Origin: Afipia birgiae 34632
GTDB taxonomy: Bacteria > Pseudomonadota > Alphaproteobacteria > Rhizobiales > Xanthobacteraceae
NCBI RefSeq assembly: GCF_000308295.2
Contig: NZ_HG326652.1
Location: 583,601-647,600 of the forward strand
Direction of reading: 5' to 3'
Length of the DNA stretch: 64,000 bases
The position numbers and the translations under genes are program-made. Under the pieces are notes generated by a model. It ran no database searches. It had not been told where the DNA came from and was given only the letters and a program-made list of their open reading frames with translations. Shown piece after piece: positions 1 through 64,000 of this stretch; position 1 is the stretch's first letter; each line of letters starts with the position of its first letter.

Positions 1-142
1 CGTGCGCGGCGACGACACGTTCGAAGCCGGTATTCCGGAATCGTTCAACGTGCTGGTCAAGGAAATGCGCTCGCTCGGCCTTAACGTCGACCTGCACAAT
101 TCCAAGCTGGGTCCGACGACCACGTCCGAGGCGGCCGAGTAG
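1..142 (+). CDS. rpoB: RNA polymerase beta subunit, C-terminal end (partial)
   Basis: The first 47 codons in frame 2 encode the C-terminal tail of the beta subunit of RNA polymerase and end with TAG at 140-142. The stretch with [16 protein letters not shown] is the conserved end of bacterial RpoB, which contacts beta-prime. The gene begins outside the window. rpoC starts 124 bases downstream on the same strand, the usual rpoBC pair. Identification rests on the conserved C-terminal motif and the neighbour, and is firm despite the short piece. Confidence 0.93.
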
Positions 143-152
143 TCAAGATTTC

Positions 153-176
153 ATGCCCGGCCTTCAGGCCGGGCAT
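153..176. other. GC-rich hairpin between rpoB and rpoC
   Basis: A perfect 10-bp stem ATGCCCGGCC / GGCCGGGCAT encloses the loop TTCA. No T-run follows, so it is not a standard intrinsic terminator. It may be a processing or stabilising hairpin in the rpoBC transcript. A closely similar stem occurs between tuf and rpsJ (17885-17908). Confidence 0.6.
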
Positions 177-266
177 CCGCGCCTTACTGAACGTCGGGCA
201 GGGCGCGAGACGCGATAAGAATTTCGAATTTGCTGCCGGTGACGATCGGCACGCGAGGAGAACACG

Positions 267-4466
<4,200 letters not shown>

Positions 4467-4499
4467 TTTCACGCCAGTTGGCGTGTCAGCCATGAAATT

Positions 4500-4528
4500 A
4501 AAGGCCGCCCCTGGGGCGGCCTTTTTGT
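4500..4528 (+). terminator. Intrinsic terminator of rpoBC
   Basis: A stem of AAGGCCGCCCC and GGGGCGGCCTT with a minimal loop is followed by TTTTTG, beginning about 35 bases after the rpoC stop. This is a textbook Rho-independent terminator and separates rpoC from the LuxR-type gene. Confidence 0.9.
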
Positions 4529-4651
4529 TATGGTGAGGAACTTTTTCAGCGCGTCGCGTGTCTACCATAGTGTGACTGTCTCCCGGCTTTTCGCCGGGTC
4601 TGGATACTTCGAAGTTTTCGATTTGTTATTTCGCGATATCGCGAGGGTCCT

Positions 4652-5776
4652 TTGCCACAGTACGAGCGCCTCATCGCGGCGATTGAAGCGATATATGCCG
4701 CCGCGGCCGATCCATCGTGTTGGCCGGTAGCCCTCGAAGCCGTCACGAAGTGCTTCGACGATGTCGGGGCAATCCTCATTTACGGAAGGGATGACGGCAG
4801 CTTCGGCGTCATCGAATCCCCGTCGATCAGAGAGGTTAGTGCCGAGTACGCGCGGCACTGGAGCGATCGTGACATCCGCGCGATCCGAGCCCGCGAGCGG
4901 GGCTATTTCTTCAAGCGAGACGTCATTACCGACCGCGATCTCCTGACGCCCGAGGAAATGGAGGCCGACCCGTTTTACAGCGATTTCCTGCGGCGGCATG
5001 GCTTGAAATACTTCGCGGCGGCGACTGTCTCTCCAGACCCTCACATCGAAGTGGCCCTGAGCGTTCAGCGCGCGATTGGCCGTCCCGAGTATTCGGACGA
5101 CGAGTTGAAGATGCTGGAGCAGCTTGCTCCGCACGTGGAGACGTCGCTGCGCCTGAGTATTCATTTGATGGACGCGCAGGCCATGAATTCCGGGATGGGC
5201 ACGGCGATGGCCCGTATCGGCATCGGCGTTTTCGCGCTGGATTCGATGGGTCGTGTGGTGTCGTCCAACGCGGCGTCGCAGGCGCTGCTGGGTGACGGCT
5301 TGAACATCGTGAACGATCGTCTCGTGCTGGCAAATCCGGCGGCGAGCGGGGAGGCGGTTGCCGCGATCCGGAATGCGCTCGACGGCAATCGCATTATCCT
5401 GTCGCAGGAAACCAAGCCGATCCTGGTTCATCGCCAGCATGCCAGCCGGCCGCTCGCATTGTACGTGCTGCCGATCCCCGCGAAGACTACAGGGAATGGC
5501 TTTCTCACCCGGGCTCGCGCCATCGTCCTCCTGATGAACCCGACGGCTGACGGTGTTCCCGATCCGACGCTGATCCGTGATGTTCTTGGTGTAACGCTGG
5601 GGGAAGCCCGGATCGCTGCGCTGGTCGGTTCCGGCTTGTCGCCGAAGGAGGCCGCTGAGCGGCTCGGCATTGCCGAGGAGACCGCGCGCTCGGTTCTGAA
5701 GCGGGTGTTTTCCAAGGTCGGGGTGTCGCGCCAGAGCGAGCTCGCCGCCATGATGGCAAGGCTCGTGATCAAGTAG
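4652..5776 (+). CDS. LuxR-family helix-turn-helix transcriptional regulator
   Basis: The gene encodes a 374-residue protein. Residues about 310-370 form a GerE/LuxR-type helix-turn-helix, with the typical run LGEARIAALVGSGLSPKEAAERL and the recognition-helix part IAEETARSVLKRVFSKVGV. The N-terminal 300 residues do not resemble a receiver domain (no conserved phospho-aspartate context) and may be a PAS/GAF-like sensory part; the ligand is unknown. The start is a TTG with GAGGG a few bases upstream; no good ATG lies near. The gene stands alone between the rpoC terminator and a non-coding stretch. It could control the biosynthesis/export genes downstream, which is inference from position only. 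Confidence 0.85.
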   Translation: MPQYERLIAAIEAIYAAAADPSCWPVALEAVTKCFDDVGAILIYGRDDGSFGVIESPSIREVSAEYARHWSDRDIRAIRARERGYFFKRDVITDRDLLTPEEMEADPFYSDFLRRHGLKYFAAATVSPDPHIEVALSVQRAIGRPEYSDDELKMLEQLAPHVETSLRLSIHLMDAQAMNSGMGTAMARIGIGVFALDSMGRVVSSNAASQALLGDGLNIVNDRLVLANPAASGEAVAAIRNALDGNRIILSQETKPILVHRQHASRPLALYVLPIPAKTTGNGFLTRARAIVLLMNPTADGVPDPTLIRDVLGVTLGEARIAALVGSGLSPKEAAERLGIAEETARSVLKRVFSKVGVSRQSELAAMMARLVIK

Positions 5777-6315
5777 CGCCTGTGACTGAATGGAAAACTT
5801 GCTGTCGAATAAACCTAGGTCAGCAAAGGAATTTGCTTATTGGCGGGTACGTCGAACAGCTTTCACCCATATGGGGGATGAATAATACCACCGCCTTCTT
5901 AGTCTGTGGCCATTCTGTGACCAACCAAGACGTGCGAGCGATTTGGGGCAGGGCATTCAAACGGCGAGAATAATTTGAAGCCATAGGACATGATCGCCAC
6001 GCGGTGATTATTTTGGTGTTCGTGGCTCCGGATAGTGAGTTTCTTCCTCCATGGGTCGGCTTTTGCCGGCCCATTTTCTTTCTGGACGGATTCCGCTCCG
6101 CGGAACCAGGCGGCTGGCCCGCGCTGGATTGCAGCCTCCGGCGCCCGGCGGATTCGGCCGAAACGGCCGGTAATTGCCCCCTTTTAAGCACTTTGAGGCT
6201 TTTTCGCGCGGGATCGTGGTTTGTTCATCTTCCCTTCAGATGAAAAACGCATTTGTTTAGGCAGAGTTAGACCGGCGGTAAGTCCCAAAACGCCGGCGAG
6301 GGGCGAAAAAGCAAC
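5777..6315. other. Intergenic region, no convincing gene
   Basis: These 539 bases hold no gene that I can support. A short open frame near 5782-5973 has no ribosome-binding site and no recognisable motif. The first half is noticeably richer in A+T than the flanks. It contains the hairpin listed at 6051-6075 and ends with the leader of the FAD-oxidase/methyltransferase gene. Confidence 0.5.
6051..6075 (+). terminator. Terminator-like hairpin
   Basis: The inverted repeat ATGGGTCGGC / GCCGGCCCAT with loop TTTT is followed by TTTTCTTTC. It could end a transcript coming from the LuxR-type gene about 275 bases upstream. The stem has one mismatch/bulge, so the call is moderate. Confidence 0.55.
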
Positions 6316-8370
6316 ATGCTCGATCTGGCGATAGTCGGCGGTGGCCCGGGTGGGCTGATGAGTGCGTGGTACCTCAAGAAGAAGCTTGGGGCGCTCTGCC
6401 GCATCACGATCTATGAAGCCTCCGATCGCGTTGGCGGCAAGGTCCTGACCAAGACGTTCGACACCGCGCCCGCCATGTACGAGGCGGGGGTCGCCGAGAT
6501 CTATGATTACTCGATGACTGGCCCTGATCCGTTGCGCGAGCTGGTCCAGCACTTCGGCCTGCAGACGATCCCGATGGACGCCGAGCAGGTGCAACTCGAT
6601 GGCGAACTGCTCGACGACGTGCCCGGCATGCGCCGCAAGTACGGCGCGCAGACCGCGAAGGCCATCGAGGACTTCCGCAAGCTCTGCGCCGGCATGGTGT
6701 CGCCGATCGAATACTATGAAGGCGTCGGCGCGCACGACAACGAACATCCATGGGCCTACGTCAGCGCCGAAGAACTGCTGGATCGCGAAGTGGCTGATCC
6801 GGTTGCCAAGCGATTCCTGAAAGTCATGGCGCGTTCCGACATCGCCACCGAGCCGCACAACACCAACGGCCTCAATGCGCTGAAGAACTTCGTGATGGAT
6901 GTGGACGGCTACATTGGCCTCTACTCGATCCAGAACGGCAACGAGCAGCTCATCCACAGCCTGCAAAGCGAAATCGAAGCCGATATCCAGTTGAACCATC
7001 GGGTTCTCAAGGTCGGCAAGGCGGATTCCGGGCGCTACGCCATCAACATGATGAACGGCAAGGGGCCGATCACCAAAGAACACGACCTCGTTGTGATGTG
7101 CCTTCCGCATTCGTGGCTGACGACCATGCGCTGGGACGGCGAACTGCTGCGCCATTCAATGGTGAAGCACATCGCCTACTTCGATCGTCCGGCGCACTAC
7201 CTGCGGGTGTCGATCCTGTTCGACGAGCCGTTCTGGGGCGACAAGGTTCCGGGCGCCTGGTGGATGTCCGAGGCGTTCGGCGGCTGCTGCGTCTACGTCG
7301 AAGGTGCCCGTCACGATGTCGGCCGTCATGGTGTGCTGAACTGGCTGATCCCGGGCTCCGATGCGCTGGCCTTTGCCAACCTGAGCGACAAGGAACTGAT
7401 CGACGCGGCGATCAAGTCGCTGCCGAAGTCGTTGGGCGATGCGCGCGCACATTTCCTCGAAGGCAAGACCCATCGCTGGCTGTCGTCGGTAAACTGCATT
7501 CCGGGCGGATTGCCTGCGCGCGATGTGATGACCAATCATCATCCCGAGCCGCACGAGCATCCGGGCTTTGTCGTCGTCGGCGACTATCTGTTCGACTCGA
7601 CGCTGAACGGGCTGCTGGACTCCTCGGATGCCGCGACCGACATCATCCTGACGCAGATGATCAAGCTGCGTTACGAGCGCGGCGAGGGTGGCAACGTGCC
7701 GTCCGACAAGATCGATCGCGCCTATTTCGACAATTACCGCAACCAGGGTCCCTACGGCGAGGTCTGGAACAAGTTCACTGATCCGGACTATCTCACCAAC
7801 CTGATCAAGATCGTCTGGAACCGGGCCAAGGGCTACAGGCTGCTGGTCGCCGGCTCGGCGAGCGGCGAACTGGTCGGCGCGCTGCGCGAACGCGGCATCG
7901 ATGCCTGGGGCATCGAAAACAACCGGTACATCCATGGCAAGACGCCGAAGGCGCTGCGCAAGTACAACAAGCTCGGCTCGCTCACCAAGCTGCCGTTCAA
8001 GGCCGGCGAGTTCGACTTCGTATTCGAAACCAGCCTCTGCCACGTCTCGGAAAAGCAGGTGAAGCGCGCCGTCCGCGAGCTCAATCGCGTCGTAAAGACC
8101 GGTTTTGTGTTCGGATCGATCACCAGCGACATGGCGGCGGCGCTGATCGACCGCTACGACCTGCTGCGCGGTGTCAAAAAGTTGGGCACGTGGTGGGAAT
8201 GGTCCGAACTGTTCTTCAGCAACGGGTTTGACCTCTCCATGCATCGCCGCGACACCACGGACGCAGTGTGGGATGCGACGCTTGCGGCCAACAAGGGGCC
8301 GGGCGACTGGTACGCGGACGCGGACAGCCTGCGCTATTCGTTCTTTGACAAGATTGCCGACGACGACTAA
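6316..8370 (+). CDS. FAD-dependent amine oxidase-like protein fused to a class I methyltransferase
   Basis: The gene encodes a 684-residue two-domain protein. Residues 3-40 carry the FAD/NAD-binding Rossmann motif (VGGGPGGLMSAW, then the acidic end YEASDRVGGK), the pattern of the amine oxidase/phytoene desaturase/protoporphyrinogen oxidase superfamily; this part runs to about residue 450. From about residue 505 a SAM-dependent methyltransferase fold appears: motif I VAGSASGELVGAL, the acidic end of strand 2 in WGIEN, and FDFVFETSLCHV as the motif IV region. One chain could thus oxidise and methylate a substrate. It is followed 76 bases later by an ABC exporter on the same strand. The substrate is unknown; cytoplasmic location is inferred from the lack of signal or membrane segments. 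Confidence 0.8.
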   Translation: MLDLAIVGGGPGGLMSAWYLKKKLGALCRITIYEASDRVGGKVLTKTFDTAPAMYEAGVAEIYDYSMTGPDPLRELVQHFGLQTIPMDAEQVQLDGELLDDVPGMRRKYGAQTAKAIEDFRKLCAGMVSPIEYYEGVGAHDNEHPWAYVSAEELLDREVADPVAKRFLKVMARSDIATEPHNTNGLNALKNFVMDVDGYIGLYSIQNGNEQLIHSLQSEIEADIQLNHRVLKVGKADSGRYAINMMNGKGPITKEHDLVVMCLPHSWLTTMRWDGELLRHSMVKHIAYFDRPAHYLRVSILFDEPFWGDKVPGAWWMSEAFGGCCVYVEGARHDVGRHGVLNWLIPGSDALAFANLSDKELIDAAIKSLPKSLGDARAHFLEGKTHRWLSSVNCIPGGLPARDVMTNHHPEPHEHPGFVVVGDYLFDSTLNGLLDSSDAATDIILTQMIKLRYERGEGGNVPSDKIDRAYFDNYRNQGPYGEVWNKFTDPDYLTNLIKIVWNRAKGYRLLVAGSASGELVGALRERGIDAWGIENNRYIHGKTPKALRKYNKLGSLTKLPFKAGEFDFVFETSLCHVSEKQVKRAVRELNRVVKTGFVFGSITSDMAAALIDRYDLLRGVKKLGTWWEWSELFFSNGFDLSMHRRDTTDAVWDATLAANKGPGDWYADADSLRYSFFDKIADDD

Positions 8371-8445
8371 TCGCTTAAGGAGCGGCGGCCATCCGGCCGT
8401 TGCCACAAGTGATTGCGGCCGTTTGGCCGAGCAGCGACGGTTTAG

Positions 8446-10407
8446 ATGCCGACCAGGCCGCCCACCTCGGATACCGACAAGCCAGTGTCGGGCAAGCCGC
8501 CCGATGACGAAGCTGCTCGCCTGGCCGCGGCGGCTCAGGCCGATATTCCCGCTGCGCCGGAGCCCGATGATATCGACGACGATGATGACGACGAGGACCT
8601 CGTCGCCTTTACCGCGAGCGAGGCAGCGGGCGCGTTCGCAACCCTGTGGCGGTTCACCTGGCCGCAGCTGCGCAACTACAAGACCTGGCTGAGCTTCGTC
8701 GCGATCGGCCTTTTCATCGAGACGTTGTTCAACGTCATCATGCCGCTCAGCCTGAAATTCCTGATCGACGACGCGCTCGGCGAAGAAGATTTCCATGCGC
8801 TCTACACCATCCTGACCGTGCTGGCGGTCGCCGGCATCATCACTTCTATCGTCGCGGTCTGGTACGAGCGCTGGGATGCGCGGCTGGCGGCCGCCGTCAT
8901 CTCGGACGTTCGTGGACGGCTGTTCGAGCATGTCCAAAATCTGCCGGCGGCGTTCTTCGGACGTACCAAGCGCGGCGAGATCCTGTCGCGGTTTTCCGTC
9001 GACATGGCGGGCTATGAATCCTCGGTCAAGCACTTCGCCAACAGCGCGATGCTGCCGTTCCTCGAACTGATCGCCGGCATCGGCCTGATGATCTGGCTGA
9101 ACTGGCAGCTGGCCGCCGTGGCGCTGCTGATATTTCCCATCACCCTGATCGGTCCGCGCATCCTGACGCCGAAAGCGGTGCAGGCGAACTACGAGCAGAA
9201 GGTCAACGAATCCGCGATCCTCGGCGTGGTGCAGGAGAACGTCGCGGCGCAGATGGTGGTGAAGGCATTCGGCCTGCAGCGCAAGGCGTTCGGCTGGTTC
9301 ACCTTCCGCAACAACGCGGCGCGCCACTCGATGGCTGACGCAACATTTCTGTCGACCATGGTGGAACGCACTGTCACCGTGTCGGTGCTGCTGCTGCATC
9401 TGATCGTGCTGGCGATCGGCGCATATCTCGCCACCATCGGCAAGATTTCCATCGGAACCTTCGTCACCTTCGAAAGCGCGTTCTGGGAAATCTCGTACAA
9501 TATCGCCCATCTGATGCACTTCATTCCCGTCGCGATCCAGGCCGCCGCCGCCGTTCGCCATATGGAAGAACTGCTCGACGAGCCGACGCGCGGCGCCGAC
9601 CGGCCCGGCGCGCCGGATCTGCCGCGGATCACCGACAACATCACCTTCGACCGCGTCGTCTTCAAATACGAAGGCAGCGACACGGTGGTTCTCGACGGTC
9701 TCTCGCTCAAGATCAGCGTCGGCAAGAACATTGCCATCGTCGGACCGAGCGGCTCCGGCAAGAGCACGCTGCTCAATCTCATTCTGCGGCTCTATGTGCC
9801 GAACGAGGGCAGGGTGGCCATCGACGGCGTCGATATCCGCAAGGTGACGCGCGACTCCCTGCGCAACAGCATGGCGGTGGTGTTCCAGGAAAACATGCTG
9901 TTCAACATGTCGATCCGCGAGAACATCCGTCTCGGCAAGGAAGGCGCGACCGACGCCGAGGTCGAGGATGCAGCGAAGAAGGCCGAGATTCATCGCTACA
10001 TCATGACGCTGCCGCAGAAATACGACACGGTGGTCGGCGAGCGCGGCGATACGCTGTCCGGCGGCCAGCGCCAGCGCATCGCGATCGCACGCGCCATCGT
10101 CCGCAATCCGTCGGTGCTGCTGCTCGATGAAGCGACGTCGGCGCTGGATCAGACCACGGAAGCCGCGATCAATCGTACGCTGCTGAAGGTCGCCAAGGGC
10201 CGCACCATGATCTTTTCGACCCACCGGCTGACGTCGGTTGTCGACATGGACGAAATCATCGTCATCAGTAACGGCCAGGCGATCGAGCGTGGTCCGCATG
10301 CCGAGTTGCTCAAGGCTAACGGCATGTACCGGAAGCTATGGGACGACCAGCTTCACAAGTCGCATCATCCCGCCGAGGATGACGACGACGATGATGATGA
10401 CGATTGA
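8446..10407 (+). CDS. ABC exporter, fused permease and ATPase, with acidic tails
   Basis: The protein has 653 residues and is a half-transporter of the exporter (type IV ABC) class. Residues about 75-370 form a six-helix transmembrane domain. The nucleotide-binding domain carries Walker A GPSGSGKST near residue 435, signature LSGGQRQR near 537, Walker B LLLDEATSALD near 558 and an H-loop in FSTHRLTSV. It should act as a homodimer in the inner membrane. Both termini are strikingly acidic: a DDIDDDDDDED run near residue 45 and an Asp-rich last ten residues. The position after the oxidase/methyltransferase suggests it exports that pathway's product. The cargo cannot be read from the sequence. 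Confidence 0.92.
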   Translation: MPTRPPTSDTDKPVSGKPPDDEAARLAAAAQADIPAAPEPDDIDDDDDDEDLVAFTASEAAGAFATLWRFTWPQLRNYKTWLSFVAIGLFIETLFNVIMPLSLKFLIDDALGEEDFHALYTILTVLAVAGIITSIVAVWYERWDARLAAAVISDVRGRLFEHVQNLPAAFFGRTKRGEILSRFSVDMAGYESSVKHFANSAMLPFLELIAGIGLMIWLNWQLAAVALLIFPITLIGPRILTPKAVQANYEQKVNESAILGVVQENVAAQMVVKAFGLQRKAFGWFTFRNNAARHSMADATFLSTMVERTVTVSVLLLHLIVLAIGAYLATIGKISIGTFVTFESAFWEISYNIAHLMHFIPVAIQAAAAVRHMEELLDEPTRGADRPGAPDLPRITDNITFDRVVFKYEGSDTVVLDGLSLKISVGKNIAIVGPSGSGKSTLLNLILRLYVPNEGRVAIDGVDIRKVTRDSLRNSMAVVFQENMLFNMSIRENIRLGKEGATDAEVEDAAKKAEIHRYIMTLPQKYDTVVGERGDTLSGGQRQRIAIARAIVRNPSVLLLDEATSALDQTTEAAINRTLLKVAKGRTMIFSTHRLTSVVDMDEIIVISNGQAIERGPHAELLKANGMYRKLWDDQLHKSHHPAEDDDDDDDDD

Positions 10408-10425
10408 TCGGTGAAGGGGCAGCTA

Positions 10426-11592
10426 TTACGGCTGCGCCGTCCGTCGAACGGACAGCGTTTCCCGCGCATGACGCAACGCGCCGACACCGGCGCGATGCAG
10501 GAAGCGGATCCAGCGCCGGACATGCCACGACAGTCCGGTATTGATGGAAATCGAACGCAGGTCGTAAGCCTGACGATGTGAGGAGGCGTCGTTGGCGCAC
10601 TTCTCCGGGTCGTCGTAGAATTGTGAAATCTTCGACGCGTCCATGCCCGCGCTGGCGAGCCACGCGGGAATGTAGGCGTTGCACAGGCGCTGCACGTCCA
10701 TGAACACCTTGCCCGTGCCTGTGCCGGCAGCAGGGCACGACGTGCAGAACGCATCGCCGACCAGAACGATGCCGGCTTGCCGGTGTCCTTTGGTGACGTA
10801 CAGATCCGCCGGTCGAATCTTGATCACGCCATCGACCTTGAACTCGCCGGCGATGGCGCGAAGGTTCGGCATCAGCTCGTGCATCGCTTGCTCGGGCGTC
10901 TGGCGCATCCGGCGCAGCCACGGATCGTCCATGCCGCGATAGACCATGAGGTTGGCGCGCATGGCGGAGCCAATCGGAAACAGCGTCAGATAGGACATCT
11001 GCGCCGCAGAGCTTTCCGTGAAATAGGTCAGCGCCGGAAATCCAAACGCGTCGTGGCCGACCGGCACGACATTGAATCCGACCGTGATGGAATGACAGGG
11101 GCTGATGACCTCGCGCTCGATGCCGAGGGTGTGGCGCAGGCCGATGTTGAGGCCGTTCGCCAGCACGATTAGCCGCGCGGAAATTTCCTCGCCGTTCGAC
11201 AGCGTTACCGTCTGGCGATCCGGACTGGTTGCAACGGCGGTGACCTTGGCTTCGATGAAATCGACGCCGTCCGGGATCTGACGGCGAACGGTATTGACGA
11301 GGTCATCGTAGATGATGCCGTGCTGGTCGCTCGGCTTCTTGTCGAGCAGGCGTCCCAGCCGGGCGGTCCACGCGCTCCGATCGAGCGTGGTGGCGGCAAG
11401 CACCGCATCCGCGATACCGGTTTTGCGCAGGAGGTCGAGCTGATAGCCGCCAAGCTTTTCGCAACGGAAGTCGGGCGGATAGATTTTGTGCGGATCGATC
11501 AGGATTGCGGAGATGCCGGCGCGGCCGAGCATCGCGGCGGCCATCGACCCCGCAAGCCCGCCGCCGATGATGGCGATGTCCGTGTGCCGCAT
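10426..11592 (-). CDS. FAD-dependent monooxygenase/halogenase-like oxidoreductase
   Basis: The protein has 388 residues. An N-terminal dinucleotide-binding motif IIGGGLAGSMAA is at residues 8-19, and the second FAD contact GDAFCTSCPAAGTGTGKVF lies near residue 290, as in p-hydroxybenzoate hydroxylase-type monooxygenases, geranylgeranyl reductases and tryptophan halogenase relatives. No halogenase WxWxIP motif is seen, so halogenation is not claimed. AGAGGCG precedes the ATG. The gene converges on the ABC exporter, with only 18 bases between the stops, and is divergent from the acyltransferase at 11852. It probably belongs to the same uncharacterised pathway. Confidence 0.8.
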   Translation of the reverse strand: MRHTDIAIIGGGLAGSMAAAMLGRAGISAILIDPHKIYPPDFRCEKLGGYQLDLLRKTGIADAVLAATTLDRSAWTARLGRLLDKKPSDQHGIIYDDLVNTVRRQIPDGVDFIEAKVTAVATSPDRQTVTLSNGEEISARLIVLANGLNIGLRHTLGIEREVISPCHSITVGFNVVPVGHDAFGFPALTYFTESSAAQMSYLTLFPIGSAMRANLMVYRGMDDPWLRRMRQTPEQAMHELMPNLRAIAGEFKVDGVIKIRPADLYVTKGHRQAGIVLVGDAFCTSCPAAGTGTGKVFMDVQRLCNAYIPAWLASAGMDASKISQFYDDPEKCANDASSHRQAYDLRSISINTGLSWHVRRWIRFLHRAGVGALRHARETLSVRRTAQP

Positions 11593-11851
11593 GTTGCGCC
11601 TCTTTTCAGCTACGTAGCATTGCAGCTGGAAACTCGACTAAAGCTTGAACGAAACATGGTGAACGGCTGATGAGGTTAATACCGCAAAAACGCGTGTATT
11701 AACGATTTAAATGGTTGCGGCTTGCCTGTGTCGGGCGGTCGCAGCATTAATGGTTCCCGGGGTAGCTTTGGTTCCTGGATCACGGTCCTGCACCGCAATC
11801 CGGCACCGCGAGAATGCGGCTTCGACTCGCTTCGACGCAGGTTTGGCCTTC
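11593..11851. promoter_or_regulatory. Divergent intergenic region
   Basis: These 259 bases separate the divergent FAD oxidoreductase and acyltransferase genes and should hold both promoters. The AT-rich part at 11635-11712 (GAGGTTAATACCG, TGTATTAACGATTTAA) is the likely promoter zone. No clear -35/-10 pair can be assigned. Confidence 0.4.
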
Positions 11852-12982
11852 ATGATTTCAGTTACCGTCGCATCGCCGGGCCAGGACCTTACCGCGCAGT
11901 GGAATGATCTCATCCGCCGCGCGCCCGGCAACGCATTCATGAATCCGGTCGCGCTCAAGGCGGCGTTCGACACCATGTTCGCGGCGGTTCACGTGCTCAT
12001 GGCATGGGAAGAGGGCGCCGAGTCCACACGGCTGGTGGGGCTCTGGGCCTTGCAGCATCGCAACGTCATGATGTTCTGGCCGGCACTGCTCGAGGCCCGC
12101 CCTTACAACTATGCATTTCTGTCGACGCCGGTGATTGATCCTGCCTTTGCCGCCGAGGTTATGCCTGCGTTCTTTGCCGCGATCCGCAAAAACCCCGCGC
12201 TGCCGAATGTCGTCAGCCTGAAGGAAATGGATGCCGACTCGCAGGCCTATGCGGCAATTCAGAAGCTGATCGCGGACGAGCATCACGCGCATCTGACGCT
12301 GACCCGCAGCCTGCGGCCGTCGGTGTCGCGGGAGAAGGGCGTGAAGACGTCGGGCTCGACCCGCAAGAAGTTGCGGCAGGACTGGAACAGGCTGTCGGCT
12401 CTGGGCAACCTGCAGATGGTCAACGAGCGCATCGCGGGCCCGACCAAGGCCGCCTTCGAACAGTTCCTCGATCTCGAAAGGCGAAGCTGGAAAGGGGACA
12501 AGGGCACGGCCATCCTGTGCAGCGAGCGGGATACCGAATTCACCCGGCGGCTGATTGGCGACCTTGCGGCCGACGGCAATGCCTCGGTGGCCCTGTTGCG
12601 CCTCGACGGGCGGGTCATTGCAGCCCAGGTGCTGATGTATTGCGGCACCACAGCCTACACCTGGAAAATCGCGTTCGACGCCGAATTCGCCAGGTACTCG
12701 CCGGGCGTGCTGCTGGTCGACAAAATGACCGAGCAACTCTTCGCAGCGACCGATGTGCAGGCCATCGATTCGTGCTCGGCGGAGGGGAGTTTCATGGCCC
12801 AGATCTGGACCGGCCGGAAAACCATGGTCGACATGGTGGTCGATGTCGGCTCCAGCCATTTGCTGGTGTTCGGCATGGAGGCCGCCCGTCAGTACGGCTA
12901 TGAGCGGCTGCGCGATCTGCGGGACTGGCTGCGGTCGACCTCTCTGATTCCGGCAAAGCGGCGGCTGGCTCCGACGGCATGA
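11852..12982 (+). CDS. FemAB/CelD-like GNAT-fold acyltransferase
   Basis: The protein has about 376 residues from the chosen ATG; the open frame extends 47 codons upstream, but that part looks non-coding. The layout matches the BioF2/CelD-like acetyltransferase family (GNAT fold): an N-terminal region with WNDLIRRAPGNAFMNP, a central basic stretch TRKKLRQDWNRL, and a C-terminal half with LERRSWKGDKGTA, VALLRLDGRVIAAQVLMY and the cluster YTWKIAFDAEFARYSPGVLL. Such proteins transfer acyl or aminoacyl groups, often to cell-surface or secreted products. The gene lies next to the FAD enzymes and the exporter, consistent with a tailoring step. Substrate unknown. Confidence 0.75.
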   Translation: MISVTVASPGQDLTAQWNDLIRRAPGNAFMNPVALKAAFDTMFAAVHVLMAWEEGAESTRLVGLWALQHRNVMMFWPALLEARPYNYAFLSTPVIDPAFAAEVMPAFFAAIRKNPALPNVVSLKEMDADSQAYAAIQKLIADEHHAHLTLTRSLRPSVSREKGVKTSGSTRKKLRQDWNRLSALGNLQMVNERIAGPTKAAFEQFLDLERRSWKGDKGTAILCSERDTEFTRRLIGDLAADGNASVALLRLDGRVIAAQVLMYCGTTAYTWKIAFDAEFARYSPGVLLVDKMTEQLFAATDVQAIDSCSAEGSFMAQIWTGRKTMVDMVVDVGSSHLLVFGMEAARQYGYERLRDLRDWLRSTSLIPAKRRLAPTA

Positions 12983-13677
12983 GCGCGAGTGATTTGCGCG
13001 GAAATCCTCATAAGCAATTGAAATACAACAAGTTTACTAAAGATTTGGCTGCGCGGGCCTGCCCATGAGGCACCCATGTCGGTGTGCCCGCCCCACACCG
13101 CGCGTTCGGAGGTTCCCCGTCTGACCGGATCAGCAGCCTGTGGAATCCGCAGAATCGGCGCTGCGCGGATTCGCAGGGTCTGTCATAAACAACCCGTTCG
13201 GGCTTTCGCCGAGAGTGCAAGAAGTGGCTCTGCCGCTTGCGCTTTTGCAATGTCGTTTAGCCTTGACTTGGGTGTGCATGGCTTATAAAACCCGGCCACT
13301 TCACGACAGGCGGTGAGCTTCTCTTACGTCGGAACGGACCACCATTTCAGCCCCACGGGATGATTTGGCACCAACCTCGACGAACGTCGCTCAAACGCTG
13401 TCGGCACTAGCCAGGCAATGCCAGGACAATATTTGGTCTTAAGAGCAGTAGCTCCTGAGATCAGTCTCGGATGCATGATCTCGGTGAGCCGAACAGGCGA
13501 GCTGCGGTCCTCTGTGGCGTCAAGCGCTTTCCGTTCAGAAATGAATGGTTGGCGTGATTTCGTTTTGCGCGATCAAACGCGCGGTGCGAAGTTGATGGGT
13601 CGGCGTGAAGCGAGTGGGGCGGTGGCCCCGAACGAATTTGCGGAGCCGATAAGGTTTCGCGCGAACAAGGGTGAACG
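12983..13677. other. Long leader region before the str operon
   Basis: These 695 bases lack a supported gene. The candidate promoter at 13263-13289 sits in the middle, leaving a leader of roughly 380 bases before rpsL. The leader contains small inverted repeats (for example around 13440-13490, GAGATCAGTCTCGGATGCATGATCTC). A long leader ahead of a ribosomal-protein operon fits post-transcriptional control, but I recognise no named leader motif. Confidence 0.5.
13263..13289 (+). promoter_or_regulatory. Candidate sigma-70 promoter of the str operon
   Basis: TTGACT at 13263-13268 and TATAAA at 13284-13289 are separated by 15 bases (16 if the -35 is taken as TTGAC). The boxes are close to consensus and the spacing slightly short. 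It is the best promoter-like sequence upstream of rpsL, and the block downstream carries a score of essential genes. Confidence 0.55.
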
Positions 13678-14049
13678 ATGCCGACGATCAACCAGCTGAT
13701 CGCGAATCCGCGCGAAGCGCAGAAGTCGCGCAAGAAGGTGCCAGCGCTGCAGCAGTCGCCGCAGAAACGTGGCGTTTGCACGCGCGTCTATACGACGACC
13801 CCGAAGAAGCCGAACTCTGCGCTTCGTAAGGTCGCCAAGGTGCGTCTGACCAACGGCTTCGAGGTCATCGGCTACATTCCGGGTGAAGGCCACAACCTTC
13901 AGGAGCACTCGGTGGTCATGATCCGCGGCGGCCGCGTCAAGGATTTGCCCGGCGTTCGTTACCACATTCTCCGCGGCGTCCTCGATACGCAGGGCGTCAA
14001 GAACCGCAAGCAGCGCCGTTCGAAGTACGGCGCGAAGCGTCCGAAGTAA
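13678..14049 (+). CDS. rpsL: 30S ribosomal protein S12
   Basis: The protein has 123 residues, normal for S12 of the decoding centre. The conserved loop [13 protein letters not shown] spans residues 39-51, and [13 protein letters not shown] holds Lys88 and Asp89. Lys43 and Lys88, the usual sites of streptomycin-resistance changes, are wild type, so sensitivity at this locus is expected. The ATG follows AAGGGTGAACG. The gene opens the str operon and is 15 bases from rpsG. Confidence 0.99.
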
Positions 14050-14061
14050 TCGGGGATCTGA

Positions 14062-14535
<474 letters not shown>

Positions 14536-14568
14536 CGGCGAAACGAACGGAAATTAAGGACAGCTCCT

Positions 14569-16641
14569 ATGCCCCGCCTTCATGCCATTGAGGATTACCG
14601 TAATTTCGGTATCATGGCGCACATCGACGCCGGTAAAACGACGACGACCGAGCGCATCCTCTATTATACCGGCAAGAGCCACAAAATCGGCGAAGTGCAC
14701 GAAGGTGCCGCGACGATGGACTGGATGACGCAGGAGCAGGAGCGGGGCATTACCATTACGTCGGCCGCTACGACCGCGTTCTGGAACGGCAAGCGTCTGA
14801 ACATCATCGACACCCCCGGCCACGTCGACTTCACCATTGAAGTCGAGCGTTCGCTGCGCGTGCTCGACGGCGCCGTTTGCGTTCTCGACTCCAACCAGGG
14901 CGTCGAGCCGCAGACCGAGACCGTCTGGCGTCAGGGCGACAAGTATCGCGTTCCGCGCATCGTCTTCGCCAACAAGATGGATAAGACCGGCGCTGACTTC
15001 TACAAGTGCCTGCAGGACATCATCGATCGTCTCGGTGCTAAGCCGATCGCGATTCAGTTGCCGATCGGTTCCGAGAATAACTTCAAGGGCATGATCGACC
15101 TCGTTCGCATGGAGGCCCTGGTCTACAATCAGGACTCTCTGGGTTCGATGTACGACGTTGAGGCAATTCCTGCGGACCTCGCCGACAAGGCGAAGGAATA
15201 TCGCGAGAAGCTGGTCGAAGCCGCCGTCGAGCTCGACGACGATGCCATGGCTGCCTATCTCGACGGCAATGAGCCGGACGAGGCGACCCTGAAGCGCTTG
15301 ATCCGTAAGGCAGTGCTCACCGGTGCTTTCTATCCGGTTCTCTGCGGTACCGCGTTCAAGAACAAGGGTGTTCAGCCGCTGCTCGACGCAGTTGTTGCTT
15401 ACCTGCCGTCGCCGCTCGACGTGCCTGCGATCAAGGGCACCGATGAGGACGGCAACGAGGTCGTGCGCAAGGCTGACGACAAGGAGCCGCTGGCTCTGCT
15501 CGCGTTCAAGATCATGGACGATCCGTTCGTCGGCACCATCACTTTCTGCCGCATCTATTCGGGCGTTCTCGTCAGCGGCACCGGCGTCATCAATTCGACC
15601 CGCGACAAGAAAGAACGCATCGGCCGCATGCTGTTGATGCATGCGAACAACCGCGAAGACATCAAGGAAGCCTACGCTGGCGATATCGTCGCGCTAGCTG
15701 GCCTCAAGGAAGCTCGCACCGGCGACACGCTGTGCGATTCCGACCATCCGGTCATCCTTGAAAAGATGGAATTCCCGGAGCCGGTCATCGAAATCGCGAT
15801 CGAGCCGAAGTCGAAGGCCGATCAGGAAAAGCTGGGCGTCGCTCTGGCGAAGCTAGCGAACGAAGATCCTTCGTTCCGCGTGTCGACCGACCACGAGTCC
15901 GGCCAGACCATCCTGAAGGGCATGGGCGAACTCCATCTCGACATCAAGGTCGATATTCTCCGCCGCACCTACAAGGTCGACGCCAACATTGGCGCGCCGC
16001 AGGTGGCGTTCCGCGAGAAGATCACCAAGAAGGCCGAGGTCAAGTACACCCACAAGAAGCAGACCGGCGGTACCGGTCAGTTCGCTGAAGTGTCGATCGT
16101 GGTCGAGCCGAACGAGCCGGGTGCTGGCTATGAATTCGAATCGAAGATCGTCGGCGGTGCTGTTCCGAAGGAATACATCCCGGGTGTCGAAAAGGGCCTC
16201 AACAGCGTGATGGGGTCGGGCGTCGTCGCCGGCTTCCCGGTGGTTGACGTCAAGGTTTCGCTCGTGGACGGCAAGTATCACGACGTCGACTCGTCGGCGC
16301 TCGCCTTCGAAATCGCGGCGCGCGCTGCGTTCCGTGAAGCGCTTCAGAAGGGCAAGTCGGTCCTCCTCGAGCCGATCATGAAGGTCGAGGTGGTGACGCC
16401 TGAGGATTACACCGGTTCGGTGATCGGCGATCTCAACTCCCGCCGCGGCCAGATCCAGGGTCAGGACATGCGCGGCAACGCCAACGTCGTCAACGCGATG
16501 GTGCCGCTGATGAACATGTTCGGTTACGTGAACAACCTGCGCTCGATGAGCCAGGGCCGCGCGACCTTCACGATGCAATTCGATCACTACGCTGAAGCGC
16601 CGGCCAACGTGTCGGCAGAAGTCCAGAAGAAGTTTGCTTGA
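14569..16641 (+). CDS. fusA: Elongation factor G
   Basis: The protein has 690 residues and is the translocation GTPase of translation. The G domain shows [19 protein letters not shown] (P-loop, residues 17-35), the switch region [18 protein letters not shown] (G3) and NKMDKTGAD (G4). The remaining domains II-V are complete in length. AAGGAC precedes the ATG. It lies between rpsG and tuf, the standard str operon order. No second fusA-like copy is in the window. Confidence 0.99.
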
Positions 16642-16678
16642 TTTCTTTGACGCAAGTCAAAGTTGAACGGAGAACGTC

Positions 16679-17869
16679 ATGGCTAAAGCTAAATTTGAAC
16701 GTAACAAACCGCACTGTAACATCGGCACCATCGGTCACGTCGACCATGGCAAGACATCGCTGACCGCAGCGATCACCAAGATTCTGGCTGAAACGGGCGG
16801 TGCAACGTTCACGGCATACGACCAGATCGACAAGGCGCCTGAAGAAAAGGCGCGCGGCATCACCATCTCGACCGCTCACGTCGAGTACGAGACCGCGAAC
16901 CGCCACTACGCGCACGTCGACTGCCCCGGCCACGCCGACTACGTGAAGAACATGATCACCGGCGCTGCGCAGATGGACGGTGCGATCCTCGTCGTGTCCG
17001 CTGCTGACGGCCCGATGCCGCAGACCCGCGAGCACATCCTGCTCGCCCGTCAGGTCGGCGTTCCTGCGATCGTCGTGTTCCTGAACAAGTGCGACATGGT
17101 CGACGATCCGGAATTGCTCGAACTGGTCGAGATGGAAGTTCGCGAACTGCTCTCGAAGTACAACTTCCCGGGCGACGATATTCCGATCATCCGCGGCTCG
17201 GCGCTCGCAGCGCTCGAGAACAAGGATCCGGCACTCGGCCACGACGCCGTTCTGGCGCTCATGAAGGCCGTCGACGAAAACATTCCGCAGCCGGCGCGTC
17301 CGATTGACCAGCCGTTCCTGATGCCGGTCGAAGACGTGTTCTCGATCTCGGGCCGTGGCACCGTCGTCACCGGCCGTGTCGAGCGCGGTATCATCAAGGT
17401 TGGCGAAGAAATCGAAATCGTCGGTCTGAAGGACACCCAGAAGACCATCGTTACCGGCGTTGAAATGTTCCGCAAGCTGCTCGATCAGGGCCAGGCTGGC
17501 GACAACATCGGTGCGCTGCTTCGCGGCACCAAGCGCGAGGAAGTCGAGCGCGGCCAGATTCTCTGCAAGCCGGGTTCGGTCAAGCCGCACACCAAGTTCA
17601 AGGCTGAGGCATACATCCTCACCAAGGAAGAGGGTGGCCGTCACACGCCGTTCTTCACCAACTACCGTCCGCAGTTCTACTTCCGCACGACCGACGTGAC
17701 CGGCGTCGTTCACCTGCCGGAAGGCACCGAAATGGTGATGCCGGGCGACAACATTGCGATGGAAGTGCACCTGATCGTGCCGATCGCGATGGAAGAGAAG
17801 CTTCGCTTCGCGATCCGTGAAGGCGGCCGCACCGTTGGTTCGGGCGTCGTCTCCAGCATCATCGAGTAA
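16679..17869 (+). CDS. tuf: Elongation factor Tu
   Basis: The protein has 396 residues and delivers aminoacyl-tRNA to the ribosome as a GTP complex. [11 protein letters not shown] (P-loop, residues 19-29), [12 protein letters not shown] (G3) and NKCDMVDD (G4) are intact, and the length is exact for EF-Tu. GGAG lies about seven bases before ATG. Only this copy occurs in the window; a second tuf elsewhere is common in proteobacteria but cannot be judged here. Confidence 0.99.
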
Positions 17870-17884
17870 CAAACGATCCGTCGC

Positions 17885-17908
17885 ATGCCCGGTCGGAAGA
17901 CCGGGCAT
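17885..17908. other. Hairpin between tuf and rpsJ
   Basis: A perfect 10-bp stem ATGCCCGGTC / GACCGGGCAT has loop GGAA (a GNRA tetraloop) and no T-run. It marks the str/S10 boundary. It may be an RNA-processing or partial termination site rather than a true terminator, because no strong promoter is evident before rpsJ. Confidence 0.6.
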
Positions 17909-17979
17909 TCACGACCCTCTGAATAAAAAACGTGGATGGCCGGGCTGACCGGTCGTGACGGACAAGAAAGACAGCGGCA

Positions 17980-18288
17980 ATGAACGGCCAGAATATTCGC
18001 ATTCGTCTCAAGGCGTTCGACCATCGGATTCTCGATACGTCGACCCGCGAGATCGTGAACACGGCAAAACGCACCGGTGCACAGGTTCGCGGACCCATTC
18101 CGCTTCCGACGCGCATCGAGAAGTTCACCGTCAACCGTTCGCCGCACGTCGACAAGAAGAGCCGCGAGCAGTTCGAGATGCGCACTCACAAGCGCCTTCT
18201 CGATATCGTCGATCCGACCCCCCAGACCGTGGACGCGCTGATGAAGCTCGACCTGGCCGCAGGTGTCGACGTCGAGATCAAGCTGTAA
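17980..18288 (+). CDS. rpsJ: 30S ribosomal protein S10 (NusE)
   Basis: The protein has 102 residues, the usual S10 length. It works in the 30S head and, as NusE, in transcription antitermination with NusB and NusG. The start [19 protein letters not shown] and the loop [27 protein letters not shown], split over residues about 37-63, are diagnostic. It is the first gene of the S10 operon, 110 bases after tuf. Its Shine-Dalgarno sequence is weak, with only AAGAAAG within reach. Confidence 0.98.
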
Positions 18289-18339
18289 GAATTTTTGTTA
18301 AGTTCGCAGATCGCGGACAGAAAGACAGGAAGCACGCCG

Positions 18340-19065
18340 ATGCGCTCCGGAGTGATCGCACAAAAGGTCGGGATGACGCGGGTCTTTACGGAGACCGGTG
18401 AACATATCCCTGTGACTGTGCTCAAGTTGGGCAATTGCCAGGTTGTTGGCCATCGCACCACTGACAAGAACGGTTATGTCGCTTTGCAGCTCGGTTCGGG
18501 CTCGCGCAAAAGCGTCTATCTGCCGAAGGCTGAGCGCGGCCAGTTCGCCGTCGCCAAGGTCGAGCCAAAGCGCAAGGTCGCGGAATTCCGCGTCTCGGAA
18601 GACTCGCTGATCCCGGTCGGCGCGGAAATCCAGGCGGACCATTTCGTTGTCGGCCAGTTCGTCGACGTGACGGGCACCTCGGTCGGTAAGGGCTTCGCCG
18701 GCGGCATGAAGCGCTGGAATTTCGGCGGCTTGCGCGCAACCCACGGCGTCTCGGTCTCGCACCGTTCGATCGGTTCGACCGGCGGCCGTCAGGATCCCGG
18801 CAAGACCTTCAAGAACAAGAAGATGCCCGGCCACATGGGCGTCGATCGGATCACCACGCTGAACCTGCGCGTCGTCCAGACGGACGTGGCGCGCGGACTT
18901 CTGCTCATCGAAGGTGCCGTTCCCGGCTCCAAGGGCGGATGGATCACCGTGCGCGATGCCGTGAAGAAAGCATTGCCGAAGGATGCGCCGAAGCCCGGCA
19001 AGTTCAAGCTGGCTGGCGGAACCGACGCTGCTCCTGAAGCGGCTCCGGCAGAGGAGGGTGCGTGA
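18340..19065 (+). CDS. rplC: 50S ribosomal protein L3
   Basis: The protein has 241 residues from ATG 18340. An in-frame codon 15 codons earlier is not used, because AGGA at 18327-18330 fits the internal ATG and homologues begin [16 protein letters not shown]. The long loop that reaches the peptidyl transferase centre is present ([37 protein letters not shown]). The C-terminal 20 residues are an Ala/Glu-rich tail beyond the conserved core. Its TGA overlaps the rplD start by one base. Confidence 0.97.
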
Positions 19066-19685
19066 TGGAATTGAAGGTCACAACCCTGGAAGGTAAGTCG
19101 GCTGGCTCCGTTCAGCTGTCGGACGAGATCTTCGGTCTTGAGCCGCGCAAGGATCTGATCCAGCGCGTCGTCAACTGGCAGCTCGCCAAGCGTCAGGCCG
19201 GCACCCACAAGACCAAGGGCCGCGCTGAAGTCTGGCGCACCGGCAAGAAGATGTACAAGCAGAAGGGCACCGGCGGTGCTCGTCACGGTTCGGCTCGCGT
19301 TCCGCAGTTCCGCGGCGGTGGCCGTGCGTTCGGTCCGGTCGTTCGCTCCCATGCGCACGATCTGCCGAAGAAGGTTCGCGCGCTCGGTCTGCGGCACGCC
19401 CTGTCGGCGAAGGCCAAGGACGGCGGTCTCATCGTGATCGAGAACGCCGATCTGAAGGAAGCCAAGACCAAGGCGCTGCTCGGACACTTCTCGGGTCTGG
19501 AGATCACCAACGCGCTCATCATCGACGGCGCCGAAGTGAACACCGGTTTCGCGACTGCTGCGCGTAACATTCCGCACATCGACGTGCTGCCGGTTCAGGG
19601 CATCAACGTCTATGACATTCTGCGCCGTCAGAAACTCGTTCTGACCAAGGCCGCTCTCGATGCGTTGGAGGCGCGCTTCAAATGA
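19065..19685 (+). CDS. rplD: 50S ribosomal protein L4
   Basis: The protein has 206 residues. The extended loop that lines the exit tunnel ([20 protein letters not shown], then [19 protein letters not shown]) is present. ATG 19065 is chosen over the adjacent GTG 19062; it overlaps the rplC stop as TGATG, so coupled translation is expected. The gene's end overlaps rplW by four bases (ATGA). In E. coli L4 represses its own operon; the corresponding leader was not recognised here. Confidence 0.97.
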
Positions 19686-19981
19686 AGACTCAGGATGCGC
19701 GTCATTACGACATCATTGTCGCGCCGGTCGTGACCGAAAAAGCGACCGTGGCTTCCGAGCACAACAAGGTTGTGTTCAAGGTCGCGGCGAAGGCGACCAA
19801 GCCGCAGATCAAGGACGCGATTGAGAAGCTGTTCGACGTCAAGGTGAAGAGCGTCAACACGCTGGTCCGCAAGGGCAAGACGAAAGTCTTCCGCGGCCAG
19901 TTCGGTTCTCAGTCGGATACGAAGCGCGCGATCGTGACCCTCGAAGAAGGTCATCGCATCGACGTGACCACCGGACTGTAA
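19682..19981 (+). CDS. rplW: 50S ribosomal protein L23
   Basis: The protein has 99 residues, normal for L23 at the tunnel exit, where trigger factor and SRP dock. The conserved pieces are [14 protein letters not shown] near the N-terminus, [20 protein letters not shown], and [18 protein letters not shown]. The ATG lies inside the rplD stop (ATGA overlap), indicating coupling. It stands between rplD and rplB as in all S10 operons. Confidence 0.98.
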
Positions 19982-19992
19982 GGCACACGACG

Positions 19993-20829
19993 ATGGCATT
20001 GAAAACATTCAACCCCACGACGCCCGGCCAGCGCCAGCTGGTGATGGTCGATCGTTCGGCGCTGTACAAGGGCAAGCCTGTCAAGGCTTTGACCGAAGGC
20101 AAGCACTCGTCCGGCGGACGTGGCAATACCGGCCGCATCACCGTGCGTTTCCGCGGCGGTGGCCACAAGCAGACGTACCGCATCGTCGACTTCAAGCGTA
20201 AGAAGACCGACGTGCCGGCCAAGGTCGAGCGTCTCGAGTACGATCCGAACCGCACCGCGTTCATCGCGCTGATCAAGTACGCCGATGGCGAGCAGGCCTA
20301 CATCCTGGCGCCGCAGCGTCTGGCCGTTGGCGACACCGTTGTCGCCGGCAGCTACGTCGACGTGAAGCCGGGCAACGTCATGCCGCTCGGCAACATGCCG
20401 GTCGGCACCATCGTGCACAACGTCGAGCTGAAGATCGGGAAGGGCGGCCAGATCGCTCGCTCCGCGGGCACCTACGCCCAGATCGTCGGCCGCGACCATG
20501 ATTTCGTGATCCTGCGCTTGAGCTCGGGCGAACAGCGCCTGGTTCACGGCCGCTGCATCGGCACCATCGGTGCGGTGTCGAACCCGGATCACATGAACAT
20601 CTCGATCGGCAAGGCCGGTCGTAAGCGTTGGATGGGCCGTCGTCCGCATAACCGCGGCGTCGTGATGAACCCAGTCGACCATCCGCACGGCGGCGGCGAA
20701 GGCCGCACCTCGGGCGGCCGTCACCCGGTTACTCCGTGGGGCAAGCCGACCAAGGGCAAGAAGACGCGTTCTAACAAGTCGACAAACAAGTTCATTCTCA
20801 TCAGCCGCCACAAGCGGAAGAAGAAGTAA
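19993..20829 (+). CDS. rplB: 50S ribosomal protein L2
   Basis: The protein has 278 residues, full length for L2, which is needed for subunit association and peptidyl transferase activity. The C-terminal signature [18 protein letters not shown] holds the conserved functional histidine. The N-terminal [20 protein letters not shown] is typical. The Shine-Dalgarno sequence is weak (ACACGACG), as in several genes of this operon. It lies 11 bases after rplW and 12 before rpsS. Confidence 0.99.
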
Positions 20830-20841
20830 GGATCGCCGGAC

Positions 20842-21117
20842 ATGGTTCGTTCAGTCTGGAAAGGCCCGTTCGTTGAAGGCTCTCTGCTCAAGAAGGCAGA
20901 TGCCGCGCGTTCGTCCGGCCGTCACGACGTTATCAAGATCTGGAGCCGCCGCTCGACGATCCTCCCGCAGTTCGTGGGGCTCACCTTCGGCGTCTACAAC
21001 GGTCAGAAGCATGTTCCGGTCGCAGTGAACGAGGAAATGGTCGGTCACAAGTTCGGCGAGTTCTCGCCGACGCGGACCTTCCACGGCCATTCGGGCGACA
21101 AGAAAGCCAAGAAGTAA
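20842..21117 (+). CDS. rpsS: 30S ribosomal protein S19
   Basis: The protein has 91 residues. S19 forms the tip of the 30S head and contacts S13 and the A-site tRNA. The N-terminal [20 protein letters not shown] and the motif [19 protein letters not shown] near residues 33-51 are diagnostic, as is the end [22 protein letters not shown] precedes ATG. The S10 operon order is kept. Confidence 0.99.
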
Positions 21118-21135
21118 GGGCTTGAGGACTTAGTC

Positions 21136-21522
21136 ATGAGCAAACCAAAGCGCGAACGGGTTCTCCCGGATAACGAAGCAAAGGCGGTAGCCCGCATGCT
21201 TCGCGTCAGCCCGCAGAAGCTGAACCTTGTTGCGCAGCTGATCCGCGGCAAGAAGGCATCCTCTGCGCTCGCCGACCTGCAGTTCTCGCGCAAGCGGATC
21301 GCCGGCGACGTCAAGAAGTGTCTGGAGTCCGCGATTGCGAACGCCGAAAACAACCATGACCTCGATGTCGACGCTCTGGTCGTCGCAGAGGCGCATGTTG
21401 GCAACGGCATCGTGATGAAGCGTTTCGCACCGCGCGGCCGTGGCCGTTCGGGTCGTGTATTTAAACCGTTCTCGCAGCTGACGATCGTTGTTCGTCAGGT
21501 CGAGGCCGAGGCGAGCGCCTAA
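21136..21522 (+). CDS. rplV: 50S ribosomal protein L22
   Basis: The protein has 128 residues. L22 lines the exit tunnel through a beta-hairpin; the hairpin part [20 protein letters not shown] is conserved near residues 95-114 and is the region where macrolide-resistance changes occur in other species. The N-terminal core [20 protein letters not shown] is typical. GAGG lies upstream of ATG. It is located between rpsS and rpsC. Confidence 0.98.
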
Positions 21523-21537
21523 GGGCGGGAGAAGACG

Positions 21538-22236
21538 ATGGGTCAGAAGATCAATCCAATCGGGCTGCGTCTGGGCATTAACCGGACTTGGGATTCCCGT
21601 TGGTTCGCCGGCAAGAACGAGTATGCGAAGCTCCTCCATGAGGACATCCGCATCCGCGCCATGCTGATGAAGGAACTGAAGCAGGCTGCGGTCGCGCGCA
21701 TCGTGATCGAGCGCCCGCACAAGAAGTGCCGCGTGTCGATCCACTCGGCGCGTCCGGGCGTCGTGATCGGCAAGAAGGGCGCTGACATCGACAAGCTGCG
21801 CCAGAAGGTTGCCGCGATCACCGAGTCCGATGTGGTCATCAACATCATCGAAATCCGCAAGCCGGAGCTCGATGCGACCCTGGTCGCCGAATCGATCGCT
21901 CAGCAGCTCGAGCGCCGCGTTGCGTTCCGCCGCGCCATGAAGCGCGCCGTTCAGTCGGCGATGCGTCTGGGCGCCGAGGGCATCCGCATCAACTGCTCGG
22001 GCCGTCTCGGCGGCGCGGAAATCGCCCGTATGGAATGGTACCGTGAAGGCCGCGTGCCTTTGCACACGCTGCGCGCTGACGTGGACTACGGTGTCGCCAC
22101 CGCGTTCACGACCTTCGGCACCTGCGGCGTCAAGGTCTGGATCTTCAAGGGTGAAATCCTCGAGCACGATCCGATGGCTCAGGACAAGCGCATGGCCGAA
22201 GGCGACAGCGGACGTCCGCGTCGCGATGCGGCTTGA
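21538..22236 (+). CDS. rpsC: 30S ribosomal protein S3
   Basis: The protein has 232 residues and forms part of the mRNA entry channel, with helicase function. The KH domain motif [18 protein letters not shown] is near residues 70-87, and the start [20 protein letters not shown] is diagnostic. The C-terminal end is basic and polar ([11 protein letters not shown]). GGGAG stands eight bases before the ATG. It lies between rplV and rplP. Confidence 0.99.
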
Positions 22237-22269
22237 TTGAAATTCGAAGAAGGTTTGAGGGCGTAAGCC

Positions 22270-22683
22270 ATGATGCAACCAAAGAAGACAAAGTTCCGAA
22301 AGGCGCATAAGGGCCGTATTCACGGCGTCGCCTCGTCGGGCGCGACGTTGTCTTTCGGCCAGTTCGGCCTGAAGGCGATGGCGCCGGAGCGCATCACCGC
22401 GCGCCAGATCGAAGCCGCCCGTCGCGCGCTGACCCGTCACATGAAGCGTGCCGGCCGCGTCTGGATCCGCGTATTCCCGGATCTGCCGGTCTCGAAGAAG
22501 CCCGCCGAAGTGCGAATGGGCTCGGGCAAGGGTACGCCGGAATTGTGGGTTGCTCGCGTCAAGCCAGGCCGTCTCATTTTCGAGATCGACGGCGTGACCC
22601 AGCAGACCGCGAAGGAAGCACTGTCGCTCGCCGCCGCCAAACTTCCGATCAAGACGCGCTTCGTTGCGCGCATTGCGGAGTAA
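22270..22683 (+). CDS. rplP: 50S ribosomal protein L16
   Basis: The protein has 137 residues, full length for L16, which helps position the A-site tRNA. The start [16 protein letters not shown] and the body [20 protein letters not shown] are typical, as is the conserved [19 protein letters not shown]. It sits 33 bases after rpsC and 10 before rpmC. Confidence 0.99.
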
Positions 22684-22693
22684 GGAAACGATC

Positions 22694-22906
22694 ATGGCTG
22701 ATTTGAAAGTCGAAGACATCCGCGCGATGAGCCCCGATCAGATGGACGAAGCCGTCCTCAATCTGAAGAAGGAGCGGTTCAATCTGCGCTTCCAGCGCGC
22801 CACCGGGCAGCTCGAGAACACCTCGCGCCTGCGTGAAGCTCGCCGCGATATCGCACGCATCAAGACTGTCGCAGCGCAGAAGCGCGCCGCGCAGACCAAG
22901 AAGTAA
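22694..22906 (+). CDS. rpmC: 50S ribosomal protein L29
   Basis: The protein has 70 residues from ATG 22694 (AAGGAAACG upstream); an upstream in-frame start inside rplP is not used. The two-helix protein at the tunnel exit shows the conserved [21 protein letters not shown] and [14 protein letters not shown]. Its tail is rich in Lys and Ala. It precedes rpsQ by 10 bases. Confidence 0.97.
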
Positions 22907-22916
22907 GGGGCGAAAG

Positions 22917-23162
22917 ATGCCGAAGCGTACTCTCCAGGGCGTCGTCGTCAGCGACAAGCAGGACAAGACAATTGTCGTGCGCGTCGACCGCCGCTTCACC
23001 CACCCGATCTACAAGAAGACGATCCGACGTTCGAAGAACTATCACGCGCACGACGAGAACAATCAGTTCAAGGCAGGCGACGTGGTTCGAATTGAGGAAA
23101 GCAAACCACTCTCGAAGTTGAAGCGCTGGACGGTAGTCCAGGCCGAAACAAAAACAGCTTAA
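22917..23162 (+). CDS. rpsQ: 30S ribosomal protein S17
   Basis: The protein has 81 residues. The OB-fold protein S17 binds 16S rRNA early in assembly. The start [19 protein letters not shown] is diagnostic, and [19 protein letters not shown] residues are present as [32 protein letters not shown] precedes the ATG. It overlaps nothing; the next gene, rplN, starts 38 bases on. Confidence 0.98.
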
Positions 23163-23200
23163 GCGCAACAAGCGCATCAGAAAGAGGACGAGGTGCATCA

Positions 23201-23569
23201 ATGATTCAGATGCAGACCAACCTCGACGTGGCCGATAATTCCGGCGCGCGCCGTGTCATGTGCATCAAGGTTCTTGGAGGTTCCAAGCGCCGGTACGCGA
23301 CTGTGGGTGACATCATTGTCGTTTCCATCAAGGAAGCCATCCCTCGCGGGAAGGTGAAGAAGGGCGACGTCATGAAGGCGGTCGTCGTTCGCGTTGCGAA
23401 GGATATTCGCCGCGCCGATGGTTCCGTTATCCGTTTCGACCGCAACGCGGCTGTGTTGATCAACAACCAGTCCGAGCCGGTCGGCACCCGTATCTTCGGG
23501 CCGGTGCCGCGCGAGCTTCGCGCCAAGAACCACATGAAGATCATCTCGCTTGCGCCGGAGGTGCTGTAA
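23201..23569 (+). CDS. rplN: 50S ribosomal protein L14
   Basis: The protein has 122 residues, the usual L14 length, at the subunit interface. The start [20 protein letters not shown] and the signature [20 protein letters not shown] are fully conserved. GAGG at about ten bases upstream gives a good ribosome-binding site. It begins the spc operon, but no promoter is visible in the 38-base gap after rpsQ, so the S10 and spc operons are probably one transcript. Confidence 0.99.
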
Positions 23570-23883
23570 TGGCTGCCAAGATTCGCAAGGGTGACAAGGT
23601 CATCGTACTGAACGGCCGCGACAAGGGCCGGACTGGCGAAGTGTTCGAGGTGCGTCCCACCGAGAACAAGGCGCTGGTGCGTGGCGTCAACCTGGTGAAG
23701 CGTCACCAGAAGCAGACCCAGGCGCAGGAGGGCGGCATCATCACCAAGGAGTCGCCGATCCACCTGTCGAACATTGCGCTCGTCGGCAAGGACGGCAAGC
23801 CGACCCGCGTCGGCTTCAAGATCCAGAAGGACGGCACCAAGGTGCGCATTGAGAAGCGCTCGGGAGCAGAGATCAATGGCTGA
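23569..23883 (+). CDS. rplX: 50S ribosomal protein L24
   Basis: The protein has 104 residues with an N-terminal KOW motif ([19 protein letters not shown], residues 7-25). L24 starts 50S assembly. Its ATG overlaps the rplN stop by one base (TAATG) and its ribosome-binding site GGAGG lies inside rplN. Its end overlaps rplE by eight bases. Confidence 0.98.
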
Positions 23884-24433
23884 GACCGCATACGTTCCGC
23901 GTCTCCGGACGCAATTCGATAAAGAGATCCGCGGCAAGCTGGTTGAGCAGTTCGGTTACACGAACGCCCTGCAGGTGCCGGTTCTCGAGAAGGTCGTGCT
24001 CAACATGGGCATCGGCGAAGCCGTCAACGACCGCAAGAAGGTCGAACTGGCTGCTGCCGATCTCGCGCTGATCGCCGGCCAGAAGCCGATCGTCACGCAT
24101 TCACGCAAGGCGATCGCGACCTTCAAGCTGCGTGAAGGCCAGGCCATCGGCGCCAAGGTGACGCTGCGCAAGTCCAAGATGTACGACTTTGTCGACCGTC
24201 TTGTGAACATCGCGCTGCCTCGCGTTCGCGACTTCCGCGGCCTCAATCCGAAGAGCTTCGACGGCATGGGCAACTACTCGCTCGGCCTCAAGGAGCATCT
24301 GGTGTTCCCGGAAATCGACTACGACAAGTCGGGCGAGACCTGGGGCATGGACATTACGATCTGCACCACCGCGACCACCGATGACGAGGCGCGTGCGTTG
24401 CTGACCGCATTCAATTTTCCGTTCCGGCAGTGA
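23876..24433 (+). CDS. rplE: 50S ribosomal protein L5
   Basis: The protein has 185 residues and contacts 5S rRNA and P-site tRNA. The start [20 protein letters not shown] is the alphaproteobacterial form. The motif [17 protein letters not shown] and the loop [20 protein letters not shown] are conserved. The ATG at 23876 lies within the last codons of rplX and is preceded by GGGAGCAGAGATCA. The longer upstream open frame is discarded. Confidence 0.98.
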
Positions 24434-24485
24434 GACACTGAACTAGTCAGCGTCTCAAACGCGGAAAGGTATGGAGACTACTCGT

Positions 24486-24791
24486 ATGGCGAAGAAAAGT
24501 TCAGTCGAGAAGAATAACCGGCGTCAGAAGATGACGAAGAACGCTGCGGCCAAGCGCGCTCGCTTGAAGGCGATCATCGCCGACAAGAAGAAGCCGATGG
24601 AAGAGCGTTTCGCGGCGACGATCAAGCTCGCCGAGATGCCGCGCAATTCGTCGGCGACCCGCATCCGCAACCGCTGCGAAATCAGCGGCCGGTCGCGCGC
24701 GGTCTATCGCAAGAACAAGATGAGCCGCATCGCGCTCCGTGATTATGGCTCGAAGGGCCTGATCCCGGGCCTCGTGAAGTCCAGCTGGTAA
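24486..24791 (+). CDS. rpsN: 30S ribosomal protein S14, zinc-free type
   Basis: The protein has 101 residues, the long S14 form without the CxxC zinc-binding pairs. The start [16 protein letters not shown] and the C-terminal motif [19 protein letters not shown] are typical. An upstream in-frame start five codons earlier is rejected, because GGAG stands about ten bases before ATG 24486. It lies between rplE and rpsH. Confidence 0.98.
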
Positions 24792-24803
24792 GGAGGGTCG
24801 GAT

Positions 24804-25202
24804 ATGTCAACGCACGATCCCATCAGCGATCTGATCACCCGCATCCGCAACGCGCAGATGCGCTCCAAGTCCAAGGTTTCGACCCCGGGCTCGAAGATGC
24901 GCGCCAACGTTCTCGAAGTGCTGAAGGCCGAAGGTTATATCCGCGGCTACGCAGCGGTCGAGCATGCCGGCGGCCACAACGAGCTCGAGATCGAACTGAA
25001 GTATTTCGATGGCGAACCGGTCATCCGCGAAATCGAGCGGGTCTCGAAGCCAGGGCGTCGTGTGTACGCTTCGGTGAAGAACCTGCCGCGCGTGAAGAAC
25101 GGTCTCGGCATTTCTGTGCTGTCGACGCCGAAGGGAATTATGGCTGACCACGACGCGCGTGACGCGAATGTGGGCGGCGAAGTTCTCTTCACGGTGTTCT
25201 AA
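24804..25202 (+). CDS. rpsH: 30S ribosomal protein S8
   Basis: The protein has 132 residues. S8 binds the central domain of 16S rRNA. The start [19 protein letters not shown] and the end with [23 protein letters not shown] are conserved. AAGGAGG gives one of the strongest ribosome-binding sites in the operon. S8 is the spc-operon regulator in E. coli; no matching site was identified here. Confidence 0.99.
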
Positions 25203-25215
25203 GGAAGGAACGATT

Positions 25216-25749
25216 ATGTCACGCGTAGGCAAACGACCCGTTCCGATTGTCTCGGGCGTCACCGCGAATCTCGAAGGCCAGACCGTCAAGATGAAGGGGC
25301 CGAAAGGCGCACTTCAGTTTGTCGTGCACGACGACGTGTCGGTCGAAATGAAGGACGGCGCGATCACCGTTGCGCCGCGCTTCGAGACCAAGCGCGCGCG
25401 TTCGCTTTACGGAACTGCTCGCGCCCAGATCGCGAATCTGGTCGAAGGCGTCACCAAGGGCTTCGAGAAGAAGCTTGAAATCACCGGCGTCGGTTACCGC
25501 GCCGCGCTGCAGGGCAAGAACCTGCAGCTCGCGCTCGGCTACAGCCACGACGTGATCTACCCGATCCCGGAAGGGATCACGATCACCGTGCCGAAGCCGA
25601 CCGAAATCACCATCGTCGGCAACGACAGCCAGCGCGTCGGCCAGGTTGCCGCCGAGATCCGCAGCTATCGTCCGCCGGAGCCCTACAAGGGCAAGGGCGT
25701 GAAGTACGCCAACGAATTTATCTTCCGCAAGGAAGGCAAGAAGAAGTAA
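25216..25749 (+). CDS. rplF: 50S ribosomal protein L6
   Basis: The protein has 177 residues from ATG 25216 (AAGGAAGGAACGATT upstream). The start [15 protein letters not shown] and the C-terminal domain with the signature [17 protein letters not shown] are diagnostic. L6 lies near the GTPase centre. A longer frame starting inside rpsH is not used. Confidence 0.98.
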
Positions 25750-25760
25750 CGGAGCCGGTC

Positions 25761-26123
25761 ATGTCGAAACTCAAGGTCACGAATGCCCGGCGCAAGCAGC
25801 GCGTACGTCTCGCGCTGCGCCGGACCGCGAACGGGCGTCCGCGCCTGTCGGTGTTCCGCTCGTCGAAGCACATCTACGCTCAGGTCATCGACGACCTGAA
25901 GGGCGAAACGCTGGCTTCGGCCTCGTCGCTGGAAAAGACGATGCGCGACGGCGGCAAGACCGGCGCCGACATCGATGCGGCGAAGGCTGTCGGCAAGCTG
26001 CTGGCGGAACGCGCCGTAAAGAACGGCGTCAAGGAAGTGGTTTTCGACCGTGGTGGCTATCTTTACCACGGCCGCGTCAAGGCGCTCGGCGAAGCCGCGC
26101 GGGAAAGCGGCTTGAGCTTCTAA
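25761..26123 (+). CDS. rplR: 50S ribosomal protein L18
   Basis: The protein has 120 residues. L18 carries 5S rRNA into the central protuberance. The conserved [20 protein letters not shown] near residues 28-47 and the end [20 protein letters not shown] are typical. GGAG stands nine bases before ATG. It lies between rplF and rpsE. Confidence 0.99.
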
Positions 26124-26195
26124 GCTCAGCTTTTGAATTTGGTTTGAACGGACACAAGGTCAGAGGCGCGAGCCTCACAAGGATTGGAAAACACC

Positions 26196-26774
26196 ATGGC
26201 AGGTGAACGCGAACGCGGCGGACGCGAGCGGGGCGGTCGGGATCGGGAAGAGCGCGACAGCGAGTTTGTCGACAAGCTCGTCCACATCAATCGTGTTGCG
26301 AAGGTCGTCAAGGGCGGCAAGCGCTTCGGTTTCGCAGCTCTGGTCGTTATCGGCGATCAGAAAGGCCGGGTCGGGTTCGGCCACGGCAAGGCACGCGAAG
26401 TGCCCGAAGCGATCCGCAAGGCGACTGAGTCGGCCAAGCGTAACCTGACGCGCGTTGCTCTGCGCGAAGGCCGCACGCTGCATCACGATATCGCTGGCCG
26501 TCACGGCGCCGGCCGCGTCTATCTGCGCGCTGCGCCTGCCGGTACCGGCATCATCGCGGGTGGCCCGATGCGCGCTGTGTTCGAGACGCTCGGCATCCAG
26601 GACGTGGTGGCGAAGTCGATCGGTTCGTCGAATCCCTACAACATGGTTCGCGCAACCTTCGACGCGCTGAAGCATCAGGATTCGCCGCGTTCGGTTGCGA
26701 ACCGCCGCAACATCAAGGTGTCCACGTTGCAGTCCCGCCGTGTCGGCGGCGACGCGGAAGCTGTCGCGGAATAA
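26196..26774 (+). CDS. rpsE: 30S ribosomal protein S5
   Basis: The protein has 192 residues from ATG 26196; a TTG four codons earlier is possible, since AAGGATTGG is nearer to it. The N-terminal tail is a Gly/Arg/Glu repeat ([15 protein letters not shown]). The double-stranded RNA-binding S5 domain follows, with [20 protein letters not shown], and the C-terminal domain contains [20 protein letters not shown]5 helps translational accuracy and the mRNA helicase function. Confidence 0.97.
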
Positions 26775-26801
26775 TTCACGCGCCGTTTTGGAGTTAATAC
26801 T

Positions 26802-26999
26802 ATGGCCAAGGCCGCAACGAAAACCATCAAGGTCGAGCAGACGGGTAGCCCGATCCGCCGTCAGGCCGCTCAGCGTGCGACGCTGATCGGGCTGCGTCTC
26901 AACAAGATCGGCCGTGTCTCTGAACTGCAGGATTCGCCTTCGGTTCGCGGCATGATCGACCGGGTCAAGCACCTCGTTCGCGTCGTCGACGAGAAGTAA
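26802..26999 (+). CDS. rpmD: 50S ribosomal protein L30
   Basis: The protein has 65 residues, the short bacterial L30 form. The motif [20 protein letters not shown] and the end [14 protein letters not shown] are typical. GGAG precedes the ATG by about nine bases. It stands between rpsE and rplO as in other spc operons. Confidence 0.97.
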
Positions 27000-27010
27000 G
27001 GAAGCAAGCG

Positions 27011-27529
27011 ATGAAGCTCAATGAGATCGCCGACAACAGCGGCTCGCGCAAGAAGCGCATGCGCGTTGGCCGTGGCATTGGCTCCGGCAAGGGCAAGCAG
27101 GCAGGTCGTGGCGGCAAGGGTCAGACCGCGCGTTCGGGCGTGCGCATCAAGGGCTTTGAAGGCGGCCAGATGCCGCTGCATCGCCGTCTGCCGAAGCGCG
27201 GCTTCAACAACATCTTCCGGCTCGAGCTGACGGAGGTCAATCTCGACCGTCTGCAGGAAGCCGTCGACGCCAAGAAGCTGGACGCGAAGGCGACCGTCAA
27301 CGCGGAAGCGCTGGTGAAGTCGGGACTGCTGCGCCGTTCGAAGGACGGCGTGCGGCTGCTGGGCCGTGGCGAACTCAAGGCCAAGCTGAACATCGAAGTG
27401 CACGGCGCGACCAAGTCCGCGATCGAGGCAGTCGAGAAGGCCGGCGGAACGGTGAAGATCCTGGCACCGGCGAAGGATGCAGCCGCACAGAAGGCTGCCG
27501 CCAAGAAGCCGAACAGGAAGGCTTCGTAA
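27011..27529 (+). CDS. rplO: 50S ribosomal protein L15
   Basis: The protein has 172 residues, slightly longer than many L15 proteins because of a C-terminal Ala/Lys tail ([19 protein letters not shown]). The glycine-rich N-terminal extension [20 protein letters not shown] and [20 protein letters not shown] are conserved. It is followed by a 131-base gap with a GC hairpin before secY. Confidence 0.98.
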
Positions 27530-27613
27530 GGTTCGATCCCGCCCTTGTGACGGGCATCCGCGACAAGATTTCTTATATTGCTGTAAGCTGTAGGAAGTCT
27601 TGAAACCGCGGAC

Positions 27614-27632
27614 GGCCGGGCGAAGCCCGGTC
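27614..27632. other. GC-rich hairpin between rplO and secY
   Basis: GGCCGGGC, loop GAA and GCCCGGTC form an 8-bp stem without a T-run, 29 bases before the secY start. It may modulate read-through or translation of secY; no function can be shown. Confidence 0.5.
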
Positions 27633-27660
27633 ATGGCGAATAGAAGGATCGGAGCCACGG

Positions 27661-28992
27661 ATGGCGTCTGCAGCGGAACAACTGGCAGCAAACCTCAACT
27701 TCTCGGCATTCGCGAAGGCTGACGAGCTCAAAAAGCGCATCTGGTTTACACTGGGTGCGCTGCTTGTTTATCGGCTGGGCACTTACGTACCGCTGCCGGG
27801 CATCGATCCGAACATCTGGAGCCAGATCTTCAAGTCGCAGGCCGGCGGTATTCTCGGCATGTTCAACATGTTCGCTGGCGGCGGTATCAACCGCATGGCG
27901 ATCTTCGCGCTGAACATCATGCCGTACATCTCGGCATCGATCATTCTTCAGCTGCTGACCACGGTGTCGCCTCAGCTCGAAGCCCTCAAGAAGGAGGGCG
28001 AGTCCGGCCGCAAGGTCATTAATCAGTACACACGCTATCTGACCGTCGTGCTCGCGATGTTCCAGGCCTACGGCATCGCCGTCGGCCTTGAAGGTGCGGG
28101 CAACGTCGTCGCCGAACCCGGCTTGTTCTTCCGCCTGTCGACCACGATCACACTGGTCGGCGGCACCATGTTCCTGATGTGGCTCGGTGAGCAGATCACG
28201 TCGCGCGGTATCGGCAACGGTATTTCGCTGATCATCATGGCTGGCATCGTCGCCGAGCTGCCGTCCGCCATCGCCGGCACGCTCGAACTCGGCCGTCAGG
28301 GTGCGCTGTCGACGGTTCTGATTCTCGCGATCATCATCATGGCCGTTGCGGTCATCGCGCTGATCGTGTTCGTCGAGCGCGCGCAGCGCCGCCTGCTGAT
28401 CCAGTATCCGAAGCGCCAGGTCGGCAACAAGATGTTCGAGGGCCAGTCCTCGCATCTGCCGCTCAAGCTGAACACCGCGGGCGTCATTCCGCCGATCTTC
28501 GCGTCGTCGCTGCTGCTGCTGCCGACCACCATCGCGCAGTTCAACGCCGGCAAGGGACCGGAGTGGTTCCAGTGGCTGACGACGCAGCTCAGCCACGGCC
28601 GTCCGCTGTTTCTTTTCCTTTATCTCGGGATGATCGTGTTCTTCGCGTTCTTCTACACCGCGATCGTGTTCAACCCGACCGAGACCGCCGACAATCTCAA
28701 GAAGCATGGCGGCTTCATTCCAGGCATCCGCCCGGGCGAAAGGACCGCCGAGTACATCGACTACGTGCTGTCGCGTATCACCGTCGTCGGTGCGATCTAT
28801 CTCGCGATTGTCTGTCTGGTGCCTGAAATCCTGATCTCTTACGCGTCGGTGCCGTTCTATCTCGGAGGCACGTCGCTGCTGATCGTCGTCAGCGTGACGA
28901 TGGATACGGTCGCCCAGGTGCAGGGCTACTTGCTGGCGCACCAGTATGAAGGGCTGATCCGTAAATCGAAATTGAGGGGCCGTCGTAAATGA
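27661..28992 (+). CDS. secY: Protein translocase subunit SecY
   Basis: The protein has 443 residues with ten hydrophobic transmembrane segments and forms the Sec channel in the inner membrane with SecE and SecG. The start region holds [20 protein letters not shown], the plug region follows, and cytoplasmic loop motifs include [19 protein letters not shown] and the C-terminal [18 protein letters not shown] stands about nine bases before ATG. Its end overlaps adk by four bases. Confidence 0.99.
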
Positions 28993-29906
28993 GGTTGATT
29001 CTTCTCGGGCCGCCGGGGGCGGGCAAGGGAACGCAGGCGCATCGACTGGTTCACAAGCATGGTATCGTTCAGCTCTCCACCGGAGAGATGTTGCGTGCCG
29101 CGGTTGCAGCCGGAACGCCCATCGGCCTCAAGGCGAAGGACATTATGGCCAGCGGCGCGCTGGTGCCTGACGAGGTTGTGGTCGGAATTATCGCCGATCG
29201 CATCGAAGAGCCGGACGCGAAGAAGGGCTTCATCCTCGACGGCTTTCCGCGCACTGTGCCGCAGGCGCAGGCGCTGGACGATCTGCTCAAGCGGAAGCAC
29301 CTCAAGCTCGACGCTGTGGTCGAACTGCGCGTGAACGAGAGTGCGCTGCTGGAGCGAGTCGAAACCCGTGTCGCGCAGATGCGCGAGCGCGGCGAAGATG
29401 TTCGCATCGACGATACGCCGGAGGTGCTGTCGAAGCGCCTGGCCAACTACCGCGCCCAGACCGAGCCGCTGGTCCACTACTATTCGGAGAAGCGCAAGCT
29501 CATCACCATCGACGGCATGATGACCATCGAGCAGGTGACGGGGGCGATCAACCGGGTTCTGTCCGCGCTGGAAGCAGCCGATTCGGCTGCCAAGCTGGCG
29601 AAGAAATCCGCCCGGAAGACCGCCAAGCCGGGCCAGGTTTCTGGCAAGTCCCCGGCGAAGGGGGCCAAGAAGGCGACCAAGGCTAAGAAGGCCGCCAAGA
29701 AGGCGGCCAAGGCACCCGCCAAGAAGGTAAAGAAGGCCAAAAAGGCCGCGAAACCGACCGGGAAGGCCGGCAAGGGCGGGAAAAGGACCGCTGCGAAGGC
29801 CAAAAGCCGGACCTCGGGAACCAAGGCTGCCAAGACCCGGAAAGTGGCCAAAAAGGCCACTAAAAAGCGCGCTAAAGCCGCCAAACGGTTGACGAAACGC
29901 CGCTGA
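28989..29906 (+). CDS. adk: Adenylate kinase with a long Lys/Ala-rich C-terminal tail
   Basis: The protein has 305 residues. Residues 1-196 are a complete short-LID adenylate kinase (ATP + AMP to 2 ADP): P-loop GPPGAGKGT at 8-16, the AMP site STGEMLRA at 30-37, LDGFPRT at 83-89, and a short LID without zinc cysteines around [18 protein letters not shown]. Residues 197-305 are an added tail made almost wholly of Lys, Ala, Gly, Thr and Arg, with repeats such as [10 protein letters not shown], like histone H1 or AlgP tails. Typical short adenylate kinases end near residue 190-195. The tail may bind nucleic acid or the ribosome; this is inference. ATG overlaps the secY stop. Confidence 0.96.
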
Positions 29907-30065
29907 ATACATTAATAAGCCCGCATCCAGTCGGATAGTTTCAGACGATGCCGGGCCCCGAAAGAAAATGGGGAGGGCGTCGTGTTCGCGTTTGTGGACA
30001 CCCGCCCGACACAGAGACCAACGAGACAAGCCAGTCCGTGACGGACGGCGACAGGAGCGAAGACC
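29907..30065. other. Gap between adk and rpsM
   Basis: These 159 bases hold no gene and no clear terminator. They contain an AT-rich spot at 29907-29925 that could support a secondary promoter for the alpha operon, but no consensus pair is evident. Confidence 0.4.
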
Positions 30066-30434
30066 GTGGCCCGTATTGCAGGTGTCAACATTCCGACCAA
30101 CAAGCGCGTTCTGATCGCGCTTCAGTACATTCATGGCATTGGCCAGAAGAACGCCGCGACGATCATGGAGCAGCTCAAGCTTCCGCTCGATCGCCGCGTG
30201 TCGCAGCTGACCGACGCTGAAGTCCTCCAGATCCGCGAAATGATCGACCGCGACTTCCTCGTCGAGGGCGACCTCCGCCGTGAAGTCGGCATGAACATCA
30301 AGCGCCTGATGGACCTCGGCTGCTACCGCGGCCTGCGTCATCGCCGCGGCCTTCCGGTGCGCGGTCAGCGGACCCACACCAACGCGCGTACGCGCAAGGG
30401 GCCTGCCAAGGCCATCGCCGGCAAGAAGAAGTAA
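30066..30434 (+). CDS. rpsM: 30S ribosomal protein S13
   Basis: The protein has 122 residues and starts with GTG, preceded by AGGAG at about ten bases. The N-terminal [20 protein letters not shown] and the C-terminal [20 protein letters not shown] are diagnostic. S13 bridges to L5 in the large subunit and contacts P-site tRNA. It opens the alpha operon. No rpsD follows, which is usual in alphaproteobacteria. Confidence 0.98.
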
Positions 30435-30530
30435 TTTTCGTTTCTACCAAACCCATCCGGCTGTCATGGCCGGTGATCACCTGAAATTCCCCAGCGTCTG
30501 GCACCACGGACGCGCTTGAAGGAAATGACT

Positions 30531-30920
<390 letters not shown>

Positions 30921-30933
30921 TTGTTTGAACTAC

Positions 30934-30962
30934 CGCGGGCAATATGTGCCCGCGTTGTTTTT
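30934..30962 (+). terminator. Terminator-like hairpin between rpsK and rpoA
   Basis: The stem CGCGGGCA / TGCCCGCG with loop ATATG is followed by TTGTTTTT. It has all parts of an intrinsic terminator, but it lies inside the alpha operon, 14 bases after the rpsK stop. It may act as a partial terminator that sets rpoA level below that of ribosomal proteins. Confidence 0.65.
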
Positions 30963-31025
30963 GAGATGCGATGACGCGGGTCGCTCCCGCGCCGCAAAAC
31001 CTCCAACGCCAGTGATTTTGATGGC

Positions 31026-32057
31026 ATGGGTGAACAAGTGACGATCCAGAAAAATTGGCAAGAACTCATTCGTCCGAACAAGCTCAACGTGACGCCCGGT
31101 TCGGATCCGACCCGTCTCGCAACCGTCATCGCTGAACCTCTCGAGCGTGGTTTCGGCCAGACGCTCGGCAACGCGCTGCGCCGCGTGCTGCTGTCGTCGC
31201 TGCAGGGCGCTGCCGTGCAGTCGGTCCACATTGACGGCGTGCTGCACGAGTTCTCCTCGATCGCCGGTGTGCGCGAGGACGTGACCGACATCGTGCTCAA
31301 CGTGAAGGACATCTCGATCAAGATGCAGGGCGAAGGCCCGAAGCGCATGGTCGTGAAGAAGTCGGGCCCGGGCGTTGTGACCGCTGGCGACATCCAGACC
31401 GTCGGCGATGTCGTCGTGCTGAACCCCGAGCTTCAGATCTGCACCCTCGACGAGGGCGCTGAAATCCGCATGGAGTTCACCGTGAACTCCGGCAAGGGCT
31501 ACGTCGCCGCCGAGCGCAACCGTCCCGAGGACGCGCCGATCGGCCTGATCCCGGTGGACAGCCTGTTCTCGCCGGTTCGCAAGGTGTCCTACAAGGTCGA
31601 GAACACCCGCGAGGGCCAGATCCTGGACTACGACAAGCTGACGCTGACCATTGAAACCAACGGCGCGATCTCGCCGGACGATGCGCTCGCTTACTCGGCG
31701 CGCATCCTGCAGGATCAGCTCAATGTGTTCGTGAACTTCGAGGAGCCCCGCAAGGAGGTTGCCGCCGAGATCATTCCGGATCTCGCGTTCAACCCTGCAT
31801 TCCTCAAGAAGGTCGACGAACTCGAACTGTCGGTTCGTTCGGCAAACTGCCTGAAGAACGACAACATCGTCTACATCGGCGACCTCGTGCAGAAGTCGGA
31901 AGCGGAAATGCTTCGCACCCCGAACTTCGGCCGCAAGTCGCTGAACGAAATCAAGGAAGTGCTCGCCCAGATGGGTCTGCACCTCGGCATGGAAGTGCCC
32001 GGTTGGCCGCCGGAGAACATCGACGAGCTGGCCAAGCGCTTCGAGGATCACTACTAA
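31026..32057 (+). CDS. rpoA: DNA-directed RNA polymerase subunit alpha
   Basis: The protein has 343 residues. The N-terminal domain, which dimerises and assembles beta and beta-prime, holds [20 protein letters not shown] near residues 39-58. The C-terminal domain, which binds UP elements and activators, holds [18 protein letters not shown] near residue 300. ATG 31026 is used; GTG 31038 is a reasonable alternative, since homologues often begin [16 protein letters not shown] and the ribosome-binding site for 31026 is weak. Confidence 0.98.
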
Positions 32058-32074
32058 GCAGAAATCGATGTGAT

Positions 32075-32093
32075 GGCCGGATCACTTCCGGCC
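32075..32093. other. Hairpin between rpoA and rplQ
   Basis: GGCCGGA, loop TCACT and TCCGGCC form a 7-bp stem with no T-run. It belongs to the same sort of GC hairpin seen in other gaps of this gene block. Confidence 0.45.
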
Positions 32094-32177
32094 TTCACGC
32101 GCGGGCGAACGCAGGCAGCCCACCTGAGCAGCATGTCCGACGAACCGTCGCGGCAAGTCATCATTGAGGAATAGATT

Positions 32178-32594
32178 ATGCGTCACGGCAAGGTTCATCG
32201 GAAACTCAACCGCACTGCGGAACACCGCAAGGCGATGTTCGCAAACATGTGTGCTGCTCTGATCAAGCACGAGCAGATCGTCACCACCTTGCCGAAGGCG
32301 AAGGAGCTTCGCCCGATCGTCGAGAAGCTGGTGACGCTCGGCAAGAAGGGCGGTCTCGCGTTGCGCCGTCAGGCGATCGGCGAGATGCGCGACCGCGATC
32401 AGGTCAAGAAGCTGTTCGACGTTCTGGCGCCTCGTTACAAGGATCGTCAGGGCGGCTACACCCGCATCATCAAGGCCGGTTTCCGCTACGGCGACAACGC
32501 GCCGATGGCAGTGATCGAGTTCGTCGACCGCGACGTCGATGCCAAGGGCCAGGATTCGGGCCCGGTGCAGGAGACGTCGTCGGAAGCGGCGTGA
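32178..32594 (+). CDS. rplQ: 50S ribosomal protein L17
   Basis: The protein has 138 residues, the usual L17 form. The start [20 protein letters not shown] and the motif [20 protein letters not shown] are diagnostic. GAGGA precedes ATG. It is the last gene of the alpha operon and is followed by a strong terminator at 32621-32651. Its stop codon overlaps a GTG that may start the ankyrin protein. Confidence 0.98.
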
Positions 32595-33300
32595 TCTCTC
32601 AACTGGCTGCAAGAATTTCACGGGCGGCGCATTGCGCCGCCCGTTTTGTTTTGATCGGTTGCATCGTTGCAGTCATGACCGGAGGGAGCATTGCTGTGTC
32701 CGTCGCCGATACCAGTTCGGAGATTCTGAACGCCGCGGCGCGCGGCGATGCCGCGCAGGTGACGGCGTTGTTGTCGTCGGGGGCGAAGGTCGAGGCGCGC
32801 GATCGCGACGGCCGCACGCCCCTGCTGCTTGCAACTCACGGCAATCACGTCGAGGTGGCGCGGCTTCTGATCGCGGCGGGCGCCGACGTCAACGCGAAGG
32901 ATTCGATCTCCGACACACCGTTTCTCTATGCCGGCGCGGAAGGCCGCAACGAGATCCTGAAAATGACGCTTCAGGCTGGCGCAGATCTCGCCAGCACCAA
33001 CCGCTACGGCGGTACGGCGCTGATTCCCGCCGCGCATCACGGGCATCCGGAGACGGTGAAGATCCTGCTCGGCACTGGAATCAAGATCGATCATGTCAAC
33101 CGGCTCGGCTGGACCGCGCTGATCGAGGCCGTGTCCTCAGCGATGGCGGCAAGGTCCACACCGAGATCGTGAAGCTGTTGGTGGATGCGGGCGCGAACGT
33201 CAACATCGCGGATCGCGACGGCGTCACTCCGCTCGTTCACGCCCGCCGCCGCGGCTACTCCGAAATGGCGACGATTCTGGAGCGGGCCGGCGGCAGGTAA
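32591..33300 (+). pseudogene. Ankyrin-repeat secreted protein, interrupted by a frameshift
   Basis: Reading from GTG 32591 (GTGA overlap with the rplQ stop) gives a signal-peptide-like N-terminus ([19 protein letters not shown], then a hydrophobic stretch) and four or more ankyrin repeats with DRDGRTPLLLATHGNHVEVA and AGADVNAK motifs. Near 33131-33140 the frame must shift: the first frame runs into an unrelated end and stops at 33172, while the repeat pattern (HTEIVKLLVDAGANVNIADR) resumes in another frame to a stop at 33300. One missing base explains this. Restored, the protein would have about 236 residues. The function of this family is not established; ankyrins bind proteins. A sequencing error is equally possible. 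Confidence 0.75.
32621..32651 (+). terminator. Intrinsic terminator of the alpha operon
   Basis: CGGGCGGCGC / GCGCCGCCCG with loop ATT and the tail TTTTGTTTT form a perfect 10-bp stem plus T-run, 27 bases after the rplQ stop. It lies inside the proposed 5-prime coding part of the ankyrin gene. Confidence 0.92.
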
Positions 33301-33336
33301 CTGCGTCGACGCGGTGATCGCATTCTCGATAGAGTG

Positions 33337-33371
33337 AAGGCGGCGCAGCTAGGCAGCGCCGCCTTTTGTTT
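33337..33371 (+). terminator. Intrinsic terminator after the ankyrin gene
   Basis: AAGGCGGCGC / GCGCCGCCTT with a 9-base loop is followed by TTGTTT. It ends the plus-strand transcript just before the convergent reductase gene. Confidence 0.85.
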
Positions 33372-33386
33372 GGGAGATTGAGCCGA

Positions 33387-34508
33387 TCAGGCGTGCACCG
33401 TGACGATCGGATTCATCACCAGCCCGAAGCTGCGCAACTGGCCCAGCAGTTCGCGATGGCCGAACGCTTGGCATCCCGACGCGAAGCCGACCTTGCGGGG
33501 CGGGGTCTGCAGCAGCGAGTAGGCCGCGTAGGCCTGCAGCATCCCGGTCTGCTTGTAGTTGCAGTTGCCGTGAATGACGCAATGGGCGCGCCCCAGCGGG
33601 CCTGACGCGTAGACCGAGTCGATCGATGTGTTGACGCGCGGATTCTCGCGCGGCGGCATAGCCGCCTGTACGGTCGCTGCGATTTCAGCCAGCGCTGCTT
33701 CCTGCTGATCGGGCGGCAGCGGCTTGATCTTCTCCTTGACCATCTGCGTGGTCTGAACCACGCCTTCCATCACCGGGCGGGCGAGAACGCCGCCGAGCAC
33801 GCGGCAGCTTTGCACACGTGGATCGTTCTTGAACCAGACCGGATGCGCAGTGCCGCCCCAGGGCACGGCAATCGCCGTCTCATGCTGGCCGGGAACGACA
33901 ACGTCAGCGCGGGCCGTAACGTCCCATTCGACGAACTTGTTCTGCTCGAGATAGTACCAGTTGGCCTTGAGAATGGTGAAGATCGTCTGCGTCGAGGCGT
34001 AGGTCGGAAAGCCTTTCCAGAACACCAGAATGTCGAGCGTGTCGAGGCCGGGGGTTTCGAGGCAGATATTCGCCGCGATCTCTCCGGTTGTGTACATCTG
34101 CGCGATATTGGGTGCGAGCAGCAGGTTCTTCTTGGCGAAGGCATCGCCCCAGGTCTTCTGCGCATGCAGCACCCAGTCCTGTTCGCCGGTCGTGTCGCTG
34201 TAGTGGCAACCTGCGGCGAGGCAGGCTTCCACGACCTCGCTGCCGTATTTGATGAACGGACCGACCATGTTGCTGACAAAGCGCGCGCCCTTGAACAGCT
34301 TGGTCAGCGCCTCGACGGTGTGCTCGACGCCGACGACTTCGTAGTCGGCGGTCTCGATGCCCGGAATTTTGTCGACCACGGCCTGAACCTTGGCCTTGTC
34401 GCGGCCGGCCGCGATGAACGGGACATTGTACTCACGCAGGTATTCGCAGACGAGGCGTCCGGTGTAGCCGGATACGCCGTAGACGACGACGGGTCGCTTG
34501 TCGCTCAT
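33387..34508 (-). CDS. Saccharopine dehydrogenase-like NADP-binding reductase (DUF5938-like)
   Basis: The protein has 373 residues. The N-terminal Rossmann motif YGVSGYTGRLVCEYLRE (residues 9-25) is that of the saccharopine dehydrogenase/trans-acting enoyl reductase superfamily; the middle part (ACLAAGCHYSDTTGEQDWVL) also fits. I believe it belongs to the group carrying DUF5938, whose reaction is unknown to me. GGGAGG precedes ATG 34508; the frame continues far upstream as non-coding shadow. It lies 89 bases downstream of an SDR gene on the same strand, probably one operon under the TetR regulator at 35664. Confidence 0.75.
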   Translation of the reverse strand: MSDKRPVVVYGVSGYTGRLVCEYLREYNVPFIAAGRDKAKVQAVVDKIPGIETADYEVVGVEHTVEALTKLFKGARFVSNMVGPFIKYGSEVVEACLAAGCHYSDTTGEQDWVLHAQKTWGDAFAKKNLLLAPNIAQMYTTGEIAANICLETPGLDTLDILVFWKGFPTYASTQTIFTILKANWYYLEQNKFVEWDVTARADVVVPGQHETAIAVPWGGTAHPVWFKNDPRVQSCRVLGGVLARPVMEGVVQTTQMVKEKIKPLPPDQQEAALAEIAATVQAAMPPRENPRVNTSIDSVYASGPLGRAHCVIHGNCNYKQTGMLQAYAAYSLLQTPPRKVGFASGCQAFGHRELLGQLRSFGLVMNPIVTVHA

Positions 34509-34597
34509 GATAATGGTCCTCCCTGTTGTGTGATTGTTGCGCGACGATGACGTTGATCGTCGCGTTCTTGTGCGTGGATCAGCGATGGCGCTTACGC

Positions 34598-35401
34598 TCA
34601 GGTGCCCATGCCGCCATCGACAGGCAGGCCGATGCCGGTGATGAACCGGGCCTGGTCGGTGCAGAGAAACACTGCGGCATCTGCGATGTCGGTGATCTCC
34701 GCGAGGCGGCCGAGAGGCGTCTGATCGATGACCGATGCGACCGCGGCGTTGACGTCGGCGGCAAGACCGAGCGCGGCGATATCGGTTGCGAGCTTCATGC
34801 CCATCTCGGTCGGCGCGAGGCCCGGATAGAGGCAGTTCACGCGCACGCCGTAGCCGAGCTTTCCCGCTTCCATCGCGCCCACGCGGGTCATCCGGTCGAC
34901 GGCGGACTTTGTTGCCGAGTAGCCGGCGATCGCAGGGTAGGCGATCGTGGCCGCGACCGACGAAATGTTGACGATGGCGCCGCCGCCGCCCGCCGCCCCG
35001 CCGGGACGCATGGCGCGAAACGCGTGCTTGATGCCAAGGCCGGTGCCGACGATGTTCACGTCGCACATCTTCCGCATGTCCTCGGCCTTCACATCGACGA
35101 GCAGCGATGTGATTTCAATTCCAGCATTGTTGATCAGGATGTCATAGCCGCCGAGCTGTGCGACCGTTGCGGCGACGGCCTTTTCCCATTGCCCGTCGTC
35201 GGTGACGTCGAGCGCATGAAAGCCGGTCTTCACCCCCGTTTTGGCGATCTTTGCCGCTGTCTCTTTTCCGAGGTCCGTCAGCACGTCGGTAATCATCACC
35301 GATGCGCCGGCATTCGCGAGCGCTGTCGCGATCGCTTCTCCGATGCCGCGCGCTCCTCCGGTCACAAGCGCCTTGCGGCCAGCCAAACTCTTTCCGCTCA
35401 T
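34598..35401 (-). CDS. SDR-family NAD(P)-dependent oxidoreductase
   Basis: The protein has 267 residues, the normal length of classical short-chain dehydrogenases. The cofactor motif TGGARGIG is at residues 14-21, LINNAG near 90, and the catalytic YSATK near 163-167 after the serine stretch NISSVAA. A glycine-rich insert (RPGGAAGGGGAIVN) precedes it. GGGAGGAAG stands before the ATG. It is divergent from the TetR regulator and probably cotranscribed with the reductase at 33387. Substrate unknown. Confidence 0.88.
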   Translation of the reverse strand: MSGKSLAGRKALVTGGARGIGEAIATALANAGASVMITDVLTDLGKETAAKIAKTGVKTGFHALDVTDDGQWEKAVAATVAQLGGYDILINNAGIEITSLLVDVKAEDMRKMCDVNIVGTGLGIKHAFRAMRPGGAAGGGGAIVNISSVAATIAYPAIAGYSATKSAVDRMTRVGAMEAGKLGYGVRVNCLYPGLAPTEMGMKLATDIAALGLAADVNAAVASVIDQTPLGRLAEITDIADAAVFLCTDQARFITGIGLPVDGGMGT

Positions 35402-35540
35402 TGACTTCTTCCTCCCTCGTTAACGGCCGGTCGTTCGCGACATCAGCGTTGCTGTGGGGAGAGGCCAATTCTGGGGACAGTGAAGTCCCAGAGGGTCTTC
35501 CGCAGCCGAGTTGAATGTCTTGACGAGTGGCCAATTTTAT

Positions 35541-35578
35541 TTGGACAATCGTCAAATATATTCTTGACGCTTGTCAAG
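35541..35578. promoter_or_regulatory. Palindromic operator candidates between the SDR and TetR genes
   Basis: CTTGACGCTTGTCAAG (35563-35578) is a 6-bp inverted repeat with a 4-base spacer. An imperfect copy, TTGGACAATCGTCAA, lies at 35541-35555 with the same arm and spacer design. Both sit in the divergent gap between the SDR and TetR genes, where a TetR autoregulatory operator is expected. Confidence 0.6.
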
Positions 35579-35663
35579 TATTCGTTTTGGGTGGTCTGGA
35601 GATTTTCCCGTCCGCCGATGCATAATCGGAGGCCGGTGACTCGCAGAGGTGAAGACGTTCGGA

Positions 35664-36311
35664 ATGGCGATGCGTTTGGCTGAGATCGGAGCGGGGACGG
35701 AAGCCGCGGCGCGACGCGGTGGACGCGTTCCCGTGGACAAGTTCAATGCCCGGCGTATCGAACTCGCGGAGGCCGCGCTCGCGACCCTCGCTGAACTCGG
35801 TTACGCGCGCACCAGCCTGCGGGAAATCGCGCAGAAATCCGATTTCACCCACGGCGTGCTGCACTACTACTTCAGCGACAAGTTCGATCTGATCTGCTGC
35901 AGCGTGCGGCACTACAAGGCCAAGTGCGTCACCCGTTACGATCAGATCACCGCGACGGCCAAGAGCAGGAGCGAATTGCTGGATGGCTTTCTCGACAAGC
36001 TCGGCGAGACCATCCGGACCGAGGCGCACATGCATCGGCTCTGGTACGATCTCCGCGCTCAGGCCTTGTTCGAGGATGCATTTCGGGATGACGTGACGGC
36101 GATCGACAAGAGCCTCGAAGACATGATGTGGCGTGTGGTGTCGCGTTTTGCCGAACTCGGCCGCAAGACTCCGGCCATTTCGCCCGAAGCGCTTTATGCG
36201 CTGTTCGATGGGCTGTTCCAGAAGTGCTTGCTGCGCCATCTGTCAGGCGACGCGCAGGCGATTCCTGAACTTCAGGCCGAGATCCGCCGGCTGTTGCCCG
36301 CGATCGGCTAG
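35664..36311 (+). CDS. TetR-family transcriptional regulator
   Basis: The protein has about 215 residues. The helix-turn-helix is near residues 30-75, with IELAEAALATLAELGYARTS followed by LREIAQKSDFTHGVLHYYFS, the BetI-like TetR pattern. The C-terminal ligand domain is full length. ATG 35664 is chosen because AGAGGTGAAG lies about nine bases upstream; GTG 35649 or ATG 35670 are possible. It is divergent from the SDR/reductase operon and followed by another SDR, which it may also control. Confidence 0.85.
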   Translation: MAMRLAEIGAGTEAAARRGGRVPVDKFNARRIELAEAALATLAELGYARTSLREIAQKSDFTHGVLHYYFSDKFDLICCSVRHYKAKCVTRYDQITATAKSRSELLDGFLDKLGETIRTEAHMHRLWYDLRAQALFEDAFRDDVTAIDKSLEDMMWRVVSRFAELGRKTPAISPEALYALFDGLFQKCLLRHLSGDAQAIPELQAEIRRLLPAIG

Positions 36312-36493
36312 TTGATCCGGCGCAAGCCTCTCTGAATCGACAAACCTTCCTGCATCCGAATCTGCGCGACAGTGCGAGCGGCTTTGGCATGCAACGCGCG
36401 TGGTGCTTCACGTGAGCACGTCAAGTTGCCGTGTGTGCGGTTGTTTCCCGGCGCCATGCCCCGATATCGAGTGGGCCGGATAAGGAGCATCGC

Positions 36494-37288
36494 ATGAAAA
36501 TTGATCTTTCAGGAACGACCGCTGTCATCACAGGATCGACCGGGGGCATCGGGCTGGCTATCGCCCGAGGTCTTGCAGGGGCAGGGGCAAGCGTCGTGGT
36601 CAACGGCCGCACGCAGGAAAAGGCCGATGCCGCTGCAGCGGCCATCCTCAAGACGGTGCCGGGAGCCAAGGCGCGCGGCATCGGCGCAGACGTCTCAACC
36701 GCCGAGGGATGCGCCGCGCTGGCGGCTGCCGTGCCGGACGCCGACATTCTGATCAACAACGCCGGAATCTTCGAGCCGAAGGACTTTTTCGAGATTTCCG
36801 ACGCGGACTGGACCCGATTCTTCGAAGTGAACGTGATGTCCGGCGTGCGGCTGTCGCGCGCCTACATGCCGGGAATGCTCAAGCGCAACTGGGGCCGCAT
36901 CGTTTTCATCTCGTCGGAATCCGGGCTCAATATTCCGAGGGAAATGATCCACTACGGCGTCACCAAGACGGCGCAGCTCGGCGTTTCGCGCGGGCTCGCC
37001 GAACTCACCAAGGGCAGCAACGTGACAGTCAATGCGGTGCTGCCCGGGCCGACCATGTCGGAAGGCGTCGAGACCTTCGTGAAGGATCTGGCGAAGCAGA
37101 GTGGCCAGTCGGTGGATGATGCGGCCTCCCAGTTCGTCAAGCAGCATCGCGGCACCTCGCTGATTCAGCGTTTCGCCACCGTCGATGAGATCGCCAACAT
37201 GGTGGTCTATGTCAGCTCGCGTGAGGCCTCCGTCACCAATGGCGCAGCGCTGCGGGCTGAGGGCGGCATCATCCAGACGATCGCGTAA
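36494..37288 (+). CDS. SDR-family oxidoreductase
   Basis: The protein has 264 residues. The cofactor motif TGSTGGIG is at residues 12-19, with NGRTQEK consistent with an NADP-type second strand, LINNAG near 92, and catalytic YGVTK near 155 preceded by SSESG. AAGGAG stands eight bases before ATG. The residues after YxxxK (TAQLGVSRGLAELTKGSNVTV) match 3-oxoacyl-ACP-reductase-like SDRs. It is transcribed in the same direction as the TetR gene. Substrate unknown. Confidence 0.88.
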   Translation: MKIDLSGTTAVITGSTGGIGLAIARGLAGAGASVVVNGRTQEKADAAAAAILKTVPGAKARGIGADVSTAEGCAALAAAVPDADILINNAGIFEPKDFFEISDADWTRFFEVNVMSGVRLSRAYMPGMLKRNWGRIVFISSESGLNIPREMIHYGVTKTAQLGVSRGLAELTKGSNVTVNAVLPGPTMSEGVETFVKDLAKQSGQSVDDAASQFVKQHRGTSLIQRFATVDEIANMVVYVSSREASVTNGAALRAEGGIIQTIA

Positions 37289-37520
37289 GTAGAAAAAGAG
37301 TCCGGTTCTGCGCGTTCGTCCGAAAGAATTTTCTCCGGGCGAGCGCCGAGACGTCGTGTCGCACGCGAAAACCGGGCGAAGGGGTGCGCTGTCACACGCC
37401 TGTAATGCCCCTGTCGCATTTGTACCGCCATGCTCATGGCTGCAATGCATCATTCCCCGCCGTCTTGTCCGCGACAACTTCCGTTTTAAATCAAGTGGAT
37501 ATGACGGCGCCTTCCAGTGA

Positions 37521-38705
37521 TTGGCTGAATTCATCGTGTGGACTGCTCTTTTGAACGACAAACCCGCCGACCTCTCGCCGCGCTTTGAGCCGGGCGGCTG
37601 GATGCAGTGGCCCGACAACGAGGATTACAGCCTTCAGTTCATGCGCGTGCTGGGCTCGGCACAGGAGGGCGGCAGCACGATTTCAGAGTGCTTCCTGACA
37701 GCGAGCCATATCGCGGCCGGCGACGATGAGAGCTGGTATCGCGCGTGGAAGAGCATCGCCGACAGCAACAAAACGCGCGGCGATCTTGCGCTTGAAGCGG
37801 GCAATGTTCATTCGGCGCTGAGCAACTGGCTGCGGGCCTCCAACTATTACCGGACATCGGAAATCTTTCTGAAGCTTGACGATCATCGCCGCGCCGATGC
37901 GCTCGAGCGGATGCGGGCCTGCTCGTATCTTGTGGTTGCGCATCAGCCGTCGGGCGGGGAACTGGTTCGCATTCCCTGCTTCGAGGGCGGCTTCGTCGAA
38001 GCCTACTTCCTGCGGGCGCCCGGGGCGGAATCGCGAGCGCCGGTTGTTGTCTGTGTCGGCGGATCGGATCACCTCAAGGACGAGCATCTGCATACGCTGT
38101 TGCGGCAGGCTCATTCGCGCGGTCTGTCGCTGCTGCTGGCCGATTTGCCGGGGCAGGGCAGCGCGCCCAGGATCAAGGGGATGGTGCGATACGAGGTCGA
38201 AACGGCAATCAGCTGCTGCGTGGACTATCTGATTGCGCGCGGCGATATCGACGAGCGGCGGATTGCTATTTTCGGCGGCGGGTTGGGTGCAGCCTATGCC
38301 TCACGCGCGGCGGGTCTCGACGACAGGTTCGCCGCGGCGGTGTGTGACGCGGGCATCTGGGACATGCACCAGCGCGTGACCGCGACGTTGTGGATGCCCG
38401 GTGACGGCGGCCAGGACACCATCGGCGACGAGATTCGCAGGCTCAAGCGTCATGGTGGCGTCACCAGCATCAAGTGTCCGATCCTGATGACCTTTGGCGA
38501 GCACGACTGGCTCGACATTCGCCATGCCGATGCTTTGTGCGAGGCGTTGAAGGACGAGGGCGCGGATGTAACGCTGAAGGTGTTCGCTGCCACTGAGACA
38601 GCCGCAGCGCATGGCCAGTCCGACAATCCGACCATCGGCAACGAATTTGTCTTCGACTGGATAGCGACGCGCCTGGCAAGGGCGCGTGTGCCTGCGGACG
38701 CCTGA
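37521..38705 (+). CDS. Alpha/beta hydrolase-fold protein lacking the nucleophile serine
   Basis: The protein has 394 residues from a TTG start. It resembles the family of 2,6-dihydropseudooxynicotine hydrolase and FrsA-like proteins: an N-terminal helical cap (about residues 50-140), then the hydrolase core with VVVCVGGSDHLKDEHL near residue 180. The nucleophile elbow, normally GxSxG, reads FGGGLGAAYA, so the serine is a glycine. The acid GEHDWLDIRHAD and a histidine in AAAHGQSDN remain. It may be a binding protein or an enzyme with another mechanism. No operon partner is certain; a 232-base gap precedes it. Confidence 0.7.
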   Translation: MAEFIVWTALLNDKPADLSPRFEPGGWMQWPDNEDYSLQFMRVLGSAQEGGSTISECFLTASHIAAGDDESWYRAWKSIADSNKTRGDLALEAGNVHSALSNWLRASNYYRTSEIFLKLDDHRRADALERMRACSYLVVAHQPSGGELVRIPCFEGGFVEAYFLRAPGAESRAPVVVCVGGSDHLKDEHLHTLLRQAHSRGLSLLLADLPGQGSAPRIKGMVRYEVETAISCCVDYLIARGDIDERRIAIFGGGLGAAYASRAAGLDDRFAAAVCDAGIWDMHQRVTATLWMPGDGGQDTIGDEIRRLKRHGGVTSIKCPILMTFGEHDWLDIRHADALCEALKDEGADVTLKVFAATETAAAHGQSDNPTIGNEFVFDWIATRLARARVPADA

Positions 38706-38708
38706 CGG

Positions 38709-39263
38709 TCAGCTGTCTACGGCGATCATTCGCGCGGCTTTTGCCAGCCGCTCCTTGAGCGTCGAAAGCTTGTCGGTGAGATCGAGGAACGTCTGCGTCG
38801 AGAAATCCGAGAACACGAGATTGTCGGCGACCACCTGTTGCGAATACAGATTCGCGATCTGCTTGTGAGCCTTGTCGGTCAGCGACATCAGCACGACGCG
38901 CGCGTCTTCCTTGGATGCAACCCGGCGCATGAAGCCGTGCTTCTCGAGGCTCTTCGTCTGGGTCGTCACGAACGAGGGGTCGACGTGAAGTTTTGTCGAG
39001 ACCTCTCTGACCGAGATGCCCTTGCCTTCATCAAGATCGTTGACCGCCATCAGGATCAGCCACTGCGGACAGGTGATGTCCAGCATTCGCGCCCAGTTGG
39101 AACGGATTTCTTCGAGATGCGTGTTGATTGAAATAACATCCCAAATGAACTTCCGGACCAGCGCATCATCGGGTCCCATGGGATGAGTGTCGCGCGCCGT
39201 GCTGCGCGGGCTCGCAAGATGACGTTGAGATGAAATTTTCTTGGTAGAGAGTCTGCCGACCAT
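38709..39263 (-). CDS. MarR-family transcriptional regulator
   Basis: The protein has 184 residues from the first ATG (AAGGTAG upstream) or 156 from ATG 39179. The winged-helix region is typical of MarR: ISVREVSTKLHVDPSFVTTQ as the recognition part and GFMRRVASKEDARVVLMSLT as the wing. It converges on the hydrolase gene with three bases between the ends, and its upstream region is shared with the porin gene. It may respond to an aromatic or lipophilic compound. Confidence 0.85.
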   Translation of the reverse strand: MVGRLSTKKISSQRHLASPRSTARDTHPMGPDDALVRKFIWDVISINTHLEEIRSNWARMLDITCPQWLILMAVNDLDEGKGISVREVSTKLHVDPSFVTTQTKSLEKHGFMRRVASKEDARVVLMSLTDKAHKQIANLYSQQVVADNLVFSDFSTQTFLDLTDKLSTLKERLAKAARMIAVDS

Positions 39264-39580
39264 TTATTTTCTACCTTGGCGAGGGAATGCAGGAAAATAT
39301 GCCGGCCTCGAACGCTTTGCAATCGCCGGGCCTGTCATCCCGCTGACATGATGTTGCGGGGAAAGCACATGATCGTGGTCAAATAAAAGCATGAGTAAAT
39401 CAATTATTGTAATCAACTGATGCTTGCGGTCATTGTTCCTCCGTCAACCGGAGACGTCGGGTGACTCGCTGGTGGTCTCGTCCGGAAGGCAACCGGCGGT
39501 AAGCGGGGATCAAGGGGCTGTGGGGTGGCTAGCGCCACGGGAAGCGGACCTTTCCTCAATTGATCAATTTTGGAGGTTTT
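39264..39580. promoter_or_regulatory. Divergent regulatory region of the MarR and porin genes
   Basis: These 317 bases separate the two divergent genes. The AT-rich segment 39375-39422 (GTCAAATAAAAGCATGAG, AATCAATTATTGTAATCAAC) is the probable promoter zone. A perfect 12-bp palindrome AATTGATCAATT lies at 39558-39569, directly before the porin ribosome-binding site GGAGG. Confidence 0.5.
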
Positions 39581-41050
39581 ATGAGCAAGATTAAGAGCCT
39601 TATCCTGGGTTCGGCGGCCGCGTTGGCCGCGATCACGGGCGCACAGGCGGCTGATCTTCCCGTCAAGGCGAAAGCGGTCCAGTACGTGAAGATCTGCTCC
39701 CTGTATGGAGCCGGCTTCTACTACATCCCTGGCACCGATACCTGCATCAAGCTGGGCGGCTACGTGCAGTTCGACGCGGCCATCAACGGCAGCGCAAACG
39801 GCCAGCCCGCATGGAACAACATTGCCAACACCGGCCTGCAGAACCGTAACTCGGACTACTTCGTGACGCGCACGCGCGTTCAGTTCAACGTCGATACCCG
39901 CACTGCATCCGAGTATGGTGTTGTTCGCACCTACTGGTCGAGCAACTTCCAGCACACCTCCGGCGACGGTCCGTCGTCCGGCGCCCTCACCATGGACCTC
40001 GGCTTCGTCCAGTTCGCCGGCTTCACCTTCGGTAAGGCGGTTTCGGTGTTCCAGACGCCTTGGGGCGCGAATCCAGTCGGCCTCAACACCTCCAACCTGA
40101 TCGGCGGCTACGACAACTCCACCGGCATCACTCAGATTGCCTACACCTGGCAGTTCGGCAATGGCCTGTCGGCTTCGGTTGCGGTGGAAGACAACCGCGT
40201 CATCAACCGAGCTCCGATGTACAACGGCGCGGTTGTTCCGGGCAATGCCGCGCTTTTCACGGGCGCTTTTGCCAACGCTTCCGGTGGTCAGGTTTCGCCT
40301 GATTTCACGGGTAACATTCGCCTCGACCAGGCGGCCTTCACTGCCCAGTTGTCGGGTGGCGTTCACAACCTCCACGCCGGCTACTATGGGGCGACCGAAC
40401 CGACCGGTCATCCGAGCGATGAATGGGGCTTCGCGATCCAAGGCGGTATCCAGTTGAAGAACCTGCCGACGGGCCCGGGCGACAAGCTGTCGATCAGCGC
40501 GATCTACACCGACGGCGCTTCGAAGTATGTGATCAATGGTACCACCGGCAACAGCTTCGACGCGTTCAACAACACGGGTACCTCCGGCCCGGCGTTCTAC
40601 CAGACATTCGCTGTGGCCTCGCTGCTCGACGGTGTCTACACCACCGGTGGCTCGATCCAGAAGACCAAGGTTTGGGCGGTTCAGGGTGGCTACGAGCATA
40701 ACTGGTCGAAGCAGTGGCAGACCAGCGTGTTCGGCAGCTACGTCAACGTCGACTACAATGACACGGCATCGGCGATCCTGCGTACTGGCTATGCGCCTGC
40801 GCTCGTAGCTGGCAGCACGTTCAATCCAGACTTCAAGATCTGGCAGATCGGTTCGCGCACCGCGTGGACCCCTGTTCCGAACCTGACGCTCTCGGGTGAA
40901 CTGATGTACGCCGTGATCGATCAGAGCAGCACAGGCGGAGTCACCGCCACTGCAGCGGGCAACGCCGGTCTCAACAAGCCGGCCGGCGCTTACGAGTTCA
41001 AGGACCAGGGAATGTTCTCCGGACAGCTCCGCGTCCGCCGCACCTGGTAA
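39581..41050 (+). CDS. Outer-membrane porin, Porin_2 family
   Basis: The protein has 489 residues. A signal peptide MSKIKSLILGSAAALAAITG ends with cleavage at AQA-ADLP. The mature start ADLPVKAKAVQYVKICSLYG and the following CIKLGGYVQFDAA are hallmarks of the alphaproteobacterial Omp2/Porin_2 family, including the cysteine pair. The rest alternates like a beta-barrel and ends in a C-terminal aromatic strand (SGQLRVRRTW). GGAGG stands before ATG. It should be an abundant diffusion porin; a good terminator follows at 41082. Confidence 0.95.
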   Translation: MSKIKSLILGSAAALAAITGAQAADLPVKAKAVQYVKICSLYGAGFYYIPGTDTCIKLGGYVQFDAAINGSANGQPAWNNIANTGLQNRNSDYFVTRTRVQFNVDTRTASEYGVVRTYWSSNFQHTSGDGPSSGALTMDLGFVQFAGFTFGKAVSVFQTPWGANPVGLNTSNLIGGYDNSTGITQIAYTWQFGNGLSASVAVEDNRVINRAPMYNGAVVPGNAALFTGAFANASGGQVSPDFTGNIRLDQAAFTAQLSGGVHNLHAGYYGATEPTGHPSDEWGFAIQGGIQLKNLPTGPGDKLSISAIYTDGASKYVINGTTGNSFDAFNNTGTSGPAFYQTFAVASLLDGVYTTGGSIQKTKVWAVQGGYEHNWSKQWQTSVFGSYVNVDYNDTASAILRTGYAPALVAGSTFNPDFKIWQIGSRTAWTPVPNLTLSGELMYAVIDQSSTGGVTATAAGNAGLNKPAGAYEFKDQGMFSGQLRVRRTW

Positions 41051-41081
41051 TCGCCTGACGGCGATCGCCATCTGAACAAAG

Positions 41082-41112
41082 AACCCCGGCAGGAAACTGC
41101 CGGGGTTTTTCT
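41082..41112 (+). terminator. Intrinsic terminator of the porin gene
   Basis: AACCCCGGCAG / CTGCCGGGGTT with the loop GAAA is followed by TTTCTT. It is a perfect 11-bp stem, 31 bases after the stop. Confidence 0.93.
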
Positions 41113-41393
41113 TCGGCCTCATTCACTTCTGAAAGGATCATGCTGAACAGCGGGGTGCGATCAGCGATATCGAACAACCGGATACCGCATCGCACACGCA
41201 ATTGTGAGGGGACACACAGGCGCGGATTGTTTGACTAAATAAGGTAATAAAGGCATGGTCCGGCTATAGCGTGGCGGCGCTCACCGCCTTTCCGATTGCG
41301 GATATCACACCAGTTTTTCTCAAAAATCTCCCGACCTCCGGCAATGCCCTGCCGGAGGTTTTTATTTTGGGAGAACGGCAGCCGCCGATCGCT
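41113..41393. other. Intergenic region with a second terminator and no gene
   Basis: Between the porin terminator and the oxidoreductase stop there is no supported gene. An AT-rich spot at 41228-41252 (TTGACTAAATAAGG) resembles a promoter element, and a strong terminator lies at 41334-41367. The layout would suit a small non-coding RNA of about 100 bases; this is conjecture. Confidence 0.35.
41334..41367 (+). terminator. Intrinsic terminator, plus strand
   Basis: ACCTCCGGCA / TGCCGGAGGT with a 6-base loop is followed by TTTTATTTT. The T-run is on the plus strand, so it does not serve the minus-strand oxidoreductase that ends at 41394. Confidence 0.85.
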
Positions 41394-42407
41394 CTACCAG
41401 CCTTCCAGCACCAGCTTGCCGGTGGAGCGTCCACCTTCCAGCAACGTGTGCGCCTGCTTGAGATTCGTTGCGTTGATCTTGCCGAGCACCTTGTCGAGCG
41501 TGGTGCGCAGAACGCCGTTGTCGATCAGGCTGGCGACGTCGTCGAGCAGGTTGTGCTGCGCAATCATGTCGTCGGTCTGGCACGACGAGCGCGTGAACAT
41601 CGATTCCCAGTGCAGCGATGCAGCTTTGCCCTTCAACAGATTGACGTTGAGCGAGGCGGGATCGTCAATCAGTCCGAGCTTCCCCTGCGGTGCAATGATG
41701 TCCGCGAGTGCCGGGAAGTGCTGATCGGTGTTGGTGAGGGCCGCGATCAGCGCCACCGGCGGGACTTTCAGCGCGGCGATCTGATCCTTCATCGGCTTGG
41801 AATGATCGACCACATGATGCGCGCCGAGATCGAGGCACCATTTGCGGGACTCGGGACGCGACGCCGTGGCGATCACGGTGAGGCCGGTGAGCCGGCGCGC
41901 CAACTGGATCAGGATCGAGCCGACACCGCCGGCGCCGCCGACGATCAGCAGCGTGCGCGGATCGACGCTCTTGCCCGGCGCGACGCCGAGGCGGTCGAAC
42001 AGCAACTCCCATGCAGTGATCGACGTCAGGGGCAGGGCGGCTGATTGCGCGAAGGACAGCGTCTTCGGCTTGTGGCCGACGATCCGCTCGTCCACCAGAT
42101 GAAATTCCGAGTTGGTGCCCTGGCGCTGGATCGAGCCGGCGTACCAGACCTCATCGCCCGGCTTGAACAGCGATACGTCGGGTCCGACGGCATCGACTAT
42201 ACCTGCCGCATCGAAGCCGAGAATCTTGGTTTCGCCGGCCGGCGGTTCGGCGCGCTTGCGCACCTTGTAATCCACCGGATTGGCGGAAATCGCCTTGACC
42301 GCGACACGGATGTCGCGCCCGCGCGGCTCCGGCTTGTCGGTTTCGAAATCGATCAGCGCATCCGGCGCATCGATCGGCAGCGATTTTCTGTAGCCTACGG
42401 CTTTCAT
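41394..42407 (-). CDS. Zinc-type alcohol dehydrogenase/quinone oxidoreductase family protein
   Basis: The protein has 337 residues of the medium-chain dehydrogenase superfamily, the group named zinc-binding alcohol dehydrogenase-like (ZADH, QOR-like). The N-terminal GroES-like domain holds AVKAISANPVDYKVR and KILGFDAAGIVDAVG. The cofactor motif VGGAGGVGSILIQLARR lies near residue 155. Catalytic zinc cysteines are absent, so a quinone or enone reductase is more likely. GGAG precedes ATG. It is divergent from an HxlR regulator, a common pairing for redox-stress genes. Confidence 0.88.
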   Translation of the reverse strand: MKAVGYRKSLPIDAPDALIDFETDKPEPRGRDIRVAVKAISANPVDYKVRKRAEPPAGETKILGFDAAGIVDAVGPDVSLFKPGDEVWYAGSIQRQGTNSEFHLVDERIVGHKPKTLSFAQSAALPLTSITAWELLFDRLGVAPGKSVDPRTLLIVGGAGGVGSILIQLARRLTGLTVIATASRPESRKWCLDLGAHHVVDHSKPMKDQIAALKVPPVALIAALTNTDQHFPALADIIAPQGKLGLIDDPASLNVNLLKGKAASLHWESMFTRSSCQTDDMIAQHNLLDDVASLIDNGVLRTTLDKVLGKINATNLKQAHTLLEGGRSTGKLVLEGW

Positions 42408-42515
42408 TGATCTTGCTCCATCTGTGACGTGGTGGTGTGTCCCGCCTGCTGCATATTTGCAAGTACTGTCAATTTGGGGATATAGTCACCGTTCGGATAC
42501 TAATGGAAAACTGCA
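42408..42515. promoter_or_regulatory. Divergent promoter region, oxidoreductase and HxlR genes
   Basis: The 108-base gap carries AAGTACTGTCAATTTGGGG and TATAGTCACCGTTCGGATAC; the latter has loosely mirrored TAGT/ACTA ends. HxlR regulators usually bind such divergent gaps. No exact operator can be named. Confidence 0.4.
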
Positions 42516-42923
42516 ATGAAACGACAGGATTTCGGCTGCGCTCCGGGCTGTTCGGTGGAGGTCACGCTCGATCTGATCGACGGCAAGTGGAAGGGGGTCA
42601 TCCTCTATCATCTGCAGGAGGGGCGGCTGCGCTTCGGTGAACTGCGCAAACGCCTCCCGAATGTTACCCAGCGGATGCTGACGAAACAGCTTCGCGCGCT
42701 CGAGGAGGATGACCTGATCATCCGCAAGGTGTATGCCGAGGTTCCGCCGCGGGTGGATTACGAACTGTCCGAGACGGGACAACGGCTGCGGCCGGTGATC
42801 GATGCGCTCAAGCAGTGGGGTGATGAGAATCGCGCCCGGATTGACGCCGCATCGGCAGGCAGGAAAGGCAACGCGCCATCAGGCGCCGCGCCGCGTCCGT
42901 CGAGGCAGCCGCAACCCGCGTAA
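42516..42923 (+). CDS. HxlR-family winged-helix regulator
   Basis: The protein has 135 residues. The conserved N-terminal cysteines (FGCAPGCSVEVTLDLIDGKW) and the winged helix (LRFGELRKRLPNVTQRMLTK, then LEEDDLIIRKVYAEVPPRVD) identify the HxlR family, whose members sense aldehydes, quinones or other electrophiles, often by cysteine oxidation. The two cysteines at residues 8 and 12 fit this. It is divergent from the quinone oxidoreductase-like gene, its likely target. The C-terminal 20 residues are a polar Pro/Arg tail. Confidence 0.9.
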   Translation: MKRQDFGCAPGCSVEVTLDLIDGKWKGVILYHLQEGRLRFGELRKRLPNVTQRMLTKQLRALEEDDLIIRKVYAEVPPRVDYELSETGQRLRPVIDALKQWGDENRARIDAASAGRKGNAPSGAAPRPSRQPQPA

Positions 42924-42987
42924 TCGTGAGTTCTTTCGCCATATTGGCGCGATTTTATCTTTGGCATCAGGTTCAGGATTGTTTTTC

Positions 42988-44382
42988 ATGATCGTCGTCC
43001 GCGCGCTCATTGCGCTCCTTGTTTCTTCGCTTGTCGTAGCGCCTGCCGTTGCGCAGGATCGTCATGTTCCGCAATCTCAGACGCAGCTTCGTCTGTCGTA
43101 CGCGCCGATCGTTCAGCGCGTGCAGCCGGCGGTGGTGAACGTCTACGCGGCCAAGATGGTGCAGAACCGTAATCCGCTGCTGGACGATCCGGTGTTCCGC
43201 CGCTTCTTCGGCGTTCCGGGCAACCAGCCCGAGCAGATGCAGCGTTCGCTCGGTTCCGGCGTGATGGTCGATGCGTCGGGTCTCGTGGTCACCAACAACC
43301 ACGTCATCGAAGGCGCGGATCAGGTAAAGGTCTCGCTGTCCGACAAGCGCGAGTTCGAGGCCGAGATCGTGCTGAAGGACAGCCGCACCGATCTCGCTAT
43401 CCTGCGCCTGAAGGACGTAAAGGAGAAGTTCTCGACGCTGGAGTTCTCCAATTCCGACGACGCGCTGGTCGGCGACGTCGTGATTGCCATCGGCAATCCG
43501 TTCGGCGTCGGACAGACCGTGACCCACGGCATCATCTCGGCGCTGGCGCGCACGCAGGTCGGCATCACCGACTATCAGTTCTTCATCCAGACCGACGCGG
43601 CGATCAATCCCGGTAACTCCGGCGGCGCGCTGGTGGATATGGCCGGCAAGCTCGTCGGCGTGAACACAGCGATCTTCTCGCGCTCCGGTGGTTCGCAGGG
43701 CATCGGCTTTGCGATTCCGGCCAACATGGTGCGCGTGGTCGTTGCCTCGGCCAAGGGCGGCGGCAGTGCGGTGAAGCGTCCATGGCTCGGCGCGCGCCTG
43801 CAGGCGGTGACGCCCGAGATCGCCGAAACGCTCGGATTGAAGCGGCCGACCGGCGCGCTGGTGGCCAATGTCACCGCGGGAAGTCCGTCGGCGAAGGCGG
43901 GCCTGAAACTGTCCGATCTGATCGTGTCGATCGACGGCCAGGTCGTCGATGATCCGAATGCGTTCGACTATCGCTTCGCAACGCGTCCCCTTGGCGGCAC
44001 AGCGCAGGTCGAAGTTCTGCGCGGCGGCAAGCCGCTCAAGCTCGCGGTTGCGCTGGAAACCGCACCGGATACCGGCCGCGATGAGATCGTGATCAAGGCG
44101 CGTTCGCCGTTCCAGGGTGCGAAGGTCGCCAACATCTCGCCGGCGCTGGCGGATGAGCTGAAACTCGACAGCAGCATCGAAGGCATCGTCGTCACCGACT
44201 TGCCCGACAATGCGATCGCGGCGAACGTCGGTTTCAAGAAAGGCGACGTCATCGTTGCCGTGAATGGTCAGAAGATCGAACGGACCAAGGACCTCGACAG
44301 GCTCGCAACTGAAGGCTCGCGGCTCTGGCGCATCACGGTGGTCCGTGGCGGCCAGCAATTGTCGGTTGTGCTGGGGGGATGA
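42988..44382 (+). CDS. DegP/DegQ-type periplasmic serine protease
   Basis: The protein has 464 residues. A signal peptide MIVVRALIALLVSSLVVAPA ends near AVAQ. The trypsin-like triad is His105 (TNNHVIEG), Asp135 (SRTDLAIL) and Ser211 (NPGNSGGALV). Two PDZ domains follow at about 270-360 and 380-460 (SAKAGLKLSDLIVSIDGQVV; NVGFKKGDVIVAVNGQKI). It should degrade or refold misfolded periplasmic proteins. ATG 42988 is selected because it gives the signal peptide; the longer frame upstream overlaps the HxlR gene. It is followed by a palindromic repeat and rarA. Confidence 0.93.
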   Translation: MIVVRALIALLVSSLVVAPAVAQDRHVPQSQTQLRLSYAPIVQRVQPAVVNVYAAKMVQNRNPLLDDPVFRRFFGVPGNQPEQMQRSLGSGVMVDASGLVVTNNHVIEGADQVKVSLSDKREFEAEIVLKDSRTDLAILRLKDVKEKFSTLEFSNSDDALVGDVVIAIGNPFGVGQTVTHGIISALARTQVGITDYQFFIQTDAAINPGNSGGALVDMAGKLVGVNTAIFSRSGGSQGIGFAIPANMVRVVVASAKGGGSAVKRPWLGARLQAVTPEIAETLGLKRPTGALVANVTAGSPSAKAGLKLSDLIVSIDGQVVDDPNAFDYRFATRPLGGTAQVEVLRGGKPLKLAVALETAPDTGRDEIVIKARSPFQGAKVANISPALADELKLDSSIEGIVVTDLPDNAIAANVGFKKGDVIVAVNGQKIERTKDLDRLATEGSRLWRITVVRGGQQLSVVLGG

Positions 44383-44410
44383 AGAGGTCCGTTCGCTCAT
44401 CTTTTTCTTA

Positions 44411-44558
44411 CCTCTCCCCGCTGGCGGGGAGAGGTCGGAGACTGAGCGGAGCGAAGGCTCCGGGTGAGGGGCTCTTGCAGTTTCTCGACCATGCCGATTG
44501 CCTTTCGACAATAGTTGCCCCTCACCCCAACCTTCTCCCCGTACACGGGGAGAGGGGG
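44411..44558. repeat. Dispersed palindromic repeat
   Basis: Two GC hairpins, CCTCTCCCCG / CGGGGAGAGG at 44411-44434 and TCTCCCCG / CGGGGAGA near 44534-44553, are joined by the inverted pair GGTGAGGGGC and CCCCTCACCCC. I recognise this as a repeat type common between genes in Bradyrhizobiaceae genomes. It separates the protease gene from rarA. Confidence 0.65.
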
Positions 44559-44569
44559 AAGACTCAGTC

Positions 44570-45901
44570 ATGAGCCCGAAGCGACCACAGCCCTCCGCGA
44601 ATCTCTTCGCCGCCGCCGGCATGGAGCAGGATGCGCCGCGCCCGCTGCCGGACAAGCTGCGGCCGCGGACGCTTGCCGATGTGGTCGGGCAGGATCACAT
44701 CCTCGGTCCGGACGGCGCGCTGACGCGCATGCTGGAAACGCGCACGCTCGGCTCGCTGGTGTTCTGGGGGCCGCCCGGCACCGGCAAGACCACGGTGGCG
44801 CGGCTGCTGGCGGATGCCACCGAACTTGAATTCGAGCAGATCTCTGCGGTGTTCTCCGGCGTCGCCGACCTGAAGAAGGTGTTCGATGCCGCGCGGGCCC
44901 GCCGTGAGATGGGCAAGGGCACGCTGCTGTTTGTGGACGAGGTGCATCGCTTCAACCGCGCACAGCAGGATTCGTTTTTGCCGGTGATGGAAGACGGCAC
45001 GGTGGTGCTGGTCGGCGCCACCACCGAGAATCCATCGTTTGAACTCAACGCGGCGCTTCTGTCGCGTGCGCGGGTGCTGGTGTTCCAGTCGCTCGACGCG
45101 GAGGCGGTCGAAAAGCTTTATGCGCGTGCAGAAGAGGTCGAAGGCAGGAAGCTGCCGCTCGACGCGGAAGCCCGCGCCGTGCTGGTGCGGATGGCGGACG
45201 GCGACGGACGCGCCGCGCTGACGCTGGCGGAAGAAGTCTGGCGTGCCGCGCGCGCCGAGGAAGTCTTCAATGCCGCGCAGTTGCAGGAAATCCTGCAGCG
45301 CCGCGCGCCGATCTACGACAAGTCCGCCGATGGTCACTACAACCTGATCTCGGCGCTGCATAAATCCGTGCGCGGTTCCGATCCGGACGCGTCACTCTAC
45401 TATCTCGCGCGCATGCTGGATGCCGGCGAAGACCCGCTGTTCCTGGCGCGGCGCGTGGTACGGATGGCGGTGGAGGACATCGGGCTGGCCGATCCGCAGG
45501 CGCTGGTGATCTGCAACGCCGCCAAGGATGCTTATGACTTTCTCGGCTCGCCCGAGGGCGAACTCGCGATTGCGCAGGCGGTGATCTATCTCGCGACCGC
45601 ACCGAAATCCAACGCCGGGTACATGGCGTACAAGGCGGCGATGCGCACGGCAAAGGAGGGCGGTTCGCTGCTGCCGCCCAAGCACATTCTCAATTCGCCG
45701 ACCAAGCTGATGAAGTCCGAAGGCTACGGCGGCGGCTACGAATATGACCACGACGCGCCGGATGCGTTTTCGGGGCAGGACTACTTTCCGGAAGCGCTCG
45801 GACGCCAGACCTTCTACGATCCGCCGGACCGCGGCTTTGAGCGCGAGATTCGCAAGCGGCTCGACTACTGGGCGAAGCTGAGAAGGGAACGCAACGCTTG
45901 A
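44570..45901 (+). CDS. rarA: Replication-associated recombination protein A (AAA+ ATPase)
   Basis: The protein has 443 residues, normal for RarA/MgsA. Walker A GPPGTGKTT is at residues 67-75 and Walker B LLFVDEVHRF at 119-128, with the sensor-1 stretch VVLVGATTENPSFELN. The C-terminal tetramerisation part holds MAVEDIGLADPQAL and YMAYKAAM. RarA acts at stalled replication forks with SSB. ATG 44570 is used; an earlier in-frame codon lies inside the repeat. Its stop overlaps the acetyltransferase start (TTGA). Confidence 0.94.
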   Translation: MSPKRPQPSANLFAAAGMEQDAPRPLPDKLRPRTLADVVGQDHILGPDGALTRMLETRTLGSLVFWGPPGTGKTTVARLLADATELEFEQISAVFSGVADLKKVFDAARARREMGKGTLLFVDEVHRFNRAQQDSFLPVMEDGTVVLVGATTENPSFELNAALLSRARVLVFQSLDAEAVEKLYARAEEVEGRKLPLDAEARAVLVRMADGDGRAALTLAEEVWRAARAEEVFNAAQLQEILQRRAPIYDKSADGHYNLISALHKSVRGSDPDASLYYLARMLDAGEDPLFLARRVVRMAVEDIGLADPQALVICNAAKDAYDFLGSPEGELAIAQAVIYLATAPKSNAGYMAYKAAMRTAKEGGSLLPPKHILNSPTKLMKSEGYGGGYEYDHDAPDAFSGQDYFPEALGRQTFYDPPDRGFEREIRKRLDYWAKLRRERNA

Positions 45902-46731
45902 CCGATTTTCGGGTCGACCTCGACGCTTACTTTGCGCGCATCGGTTTCGATGGATCGCGCACGCCGACGCTCGACGTTCTGACGCGCATCATCTTGCTGC
46001 ATCAGAAAGCGATCACGTTTGAAAACCTGAATTCGTTCGCCGGTCTGCCGGTGATGATCGATCCCGCGACCATCGAGAACAAAATCATTCACGATGGACG
46101 CGGCGGTTATTGTCATGAGCAGAACCAGTATCTGAGCCTTGTGCTCAGGGCGCTGGGATTTGATGCGCGTCTGCGGATGGCGCGGGTCCGCTGGATGCAG
46201 CCGCCGGAAGCGATGCCGCAGCGTGGTCACATGACGCTGAACGTGGCCGTCGCCGGGTTTTGGTATCTGAGCGATGTCGCATTCGGAGCGATGACGCCGA
46301 CCGCGCCGCTGCGCCTTGATACGCCGGACGAGCAGGCGACGCCGCACCAGACCTACCGCGTGATCCCGATCGGCGACTCGCTTCATCTCGAAGTGAAACT
46401 CGGAGGGCATTGGCGGCCGGTCTACAGTTTCGACAGCGTCGACTATCATCCGGTCGATTTCGAAGCGGCCAACTGGCAGGTCTCGACCTATCCGGCCTCG
46501 GAGTTTGTCAGAAACCTCGTCGTCGCGCGTCCGACAGACGGTCGCCGCCAGATTCTCAACAACACCCAGCTGTCGATCCGTTATCCCGATGGCGCCGTCG
46601 AGAAGCAGACATTATCCAATGTCGATGAGCTGCGTTCGACGCTGACAACGATGTTCGGCATCAAGCTGCCTGCTGCTACAAAAATCGATCATGCCCTTGA
46701 AGGGCTGTTTCAAACCGAGGGCCGATCATGA
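45898..46731 (+). CDS. Arylamine N-acetyltransferase
   Basis: The protein has 277 residues from a TTG start that overlaps the rarA stop by four bases. The Cys-His-Asp triad of the family is complete: Cys72 in GRGGYCHEQN, His111 in RGHMTLNVAV and Asp126 in YLSDVAFG. The enzyme transfers acetyl from acetyl-CoA to arylamines and hydrazines by a ping-pong mechanism. It overlaps the pseudouridine synthase gene by four bases (ATGA), so three genes (rarA, nat, rluA-like) are translationally linked. Confidence 0.95.
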   Translation: MTDFRVDLDAYFARIGFDGSRTPTLDVLTRIILLHQKAITFENLNSFAGLPVMIDPATIENKIIHDGRGGYCHEQNQYLSLVLRALGFDARLRMARVRWMQPPEAMPQRGHMTLNVAVAGFWYLSDVAFGAMTPTAPLRLDTPDEQATPHQTYRVIPIGDSLHLEVKLGGHWRPVYSFDSVDYHPVDFEAANWQVSTYPASEFVRNLVVARPTDGRRQILNNTQLSIRYPDGAVEKQTLSNVDELRSTLTTMFGIKLPAATKIDHALEGLFQTEGRS

Positions 46732-47981
46732 GCCGCCGCGACAGAAAACCCCTCGCCAAGAAATCGGAGCGCGGCGACAAGCGTGGAGCGAAGCGCTCCA
46801 CCGACAAGCGCTCATCCGACAAACGAGGGTCGGGCAAGCCGTCGTTCGGCGACCGCGGACCGGACAAACGTCCTGCCGCCGGATTTTCGCCGCGCCGTCC
46901 GGCTGCGGAGTTTTCGCGTTCGGCGAAGCCGATGCGCGAGCAGCATCCTGAACCGGTGAGAGAAGAGAAGCCCGCGCCGCCGCCGCTGCCGACGAAGGTG
47001 CAGACTGTGATCGTCACCGCCGACGAGAACAACATGCGCGTGGATCGTTTTCTCGAGCATCGTTTCCCCGGCCTGTCGTTTTCCCACATCCAGCGCATCG
47101 TCCGCAAAGGCGAGCTGCGCATCAACGGCAAGCGTGCCGACAGCAAGGACCGCCTTGAAGAGGGGCAGAGCGTTCGCATTCCGCCGCTCAAGCTTGACGC
47201 GCCGAAGGTCGGCGGTGACTTGTCCGAGGCCGCGACCAAGACGCTCGACGAACTGCGCAAGATGATCCTGTTCGAGGATGCCGACGTGATGGTGCTGAAC
47301 AAACCCGCTGGCCTCGCGGTGCAGGGCGGCTCCGGCATGACCAAGCATGTCGATCAGATGCTGGAGGCGATGCGCGACGCCAAGGGCCAGAAGCCGCGCC
47401 TCGTGCATCGTCTCGACCGCGAGACCTCCGGCTGTCTCCTGATCGCCAAGACGCGGTTTGCCGCCACGGCGCTGACCGGTTCGTTTCGCCATCGCTCTGC
47501 ACGCAAGATTTACTGGGCGCTGGTGGCCGGTGTGCCGAAGCCGAAGCAGGGGCGTATCTCGACTTATCTGGCGAAGGACGAGAGCGAGGAAGATTCGATC
47601 ATGCGCGTCGCGGCGCATGGTGACGAGGGCGCGGCCCATGCAGTGACTTATTATGCGGTGGTGGAAGCCTCGGCGCAGAAGCTGGCCTGGGTGTCGCTGA
47701 AGCCGGTGACCGGACGCACCCATCAGTTGCGCGCGCACATGGCGCATATCGATCACGCCATCGTGGGCGATCCGAAATACTTCAACAAGGAAAACTGGGA
47801 ACTTCCCGGTGGTCTGCAGAAGCGGCTGCATCTTTTGGCGCGGCGCATCGTGATTCCGCACCCGCGCGGCGGATTCATCGACGTCACCGCGCCGCTGCCG
47901 CCGCACATGCTGCAATCGTGGAACCTGCTCGGCCTCGAGGCCGACCGCTTCGATCCGATCGAGAACGCGCCGGAGGAGTGA
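46728..47981 (+). CDS. RluA-family 23S rRNA pseudouridine synthase with a long basic N-terminus
   Basis: The protein has 417 residues. Residues 1-90 are a low-complexity Lys/Arg/Ser/Asp-rich extension not found in E. coli RluC. An S4 RNA-binding domain follows (MRVDRFLEHRFPGLSFSHIQ at 103-122). The catalytic domain has Asp230 in HRLDRETSG and the end RTHQLRAHMAHI. It should convert specific uridines of 23S rRNA to pseudouridine, RluC-like, but the exact sites cannot be told. It is coupled to the upstream acetyltransferase gene. Confidence 0.92.
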   Translation: MSRRDRKPLAKKSERGDKRGAKRSTDKRSSDKRGSGKPSFGDRGPDKRPAAGFSPRRPAAEFSRSAKPMREQHPEPVREEKPAPPPLPTKVQTVIVTADENNMRVDRFLEHRFPGLSFSHIQRIVRKGELRINGKRADSKDRLEEGQSVRIPPLKLDAPKVGGDLSEAATKTLDELRKMILFEDADVMVLNKPAGLAVQGGSGMTKHVDQMLEAMRDAKGQKPRLVHRLDRETSGCLLIAKTRFAATALTGSFRHRSARKIYWALVAGVPKPKQGRISTYLAKDESEEDSIMRVAAHGDEGAAHAVTYYAVVEASAQKLAWVSLKPVTGRTHQLRAHMAHIDHAIVGDPKYFNKENWELPGGLQKRLHLLARRIVIPHPRGGFIDVTAPLPPHMLQSWNLLGLEADRFDPIENAPEE

Positions 47982-48026
47982 TCACTCAAGGGTGATCCTC
48001 TTGCCGCCGCTGTCCGGGGTAACGAT

Positions 48027-48407
48027 ATGATCGTGATGAAAAGAACCGCACTCGCAATCGTCCTCGCGCTGGCCGCGATCATTTCCGGTCAGGCGCAGGC
48101 ACAGCTCTTTCCGCCGGGCGGTGTTAACAATCAGCCCGTGATTCCGTTCCCGGTCGCGCCGCCGGCACCACCGCCGCCGCCGATCGTGGTGCCGAAGGTG
48201 CCGCAGATGAATTCGCCGCCGCCGTTCGCGTTGCAGAATACGACACCGGGATATGTGACCCAAGACACGCCGCCGAAGCGGGTGTTGAAGCGCGACCGCG
48301 GTCCGTCCTTCAGCGACCGCGTTGCACGCTGCCTTGACGACGGCGCGGCATGGGGCATGAATCCGAACCAGCGGGCGGCGTATTCGCGCAGCTGCGCCAA
48401 TCAATAG
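48027..48407 (+). CDS. Proline-rich secreted hypothetical protein
   Basis: The protein has 126 residues. A signal peptide (MKRTALAIVLALAAIISG) ends near AQAQ, followed by a proline-rich segment (PVAPPAPPPPPIVVPKVP) and a C-terminal part with two cysteines (ARCLDDGAAWGMNPNQRAAY). ATG 48036 may be the true start, since it places two basic residues at the front. It probably is a periplasmic or outer-membrane-associated protein of unknown role. It lies eight bases before the Atp12 gene. Confidence 0.75.
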   Translation: MIVMKRTALAIVLALAAIISGQAQAQLFPPGGVNNQPVIPFPVAPPAPPPPPIVVPKVPQMNSPPPFALQNTTPGYVTQDTPPKRVLKRDRGPSFSDRVARCLDDGAAWGMNPNQRAAYSRSCANQ

Positions 48408-48415
48408 AGTAGGTG

Positions 48416-49189
48416 ATGCGCGAACTGTTCGATGAGGTTGCCGGCAAGTCGCCGCTGGATCCGCGCGAGGCCTCGCGCAAGTCTTCACGCACGCCGCTGC
48501 GCAAGCGCTTCTACACCAGCGCGGGAGTTGCCGAAGGCCCGGACGGCTTTGCGGTCACGCTTGACGGCAAGCCGGTTCGCACGCCGGGCCGGAATCCGCT
48601 GGCTGCGCCCACGCGCGAGCTCGCCGAGGCGATGGCAGCGGAGTGGGAGGCGCAGAAGGACGATATCGATCCGATGGCGATGCCGCTGACGCGGCTGGCC
48701 AACAGCGTGATCGACGGTGTCGCAAAGGATGTTCAGGCCGTCGCTGATGATGCGGCGAAATATTTTGAGACCGATCTGTTGTTCTATCGCGCCGGTTTTC
48801 CCGAAGCCCTGATCACGCGGCAGGCAGAGCACTGGGACCCGGTGCTGCGGTGGGCCGCCGATGCACTCGGCGCGCACTTCATCCTGACCGAAGGCGTGAT
48901 CCATGTGCGCCAGCCGGAGACCGCCGTTGCGGCCGCGCGCGGTGCCTTGCCCTCCGAGGCTTGGCCGGTCGGCGCCTTTCATGTGGTTACCACGATCACC
49001 GGCTCGGCGATGCTCGCGTTGGCGCTGAAGCACGGCGTGCTGGATGGCGCACAGGTCTGGGCGGCGGCGCACGTGGACGAGGACTGGAATAGCGAGAAGT
49101 GGGGCGCGGACGATGAGGTCGCGGCCCGGCGCGCCACACGGCTGAAGGATTTCGAGGCCGCGGCGAGGGTGCTGAAAGCGTTTTCCTGA
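48416..49189 (+). CDS. Atp12-type F1-ATPase assembly chaperone
   Basis: The protein has 257 residues. The conserved part KRFYTSAGVAEGPDGFAVTL, then LDGKPVRTPGRNPL and AEAMAAEWEAQ, is the Atp12 family, which in mitochondria and alphaproteobacteria helps the F1 alpha subunit assemble. The tryptophan-containing C-terminal half (VDEDWNSEKWGADDEV) is also conserved. GTG 48413 directly before the ATG could serve as start. No ATP synthase gene is near. Confidence 0.92.
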   Translation: MRELFDEVAGKSPLDPREASRKSSRTPLRKRFYTSAGVAEGPDGFAVTLDGKPVRTPGRNPLAAPTRELAEAMAAEWEAQKDDIDPMAMPLTRLANSVIDGVAKDVQAVADDAAKYFETDLLFYRAGFPEALITRQAEHWDPVLRWAADALGAHFILTEGVIHVRQPETAVAAARGALPSEAWPVGAFHVVTTITGSAMLALALKHGVLDGAQVWAAAHVDEDWNSEKWGADDEVAARRATRLKDFEAAARVLKAFS

Positions 49190-49203
49190 CGGGATATCCA
49201 AGC

Positions 49204-49327
49204 CCGTCATCCCGGCGAAGGCCGGGATCCATCACCCCTGTCAGTGTTTCTTACAAAGAGACTTTCCATCATCCCGCTCGATTGAGAAGCCGGTGGTTAT
49301 GGGTCCTGGCCTTCGCCGGGACGACAT
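49204..49327. repeat. Inverted pair of dispersed GTCATCCCGGCGAAGGCC repeats
   Basis: GTCATCCCGGCGAAGGCCGG at 49206-49225 and a near-identical copy in opposite orientation at 49301-49325 (GGCCTTCGCCGGGACGAC) enclose about 75 bases. Each copy is itself a hairpin (CCCGGC GAAG GCCGGG). This motif is widespread in alphaproteobacterial intergenic regions. Confidence 0.65.
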
Positions 49328-49417
49328 CGTAAACGCGAAGGGGTCTCCGCGGTGGTTTCGGTTAACGAGAGGTTTACGACGCTGGGCTAGCTTCCTCCGC
49401 CAGAGGAAGCGTCCCGT

Positions 49418-51025
49418 ATGTCGATCGCCATCAATCCCGTCTTTCCGGTTGTCGCCGCCCAGGGTGTGGCGGCGGGCGTGGCGTTGCAGCCGGGCAGCGT
49501 GATCGACGCGACCGTTCTCAAGCAGCTCAACACAAATCTGGTCCGCATCGCGATTGCGAGCCTGACCATTGAAGTATTGTCCGAGGTGCCGTTGCAGCCC
49601 GGCCAGACGCTGCAACTCGCGGTGTCACAGACGCCGCAGGGCGTGCGGCTTCAGATCGTGCCGGGCGAGGGCGATGCGCCGTCGTCCGCACCTGCCGCAT
49701 CGGCCGGTGCCGCGAAAGCCGATACCGTCAGCGTGCCGAAGGCCGATGTGCCGGTGCAAACCGCCGCGGCAGGCCGCGTGCTCACCAATCTTGAAGCGTT
49801 GGCGGTGTCCGCCGCAGTGCAGACCGCGGCCGCGCGGCAGGGCAGTCTGTCGCCGCTGTTCGCAAATCTGGGTGTCGCAGCATCTTCGCAAACATTGCCG
49901 CAGACGCTGCAACAGGCCGCTGCGCAATTGCTGGCGCAGCGGACGCCGCTCAGCGAAAATCTGACCGGCGATGCGCTGAAAGCGGCATTCCGGAATTCCG
50001 GCCTGTTTCTGGAGCAAAGCCTCGCGTCATCGCAGGGCTCCAGCGGTCCCGATCTCAAGGCCGCGCTGACTGTGTTCCGCCAGACCGTCGCGTCGTGGCT
50101 CGGCAACACGCCTGCGCCGGGCGCTTCGCCGCAGACCGCGACTGTGCCGCCATCAGCCGCGCCGCCGCTGGCACCGGGCATCGAAGGCGATATCCTGCTG
50201 CCGCAAGCTCCGGTGCGCGTCGCGGAGGATACAGCCGAACGCGACGGGAAAGTTCGCATTTTTGCGCCGAACGAACCCTTGCCGACGGCAGCGAACCGCG
50301 TTGCGGCGGCAAGCGCGGGACTGACCGCGCTTCAAGAAGTGTTGCAGGGATTTCCGAAGGGTGTGCAGGACGCAGTCGCAAACATGCTCGATGCGGAGGC
50401 CCGCGCAAGCGCTGCTCGTATGCCAGCCGATGGCGATGAAGCCGTTGCGCGCACCAATGTGCCGCCGCCGCCGTTTCGCGGATCGGAAACGACCGCGCAG
50501 TCCATTGCGCTGCCGTCGCTCGCGCCGGACGATGCACCGGCAACCGTTGCCTATCGCCTGATCGAGGATACCGATGCCGCGTTGTCGCGTCAGACGCTTT
50601 TGCAGGCGGCTTCCTTGCCGGTGGATGTGCCCGGCGCGCGAAACGATCCCAATGTGCCGCGATGGAATTTCGAGATTCCGTTTGCCACGCCGCAGGGCAC
50701 CGCCGTGGCGCAATTCGAGATTTCGCGCGATGGCGCAGGCAACGAAGCTGCAGCCGCCAGCCGTGTCTGGCGTGCGCGGTTCTCGCTGAATGTCGAGCCG
50801 AGTGGGCCGGTGCATGCGCTGGTGTCGCTGAGCCATGGGCGGACATCGGTGCGGATGTGGGCCGAGCGGTCCGCGACGGCGGCGCAGCTGCGGATCAATG
50901 CGCCGCAACTGTCCCATGCGCTCCGCGAAGCCGCACTTGAGCCCGGCGATATCGTGATCGGCGAGGGCGCGCCGCCGAAGGCACCGCCGCCACCGGCCGG
51001 CCACTTTCTGGATCGTGCGCTGTGA
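49418..51025 (+). CDS. FliK-like flagellar hook-length control protein
   Basis: The protein has 535 residues with a long Ala/Pro/Thr-rich, low-complexity central part and a globular C-terminus (WRARFSLNVEPSGPVHALVS, then VRMWAERSATAAQLRINAP), the FliK C-terminal pattern that interacts with the export gate FlhB. The N-terminus (LKQLNTNLVRIAIASLTIEV) is also seen in alphaproteobacterial FliK-like proteins. The stop overlaps the FlhB-C-like gene (GTGA). No other flagellar gene is in the window, so the pair is an orphan. Role in hook or other type III substrate switching is inferred. Confidence 0.8.
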   Translation: MSIAINPVFPVVAAQGVAAGVALQPGSVIDATVLKQLNTNLVRIAIASLTIEVLSEVPLQPGQTLQLAVSQTPQGVRLQIVPGEGDAPSSAPAASAGAAKADTVSVPKADVPVQTAAAGRVLTNLEALAVSAAVQTAAARQGSLSPLFANLGVAASSQTLPQTLQQAAAQLLAQRTPLSENLTGDALKAAFRNSGLFLEQSLASSQGSSGPDLKAALTVFRQTVASWLGNTPAPGASPQTATVPPSAAPPLAPGIEGDILLPQAPVRVAEDTAERDGKVRIFAPNEPLPTAANRVAAASAGLTALQEVLQGFPKGVQDAVANMLDAEARASAARMPADGDEAVARTNVPPPPFRGSETTAQSIALPSLAPDDAPATVAYRLIEDTDAALSRQTLLQAASLPVDVPGARNDPNVPRWNFEIPFATPQGTAVAQFEISRDGAGNEAAAASRVWRARFSLNVEPSGPVHALVSLSHGRTSVRMWAERSATAAQLRINAPQLSHALREAALEPGDIVIGEGAPPKAPPPPAGHFLDRAL

Positions 51026-51288
51026 ACATCGACACCAAAAGCCGGCTCGCAGTCGCGCTGCATTACGACAAGAAGGGTGCGCCGCGCGTTATCGCCAAGG
51101 GCAAGGGCACCGTCGGCGAGAAGATCATCGAGATCGCCAGGGAGAACGACATTCCCATTCAGGAGAATGAAGTGCTGGCGGGCGCGCTCTCAAATGTCGA
51201 GCTTGGCGAGGAGATTCCGGCCGAGCTTTACAAGGGCGTGGCCGAAGTCCTGATTTTCGTCATGCGGCTGACGGGACGGCTACGCTAG
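51022..51288 (+). CDS. FlhB C-terminal-domain homologue (FlhX-like)
   Basis: The protein has 88 residues from a GTG start. It resembles only the cytoplasmic part of FlhB/YscU after the NPTH cleavage site: SRLAVALHYDKKGAPRVIAK, GEKIIEIARENDIPIQENEV and LAGALSNVELGEEIPAELY. No transmembrane part and no NPTH motif is present, so it cannot self-cleave. Such stand-alone FlhX proteins can replace the FlhB C-terminal fragment in some bacteria. It is translationally coupled to the FliK-like gene. Confidence 0.9.
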   Translation: MNIDTKSRLAVALHYDKKGAPRVIAKGKGTVGEKIIEIARENDIPIQENEVLAGALSNVELGEEIPAELYKGVAEVLIFVMRLTGRLR

Positions 51289-51314
51289 AGTTTTGTTCCG
51301 ACCAGCCGTTTCAT

Positions 51315-51396
51315 CGTCATTGCGAGCGAAGCGAAGCAATCCAGTCTTGAAAATATCAGGCTGGATTGCTTCGTCGCTTCGCTCCTCGCAATGACG
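51315..51396. repeat. REP-like palindromic repeat, copy 1
   Basis: The left arm at 51315-51344 (starts CGTCATTGCGAGCGAAGCGA) and right arm at 51361-51396 (ends CTCCTCGCAATGACG) form a long hairpin with a 16-base loop. The left arm is identical over 30 bases to that of copy 2 at 52801. The two copies flank the beta-lactamase and the NTF2-like gene. Confidence 0.8.
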
Positions 51397-51491
51397 GATG
51401 ATGCCGCTGTCATGATTTCACCATGATGCCGCGTGCAGTTACCCCGGCGCTGAATCGGGGGAATGACTTATGATGAATCGCCGTAACGCTC

Positions 51492-52304
51492 TTGGGTTTC
51501 ACCGCCGCTGCGGCTGTCATCCCCGTACGGGCGTTCGCCGATGTCGTGCCTCGATATGAGGTCCGCAAAAATTTGCAGAAACACTTCACCGACGACGGCA
51601 CCGTGGGCGCCTTTGCGGCGTTCCGGACCGACGATCAGCAGGTGATTGCCAGCGACAATTCCCGCGCGCGCGACCCGGTTCTCCCGGCGTCGACCTTCAA
51701 GATTCCGAATTCGATCATCGCGCTGGAAACCGGCGTCGTGTCCGATCCGGACAAGGACGTTTTCAAGTGGGATGGCGTGACGCGCAGCATTCCCGACTGG
51801 AACAAGGATCATACCCTGCGCACCGCCATCGCGGTGTCCGCTGTGCCGGTTTACCAGGAGATCGCGCGGCGGATCGGCAAGGAGCGGATGCAGAAGTACG
51901 TCGATGCGTTCGACTACGGCAACCGCAACATCGGCGGCGGCATCGATCGCTTCTGGCTGACGGGCGACTTGCGTATCTCGCCGCTGGAGCAGATCGCATT
52001 CGTGGACAGGCTGCGGCGGCGGGCTCTGCCGGTGTCGAAGCGCGCGCAGGATTTGACCGCGGACATTCTGCCGGTCACCAAGGCGGGCGACAGCGTCATC
52101 CGCGCCAAGACCGGGCTCGTTGGCGTCGATGACAAAACGGCAGTCGGTGGCGTCAAGGCGAGCATCGGCTGGCTGGTGGGCTGGGTCGAGAAGGGCAGCA
52201 CGCAGACCGTGTTCGCGCTCAATCTCGACATTCGCGAGATGAAGCACTCCGCCAGCCGGATGAAGATCGCGCAGCAATGTCTGGGCGACATAGGAGCCAT
52301 CTGA
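51492..52304 (+). CDS. Class D (OXA-type) beta-lactamase with a disrupted 5-prime end
   Basis: The protein has 270 residues from TTG 51492. All class D motifs are present: PASTFK with Ser67 and Lys70, SAV at 116-118, YGN at 142-144, the WLTGDLRISPLEQ stretch near 156-168, and KTG at 206-208. It should be a periplasmic serine enzyme opening beta-lactams. The start is abnormal: ATG 51470 or 51473 with a twin-arginine-like MMNRRNAL reads in another frame, and a one-base change near 51489-51494 would join it to LGFTAAAAVIPVRAFA, a fitting signal peptide. As given, export depends on the TTG start, or the gene is damaged. Confidence 0.88.
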   Translation: MGFTAAAAVIPVRAFADVVPRYEVRKNLQKHFTDDGTVGAFAAFRTDDQQVIASDNSRARDPVLPASTFKIPNSIIALETGVVSDPDKDVFKWDGVTRSIPDWNKDHTLRTAIAVSAVPVYQEIARRIGKERMQKYVDAFDYGNRNIGGGIDRFWLTGDLRISPLEQIAFVDRLRRRALPVSKRAQDLTADILPVTKAGDSVIRAKTGLVGVDDKTAVGGVKASIGWLVGWVEKGSTQTVFALNLDIREMKHSASRMKIAQQCLGDIGAI

Positions 52305-52385
52305 CACTTTGTCCGGTTTCGCGTTCGCGTGAAACCGGTTAGGCTCGCGGCAATTCAGAAGAAAAATGTGCCCGGGAGTCAGTTT

Positions 52386-52784
52386 ATGTCCTCTTCAGCA
52401 GCCGCGAAAATTGCACCAAGCTCGTCGTGGAAAGATCTTGCCACGCGTTACAACGCCGCGTGGAATGCGCACGACGTTGCGGCGATCATGGCTTTTCATG
52501 CCGACGACACCAGCTACCAGCGCCACGGCAGTTCGAAAGTCTACAAGGGCAGGGACGCCGTCGCCGAGCAGTTCGGCAAGGACATCTCCGGATTGCCCGG
52601 AATCAAGTTCGAGCCGGTCGCGCTCTACGGCAGCGACGATCATTTCGTTTCGGAATCGATCCTCACCGCGACAACGCCGGACGGCAAGCCGGTGATCATG
52701 GAACTGGTTGACGTCATCACCCTGCGCGACGGCAAGGTGGTGCACAAATCGAGCTACTTCGTGCAGAGCCGCCCGCCGAAGTAG
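52386..52784 (+). CDS. SnoaL/NTF2-like protein
   Basis: The protein has 132 residues from ATG 52386 (GGGAG upstream). The fold pattern is NTF2-like: LATRYNAAWNAHDVAAIMAF, then HADDTSYQ and a C-terminal VITLRDGKVVHKSSYF. Related proteins are isomerases, ketosteroid enzymes or ligand binders; the specific role is unknown. It is 81 bases downstream of the beta-lactamase, and both lie between two copies of the same palindromic repeat. Confidence 0.8.
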   Translation: MSSSAAAKIAPSSSWKDLATRYNAAWNAHDVAAIMAFHADDTSYQRHGSSKVYKGRDAVAEQFGKDISGLPGIKFEPVALYGSDDHFVSESILTATTPDGKPVIMELVDVITLRDGKVVHKSSYFVQSRPPK

Positions 52785-52800
52785 CGCACGGCCCCTGCGC

Positions 52801-52882
52801 CGTCATTGCGAGCGAAGCGAAGCAATCCAGAGCCGCGAGCAAGAACTGGATTGCTTCGTCGCTAGTGCTCCTCGCAATGACG
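52801..52882. repeat. REP-like palindromic repeat, copy 2
   Basis: It has the same 30-base left arm as copy 1 (52801-52830), a 15-base loop and a right arm ending in CTCCTCGCAATGACG. It lies between the convergent SnoaL-like and DUF4260 genes. Confidence 0.8.
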
Positions 52883-52898
52883 AGAACAAAACCCTGCG

Positions 52899-53303
52899 TT
52901 ACCAGCGCTTCCCGATCCGCCCGAGATGGGTGAACGTAAACCCGGCGTCGTATTTCAGGCCGTAGCCGAGTGCGCGGTCGAGGCCGATATGGGCGCACCA
53001 GATCAGCGACAGGTGCATCGCCAGCGCCGAGGGCAGGACCATGGCGACAATGCCGAGCAGCATCGGCAGGATAGCGGCATGGGCGGCATTGTAGGCTGCG
53101 GCTCCGGCGCGGGGACCGGCGAGATAACCCAGAAAGCTCAGGTCTGGCGCCAGCAGCAGGATCGCGAACATCCACCAGGAGCCCTCGAAATAGCTGTAGA
53201 ACACCATGCAGGCGACGGCGAGCGCCGCACCCTCCAGCCGCAGCAGGGTGCGGACCCCTCCGATGGCCGCGCCCGCGGCCGGTGTTGTCGTGGTGTCGGT
53301 CAT
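52899..53303 (-). CDS. DUF4260 membrane protein
   Basis: The protein has 134 residues with four hydrophobic segments. The conserved motifs [32 protein letters not shown] and the end [20 protein letters not shown] mark the DUF4260 family of small inner-membrane proteins of unknown function. ATG 53303 is chosen because the protein then begins with a short polar [11 protein letters not shown] segment. It is divergent from pccB. Confidence 0.88.
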
Positions 53304-53470
53304 GGCCGCGAATCCCCTGTAATCGGCGCTTTTACCACGCGCAACAGGCGGCCCGGATCCGTCATTTTCGGGGCTGCCCAGCCATTTTCCCCCGCCCAAA
53401 TCGCGTGCTAGAACGCTGCCCAACCAAGGCGGCGCCCGCCGCTGACCATCAAGATTCTGGGGCGAAATCC

Positions 53471-55003
53471 ATGAAGCATATCCTCGAAGCACTCGATGAA
53501 CGTCGCGCAGGCGCCAAAAAGGGCGGCGGCGACAAGCGCATCGAGGCGCAGCACGCCCGCGGCAAGCTGACCGCCCGCGAGCGCATCGAGCTGTTGCTGG
53601 ACAAGGGCTCGTTCGAGGAATTCGACATGTTCGTCGAGCATCGCTCGGTCGAATTCGGCATGGAGAAAAACAAGATCCCCGGCGACGGCGTGGTCACCGG
53701 CTGGGGCACGGTCAACGGCCGCACCACCTTCGTGTTCGCGAAGGACTTCACCGTGTTCGGCGGCTCGCTGTCCGAGACCCATGCGCTGAAGATCACCAAG
53801 CTGCAGGACATGGCGCTGAAGGCGCGCGCGCCGATCATCGGTCTGTACGACGCGGGCGGGGCGCGCATTCAGGAAGGCGTCGCGGCGCTGGCGGGTTACT
53901 CCTATGTGTTCCGCCGCAACGTGATCGCCTCGGGCGTCATCCCGCAGATCAGCGTCATCATGGGCCCGTGCGCGGGCGGCGACGTCTATTCGCCGGCGAT
54001 GACCGACTTCATCTTCATGGTGAAGAACACCAGCTACATGTTCGTCACCGGCCCCGACGTGGTGAAGACCGTGACCAACGAAGTGGTGACGGCGGAAGAA
54101 CTCGGCGGCGCGAGCGTGCACGCGACGAAATCCTCCATCGCCGACGGCGCGTTCAAGGACGACGTCGAGACGCTGCTGCAGATGCGCCGGCTGCTCGACT
54201 TCCTGCCGAGCAACAACACCGACGGCGTTCCGGAGTGGCCGAGCTTCGACGACATCGAGCGCACGGAAGAGTCGCTCGATACGCTGATCCCGGCCAATCC
54301 GAACCAGCCCTACGACATCAAGGAACTGATCCTGAAAGTCGTGGACGAGGGGGACTTCTTCGAACTCGCGGATACCTTCGCCAAGAACATCGTCACCGGC
54401 TTCGGCCGCATCGCGGGCAAGACGGTGGGCTTCGTCGCCAACCAGCCGATGGTGCTGGCGGGCGTGCTCGACTCTGACGCCTCACGCAAGGCCGCGCGCT
54501 TCGTCCGCTTCTGCGATGCGTTCAACATTCCGATCGTCACCTTCGTGGACGTGCCGGGCTTCCTGCCGGGCACCGCGCAGGAATACGGCGGATTGATCAA
54601 GCACGGCGCGAAATTACTATTCGCCTACAGCCAGTGCACGGTGCCGCTGGTCACGGTGATTACGCGCAAGGCTTACGGCGGCGCGTTCGACGTGATGGCC
54701 TCGAAGGAAATCGGCGCGGACATGAACTACGCCTGGCCGACGGCGCAGATCGCGGTGATGGGCGCGAAGGGCGCGGTGGAGATCATCTTCCGGCAGGATA
54801 TCGGCGACGCGGAAAAGATCGCCGCGCGCACCAAGGAATACGAGGACCGCTTCCTGTCACCGTTCGTAGCCGCCGAGCGCGGCTATATCGACGACGTGAT
54901 TATGCCGCACTCGACCCGCAGGCGCATCGCCCGCGCGCTGGCGATGCTGAAGGACAAGCACGTCGACGTGCCGATGAAGAAGCACGACAACATTCCGTTG
55001 TGA
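53471..55003 (+). CDS. pccB: Propionyl-CoA carboxylase beta subunit (carboxyltransferase)
   Basis: The protein has 510 residues, typical for PccB/acyl-CoA carboxylase beta chains. It transfers carboxyl from biotin to propionyl-CoA, giving methylmalonyl-CoA. Conserved parts include [34 protein letters not shown], the oxyanion loop [17 protein letters not shown] [19 protein letters not shown], and [16 protein letters not shown]. The C-terminal [20 protein letters not shown] is diagnostic. The alpha subunit (pccA) is not in the window downstream. Confidence 0.93.
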
Positions 55004-55072
55004 GGGGACGGCCTTTAAACCACTCAAAATTGGGCGAATGATATTTGAAAAAATGGCTTTGAAAATTAGGCA

Positions 55073-55423
55073 ATGCAAGCATCAAACTTGGTAGCTGTCG
55101 TTTCTAGATATGTTGCCGGTGCATTGATCCTCGTAACGATCGGTTTTGAGTTCGCATCATTGCCATGGACATTCTTTGTCCTTGCCATTGGAGGGGCGGC
55201 GATCGTTGCAATTTCGCCCTTTATTGTAATTGGAATTCTAGTGTTTGTTTGGCTTGGGCTCGAAAGGCATCGTCAATTTTATCCATATGCTGCATTTCTT
55301 CTCGGATTGGGATGGGTGACATTTCTTATTATTGCAAAGAATTCGTCTGTATTTGTGTTTATTAGTTATTATGCGTTCTGGCACATGATGTTGGTTCATT
55401 GGCTGATGAGGTTGTTTCATTGA
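55073..55423 (+). CDS. Small membrane protein, AT-rich gene of unknown function
   Basis: The protein has 116 residues with three or four hydrophobic segments (VAGALILVTIGFEFASLPW, FFVLAIGGAAIVAISPF, YAAFLLGLGWVTFLIIAK). The gene is clearly poorer in G+C than its neighbours, with A/T-ending codons, and has no clear Shine-Dalgarno sequence. It lies between pccB and the EthD-like gene, probably acquired or a degenerate remnant. I do not recognise the family. Confidence 0.55.
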   Translation: MQASNLVAVVSRYVAGALILVTIGFEFASLPWTFFVLAIGGAAIVAISPFIVIGILVFVWLGLERHRQFYPYAAFLLGLGWVTFLIIAKNSSVFVFISYYAFWHMMLVHWLMRLFH

Positions 55424-55483
55424 GGTTGTACGATTTTCTCGCACACGTGTCGTGAACGTCGACTAAGCAGAGAACTGATCGCA

Positions 55484-55798
55484 ATGCCCACCCACATCCT
55501 CGTTGTCCGCGCCACTGTCCCCGATGAATCCAGACGCGCTGCGTTTGACGCGTGGTATTCGCGCGAGCATCTGCCGGATGCTGTGAAGTCTTTCGGTTCC
55601 AAGCGCGCGTGGCGCTACTGGCTCGCCAACGATCCCGCCGTGCATCTGGCGATGTATGAATTCCCGGACCGGGCGTCGCTCGATGCCGCCGCAGGCGGCG
55701 AGGAGATGAAGCGCCTGATCCGCGACTTCGACCGCGACTGGCCCGAGGTGAAGCGCACGCGCGACATCATGGTGCAGGCGGAGAGCTGGCCGGGCTGA
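55484..55798 (+). CDS. EthD-like/dimeric alpha-beta barrel hypothetical protein
   Basis: The protein has 104 residues. The pattern ILVVRATVPDESRRAAFDAW, then YSREHLPDAVKSFGSKRAWR, resembles EthD/Dabb-type ferredoxin-like barrels, where a His in a WYxxEHLP motif is common. GAGAA precedes ATG. The function is unknown; members range from degradative helpers to monooxygenase-like proteins. Confidence 0.65.
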   Translation: MPTHILVVRATVPDESRRAAFDAWYSREHLPDAVKSFGSKRAWRYWLANDPAVHLAMYEFPDRASLDAAAGGEEMKRLIRDFDRDWPEVKRTRDIMVQAESWPG

Positions 55799-56086
55799 CC
55801 CGCGCTGGGCTGTCGTTCCTCATCATAAGGGGCGTGCTCTTTCTTTCCCTCCCCTGGATGGGGAGGGTGGACGGCGCAGCCGGCCAGGTGGGGTGACACA
55901 GCGTGTTACAACGCTTCATTGCGTGCGGCGCCATACACACGACATGTTGTTCGCTGCGCTCTCAACATGCCACCCTCCCCACAAGGGGGAGGGAAGCCAA
56001 TTCGGTGCCGGCGTTGCTGAGAAGCGGGCCTCCCCCATGAGGGGAATCGTTGGCGTTGGAGAAATCTCGCGGCGTTGTGCTAGGTA
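55799..56086. repeat. Intergenic region with dispersed palindromic repeats
   Basis: CCCTCCCC / GGGGAGGG with loop TGGAT (55847-55867), followed by a GTGGGGTGA stretch, pairs with CACCCTCCCC near 55971-55980 and GGGGGAGGG at 55985-55993. CATGTTG and CAACATG at 55943-55969 form a further inverted pair. The region holds no gene and belongs to the same class of intergenic repeats as 44411-44558. Confidence 0.6.
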
Positions 56087-56728
56087 ATGCCCATGGAGCC
56101 CTCCGAATCGATACTCTTTTTCTTCGGATTGTTCGCCCTGGTTGCGGAGGCCATGACGGCGGCGCTTGCGGCTGGGCGGCGCAAGATGGACTGGTTCGGC
56201 GTCGCCGTGCTCGGCTGCGTCACCGCGCTTGGCGGCGGCTCGCTGCGGGATATGCTGCTCGGGCATTATCCGCTGCTCTGGGTGAAACATCCCTCGCTGC
56301 TGTTTCTCACCGGCGGCGCGGCGCTGCTCACTATCGCGCTCGCGCGTGTGGTGCATCGCCTGCATTATCTTTTCCTCGTGCTCGACGCCATCGGCCTCGT
56401 GGTGTTCACCATCATCGGCTGCAACGTGGCGAGAAGCATGGGTCATCCGGTAATCATCGTGGTGGTGGCGGGGATGATCACCGGATGCGCCGGCGGCGTG
56501 CTGCGCGATATTCTTTGCACCGAAGTGCCGCTGCTGTTCCGCAGCGAGCTTTACGCCAGCGTCTCATTGGCGACGGGCGCGATCTATGTCGCGGGCACGC
56601 ATTTCGGCACCGAACATGTCGCGGTGGTGATCGGCTCGGTGGCGTTCGGCCTGACGTTCCGCCTGCTGGCAATCCGCTACAAGTGGGAAATGCCGAAGTT
56701 CATCTACGAGCGCGAAGGGCCGCACTGA
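56087..56728 (+). CDS. TRIC-type (UPF0126) cation channel family protein
   Basis: The protein has 213 residues with about seven hydrophobic segments arranged as two repeats. The signature glycine-rich loops GCVTALGGGSLRDMLLG (first repeat) and MITGCAGGVLRDILC (second repeat) define the trimeric intracellular cation channel family. It should form a trimeric potassium-type channel in the inner membrane. ATG 56087 or 56093 may be the start. It stands alone. Confidence 0.93.
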   Translation: MPMEPSESILFFFGLFALVAEAMTAALAAGRRKMDWFGVAVLGCVTALGGGSLRDMLLGHYPLLWVKHPSLLFLTGGAALLTIALARVVHRLHYLFLVLDAIGLVVFTIIGCNVARSMGHPVIIVVVAGMITGCAGGVLRDILCTEVPLLFRSELYASVSLATGAIYVAGTHFGTEHVAVVIGSVAFGLTFRLLAIRYKWEMPKFIYEREGPH

Positions 56729-56776
56729 GCGTCCGGCCCTGGGGCTCGCTGAGCAGCAGCCGCGCGATGCGGCAGG

Positions 56777-57238
56777 TTATGCCGCCTTGCTGCGCTTCTT
56801 GAGTTCTTCTTGCGCGCGTTTCTTCAGTTCGGCTGCGCTGACGTCCTCGACATGGGTGCCGACAAACCAGCTGTTGCCTGCGGGATCTTTCACGCCGCCG
56901 GAGTGATCGCCGTAGAATTGATCCGCCGGCTCCATGATCGAGGTGCCGCCTGCCTTGATAGCCTTCTGGTAGACGGCGTCGGCATCCGGCACATACAGAT
57001 AAAGCATCACCGGCGAGGCCTTGGCGTGTTCCGATGCGTCGGCGATCATGATCATCGAGTTTCCGATTTTCAGTGTGGCATGCATCACCGTGCCGTCGGG
57101 CCGCTTGGTCATCTCGTGCATCAGCTCGGCATCGAAGGCTTTCTTCAGAAAGCCGATGACCTTCTCCGCGCCGTCGACAATGAGATAGGGCGTGACGGTG
57201 TGGAAGCCTTGGGGAATGGGTTTGACCTTGGAAGTCAT
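56777..57238 (-). CDS. VOC-superfamily (PhnB/glyoxalase-like) protein
   Basis: The protein has 153 residues. The motif HTVTPYLIVDGAEKVIGFLK, then FGGF-like KKAFDAELM, and the end KDPAGNSWFVGTHVEDVS show a PhnB-type vicinal oxygen chelate fold. GAGGAG precedes ATG 57238. The tail (AELKKRAQEELKKRSKAA) is highly charged. The metal ligands appear incomplete, so an enzymatic role is unsure; homologues are often called glyoxalase or bleomycin-resistance proteins. Confidence 0.88.
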   Translation of the reverse strand: MTSKVKPIPQGFHTVTPYLIVDGAEKVIGFLKKAFDAELMHEMTKRPDGTVMHATLKIGNSMIMIADASEHAKASPVMLYLYVPDADAVYQKAIKAGGTSIMEPADQFYGDHSGGVKDPAGNSWFVGTHVEDVSAAELKKRAQEELKKRSKAA

Positions 57239-57302
57239 GAGCAAACTCCTCGTTTCAATCAAGAATGACGAGAACAATCCGCGCCCGGACAAGTCGGTCC
57301 GG

Positions 57303-57584
57303 TCATGACCGGCTGCCGCGCCTGACCATCGCGGGTTGCCCGGCCGGAGCTTCGTCCGCAATTGCGACGGGACCATGAACGAGGCGCACCATGCGCACCT
57401 CCGTCACGCGCAGCGGGCCGCGGCCTTGCGCCGCCATCTCCACGGCGTCGGCAATTTCCTGCGTGATGGCTGACTGTTCGGACGGGGGAAGGGCGCTGAT
57501 ATAGTCCAGCGCATCTTTCAGCGTGGCGATCGGCCGGCCCTTCGCGGGAACGATGGGCTTGATGAAACGGCTGTTCCACGGCAC
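57303..57584 (-). CDS. Small conserved hypothetical protein
   Basis: The protein has 93 residues from a GTG start preceded by GGGAG. It begins MPWNSRFIKPIVPAKGRPIA and continues TLKDALDYISALPPSEQS, a pattern I have seen in small hypothetical proteins of Bradyrhizobium relatives. No domain is known. The C-terminus is Pro/Arg-rich. It lies behind the VOC gene on the same strand. Confidence 0.65.
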   Translation of the reverse strand: MPWNSRFIKPIVPAKGRPIATLKDALDYISALPPSEQSAITQEIADAVEMAAQGRGPLRVTEVRMVRLVHGPVAIADEAPAGQPAMVRRGSRS

Positions 57585-57676
57585 GGCGTAACTCCCGGTG
57601 CGTCACATTGGCCGGATTAAGTGTGCCCCGCGCGTTTCGTTCCGAGAACCAATCGGCATGTTGCGCGTTGTTCCGT

Positions 57677-57967
57677 ATGCCGAAGAAAACAGCGCTGCCC
57701 AGAAAACCGCACAGGTTGATGTCCAGCACATCGCCGACCGGCCTGCACAGGAACTCGCCTCTTGGTGCACATGTGAAATTTCCGATGGCGACGCAGCCGC
57801 CGGGTACCGGCCGGGGCGTGCCCCAGCCGATGACATCACGGACAAATCCGATCGGGCCGCAGGAACCTGCGCGCAGCGACAAGGCGCAGTGCGCGAAGGC
57901 GCGCGCGAGTGCGCTCGAAAAGCAGCGCGATGCATTGCGCAGGGGACATCCCGCCGAGCGGGCGTGA
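57677..57967 (+). CDS. Small basic hypothetical protein
   Basis: From ATG 57677 the frame gives 96 residues starting MPKKTALPRKPHRLM and ending ALEKQRDALRRGHPAERA. Codon third positions are G+C-rich as in real genes here. The protein is basic and Pro-rich, probably disordered, with a helical C-terminus. I recognise no family. It is antisense to nothing convincing. Confidence 0.5.
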   Translation: MPKKTALPRKPHRLMSSTSPTGLHRNSPLGAHVKFPMATQPPGTGRGVPQPMTSRTNPIGPQEPARSDKAQCAKARASALEKQRDALRRGHPAERA

Positions 57968-57973
57968 GGTCAC

Positions 57974-58045
57974 ATGAGAAAATTTCTGGAATGGCTCCGG
58001 ATGATCTGGGAAGGCGAAGAGCCTGTACGGCCGCAGGACAGATAG
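57974..58045 (+). CDS. Possible 23-residue peptide
   Basis: A short frame starts with ATG 57974 after TGAGGTCAC and encodes MRKFLEWLRMIWEGEEPVRP plus three residues, then TAG. An amphipathic helix with a charged end is conceivable. It directly follows the basic hypothetical gene by six bases and could be cotranscribed. Too short to judge coding potential. Confidence 0.3.
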   Translation: MRKFLEWLRMIWEGEEPVRPQDR

Positions 58046-58061
58046 GGCGGCGAGCGAAACG

Positions 58062-58532
58062 TCAGGTTCGCCTGATGCGCGCAGTGGTGCCCGCGACGAT
58101 TTGCATGAAAACGCCGAGTAGCCAGCCGAACGTCAGCAACAGCGTGAACGCCGGCGTCGAGTCGGAATCCGCCACGATGGAATAGACCGAGATGAAGGCT
58201 GCCATGGCGGCAAGGAAGGTTCCGGCCGCGCTGAACAGTTCGACGGGGTCCATCGGCTGCAGGTCTTTGCCGGTCAGGTGCCCCTGCGGCGGGCGGCCCG
58301 TGCGGTGCGGCGGGACATCGATGCCGAGATAGAAGCCGATGGCCCCAAGAACCATCAGGGCGAGGCTCACGCTTATGGAACCGAGGGCCTCGACGCGTGC
58401 GCTCGACACATGAGCCGCGACGAACAGGCCGCACGATGCACCCGCCATGGACAGCCCAAATCGTTCGATCACGTGAGCGCATCTTGAGGTGCGGGAGCGG
58501 ACGGAGCGATGGGCGATGATGCTGTCTGCCAT
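58062..58532 (-). CDS. Hypothetical inner-membrane protein
   Basis: The protein has 156 residues. After a basic N-terminus (HRSVRSRTSRCAHVIERFGL) it has four hydrophobic segments: LSMAGASCGLFVAAHV, ISVSLALMVLGAIGFYLG, FSAAGTFLAAMAAFISVY and FTLLLTFGWLLGVFMQIV. Similar proteins occur in many Bradyrhizobiaceae as hypothetical proteins. The Shine-Dalgarno sequence is weak. Function unknown. Confidence 0.7.
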   Translation of the reverse strand: MADSIIAHRSVRSRTSRCAHVIERFGLSMAGASCGLFVAAHVSSARVEALGSISVSLALMVLGAIGFYLGIDVPPHRTGRPPQGHLTGKDLQPMDPVELFSAAGTFLAAMAAFISVYSIVADSDSTPAFTLLLTFGWLLGVFMQIVAGTTARIRRT

Positions 58533-58639
58533 CTTCTACCAATCACGGAACAGCAAATGGTTCCACATCGTCGGGAAAATAGGCAGATTTGTTTAGGCGC
58601 TTGCAGGAAGGTTCGAAAGATACCCATTCGGTACCCGGC

Positions 58640-58668
58640 TTGACAGGCGATGGTTGTAGGATTATATT
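58640..58668 (+). promoter_or_regulatory. Near-consensus sigma-70 promoter at the transposon boundary
   Basis: TTGACA at 58640-58645 and TATATT at 58663-58668 are spaced by exactly 17 bases. The -10 box lies within the 8-bp target duplication ATTATATT, and the -35 box is in the host flank. Transcription would enter the left end of the mobile unit and reach the ORF at 58722. Confidence 0.7.
58661..58668. repeat. Target-site duplication, left copy
   Basis: ATTATATT directly abuts the left terminal inverted repeat; the same 8 bases directly abut the right end at 62295-62302. IS1595-family insertions are known to make 8-bp duplications. Confidence 0.9.
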
Positions 58669-58693
58669 CCCAATTATCAAGGTAACACCACAA
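58669..58693 (+). repeat. Left terminal inverted repeat
   Basis: It starts CCCAATTATCAAGGTAACAC and ends CACAA. Compared with the right end it differs at positions 11, 14 and 16 only. Confidence 0.9.
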
Positions 58694-58721
58694 GGGCTGG
58701 ATGTGGTGACGGAGGCCCTAA

Positions 58722-58991
58722 ATGGACGTCCTCAAATCTGGCGGTTTTCTTTCGCCCGGCGATTTTGGATCAGAATTGCCGCCAGCCGGATCGAGCGATG
58801 CTGTCGCACCCGCCGTTATGCCGGACGCCGCCCGCGCTGTGCTGGAAGAGGTGTTCGACGACTGGCGGTCGGAAAACTACGATTTGCTCGTAGAAGGTTT
58901 GCCGGTGGATGTTTTGGATTTGCGATTAAGACTCAACGCGGCTTCTGCGAAAGTTTGTAAATCGGCCCGGCTGGCCCCGAGCGCGTCATAG
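58722..58991 (+). CDS. Passenger ORF, 89-residue hypothetical protein
   Basis: It starts at ATG 58722 with GGAGG seven bases upstream and encodes MDVLKSGGFLSPGDFGSELP, then AVMPDAARAVLEEVFDDWRS. Its last 115 bases are antisense to the end of the next minus-strand gene, so the C-terminal third may be chance. It is the first gene inside the left end and lies downstream of the boundary promoter. No family recognised. Confidence 0.5.
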   Translation: MDVLKSGGFLSPGDFGSELPPAGSSDAVAPAVMPDAARAVLEEVFDDWRSENYDLLVEGLPVDVLDLRLRLNAASAKVCKSARLAPSAS

Positions 58992-59413
58992 AACTGCATA
59001 CTCACCTTGACCATTTCGAGAATGTGTTTTTCAAAGCTTGATTGAGTGAATTCGTGTTTGGTTGCCTTGTATGTGCCGCCGGTTGTCCGACTTAAAAAAT
59101 TCACTGAATCGCTAAAAGACTCGATGTAAGAGTGAGCGAATACGTCACGTTTCTGGATTGCCCGAATTCCGTTAAGCGAGCCTAGGAGTTGATCCCGTTT
59201 CGGGTGATCGCTCCGGCCTATTAGGTCAGCCAAAAGGCGGAACTTCGGACCCGACGTCATCCCGGCGGTTATAAGATGCGCTTGGTGATGAGTGACCTTT
59301 AAGAATTGGCAAATCGCGTAATCAATGGTCAAATCGAGGGATGACCAGTAACCGTGGAAAAGTCCCATCAACTGGGTAAATTCCGGCCGCTGTGCGAGAG
59401 GCGTCTTAGCCAT
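58877..59413 (-). CDS. Passenger ORF, 178-residue hypothetical protein
   Basis: The protein begins MAKTPLAQRPEFTQLMGLFH at ATG 59413, with GGAGA about eight bases upstream; the frame continues upstream but without support. It is largely helical (HGYWSSLDLTIDYAICQFLK, GSLNGIRAIQKRDVFAHSYI) and ends in a Ser/Lys/Thr tail. The RDVFAHS stretch is like those in some HEPN-type or RNA-processing helices, but the match is too weak to claim. Its start codon shares the CATG at 59411-59414 with the divergent 55-residue ORF. Confidence 0.65.
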   Translation of the reverse strand: MAKTPLAQRPEFTQLMGLFHGYWSSLDLTIDYAICQFLKVTHHQAHLITAGMTSGPKFRLLADLIGRSDHPKRDQLLGSLNGIRAIQKRDVFAHSYIESFSDSVNFLSRTTGGTYKATKHEFTQSSFEKHILEMVKVSMQFYDALGASRADLQTFAEAALSLNRKSKTSTGKPSTSKS

Positions 59414-59579
59414 GGCTAAATCTCCAAGTGATGAGAAATTCAGTGATGAGGAAGCGCAACGCCGCTTCATGGGCACGTTGCGCGCGGCGCTAAATACACC
59501 GCCGAAACCGATGGTCTCGCCGAAAAAGAAGAAAGCAAAACGAGCGGCGAAGCCTTTGGCACGTAAGCGTGCCAAGTGA
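59412..59579 (+). CDS. Passenger ORF, 55-residue basic protein
   Basis: The protein begins MAKSPSDEKFSDEEAQRRFM and ends in a strongly basic tail (PKKKKAKRAAKPLARKRAK). Similar short proteins recur as hypotheticals in alphaproteobacterial phage-like and mobile regions. GAGAGGCG lies about eleven bases upstream, within the neighbouring divergent gene. The acidic head and Lys-rich tail suggest nucleic-acid or protein binding; this is inference. Confidence 0.65.
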   Translation: MAKSPSDEKFSDEEAQRRFMGTLRAALNTPPKPMVSPKKKKAKRAAKPLARKRAK

Positions 59580-59605
59580 CTCCGCCGCTGAAAACGTCAG
59601 TCGAA

Positions 59606-59878
59606 TTACGCGGCGTCGGATTTCAAGTAGCTTACGCCGTATTGGAAAGCCGACGGACTACCGCCAAGGTCAATAGCCGTATTCCAGTAGCCACTGCTTG
59701 GCACCGCAATTCGCGCAGGCAGCATTTTGAAATGCCCCCCGTGATAGTTGTGGGATCTGCCGTTCTTGAAGTTCTGAAAGTCTGTATCGCTCATTACTCG
59801 CACGTTGCATTGGTGCGAGCATTGAACGACGACCACATCGCCTGCATTTAAGTATTCACGAGAATGAACGAAGCGCAT
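59606..59878 (-). CDS. DUF1883 protein
   Basis: The protein has 90 residues. It starts MRFVHSREYLNAGDVVVVQC and contains CSHQCNVRVMSDTDFQNFKN, GGHFKMLPARIAVPSSGYWN and TAIDLGG, the pattern of DUF1883, a small family of unknown function often found alone or fused to TIR domains. AGGAG precedes ATG. No TIR domain is present here. It is a passenger of the mobile unit. Confidence 0.88.
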   Translation of the reverse strand: MRFVHSREYLNAGDVVVVQCSHQCNVRVMSDTDFQNFKNGRSHNYHGGHFKMLPARIAVPSSGYWNTAIDLGGSPSAFQYGVSYLKSDAA

Positions 59879-60067
59879 GAATCGGCTCCTGTAATGGGGC
59901 CGATCTTGACTACATGGGCGATTCAGGAGTTAAGTCCTGAGTGTTAACGACCACTGCCCGCGATCAGCCCCTAGCTGAAAATTGCGGGATCGGGGATCAT
60001 CCTTCGCAGGGATGGTCCCTGATTCGTTTGCGAGCGTGTCTGATTCTCGCTCGGGAGTCGATTCGCC
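59879..60067. promoter_or_regulatory. Divergent passenger-gene regulatory region
   Basis: It lies between the DUF1883 gene and the 63-residue ORF. It contains ATCGGCTCC ... GGGGCCGAT at 59881-59904 and a perfect repeat TCAGGA-GTTAAG-TCCTGA at 59923-59940, with TTGACT at 59907 as a possible -35. The second palindrome is a good operator candidate. Confidence 0.5.
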
Positions 60068-60259
60068 ATGGATATGGATTTGATGCGCAGGCAGATAGCG
60101 GAATCGACACTCCGCTCGCGCGCCGAAATCGTCCGATACATCGAAGAGGCTGAGCAGGACGGCAAACGCAAAGACGCTAGGTCGTGGAAGTCTGCGCTCC
60201 GAAAGATCGACAAGCAGATCGCAATGTATGGATTGGATCGCTATGCCCCGAAGTCCTAA
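60068..60259 (+). CDS. Passenger ORF, 63-residue hypothetical protein
   Basis: It starts at ATG 60068 with GGGAG about twelve bases upstream. The protein is charged and helical (RRQIAESTLRSRAEIVRYIE, EEAEQDGKRKDARSWKSALR). Its stop overlaps the start of the next ORF by about 17 bases in another frame, so the two are probably translated together. No family recognised. Confidence 0.6.
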   Translation: MDMDLMRRQIAESTLRSRAEIVRYIEEAEQDGKRKDARSWKSALRKIDKQIAMYGLDRYAPKS

Positions 60260-60449
60260 AGGCGAGAAGCGGCCTGACATCGACTGGCGCAGTGTTGCCT
60301 TCGTGCCCGGCAGGATGTGCGCGAAATGCATCGGGAAGCGCCTGAAGTTGGCGCGCGCCGGTTCGGACCCGCATTTGGATTTTGAATGTCGGCGGTGCGA
60401 CTATATCCGGGACCATGTCGAGCGGTCCGACAGAACACAAGCGGCATAA
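60243..60449 (+). CDS. Passenger ORF, 68-residue possible zinc-ribbon protein
   Basis: It starts MPRSPKGEKRPDIDWRSVAF and carries CAKC and CRRCDYI about 23 residues apart, a pattern that could bind one zinc ion. It overlaps the upstream ORF. It may bind DNA or RNA, which is inference from the cysteine spacing only. Confidence 0.6.
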   Translation: MPRSPKGEKRPDIDWRSVAFVPGRMCAKCIGKRLKLARAGSDPHLDFECRRCDYIRDHVERSDRTQAA

Positions 60450-60464
60450 CATCAAGAAATCAAT

Positions 60465-60716
60465 ATGGCCCTCAAACGAAAGCCTCTGTTGGGTCAGGCC
60501 CATCTTAAGAAAATAGTATGGGATGAATTGCAACGTTTCAAAGCCTGCCAATCCATAACAGCGATTGGGATATACCTTCGCGATCATTCCGTAGCCGGGA
60601 CATGGCGAATAGGCACAGTCCCCAATCGAGACGACTTTAATCAGGAATGCAGCTTTATCGTGCGCGATGTCGAAGAACGTTTAGGCAAGCTATACGATCT
60701 CGGACCTGAAGATTAA
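60465..60716 (+). CDS. Passenger ORF, 83-residue hypothetical protein
   Basis: The protein starts MALKRKPLLGQAHLKKIVWD and contains AIGIYLRDHSVAGTWRIGTV and FIVRDVEERLGKLYDLGPED. It lies 15 bases behind the zinc-ribbon ORF in the same direction, and a hairpin follows at 60738. The ribosome-binding site is weak. No family recognised. Confidence 0.6.
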   Translation: MALKRKPLLGQAHLKKIVWDELQRFKACQSITAIGIYLRDHSVAGTWRIGTVPNRDDFNQECSFIVRDVEERLGKLYDLGPED

Positions 60717-60737
60717 CGAGAGAAATAAGTAAGGAAG

Positions 60738-60762
60738 AAGCCCGGCAAATAGCCGGGCTTCT
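60738..60762 (+). terminator. Terminator-like hairpin in the passenger region
   Basis: GAAGCCCGGC / GCCGGGCTTC with loop AAATA forms a 10-bp stem, followed by TTG rather than a full T-run. It closes the 60068-60716 group. Confidence 0.7.
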
Positions 60763-60778
60763 TGTTGAGGAGATCATC

Positions 60779-61000
60779 ATGAGTTTGCAGGCGATCATAA
60801 ATCGATCAACAGCAATTGTCATTGGCCCAAAGGGCGAGCGACTATTTCTTCTCGCTGATGAGACGTCGGCGAAAGCGCTCCACCAAATTGTCAAGCAGAT
60901 CAATGCCGATCTTCATGCCGACAACTTCGGTCTCAATCGAAATGCTCTCGCTAACCGTGCCCTTGGCATCTCTAATGAGGACTTGCTTGATCTCATCTAA
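60779..61000 (+). CDS. Passenger ORF, 73-residue hypothetical protein
   Basis: It starts at ATG 60779 with GAGGAG eight bases upstream. The protein contains RSTAIVIGPKGERLFLLADE and AKALHQIVKQINADLHADNF, plausible for a small folded alpha/beta protein. Its 3-prime two-thirds is antisense to the 102-residue ORF on the other strand. Both have good ribosome-binding sites. Confidence 0.5.
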   Translation: MSLQAIINRSTAIVIGPKGERLFLLADETSAKALHQIVKQINADLHADNFGLNRNALANRALGISNEDLLDLI

Positions 61001-61150
61001 CCAAGGGCCATTAACATTACCGTTGGCCTCGGCTAATGCATTGAGCAGATGGTCGATACCACCGCTCAAAGCCATGATTACGAAACCTGCTTCCTGTAGG
61101 CTCTTCGGGGCAGGCATGCTGAAAGCAATTTTCTTATTGTCGTCAACCAT
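60842..61150 (-). CDS. Passenger ORF, 102-residue hypothetical protein
   Basis: It starts at ATG 61150 with GGAGAAG upstream. It encodes MVDDNKKIAFSMPAPKSLQE and a helical body (GGIDHLLNALAEANGNVNGP, LDNLVERFRRRLISEKK). It overlaps the plus-strand 73-residue ORF by 159 bases at the 3-prime ends. It follows the transposase in the same direction and might be cotranscribed with it. No family recognised. Confidence 0.55.
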   Translation of the reverse strand: MVDDNKKIAFSMPAPKSLQEAGFVIMALSGGIDHLLNALAEANGNVNGPWLDEIKQVLIRDAKGTVSESISIETEVVGMKIGIDLLDNLVERFRRRLISEKK

Positions 61151-61179
61151 CTACTTCTCCAGCTTCACTTTCCAAGTAT

Positions 61180-61296
61180 CTAACTTTTGCGCCAATACTT
61201 CACACGCTTAGGTTTCGTCGGCTTCCAATTCTTCTTTCGCCAGCGCAGGAATCGTCCCGCTGCTTTGCTGTAGTCCGGCTTAACGAGGTTGCCCAT
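61180..61296 (-). CDS. Small basic ORF (38 residues) overlapping the transposase end
   Basis: The frame starts MGNLVKPDYSKAAGRFLRWR and continues KKNWKPTKPKRVKYWRKS. It overlaps the transposase stop by 17 bases in another frame. The high content of Lys, Arg and Trp suggests nucleic-acid binding. The AAGG upstream is rather distant, so the call is tentative. Confidence 0.4.
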   Translation of the reverse strand: MGNLVKPDYSKAAGRFLRWRKKNWKPTKPKRVKYWRKS

Positions 61297-62227
61297 ACAG
61301 AAGGCGCTTACCTTCTGCTCCTTTGATAGCGGCTACGGTGCGGGTAACGTCGGAATGGCCAAGAGCGATACGATGATTGTAGCGGAAATCAAATTCGGCC
61401 AAGTAGCGATGCAGATGCTTTTCGGCACAGTGCTGATAGACGCCCTTCATGCCGCGCTTGAAGATTGAGAAGTAGCCTTCGACCGAATTGGTGTTTACGT
61501 CGCCGCGTGCGTATTCCTTTGCGCTGTGGTTGACCGTCTCATGCGAAGCGAACTCGGAACCGACGCGAGTGTAGAGACGGCTTTCATCGGTATGCAGCCG
61601 GGTTTCGCGGTCGATGTTATCTCGGACGATCTTGGCAACGCTGGCACCATCCGCAACGGCAACATGGAACGAGCGAACCGAACCGCCGCGCTCCACCAGC
61701 GAAACGATGGCCCGCTTATTTGACGGGCCGGTACGGCCCGATTTGGTAAAGGGGCGACCGCTCGTTGTCGTCTTGCGGGCCTTCGTCTTGGCCACTGGCC
61801 CATAGTAGGTTTCGTCCGCCTCAACGATTGAGCCGGGTCCGCCCATAGGCGAGAAGCCACCGTCCCGCATCGCCTCGCGGATGCGGTGGCACAGGAACCA
61901 AGCCGACTGATACGAAATGCCGAGGTGGCGCTTAAGCTGGAGCGCCGACATACCCTTCTTGCTGGAGCAAAGCAGGTAGAACGCCAGCATCCACTTATGC
62001 AGCGCGATCTTGCTGCGCTCCATGACGGTGCCGGTGGTGCAGGTGAAGTCCTTTCGGCATTCCGGCTCGGCGCAACGGTAGAGGCCCGCACGGCCACTGA
62101 CGGGATAGGCGTGATCGACGGTGCCACAATGCGAGCAGACCGGGCCGCTGGGCCAACGGATGCTTTCAATCATGGCGCGGGCATCGTCATCATTCGTGAA
62201 GTGCGGGGCCGATAGCACGCTTTTCAT
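61280..62227 (-). CDS. IS1595-family transposase (ISXO2-like DDE domain)
   Basis: The protein has 315 residues from ATG 62227 (GGAGA upstream). An N-terminal zinc ribbon (CSHCG ... CAEPECRKDF) binds the terminal repeats; it is followed by the helix-turn-helix-like part LQLKRHLGISYQSAWFLCHR. The ISXO2-like catalytic domain holds aspartates in IVEADETYYG and LHTDESRLY, and the third part NTNSVEGYFSIFKRGMKGVY. It is full length with no visible disruption. The start is 43 bases inside the right terminal repeat. Confidence 0.95.
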   Translation of the reverse strand: MKSVLSAPHFTNDDDARAMIESIRWPSGPVCSHCGTVDHAYPVSGRAGLYRCAEPECRKDFTCTTGTVMERSKIALHKWMLAFYLLCSSKKGMSALQLKRHLGISYQSAWFLCHRIREAMRDGGFSPMGGPGSIVEADETYYGPVAKTKARKTTTSGRPFTKSGRTGPSNKRAIVSLVERGGSVRSFHVAVADGASVAKIVRDNIDRETRLHTDESRLYTRVGSEFASHETVNHSAKEYARGDVNTNSVEGYFSIFKRGMKGVYQHCAEKHLHRYLAEFDFRYNHRIALGHSDVTRTVAAIKGAEGKRLLYGQPR

Positions 62228-62269
62228 CGCAGAATCTCCAAAAGATGCTGCGACTACTACATTAGGTAG

Positions 62270-62294
62270 TTGTGGTGTCAACTAGATAATTGGG
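62270..62294 (-). repeat. Right terminal inverted repeat
   Basis: On the minus strand it reads CCCAATTATCTAGTTGACAC then CACAA, matching the left end at 22 of 25 positions. Confidence 0.9.
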
Positions 62295-62302
62295 ATTATA
62301 TT
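62295..62302. repeat. Target-site duplication, right copy
   Basis: ATTATATT follows the right terminal repeat directly, in direct orientation with 58661-58668. Confidence 0.9.
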
Positions 62303-63036
62303 CCTTCTCGTCCCGCCCTGTCATGAGGGGCGTTTCGCGATCGTCACGATACGCGGGGCGGGATGCGGTGGCCGCTTGCGGCGCTCGGTTCGTGGCTGTG
62401 AAAAGCACCGCGAACGACGACGGCGCCGAGCGCGTCTTCCGCGAAAGTGGGGACCGGTTTCGCGGCCGGAAGACGCGCCAATTGTATTGGGGCGTTTTCT
62501 GATCGGCGAACCGGAAGTCCACTTCGCCGGAAAACGCCCAGGCGGACGGCTGAAGTCGCGTGGTCCCGGCGTCGCGGTGCTGACGTCGAAAGGAGCGGGA
62601 GGGTCTGTCGCCCTTGTGGCGGTGGAAGTCACTCACGATCCAGAACGGTGGCGAAAGAGCCGTCCACCGGGGAGAGCGCGGAATAAGCCGTTCCAACCAT
62701 TGCGTGCGGGACGCCGGATGCCTCCGGCGCAACCGTGGTGACTAACTCGTGTGCTTTTTACTTTGCACACGAGGCTGCGGATGCGCTTGCGCATCCGGCG
62801 TTCCGCGCGCCCTCATTTCGAGGGCGAAGGAAACGAGGAATTCGGGCGCCCCCGCGCCTTTCAAACAACAGGGGTGATGGCGTATGGCTTCATGAAAACG
62901 GGGAGATGAAGCACAACGCGCATCACACATTCAATGTCGTCCACACCTGCGCGGGGACGACGCGGGTGATTGTTGTGTGCACCGGCACCCAAAGAAAACC
63001 CCGCCGAAGCGGGTTTTGAATTGTGTGGCTGCGCGC
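62303..63036. repeat. Non-coding, repeat-like region
   Basis: These 734 bases hold no supported gene. Hairpins occur at 62712-62728 (GCCGGATGCCTCCGGC), 62748-62771 (CGTGTGC / GCACACG) and 62778-62797 (CGGATGCGC TT GCGCATCCG). Together with CACCGGGGAGAGCGCGGAAT near 62668 they resemble a dispersed intergenic sequence that I know from Bradyrhizobium genomes. The mobile unit sits just before it. Confidence 0.45.
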
Positions 63037-63291
63037 TCACCACCAGGTGCGGCAGACGCGGTTTGGACCCCAGTAACGGCAGCGGCGGACCACCGGCGGG
63101 CGAACGACGACAACGCCACGGTTCGCGCGGCAGCCGCCATAGGGGCCGCGATGGAAGCCGGGACCACAACCGCCTGCGATCTGGATCACGTCAATACCGC
63201 CGCCGGAAGCGGGAGCCAGGGGCATTGCGTTGGCGGCGCTGAAACCGGCCGCGGAGACTGCGAGAAGGGTTGCTGCGAACAACGTTTTCAT
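63037..63291 (-). CDS. Small secreted GCG_CRPN-type protein
   Basis: The protein has 84 residues. A signal peptide MKTLFAATLLAVSAAGFSAA ends near ANA. The mature part contains GGCGPGFHRGPYGGCRANRG and a C-terminal RRCRYWGPNRVCRTWW; the GCGPGxxRxPxGxCRPN-like signature defines the GCG_CRPN group. GGAAGGA precedes ATG. The cysteines may form disulfides in the periplasm. The function is unknown. Confidence 0.85.
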   Translation of the reverse strand: MKTLFAATLLAVSAAGFSAANAMPLAPASGGGIDVIQIAGGCGPGFHRGPYGGCRANRGVVVVRPPVVRRCRYWGPNRVCRTWW

Positions 63292-63573
63292 GGGGATCCT
63301 TCCAGGGTCATCGTGTTGCATGTTGCGATGAGTTCCGGCCCGGCCGGGGCTGACCCGGAATCATGTCGCCCGGCCTCGGCCGGTAACGGGACACTATTCT
63401 GCCGAATATAGACACAGGATGAACCGATTGTGGTCGCAGACACCGGTCAGGGCCTGTTTGCTGCAGAGGCAAACAGCCTGGCCGCGATGGCGAATCTGGC
63501 GTCCGCCCAGTTCAGTTTCCATTCATGCGTGCTGCGGAATTCTTCCGATCAAGAAAACATCGGAGGACGCATC

Positions 63574-63852
63574 ATGGACCGCCGCGTTTTTCTCAAGTTC
63601 GCATTTGGTATCGCTGCCGCAGGCGCAGCAACTATCGCAACCGCGCGCGCGGCTCCACTCGCACCGCTGACCGGCAAGCCGATTGAGCCGAACCAACTGC
63701 CGCAAAACGCCGTCGCCAACGACGACGATCTGAATGAAGCGCAGATCGAGCAGGTGCGGTGGGGACGTCGCCGCGGCTGGGGCCATCGTCACTGGGGATG
63801 GCGTCGCCGCCGCCGCTTCTATCGCCGGCGCTACTGGCGTCGCCGCTGGTAA
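63574..63852 (+). CDS. Tat-signal protein with an Arg/Trp-rich tail
   Basis: The protein has 92 residues from ATG 63574, with GGAGG about eight bases upstream. A twin-arginine-like signal MDRRVFLKFAFGIAAAGAAT ends near ARAA. The mature part is short, acidic in the middle (NDDDLNEAQIEQV) and ends in a remarkable basic aromatic tail (GRRRGWGHRHWGWRRRRRFY and RRRYWRRRW). It is exported and could bind the cell surface or nucleic acid. A terminator follows. Confidence 0.75.
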   Translation: MDRRVFLKFAFGIAAAGAATIATARAAPLAPLTGKPIEPNQLPQNAVANDDDLNEAQIEQVRWGRRRGWGHRHWGWRRRRRFYRRRYWRRRW

Positions 63853-63872
63853 GTCGCAGCCGAGTTGACGAG

Positions 63873-63896
63873 CCCCGGCTGATTCAGCCGGGGTTT
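63873..63896. terminator. Terminator hairpin between convergent genes
   Basis: CCCCGGCT / AGCCGGGG with loop GATTC is followed by TTTCAC. It can serve the plus-strand gene ending at 63852; the T-run is short. Confidence 0.65.
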
Positions 63897-63900
63897 CACT

Positions 63901-64000
63901 TTACTCGCGGCGGCATTTGCCCACAAGGTTGCGGCGGTATCCGACCGGACATTTGCGGGCGAACATCCGCATTAATCTCGGTCCTTCCGGTTGCGGGCGG
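63901..64000 (-). CDS. Partial small Cys-containing protein, C-terminal end
   Basis: On the minus strand the frame enters from the window edge and ends with TAA at 63903-63901. The last residues are MRMFARKCPVGYRRNLVGKC then RRE. The CPVGYxxNxxGxC pattern resembles small secreted proteins of this family with repeated Cys-Pro-Gly motifs. The N-terminus lies outside the window. Confidence 0.5.
   Translation of the reverse strand, partial: RPQPEGPRLMRMFARKCPVGYRRNLVGKCRRE

Follow-up and report, generated by a model that had tools for sequence, protein, structure and literature searches.

An IS1595-family passenger transposon of Afipia birgiae with a conserved tiny second gene and an exchangeable cargo gene predicted to encode a HEPN RNase

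When several kilobases of small genes lie beside a transposase gene, how much of this DNA moves as one, and what are the small genes to the element that holds them? The question is raised by a locus in the window, by which we mean the whole stretch of 64,000 nucleotides of Afipia birgiae 34632 that was analysed. An earlier note, made from the letters alone, had read the locus as an IS1595-family transposon with intact ends, and we find a complete 3626-bp transposon of this family at 58669-62294. Its terminal inverted repeats, at the cargo end (58669-58693, forward strand) and the transposase end (62270-62294, reverse strand), match at 22 of 25 positions and differ at 3, and they are flanked by exact copies of an AT-rich 8-bp target, ATTATATT, at 58661-58668 and 62295-62302. 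A genome of the same genus (G027) has the orthologous empty site that the note had proposed looking for, with one ATTATATT and 82% identity right through the junction, which shows that the whole 3626-bp unit was inserted in one event. A truncated second copy in the window's own genome (G000:C4) is a left-end fragment, 91% identical, which carries the terminal repeat together with cargo. These two loci establish that transposase and cargo are one mobile unit, as the note had supposed. The lower G+C that it had reported for the cargo is likewise seen (47-57% across the cargo, 56-62% over the transposase portion and ~63% outside the element). As a control of the finder for repeats and duplications, 300 random anchors in the window gave 11 pairs at the loosest setting, of which 1 had an exact duplication and may be the element itself, which was left unmasked. 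In a search of 198 genomes of the bacterial family, own genome included, in which two candidate places were scored per genome, the cargo block as DNA was matched outside its own genome only by pieces of at most 164 bases. A plasmid search drew 41 records, and all of the 20 matches listed hit the transposase end.

The gene at the right end (61280-62227, reverse strand), which the note had taken for the transposase, encodes 315 aa and matches the Pfam models DDE_Tnp_IS1595 (1.4e-33) and Zn_ribbon_IS1595 (6.4e-13). The element may belong to the ISNwi1 or ISNha5 group. The four zinc-ribbon cysteines and D138, D214 and E250 are kept in 86 of 86 aligned transposases, and the position of the latter three suggests that they are the catalytic residues. 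The IS1595 family is marked by its transposase and an 8-bp duplication, and all its groups except IS1016 have an N-terminal zinc ribbon (PMC8101967); the window element combines a DDE domain with D, D and E, an N-terminal zinc ribbon, and terminal inverted repeats with an 8-bp duplication. IS1595 elements with passenger genes are already known. ISNha5, a 'transporter IS' of the family, is cited for a transcription regulator (PMC11891212, citing Siguier, Gagnevin and Chandler 2009); it resembles the window element in bearing a passenger gene inside an IS but differs in the kind of gene borne, which in the window element is a probable HEPN-type gene beside the tiny gene. In the published passages that our searches covered, we found no description of a clade-wide tiny gene, of HEPN-type cargo or of the interlocked starts reported below.

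We collected 65 complete relatives, window included, with sizes of 2.0-3.8 kb and an exact target-site duplication in 64 of them. All 65 have at least 993 bp of DNA beyond the transposase hit, and none is a transposase-only unit of ~1 kb, a form that the earlier note had considered as an alternative. Cargo carriage is the rule within this transposase clade and not an oddity of the window copy. Among the 100 sequences with a transposase hit, 35 yielded no complete element and are uncounted; 70 elements were reduced to 65 by removing L001 (duplicate of the window), L006 (of L028), L008 (of L027), L017 (of L036) and also L014 (33% identity). The end pairs of L069, L081 and L083 came from a looser search, were unconfirmed by the later finder and are excluded from counts. 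A second, separately gathered set comprised 23 elements after removal of 4 duplicates. The transposase tree has 86 rows, of which 79 carry a subfamily label and 7 do not (4 without a tiny gene and 3 matching subfamilies A and C equally); L144_2 and L161, with poor end repeats, were excluded from it and, together with L152, from the second-set count of start codons.

The window element encodes a tiny protein of 55 aa, with a PPKP motif and a basic tail, at 59412-59579 (forward strand). Its gene is the conserved second gene of these transposons, present in 62 of the 65 collected elements and in 21 of the 23 of the second set (3 and 2, respectively, have no detectable copy), and the products are mostly 45-70 aa long. 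The protein matched no known family and has 1149 homologues, and a search starting from it found an IS1595 transposase inside a short locus at 30 of 40 loci. Of 115 flanking control pieces, 8 contained the gene, 7 within neighbouring elements and 1 outside any detected element. Three subfamilies of the tiny protein track the transposase tree, with subfamily needing 3 changes among the 79 labelled of 86 rows. Given this agreement, the transposase and the gene for a tiny charged protein look like a two-gene core common to most relatives, and the tiny protein would serve transposition. Its Ka/Ks values (0.17-0.99 among the 36 pairs listed) are near saturation and were therefore given little weight.

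The larger cargo, one or a few genes per element, is by contrast with this tree-tracking partner swapped between elements. The HEPN-type RNase motif R[ND]xxxH was detected in 34 of the 65 elements. Among the 102 large cargo ORFs 37 bear it, where shuffled sequences give 3.9, and it occurs in 16 of the 205 ORFs from the flanks (Fisher 3e-9); it is present also in 15 of 117 flank pieces. We judged 8 of the 37 motif-bearing ORFs to be non-HEPN (for example, NYN and RelA/SpoT), which leaves 29 of the 65 elements. On the transposase tree (65 rows) HEPN-motif cargo requires 18 changes, close to the shuffled 21.9. Further cargo families in the relatives are DUF3800, NYN, GmrSD, HNH, PIN, MT-A70, RelA/SpoT and AlbA_2, and cargo proteins matched the PADLOC models HEC-09, NsnA and PDC-S33. 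When scanned singly, 23 of 30 cargo proteins had no PADLOC match and 12 of 20 cargo ORFs had no match above Pfam's cut-off; an NCBIfam scan of 99 cargo ORFs (the 102 large ORFs minus 3 spurious window frames) gained little. Other genes do sit between the ends of the element, and their exchange suggests that they are dispensable for transposition, which would make it a transporter IS.

In the window element the place of the larger cargo gene is taken by a gene (58877-59413, reverse strand) for a 178-aa HEPN-like protein with an RDVFAH motif, which conforms to the superfamily pattern Rx4-6H with a polar residue after the R. Its relatives number 33 database proteins, own included. R89 and H94 are invariant and D90 is retained at 90% or more in 27 aligned sequences (the 33 homologues minus its own copy and six partial ones, plus the window). 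An hhalign comparison with 28 HEPN-motif cargo proteins gave a probability of 92 and an E-value of 6e-7 over 102 columns, the reference set being motif-picked (the 37 motif-bearing ORFs minus the 8 judged non-HEPN and the window's own), and the two sides share a G-x5-W-x3-[DE] pattern. Only 2 of the 28 match MtlR (2e-5) and 2 DUF4145 (0.022), and matches of the set to Abi_2 and named HEPN families are weak. Known HEPN effectors likewise have an R-polar-x3-H motif and an upstream acidic residue (PMC3710099), both seen in the window protein, which differs from them in having neither a named-family match nor an MNT partner in the element: it had no significant match in Pfam, PADLOC (0 families of the 2023 anti-phage models) or PDB, whose sequence searches gave no credible match, none in the plasmid search, and no MNT nucleotidyltransferase domain occurs among the 10 ORFs scanned. 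Between the window and the G000:C4 copy the gene is under strong purifying selection (Ka/Ks 0.05; 13 synonymous and 3 non-synonymous changes in 93 codons). The motif, together with the profile alignment, suggests that the protein is a HEPN RNase, which would probably act in defence or addiction.

On a single CATG (59411-59414) the HEPN-like gene and the tiny gene begin in opposite directions, head to head with interlocked start codons, an arrangement seen with preset starts in 24 of 45 A/C-type elements, window included. Since the starts are shared on opposite strands, the leader of each gene falls inside the coding sequence of the other. Shine-Dalgarno-like 4-mers do not explain the arrangement, as they precede the interlocked starts of 13 of 30 tiny genes and 12 of 30 effector genes. 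Expression of the two genes is probably coupled through the shared CATG, which probably also delimits the cargo slot.

The remainder of the element is less regular. The DUF1883 gene named in the earlier note is present (59606-59878, reverse strand; 90 aa; Pfam PF08980, 1.8e-28), and a 102-aa gene at 60842-61150 (reverse strand), antisense to the ORF 60779-61000, has a 57% homologue in G436, in a 3.3-kb locus that contains no IS1595 transposase. One small-gene homologue aside, the genomes searched contained no instance of the cargo without the repeats, which the note had named as counter-evidence. Its count of about ten passenger genes proved too high: these two, the tiny gene and the HEPN-like gene are supported, while ORFs of 63 aa (60068-60259), 73 aa (60228-60449) and 83 aa (60465-60716; matched in its own genome only, of 149 searched), all on the forward strand, are unproven. 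An 89-aa ORF (58722-58991, forward strand) is a doubtful gene that overlaps the HEPN-like gene at its 3' end, has no Pfam match and is open in the second copy with a Ka/Ks of 0.42 (0.59 outside the overlap). A perfect 12-bp hairpin at 60735-60763 (inverted repeat I7) is terminator-like. The cargo is no uniform block, one small gene resembling part of the transposon core and another an exchangeable effector.

Taken together, we favor, with a probability of about 0.68, an IS1595 passenger transposon with a core of transposase and tiny protein and an exchangeable single-gene effector directed at nucleic acids, here a HEPN RNase. The DDE transposase would move the whole unit, with the tiny protein helping or controlling it, and the exchangeable gene would be the unit's pay-off. 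The effector of the window element might cleave RNA when the cell is infected or stressed and so defend against phage through growth arrest, or alternatively harm cells that lose the element; starts shared on opposite strands would couple expression and set the edge of the slot.

That only the ~1-kb transposase part is mobile, the rest being local DNA between chance-similar repeats, has practically no likelihood: the empty site lacks all 3.6 kb, which rules it out, and the second copy joins terminal repeat to cargo. The tiny and HEPN-like proteins might instead form a toxin-antitoxin pair, the RNase being held in check by the basic tiny protein and the transposon stabilised through addiction. 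The genes adjoin and share start codon bases, HEPN proteins are the toxins of known pairs (PMC3710099), and 39 of 190 Tn3-family elements carry toxin-antitoxin gene pairs, HEPN among the types (PMC7157771). Those transposons resemble the present ones in keeping exchangeable toxin-like cargo, HEPN included, at a fixed place beside the transposition genes (PMC7157771), but have another transposase family and paired genes, whereas in the IS1595 elements the effector is mostly a lone gene and nearly all have the tiny gene. The tiny protein is retained with quite unrelated cargo (DUF3800, GmrSD and RelA/SpoT), it tracks the transposase tree, which HEPN cargo scarcely follows, and in subfamily B its gene starts at most 63 nt after the transposase gene in 8 of 17 elements. 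Toxin and antitoxin genes, moreover, usually lie in one operon. Tree fit, turnover of HEPN cargo and the subfamily-B position led us to judge a cargo-specific antitoxin less likely, and the pairing as a whole decidedly improbable. Unlikely, too, if a slightly stronger contender, is cargo as neutral baggage or general accessory genes, with only transposase and tiny gene mattering to the element. The many cargo ORFs lacking a Pfam match, the nearly random changes of HEPN cargo on the tree and the further small genes of the window element, whose role is not evident, agree with it; the purifying selection on the HEPN-like gene and the enrichment of one catalytic motif and of nuclease-like families in the cargo speak against it.

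A broader proposal than the favored passenger transposon, which we put forward tentatively and at somewhat less than even odds, is that these elements are widespread minimal mobile effector cassettes: the IS1595 transposase and its dedicated tiny partner would be the vehicle, and unrelated nuclease-like defence or toxin genes would be swapped into a slot edged by the start codon of the tiny gene and expressed in an antisense lock with it. Should the second gene, conserved as it is, form part of the transposition core, and should the slot next to it collect single-gene RNases and nucleases, the small IS1595 elements seen here would be an unexamined transposition system and at the same time a catalogue for new defence or toxin genes. 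With the interlocked start codons, cargo exchange and expression become directly testable. Given a tiny core gene joined to one exchangeable gene, here a probable RNase, such elements may spread single-gene defences between bacteria.

The IS1595-family element occupies positions 58669-62294 (3626 bp), with ends matching at 22 of 25 positions and ATTATATT on both flanks, which bears out the intact ends and target duplication described in the earlier note. Its transposase (61280-62227, minus strand, 315 aa) combines the IS1595 catalytic domain with a zinc ribbon, and has the cysteines and the D138/D214/E250 residues conserved in aligned relatives. The G+C content is 47–57% in the cargo part and 56–62% in the transposase part, with ~63% outside. 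The insertion point is the edge of an intergenic repeat, at GGATTATATTCC, and the right flank (62303-62379 and neighbours) is one copy of this repeat, of which there are many in the genus. Away from the element, G+C drops to 43% at 55000-55500.

An empty site, which the earlier note had suggested seeking, was found in another genome of the genus (G027:C84:2692-2890), where the joined flanks of the element match at 82%, unbroken over the junction and with a single ATTATATT. As the left flank also aligns there, this is an orthologous empty site and not just a further copy of the right-flank repeat. A search match of 73% spans the same joined flanks at G005:C2:671991-672211. The element, cargo and transposase together, thus moved as a single unit, as the intact repeats had led the earlier note to suppose. 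A truncated second copy of the cargo end lies on another contig of the same genome (L004:4170-4663, on G000:C4), where the cargo-side terminal inverted repeat and the next 470 bp show 91% identity, ending at ~494 bp within the HEPN-like gene; the 93 codons of this gene common to both copies differ by 13 synonymous and 3 non-synonymous changes (Ka/Ks 0.05). Of the 29 genus genomes searched (its own included), 12 have some match to the element; strong matches in the other genomes are at the transposase end, and none of those genomes holds a full copy.

Related elements were collected by a transposase scan that kept the best 80 of at least 496 confirmed loci. The 100 sequences with a transposase match, which comprise the window and the genus loci as well, yielded 70 elements bounded by terminal inverted repeats and a target duplication, or 65 after removal of duplicates and one weak case; no such element could be delineated in 35 sequences. 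The duplications are exact 8-mers in 64 of the 65 and 86% A+T. Lengths range from 1994 to 3794 bp (median 2519), placing the window's element at the long end. In every one of the 65, 993 bp or more lie outside the transposase match, whereas the copies of other IS1595 groups that PMC7371123 reports from Ralstonia measure 700–1287 bp; hence, cargo is normal for this transposase clade. Passenger genes in IS1595 elements, including ISNha5, are already known (PMC11891212, citing Siguier et al. 2009).

All-against-all comparison of the cargo ORFs recovered a small charged protein as three clusters, present in 25, 17 and 15 elements, whose window member is the tiny gene at 59412-59579 (plus strand, 55 aa). 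Profiles from these clusters detect it in 62 of the 65 elements, a partly circular count; a better test is a separately gathered set, where 21 of 23 elements have it and one of the two exceptions has a distant transposase (31%). In flank controls it appeared in 8 of 115 pieces of 2.5 kb, seven times within a neighbouring element and once not. A subfamily-B tiny gene near position 3020 of a Mesorhizobium locus (L099) lies outside both elements detected there, and perhaps marks a third, decayed one. The reverse search, with the tiny protein as query, gave 49 places, 40 of which were given loci; an IS1595 transposase match falls inside the ~2-3-kb locus in 30 of these, and one of the other ten is the window itself, with its transposase just beyond the locus edge. 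A database search assigns 1149 proteins to the family (E ≤ 0.001); the 120 that were listed carry no Pfam domain and are named only 'hypothetical protein', and none of five tiny proteins scanned reached a Pfam cut-off.

Subfamilies A, B and C follow the transposase closely, with 3 changes over 79 labelled rows of an 86-row tree, and 2 changes against 29 on shuffling for the 65-element set. Subfamily B forms one side of a branch, and C alone is scattered (7 changes), as would be expected of an ancestral form. The strand is likewise fixed, being opposite to the transposase in A (25/25) and C (19/20) and the same in B (17/17). In B, 8 of the 17 tiny genes begin no more than 63 nt after the transposase gene, and in 6 of the 17 the tiny gene overlaps a cargo ORF at that ORF's 3' end; L103, one of the eight, also has a cargo ORF ending 20 nt upstream. 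Given this core-gene pattern, we infer that the tiny protein functions as a transposition partner or regulator.

The larger cargo genes, in contrast, vary between elements. Of 102 large cargo ORFs, picked mechanically with spurious frames included, 37 have the R[ND]xxxH signature of HEPN RNases in the form given in PMC3710099 (shuffled mean 3.9, maximum 10), as do 34 of the 65 elements; flanks show it in 16 of 205 ORFs (Fisher 3e-9 against the cargo ORFs) and in 15 of 117 pieces, some with neighbouring elements. Eight of the 37 were judged not HEPN, leaving 29 elements. On the tree HEPN-motif cargo requires 18 changes against 21.9 when shuffled (10 of 200 shuffles as low), and is thus nearly independent of transposase lineage. 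Among 25 of 56 Pfam families listed for 99 cargo ORFs are DUF3800 (7), NYN (3), GmrSD_N, HNH and MtlR (2 each), the last counted in the HEPN superfamily in PMC3710099, and single matches to PIN, RelA/SpoT, MT-A70, SocA, AlbA_2 and GNAT. PADLOC detected HEC-09 in three, NsnA in two, and PDC-S33 and a pAgo model in one each; 23 of 30 cargo proteins scanned singly had no PADLOC match. The pAgo match (5.6e-42) covers residues 53-440 of a 522-aa protein (L082:8959-10527), and the PDC-S33 match (3e-98) is to a RelA/SpoT-domain cargo (L043:12083-13327), perhaps an alarmone-type toxin. An additional small family (ITPxMIxAG; L036:9849-10070 and similar) clusters in 8 elements, and a second cluster of 2 resembles it.

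The window's own probable effector (58877-59413, minus strand, 178 aa) carries the motif as RDVFAH, with R89 and H94 invariant in 27 aligned sequences; its database relatives number 33, itself included. No Pfam or PADLOC family and no solved structure matched it credibly. Its profile matches that of 28 HEPN-motif cargo proteins (probability 92, E 6e-7, 102 columns), which share with it the motif and G-x5-W-x3-[DE]; as these references were selected by motif, the likeness would support a HEPN assignment rather than prove it. Matches occur in 5 of 198 family genomes, its own included, the best (57%, G452) lying next to an incomplete IS1595 transposase and a sequence that weakly matches the tiny protein. 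DUF1883 (59606-59878) and a 102-aa gene (60842-61150) are supported cargo genes, and small ORFs at 60068-60716 are unproven candidates. The 102-aa gene has a 57% homologue in G436, and the surrounding 3.3-kb locus lacks matches to the tiny protein and to IS1595 transposases. On the minus strand, the leader of the transposase (62225-62247) resembles that of the HEPN-like gene (59411-59433), with 78% identity across 23 nt (repeat D3), which may reflect no more than a ribosome-binding site common to both.

In the window the ATG codons of the tiny gene (plus) and effector (minus) overlap within a CATG at 59411-59414. With preset starts the same overlap is seen in 24 of 45 A/C elements, 40 of which have a divergent large ORF (binomial 4e-13 at ~0.12 expected and 4e-8 at 0.2, expectations that are estimated and ignore kinship of the elements). 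A second method, accepting any in-frame ATG, found it in 26 of the 33 A/C elements in which its own criterion recognises a large divergent ORF, in 6 of 13 of the separately gathered set and in none of 7 B elements. A literature search, mainly of titles and abstract openings, returned no account of IS1595 elements with HEPN cargo, of the tiny gene or of interlocked starts. Cargo of unrelated families begins at the shared CATG, as with DUF3800 in L039. The start of the tiny gene is likely to form the boundary of the slot into which cargo is exchanged, and to couple expression.
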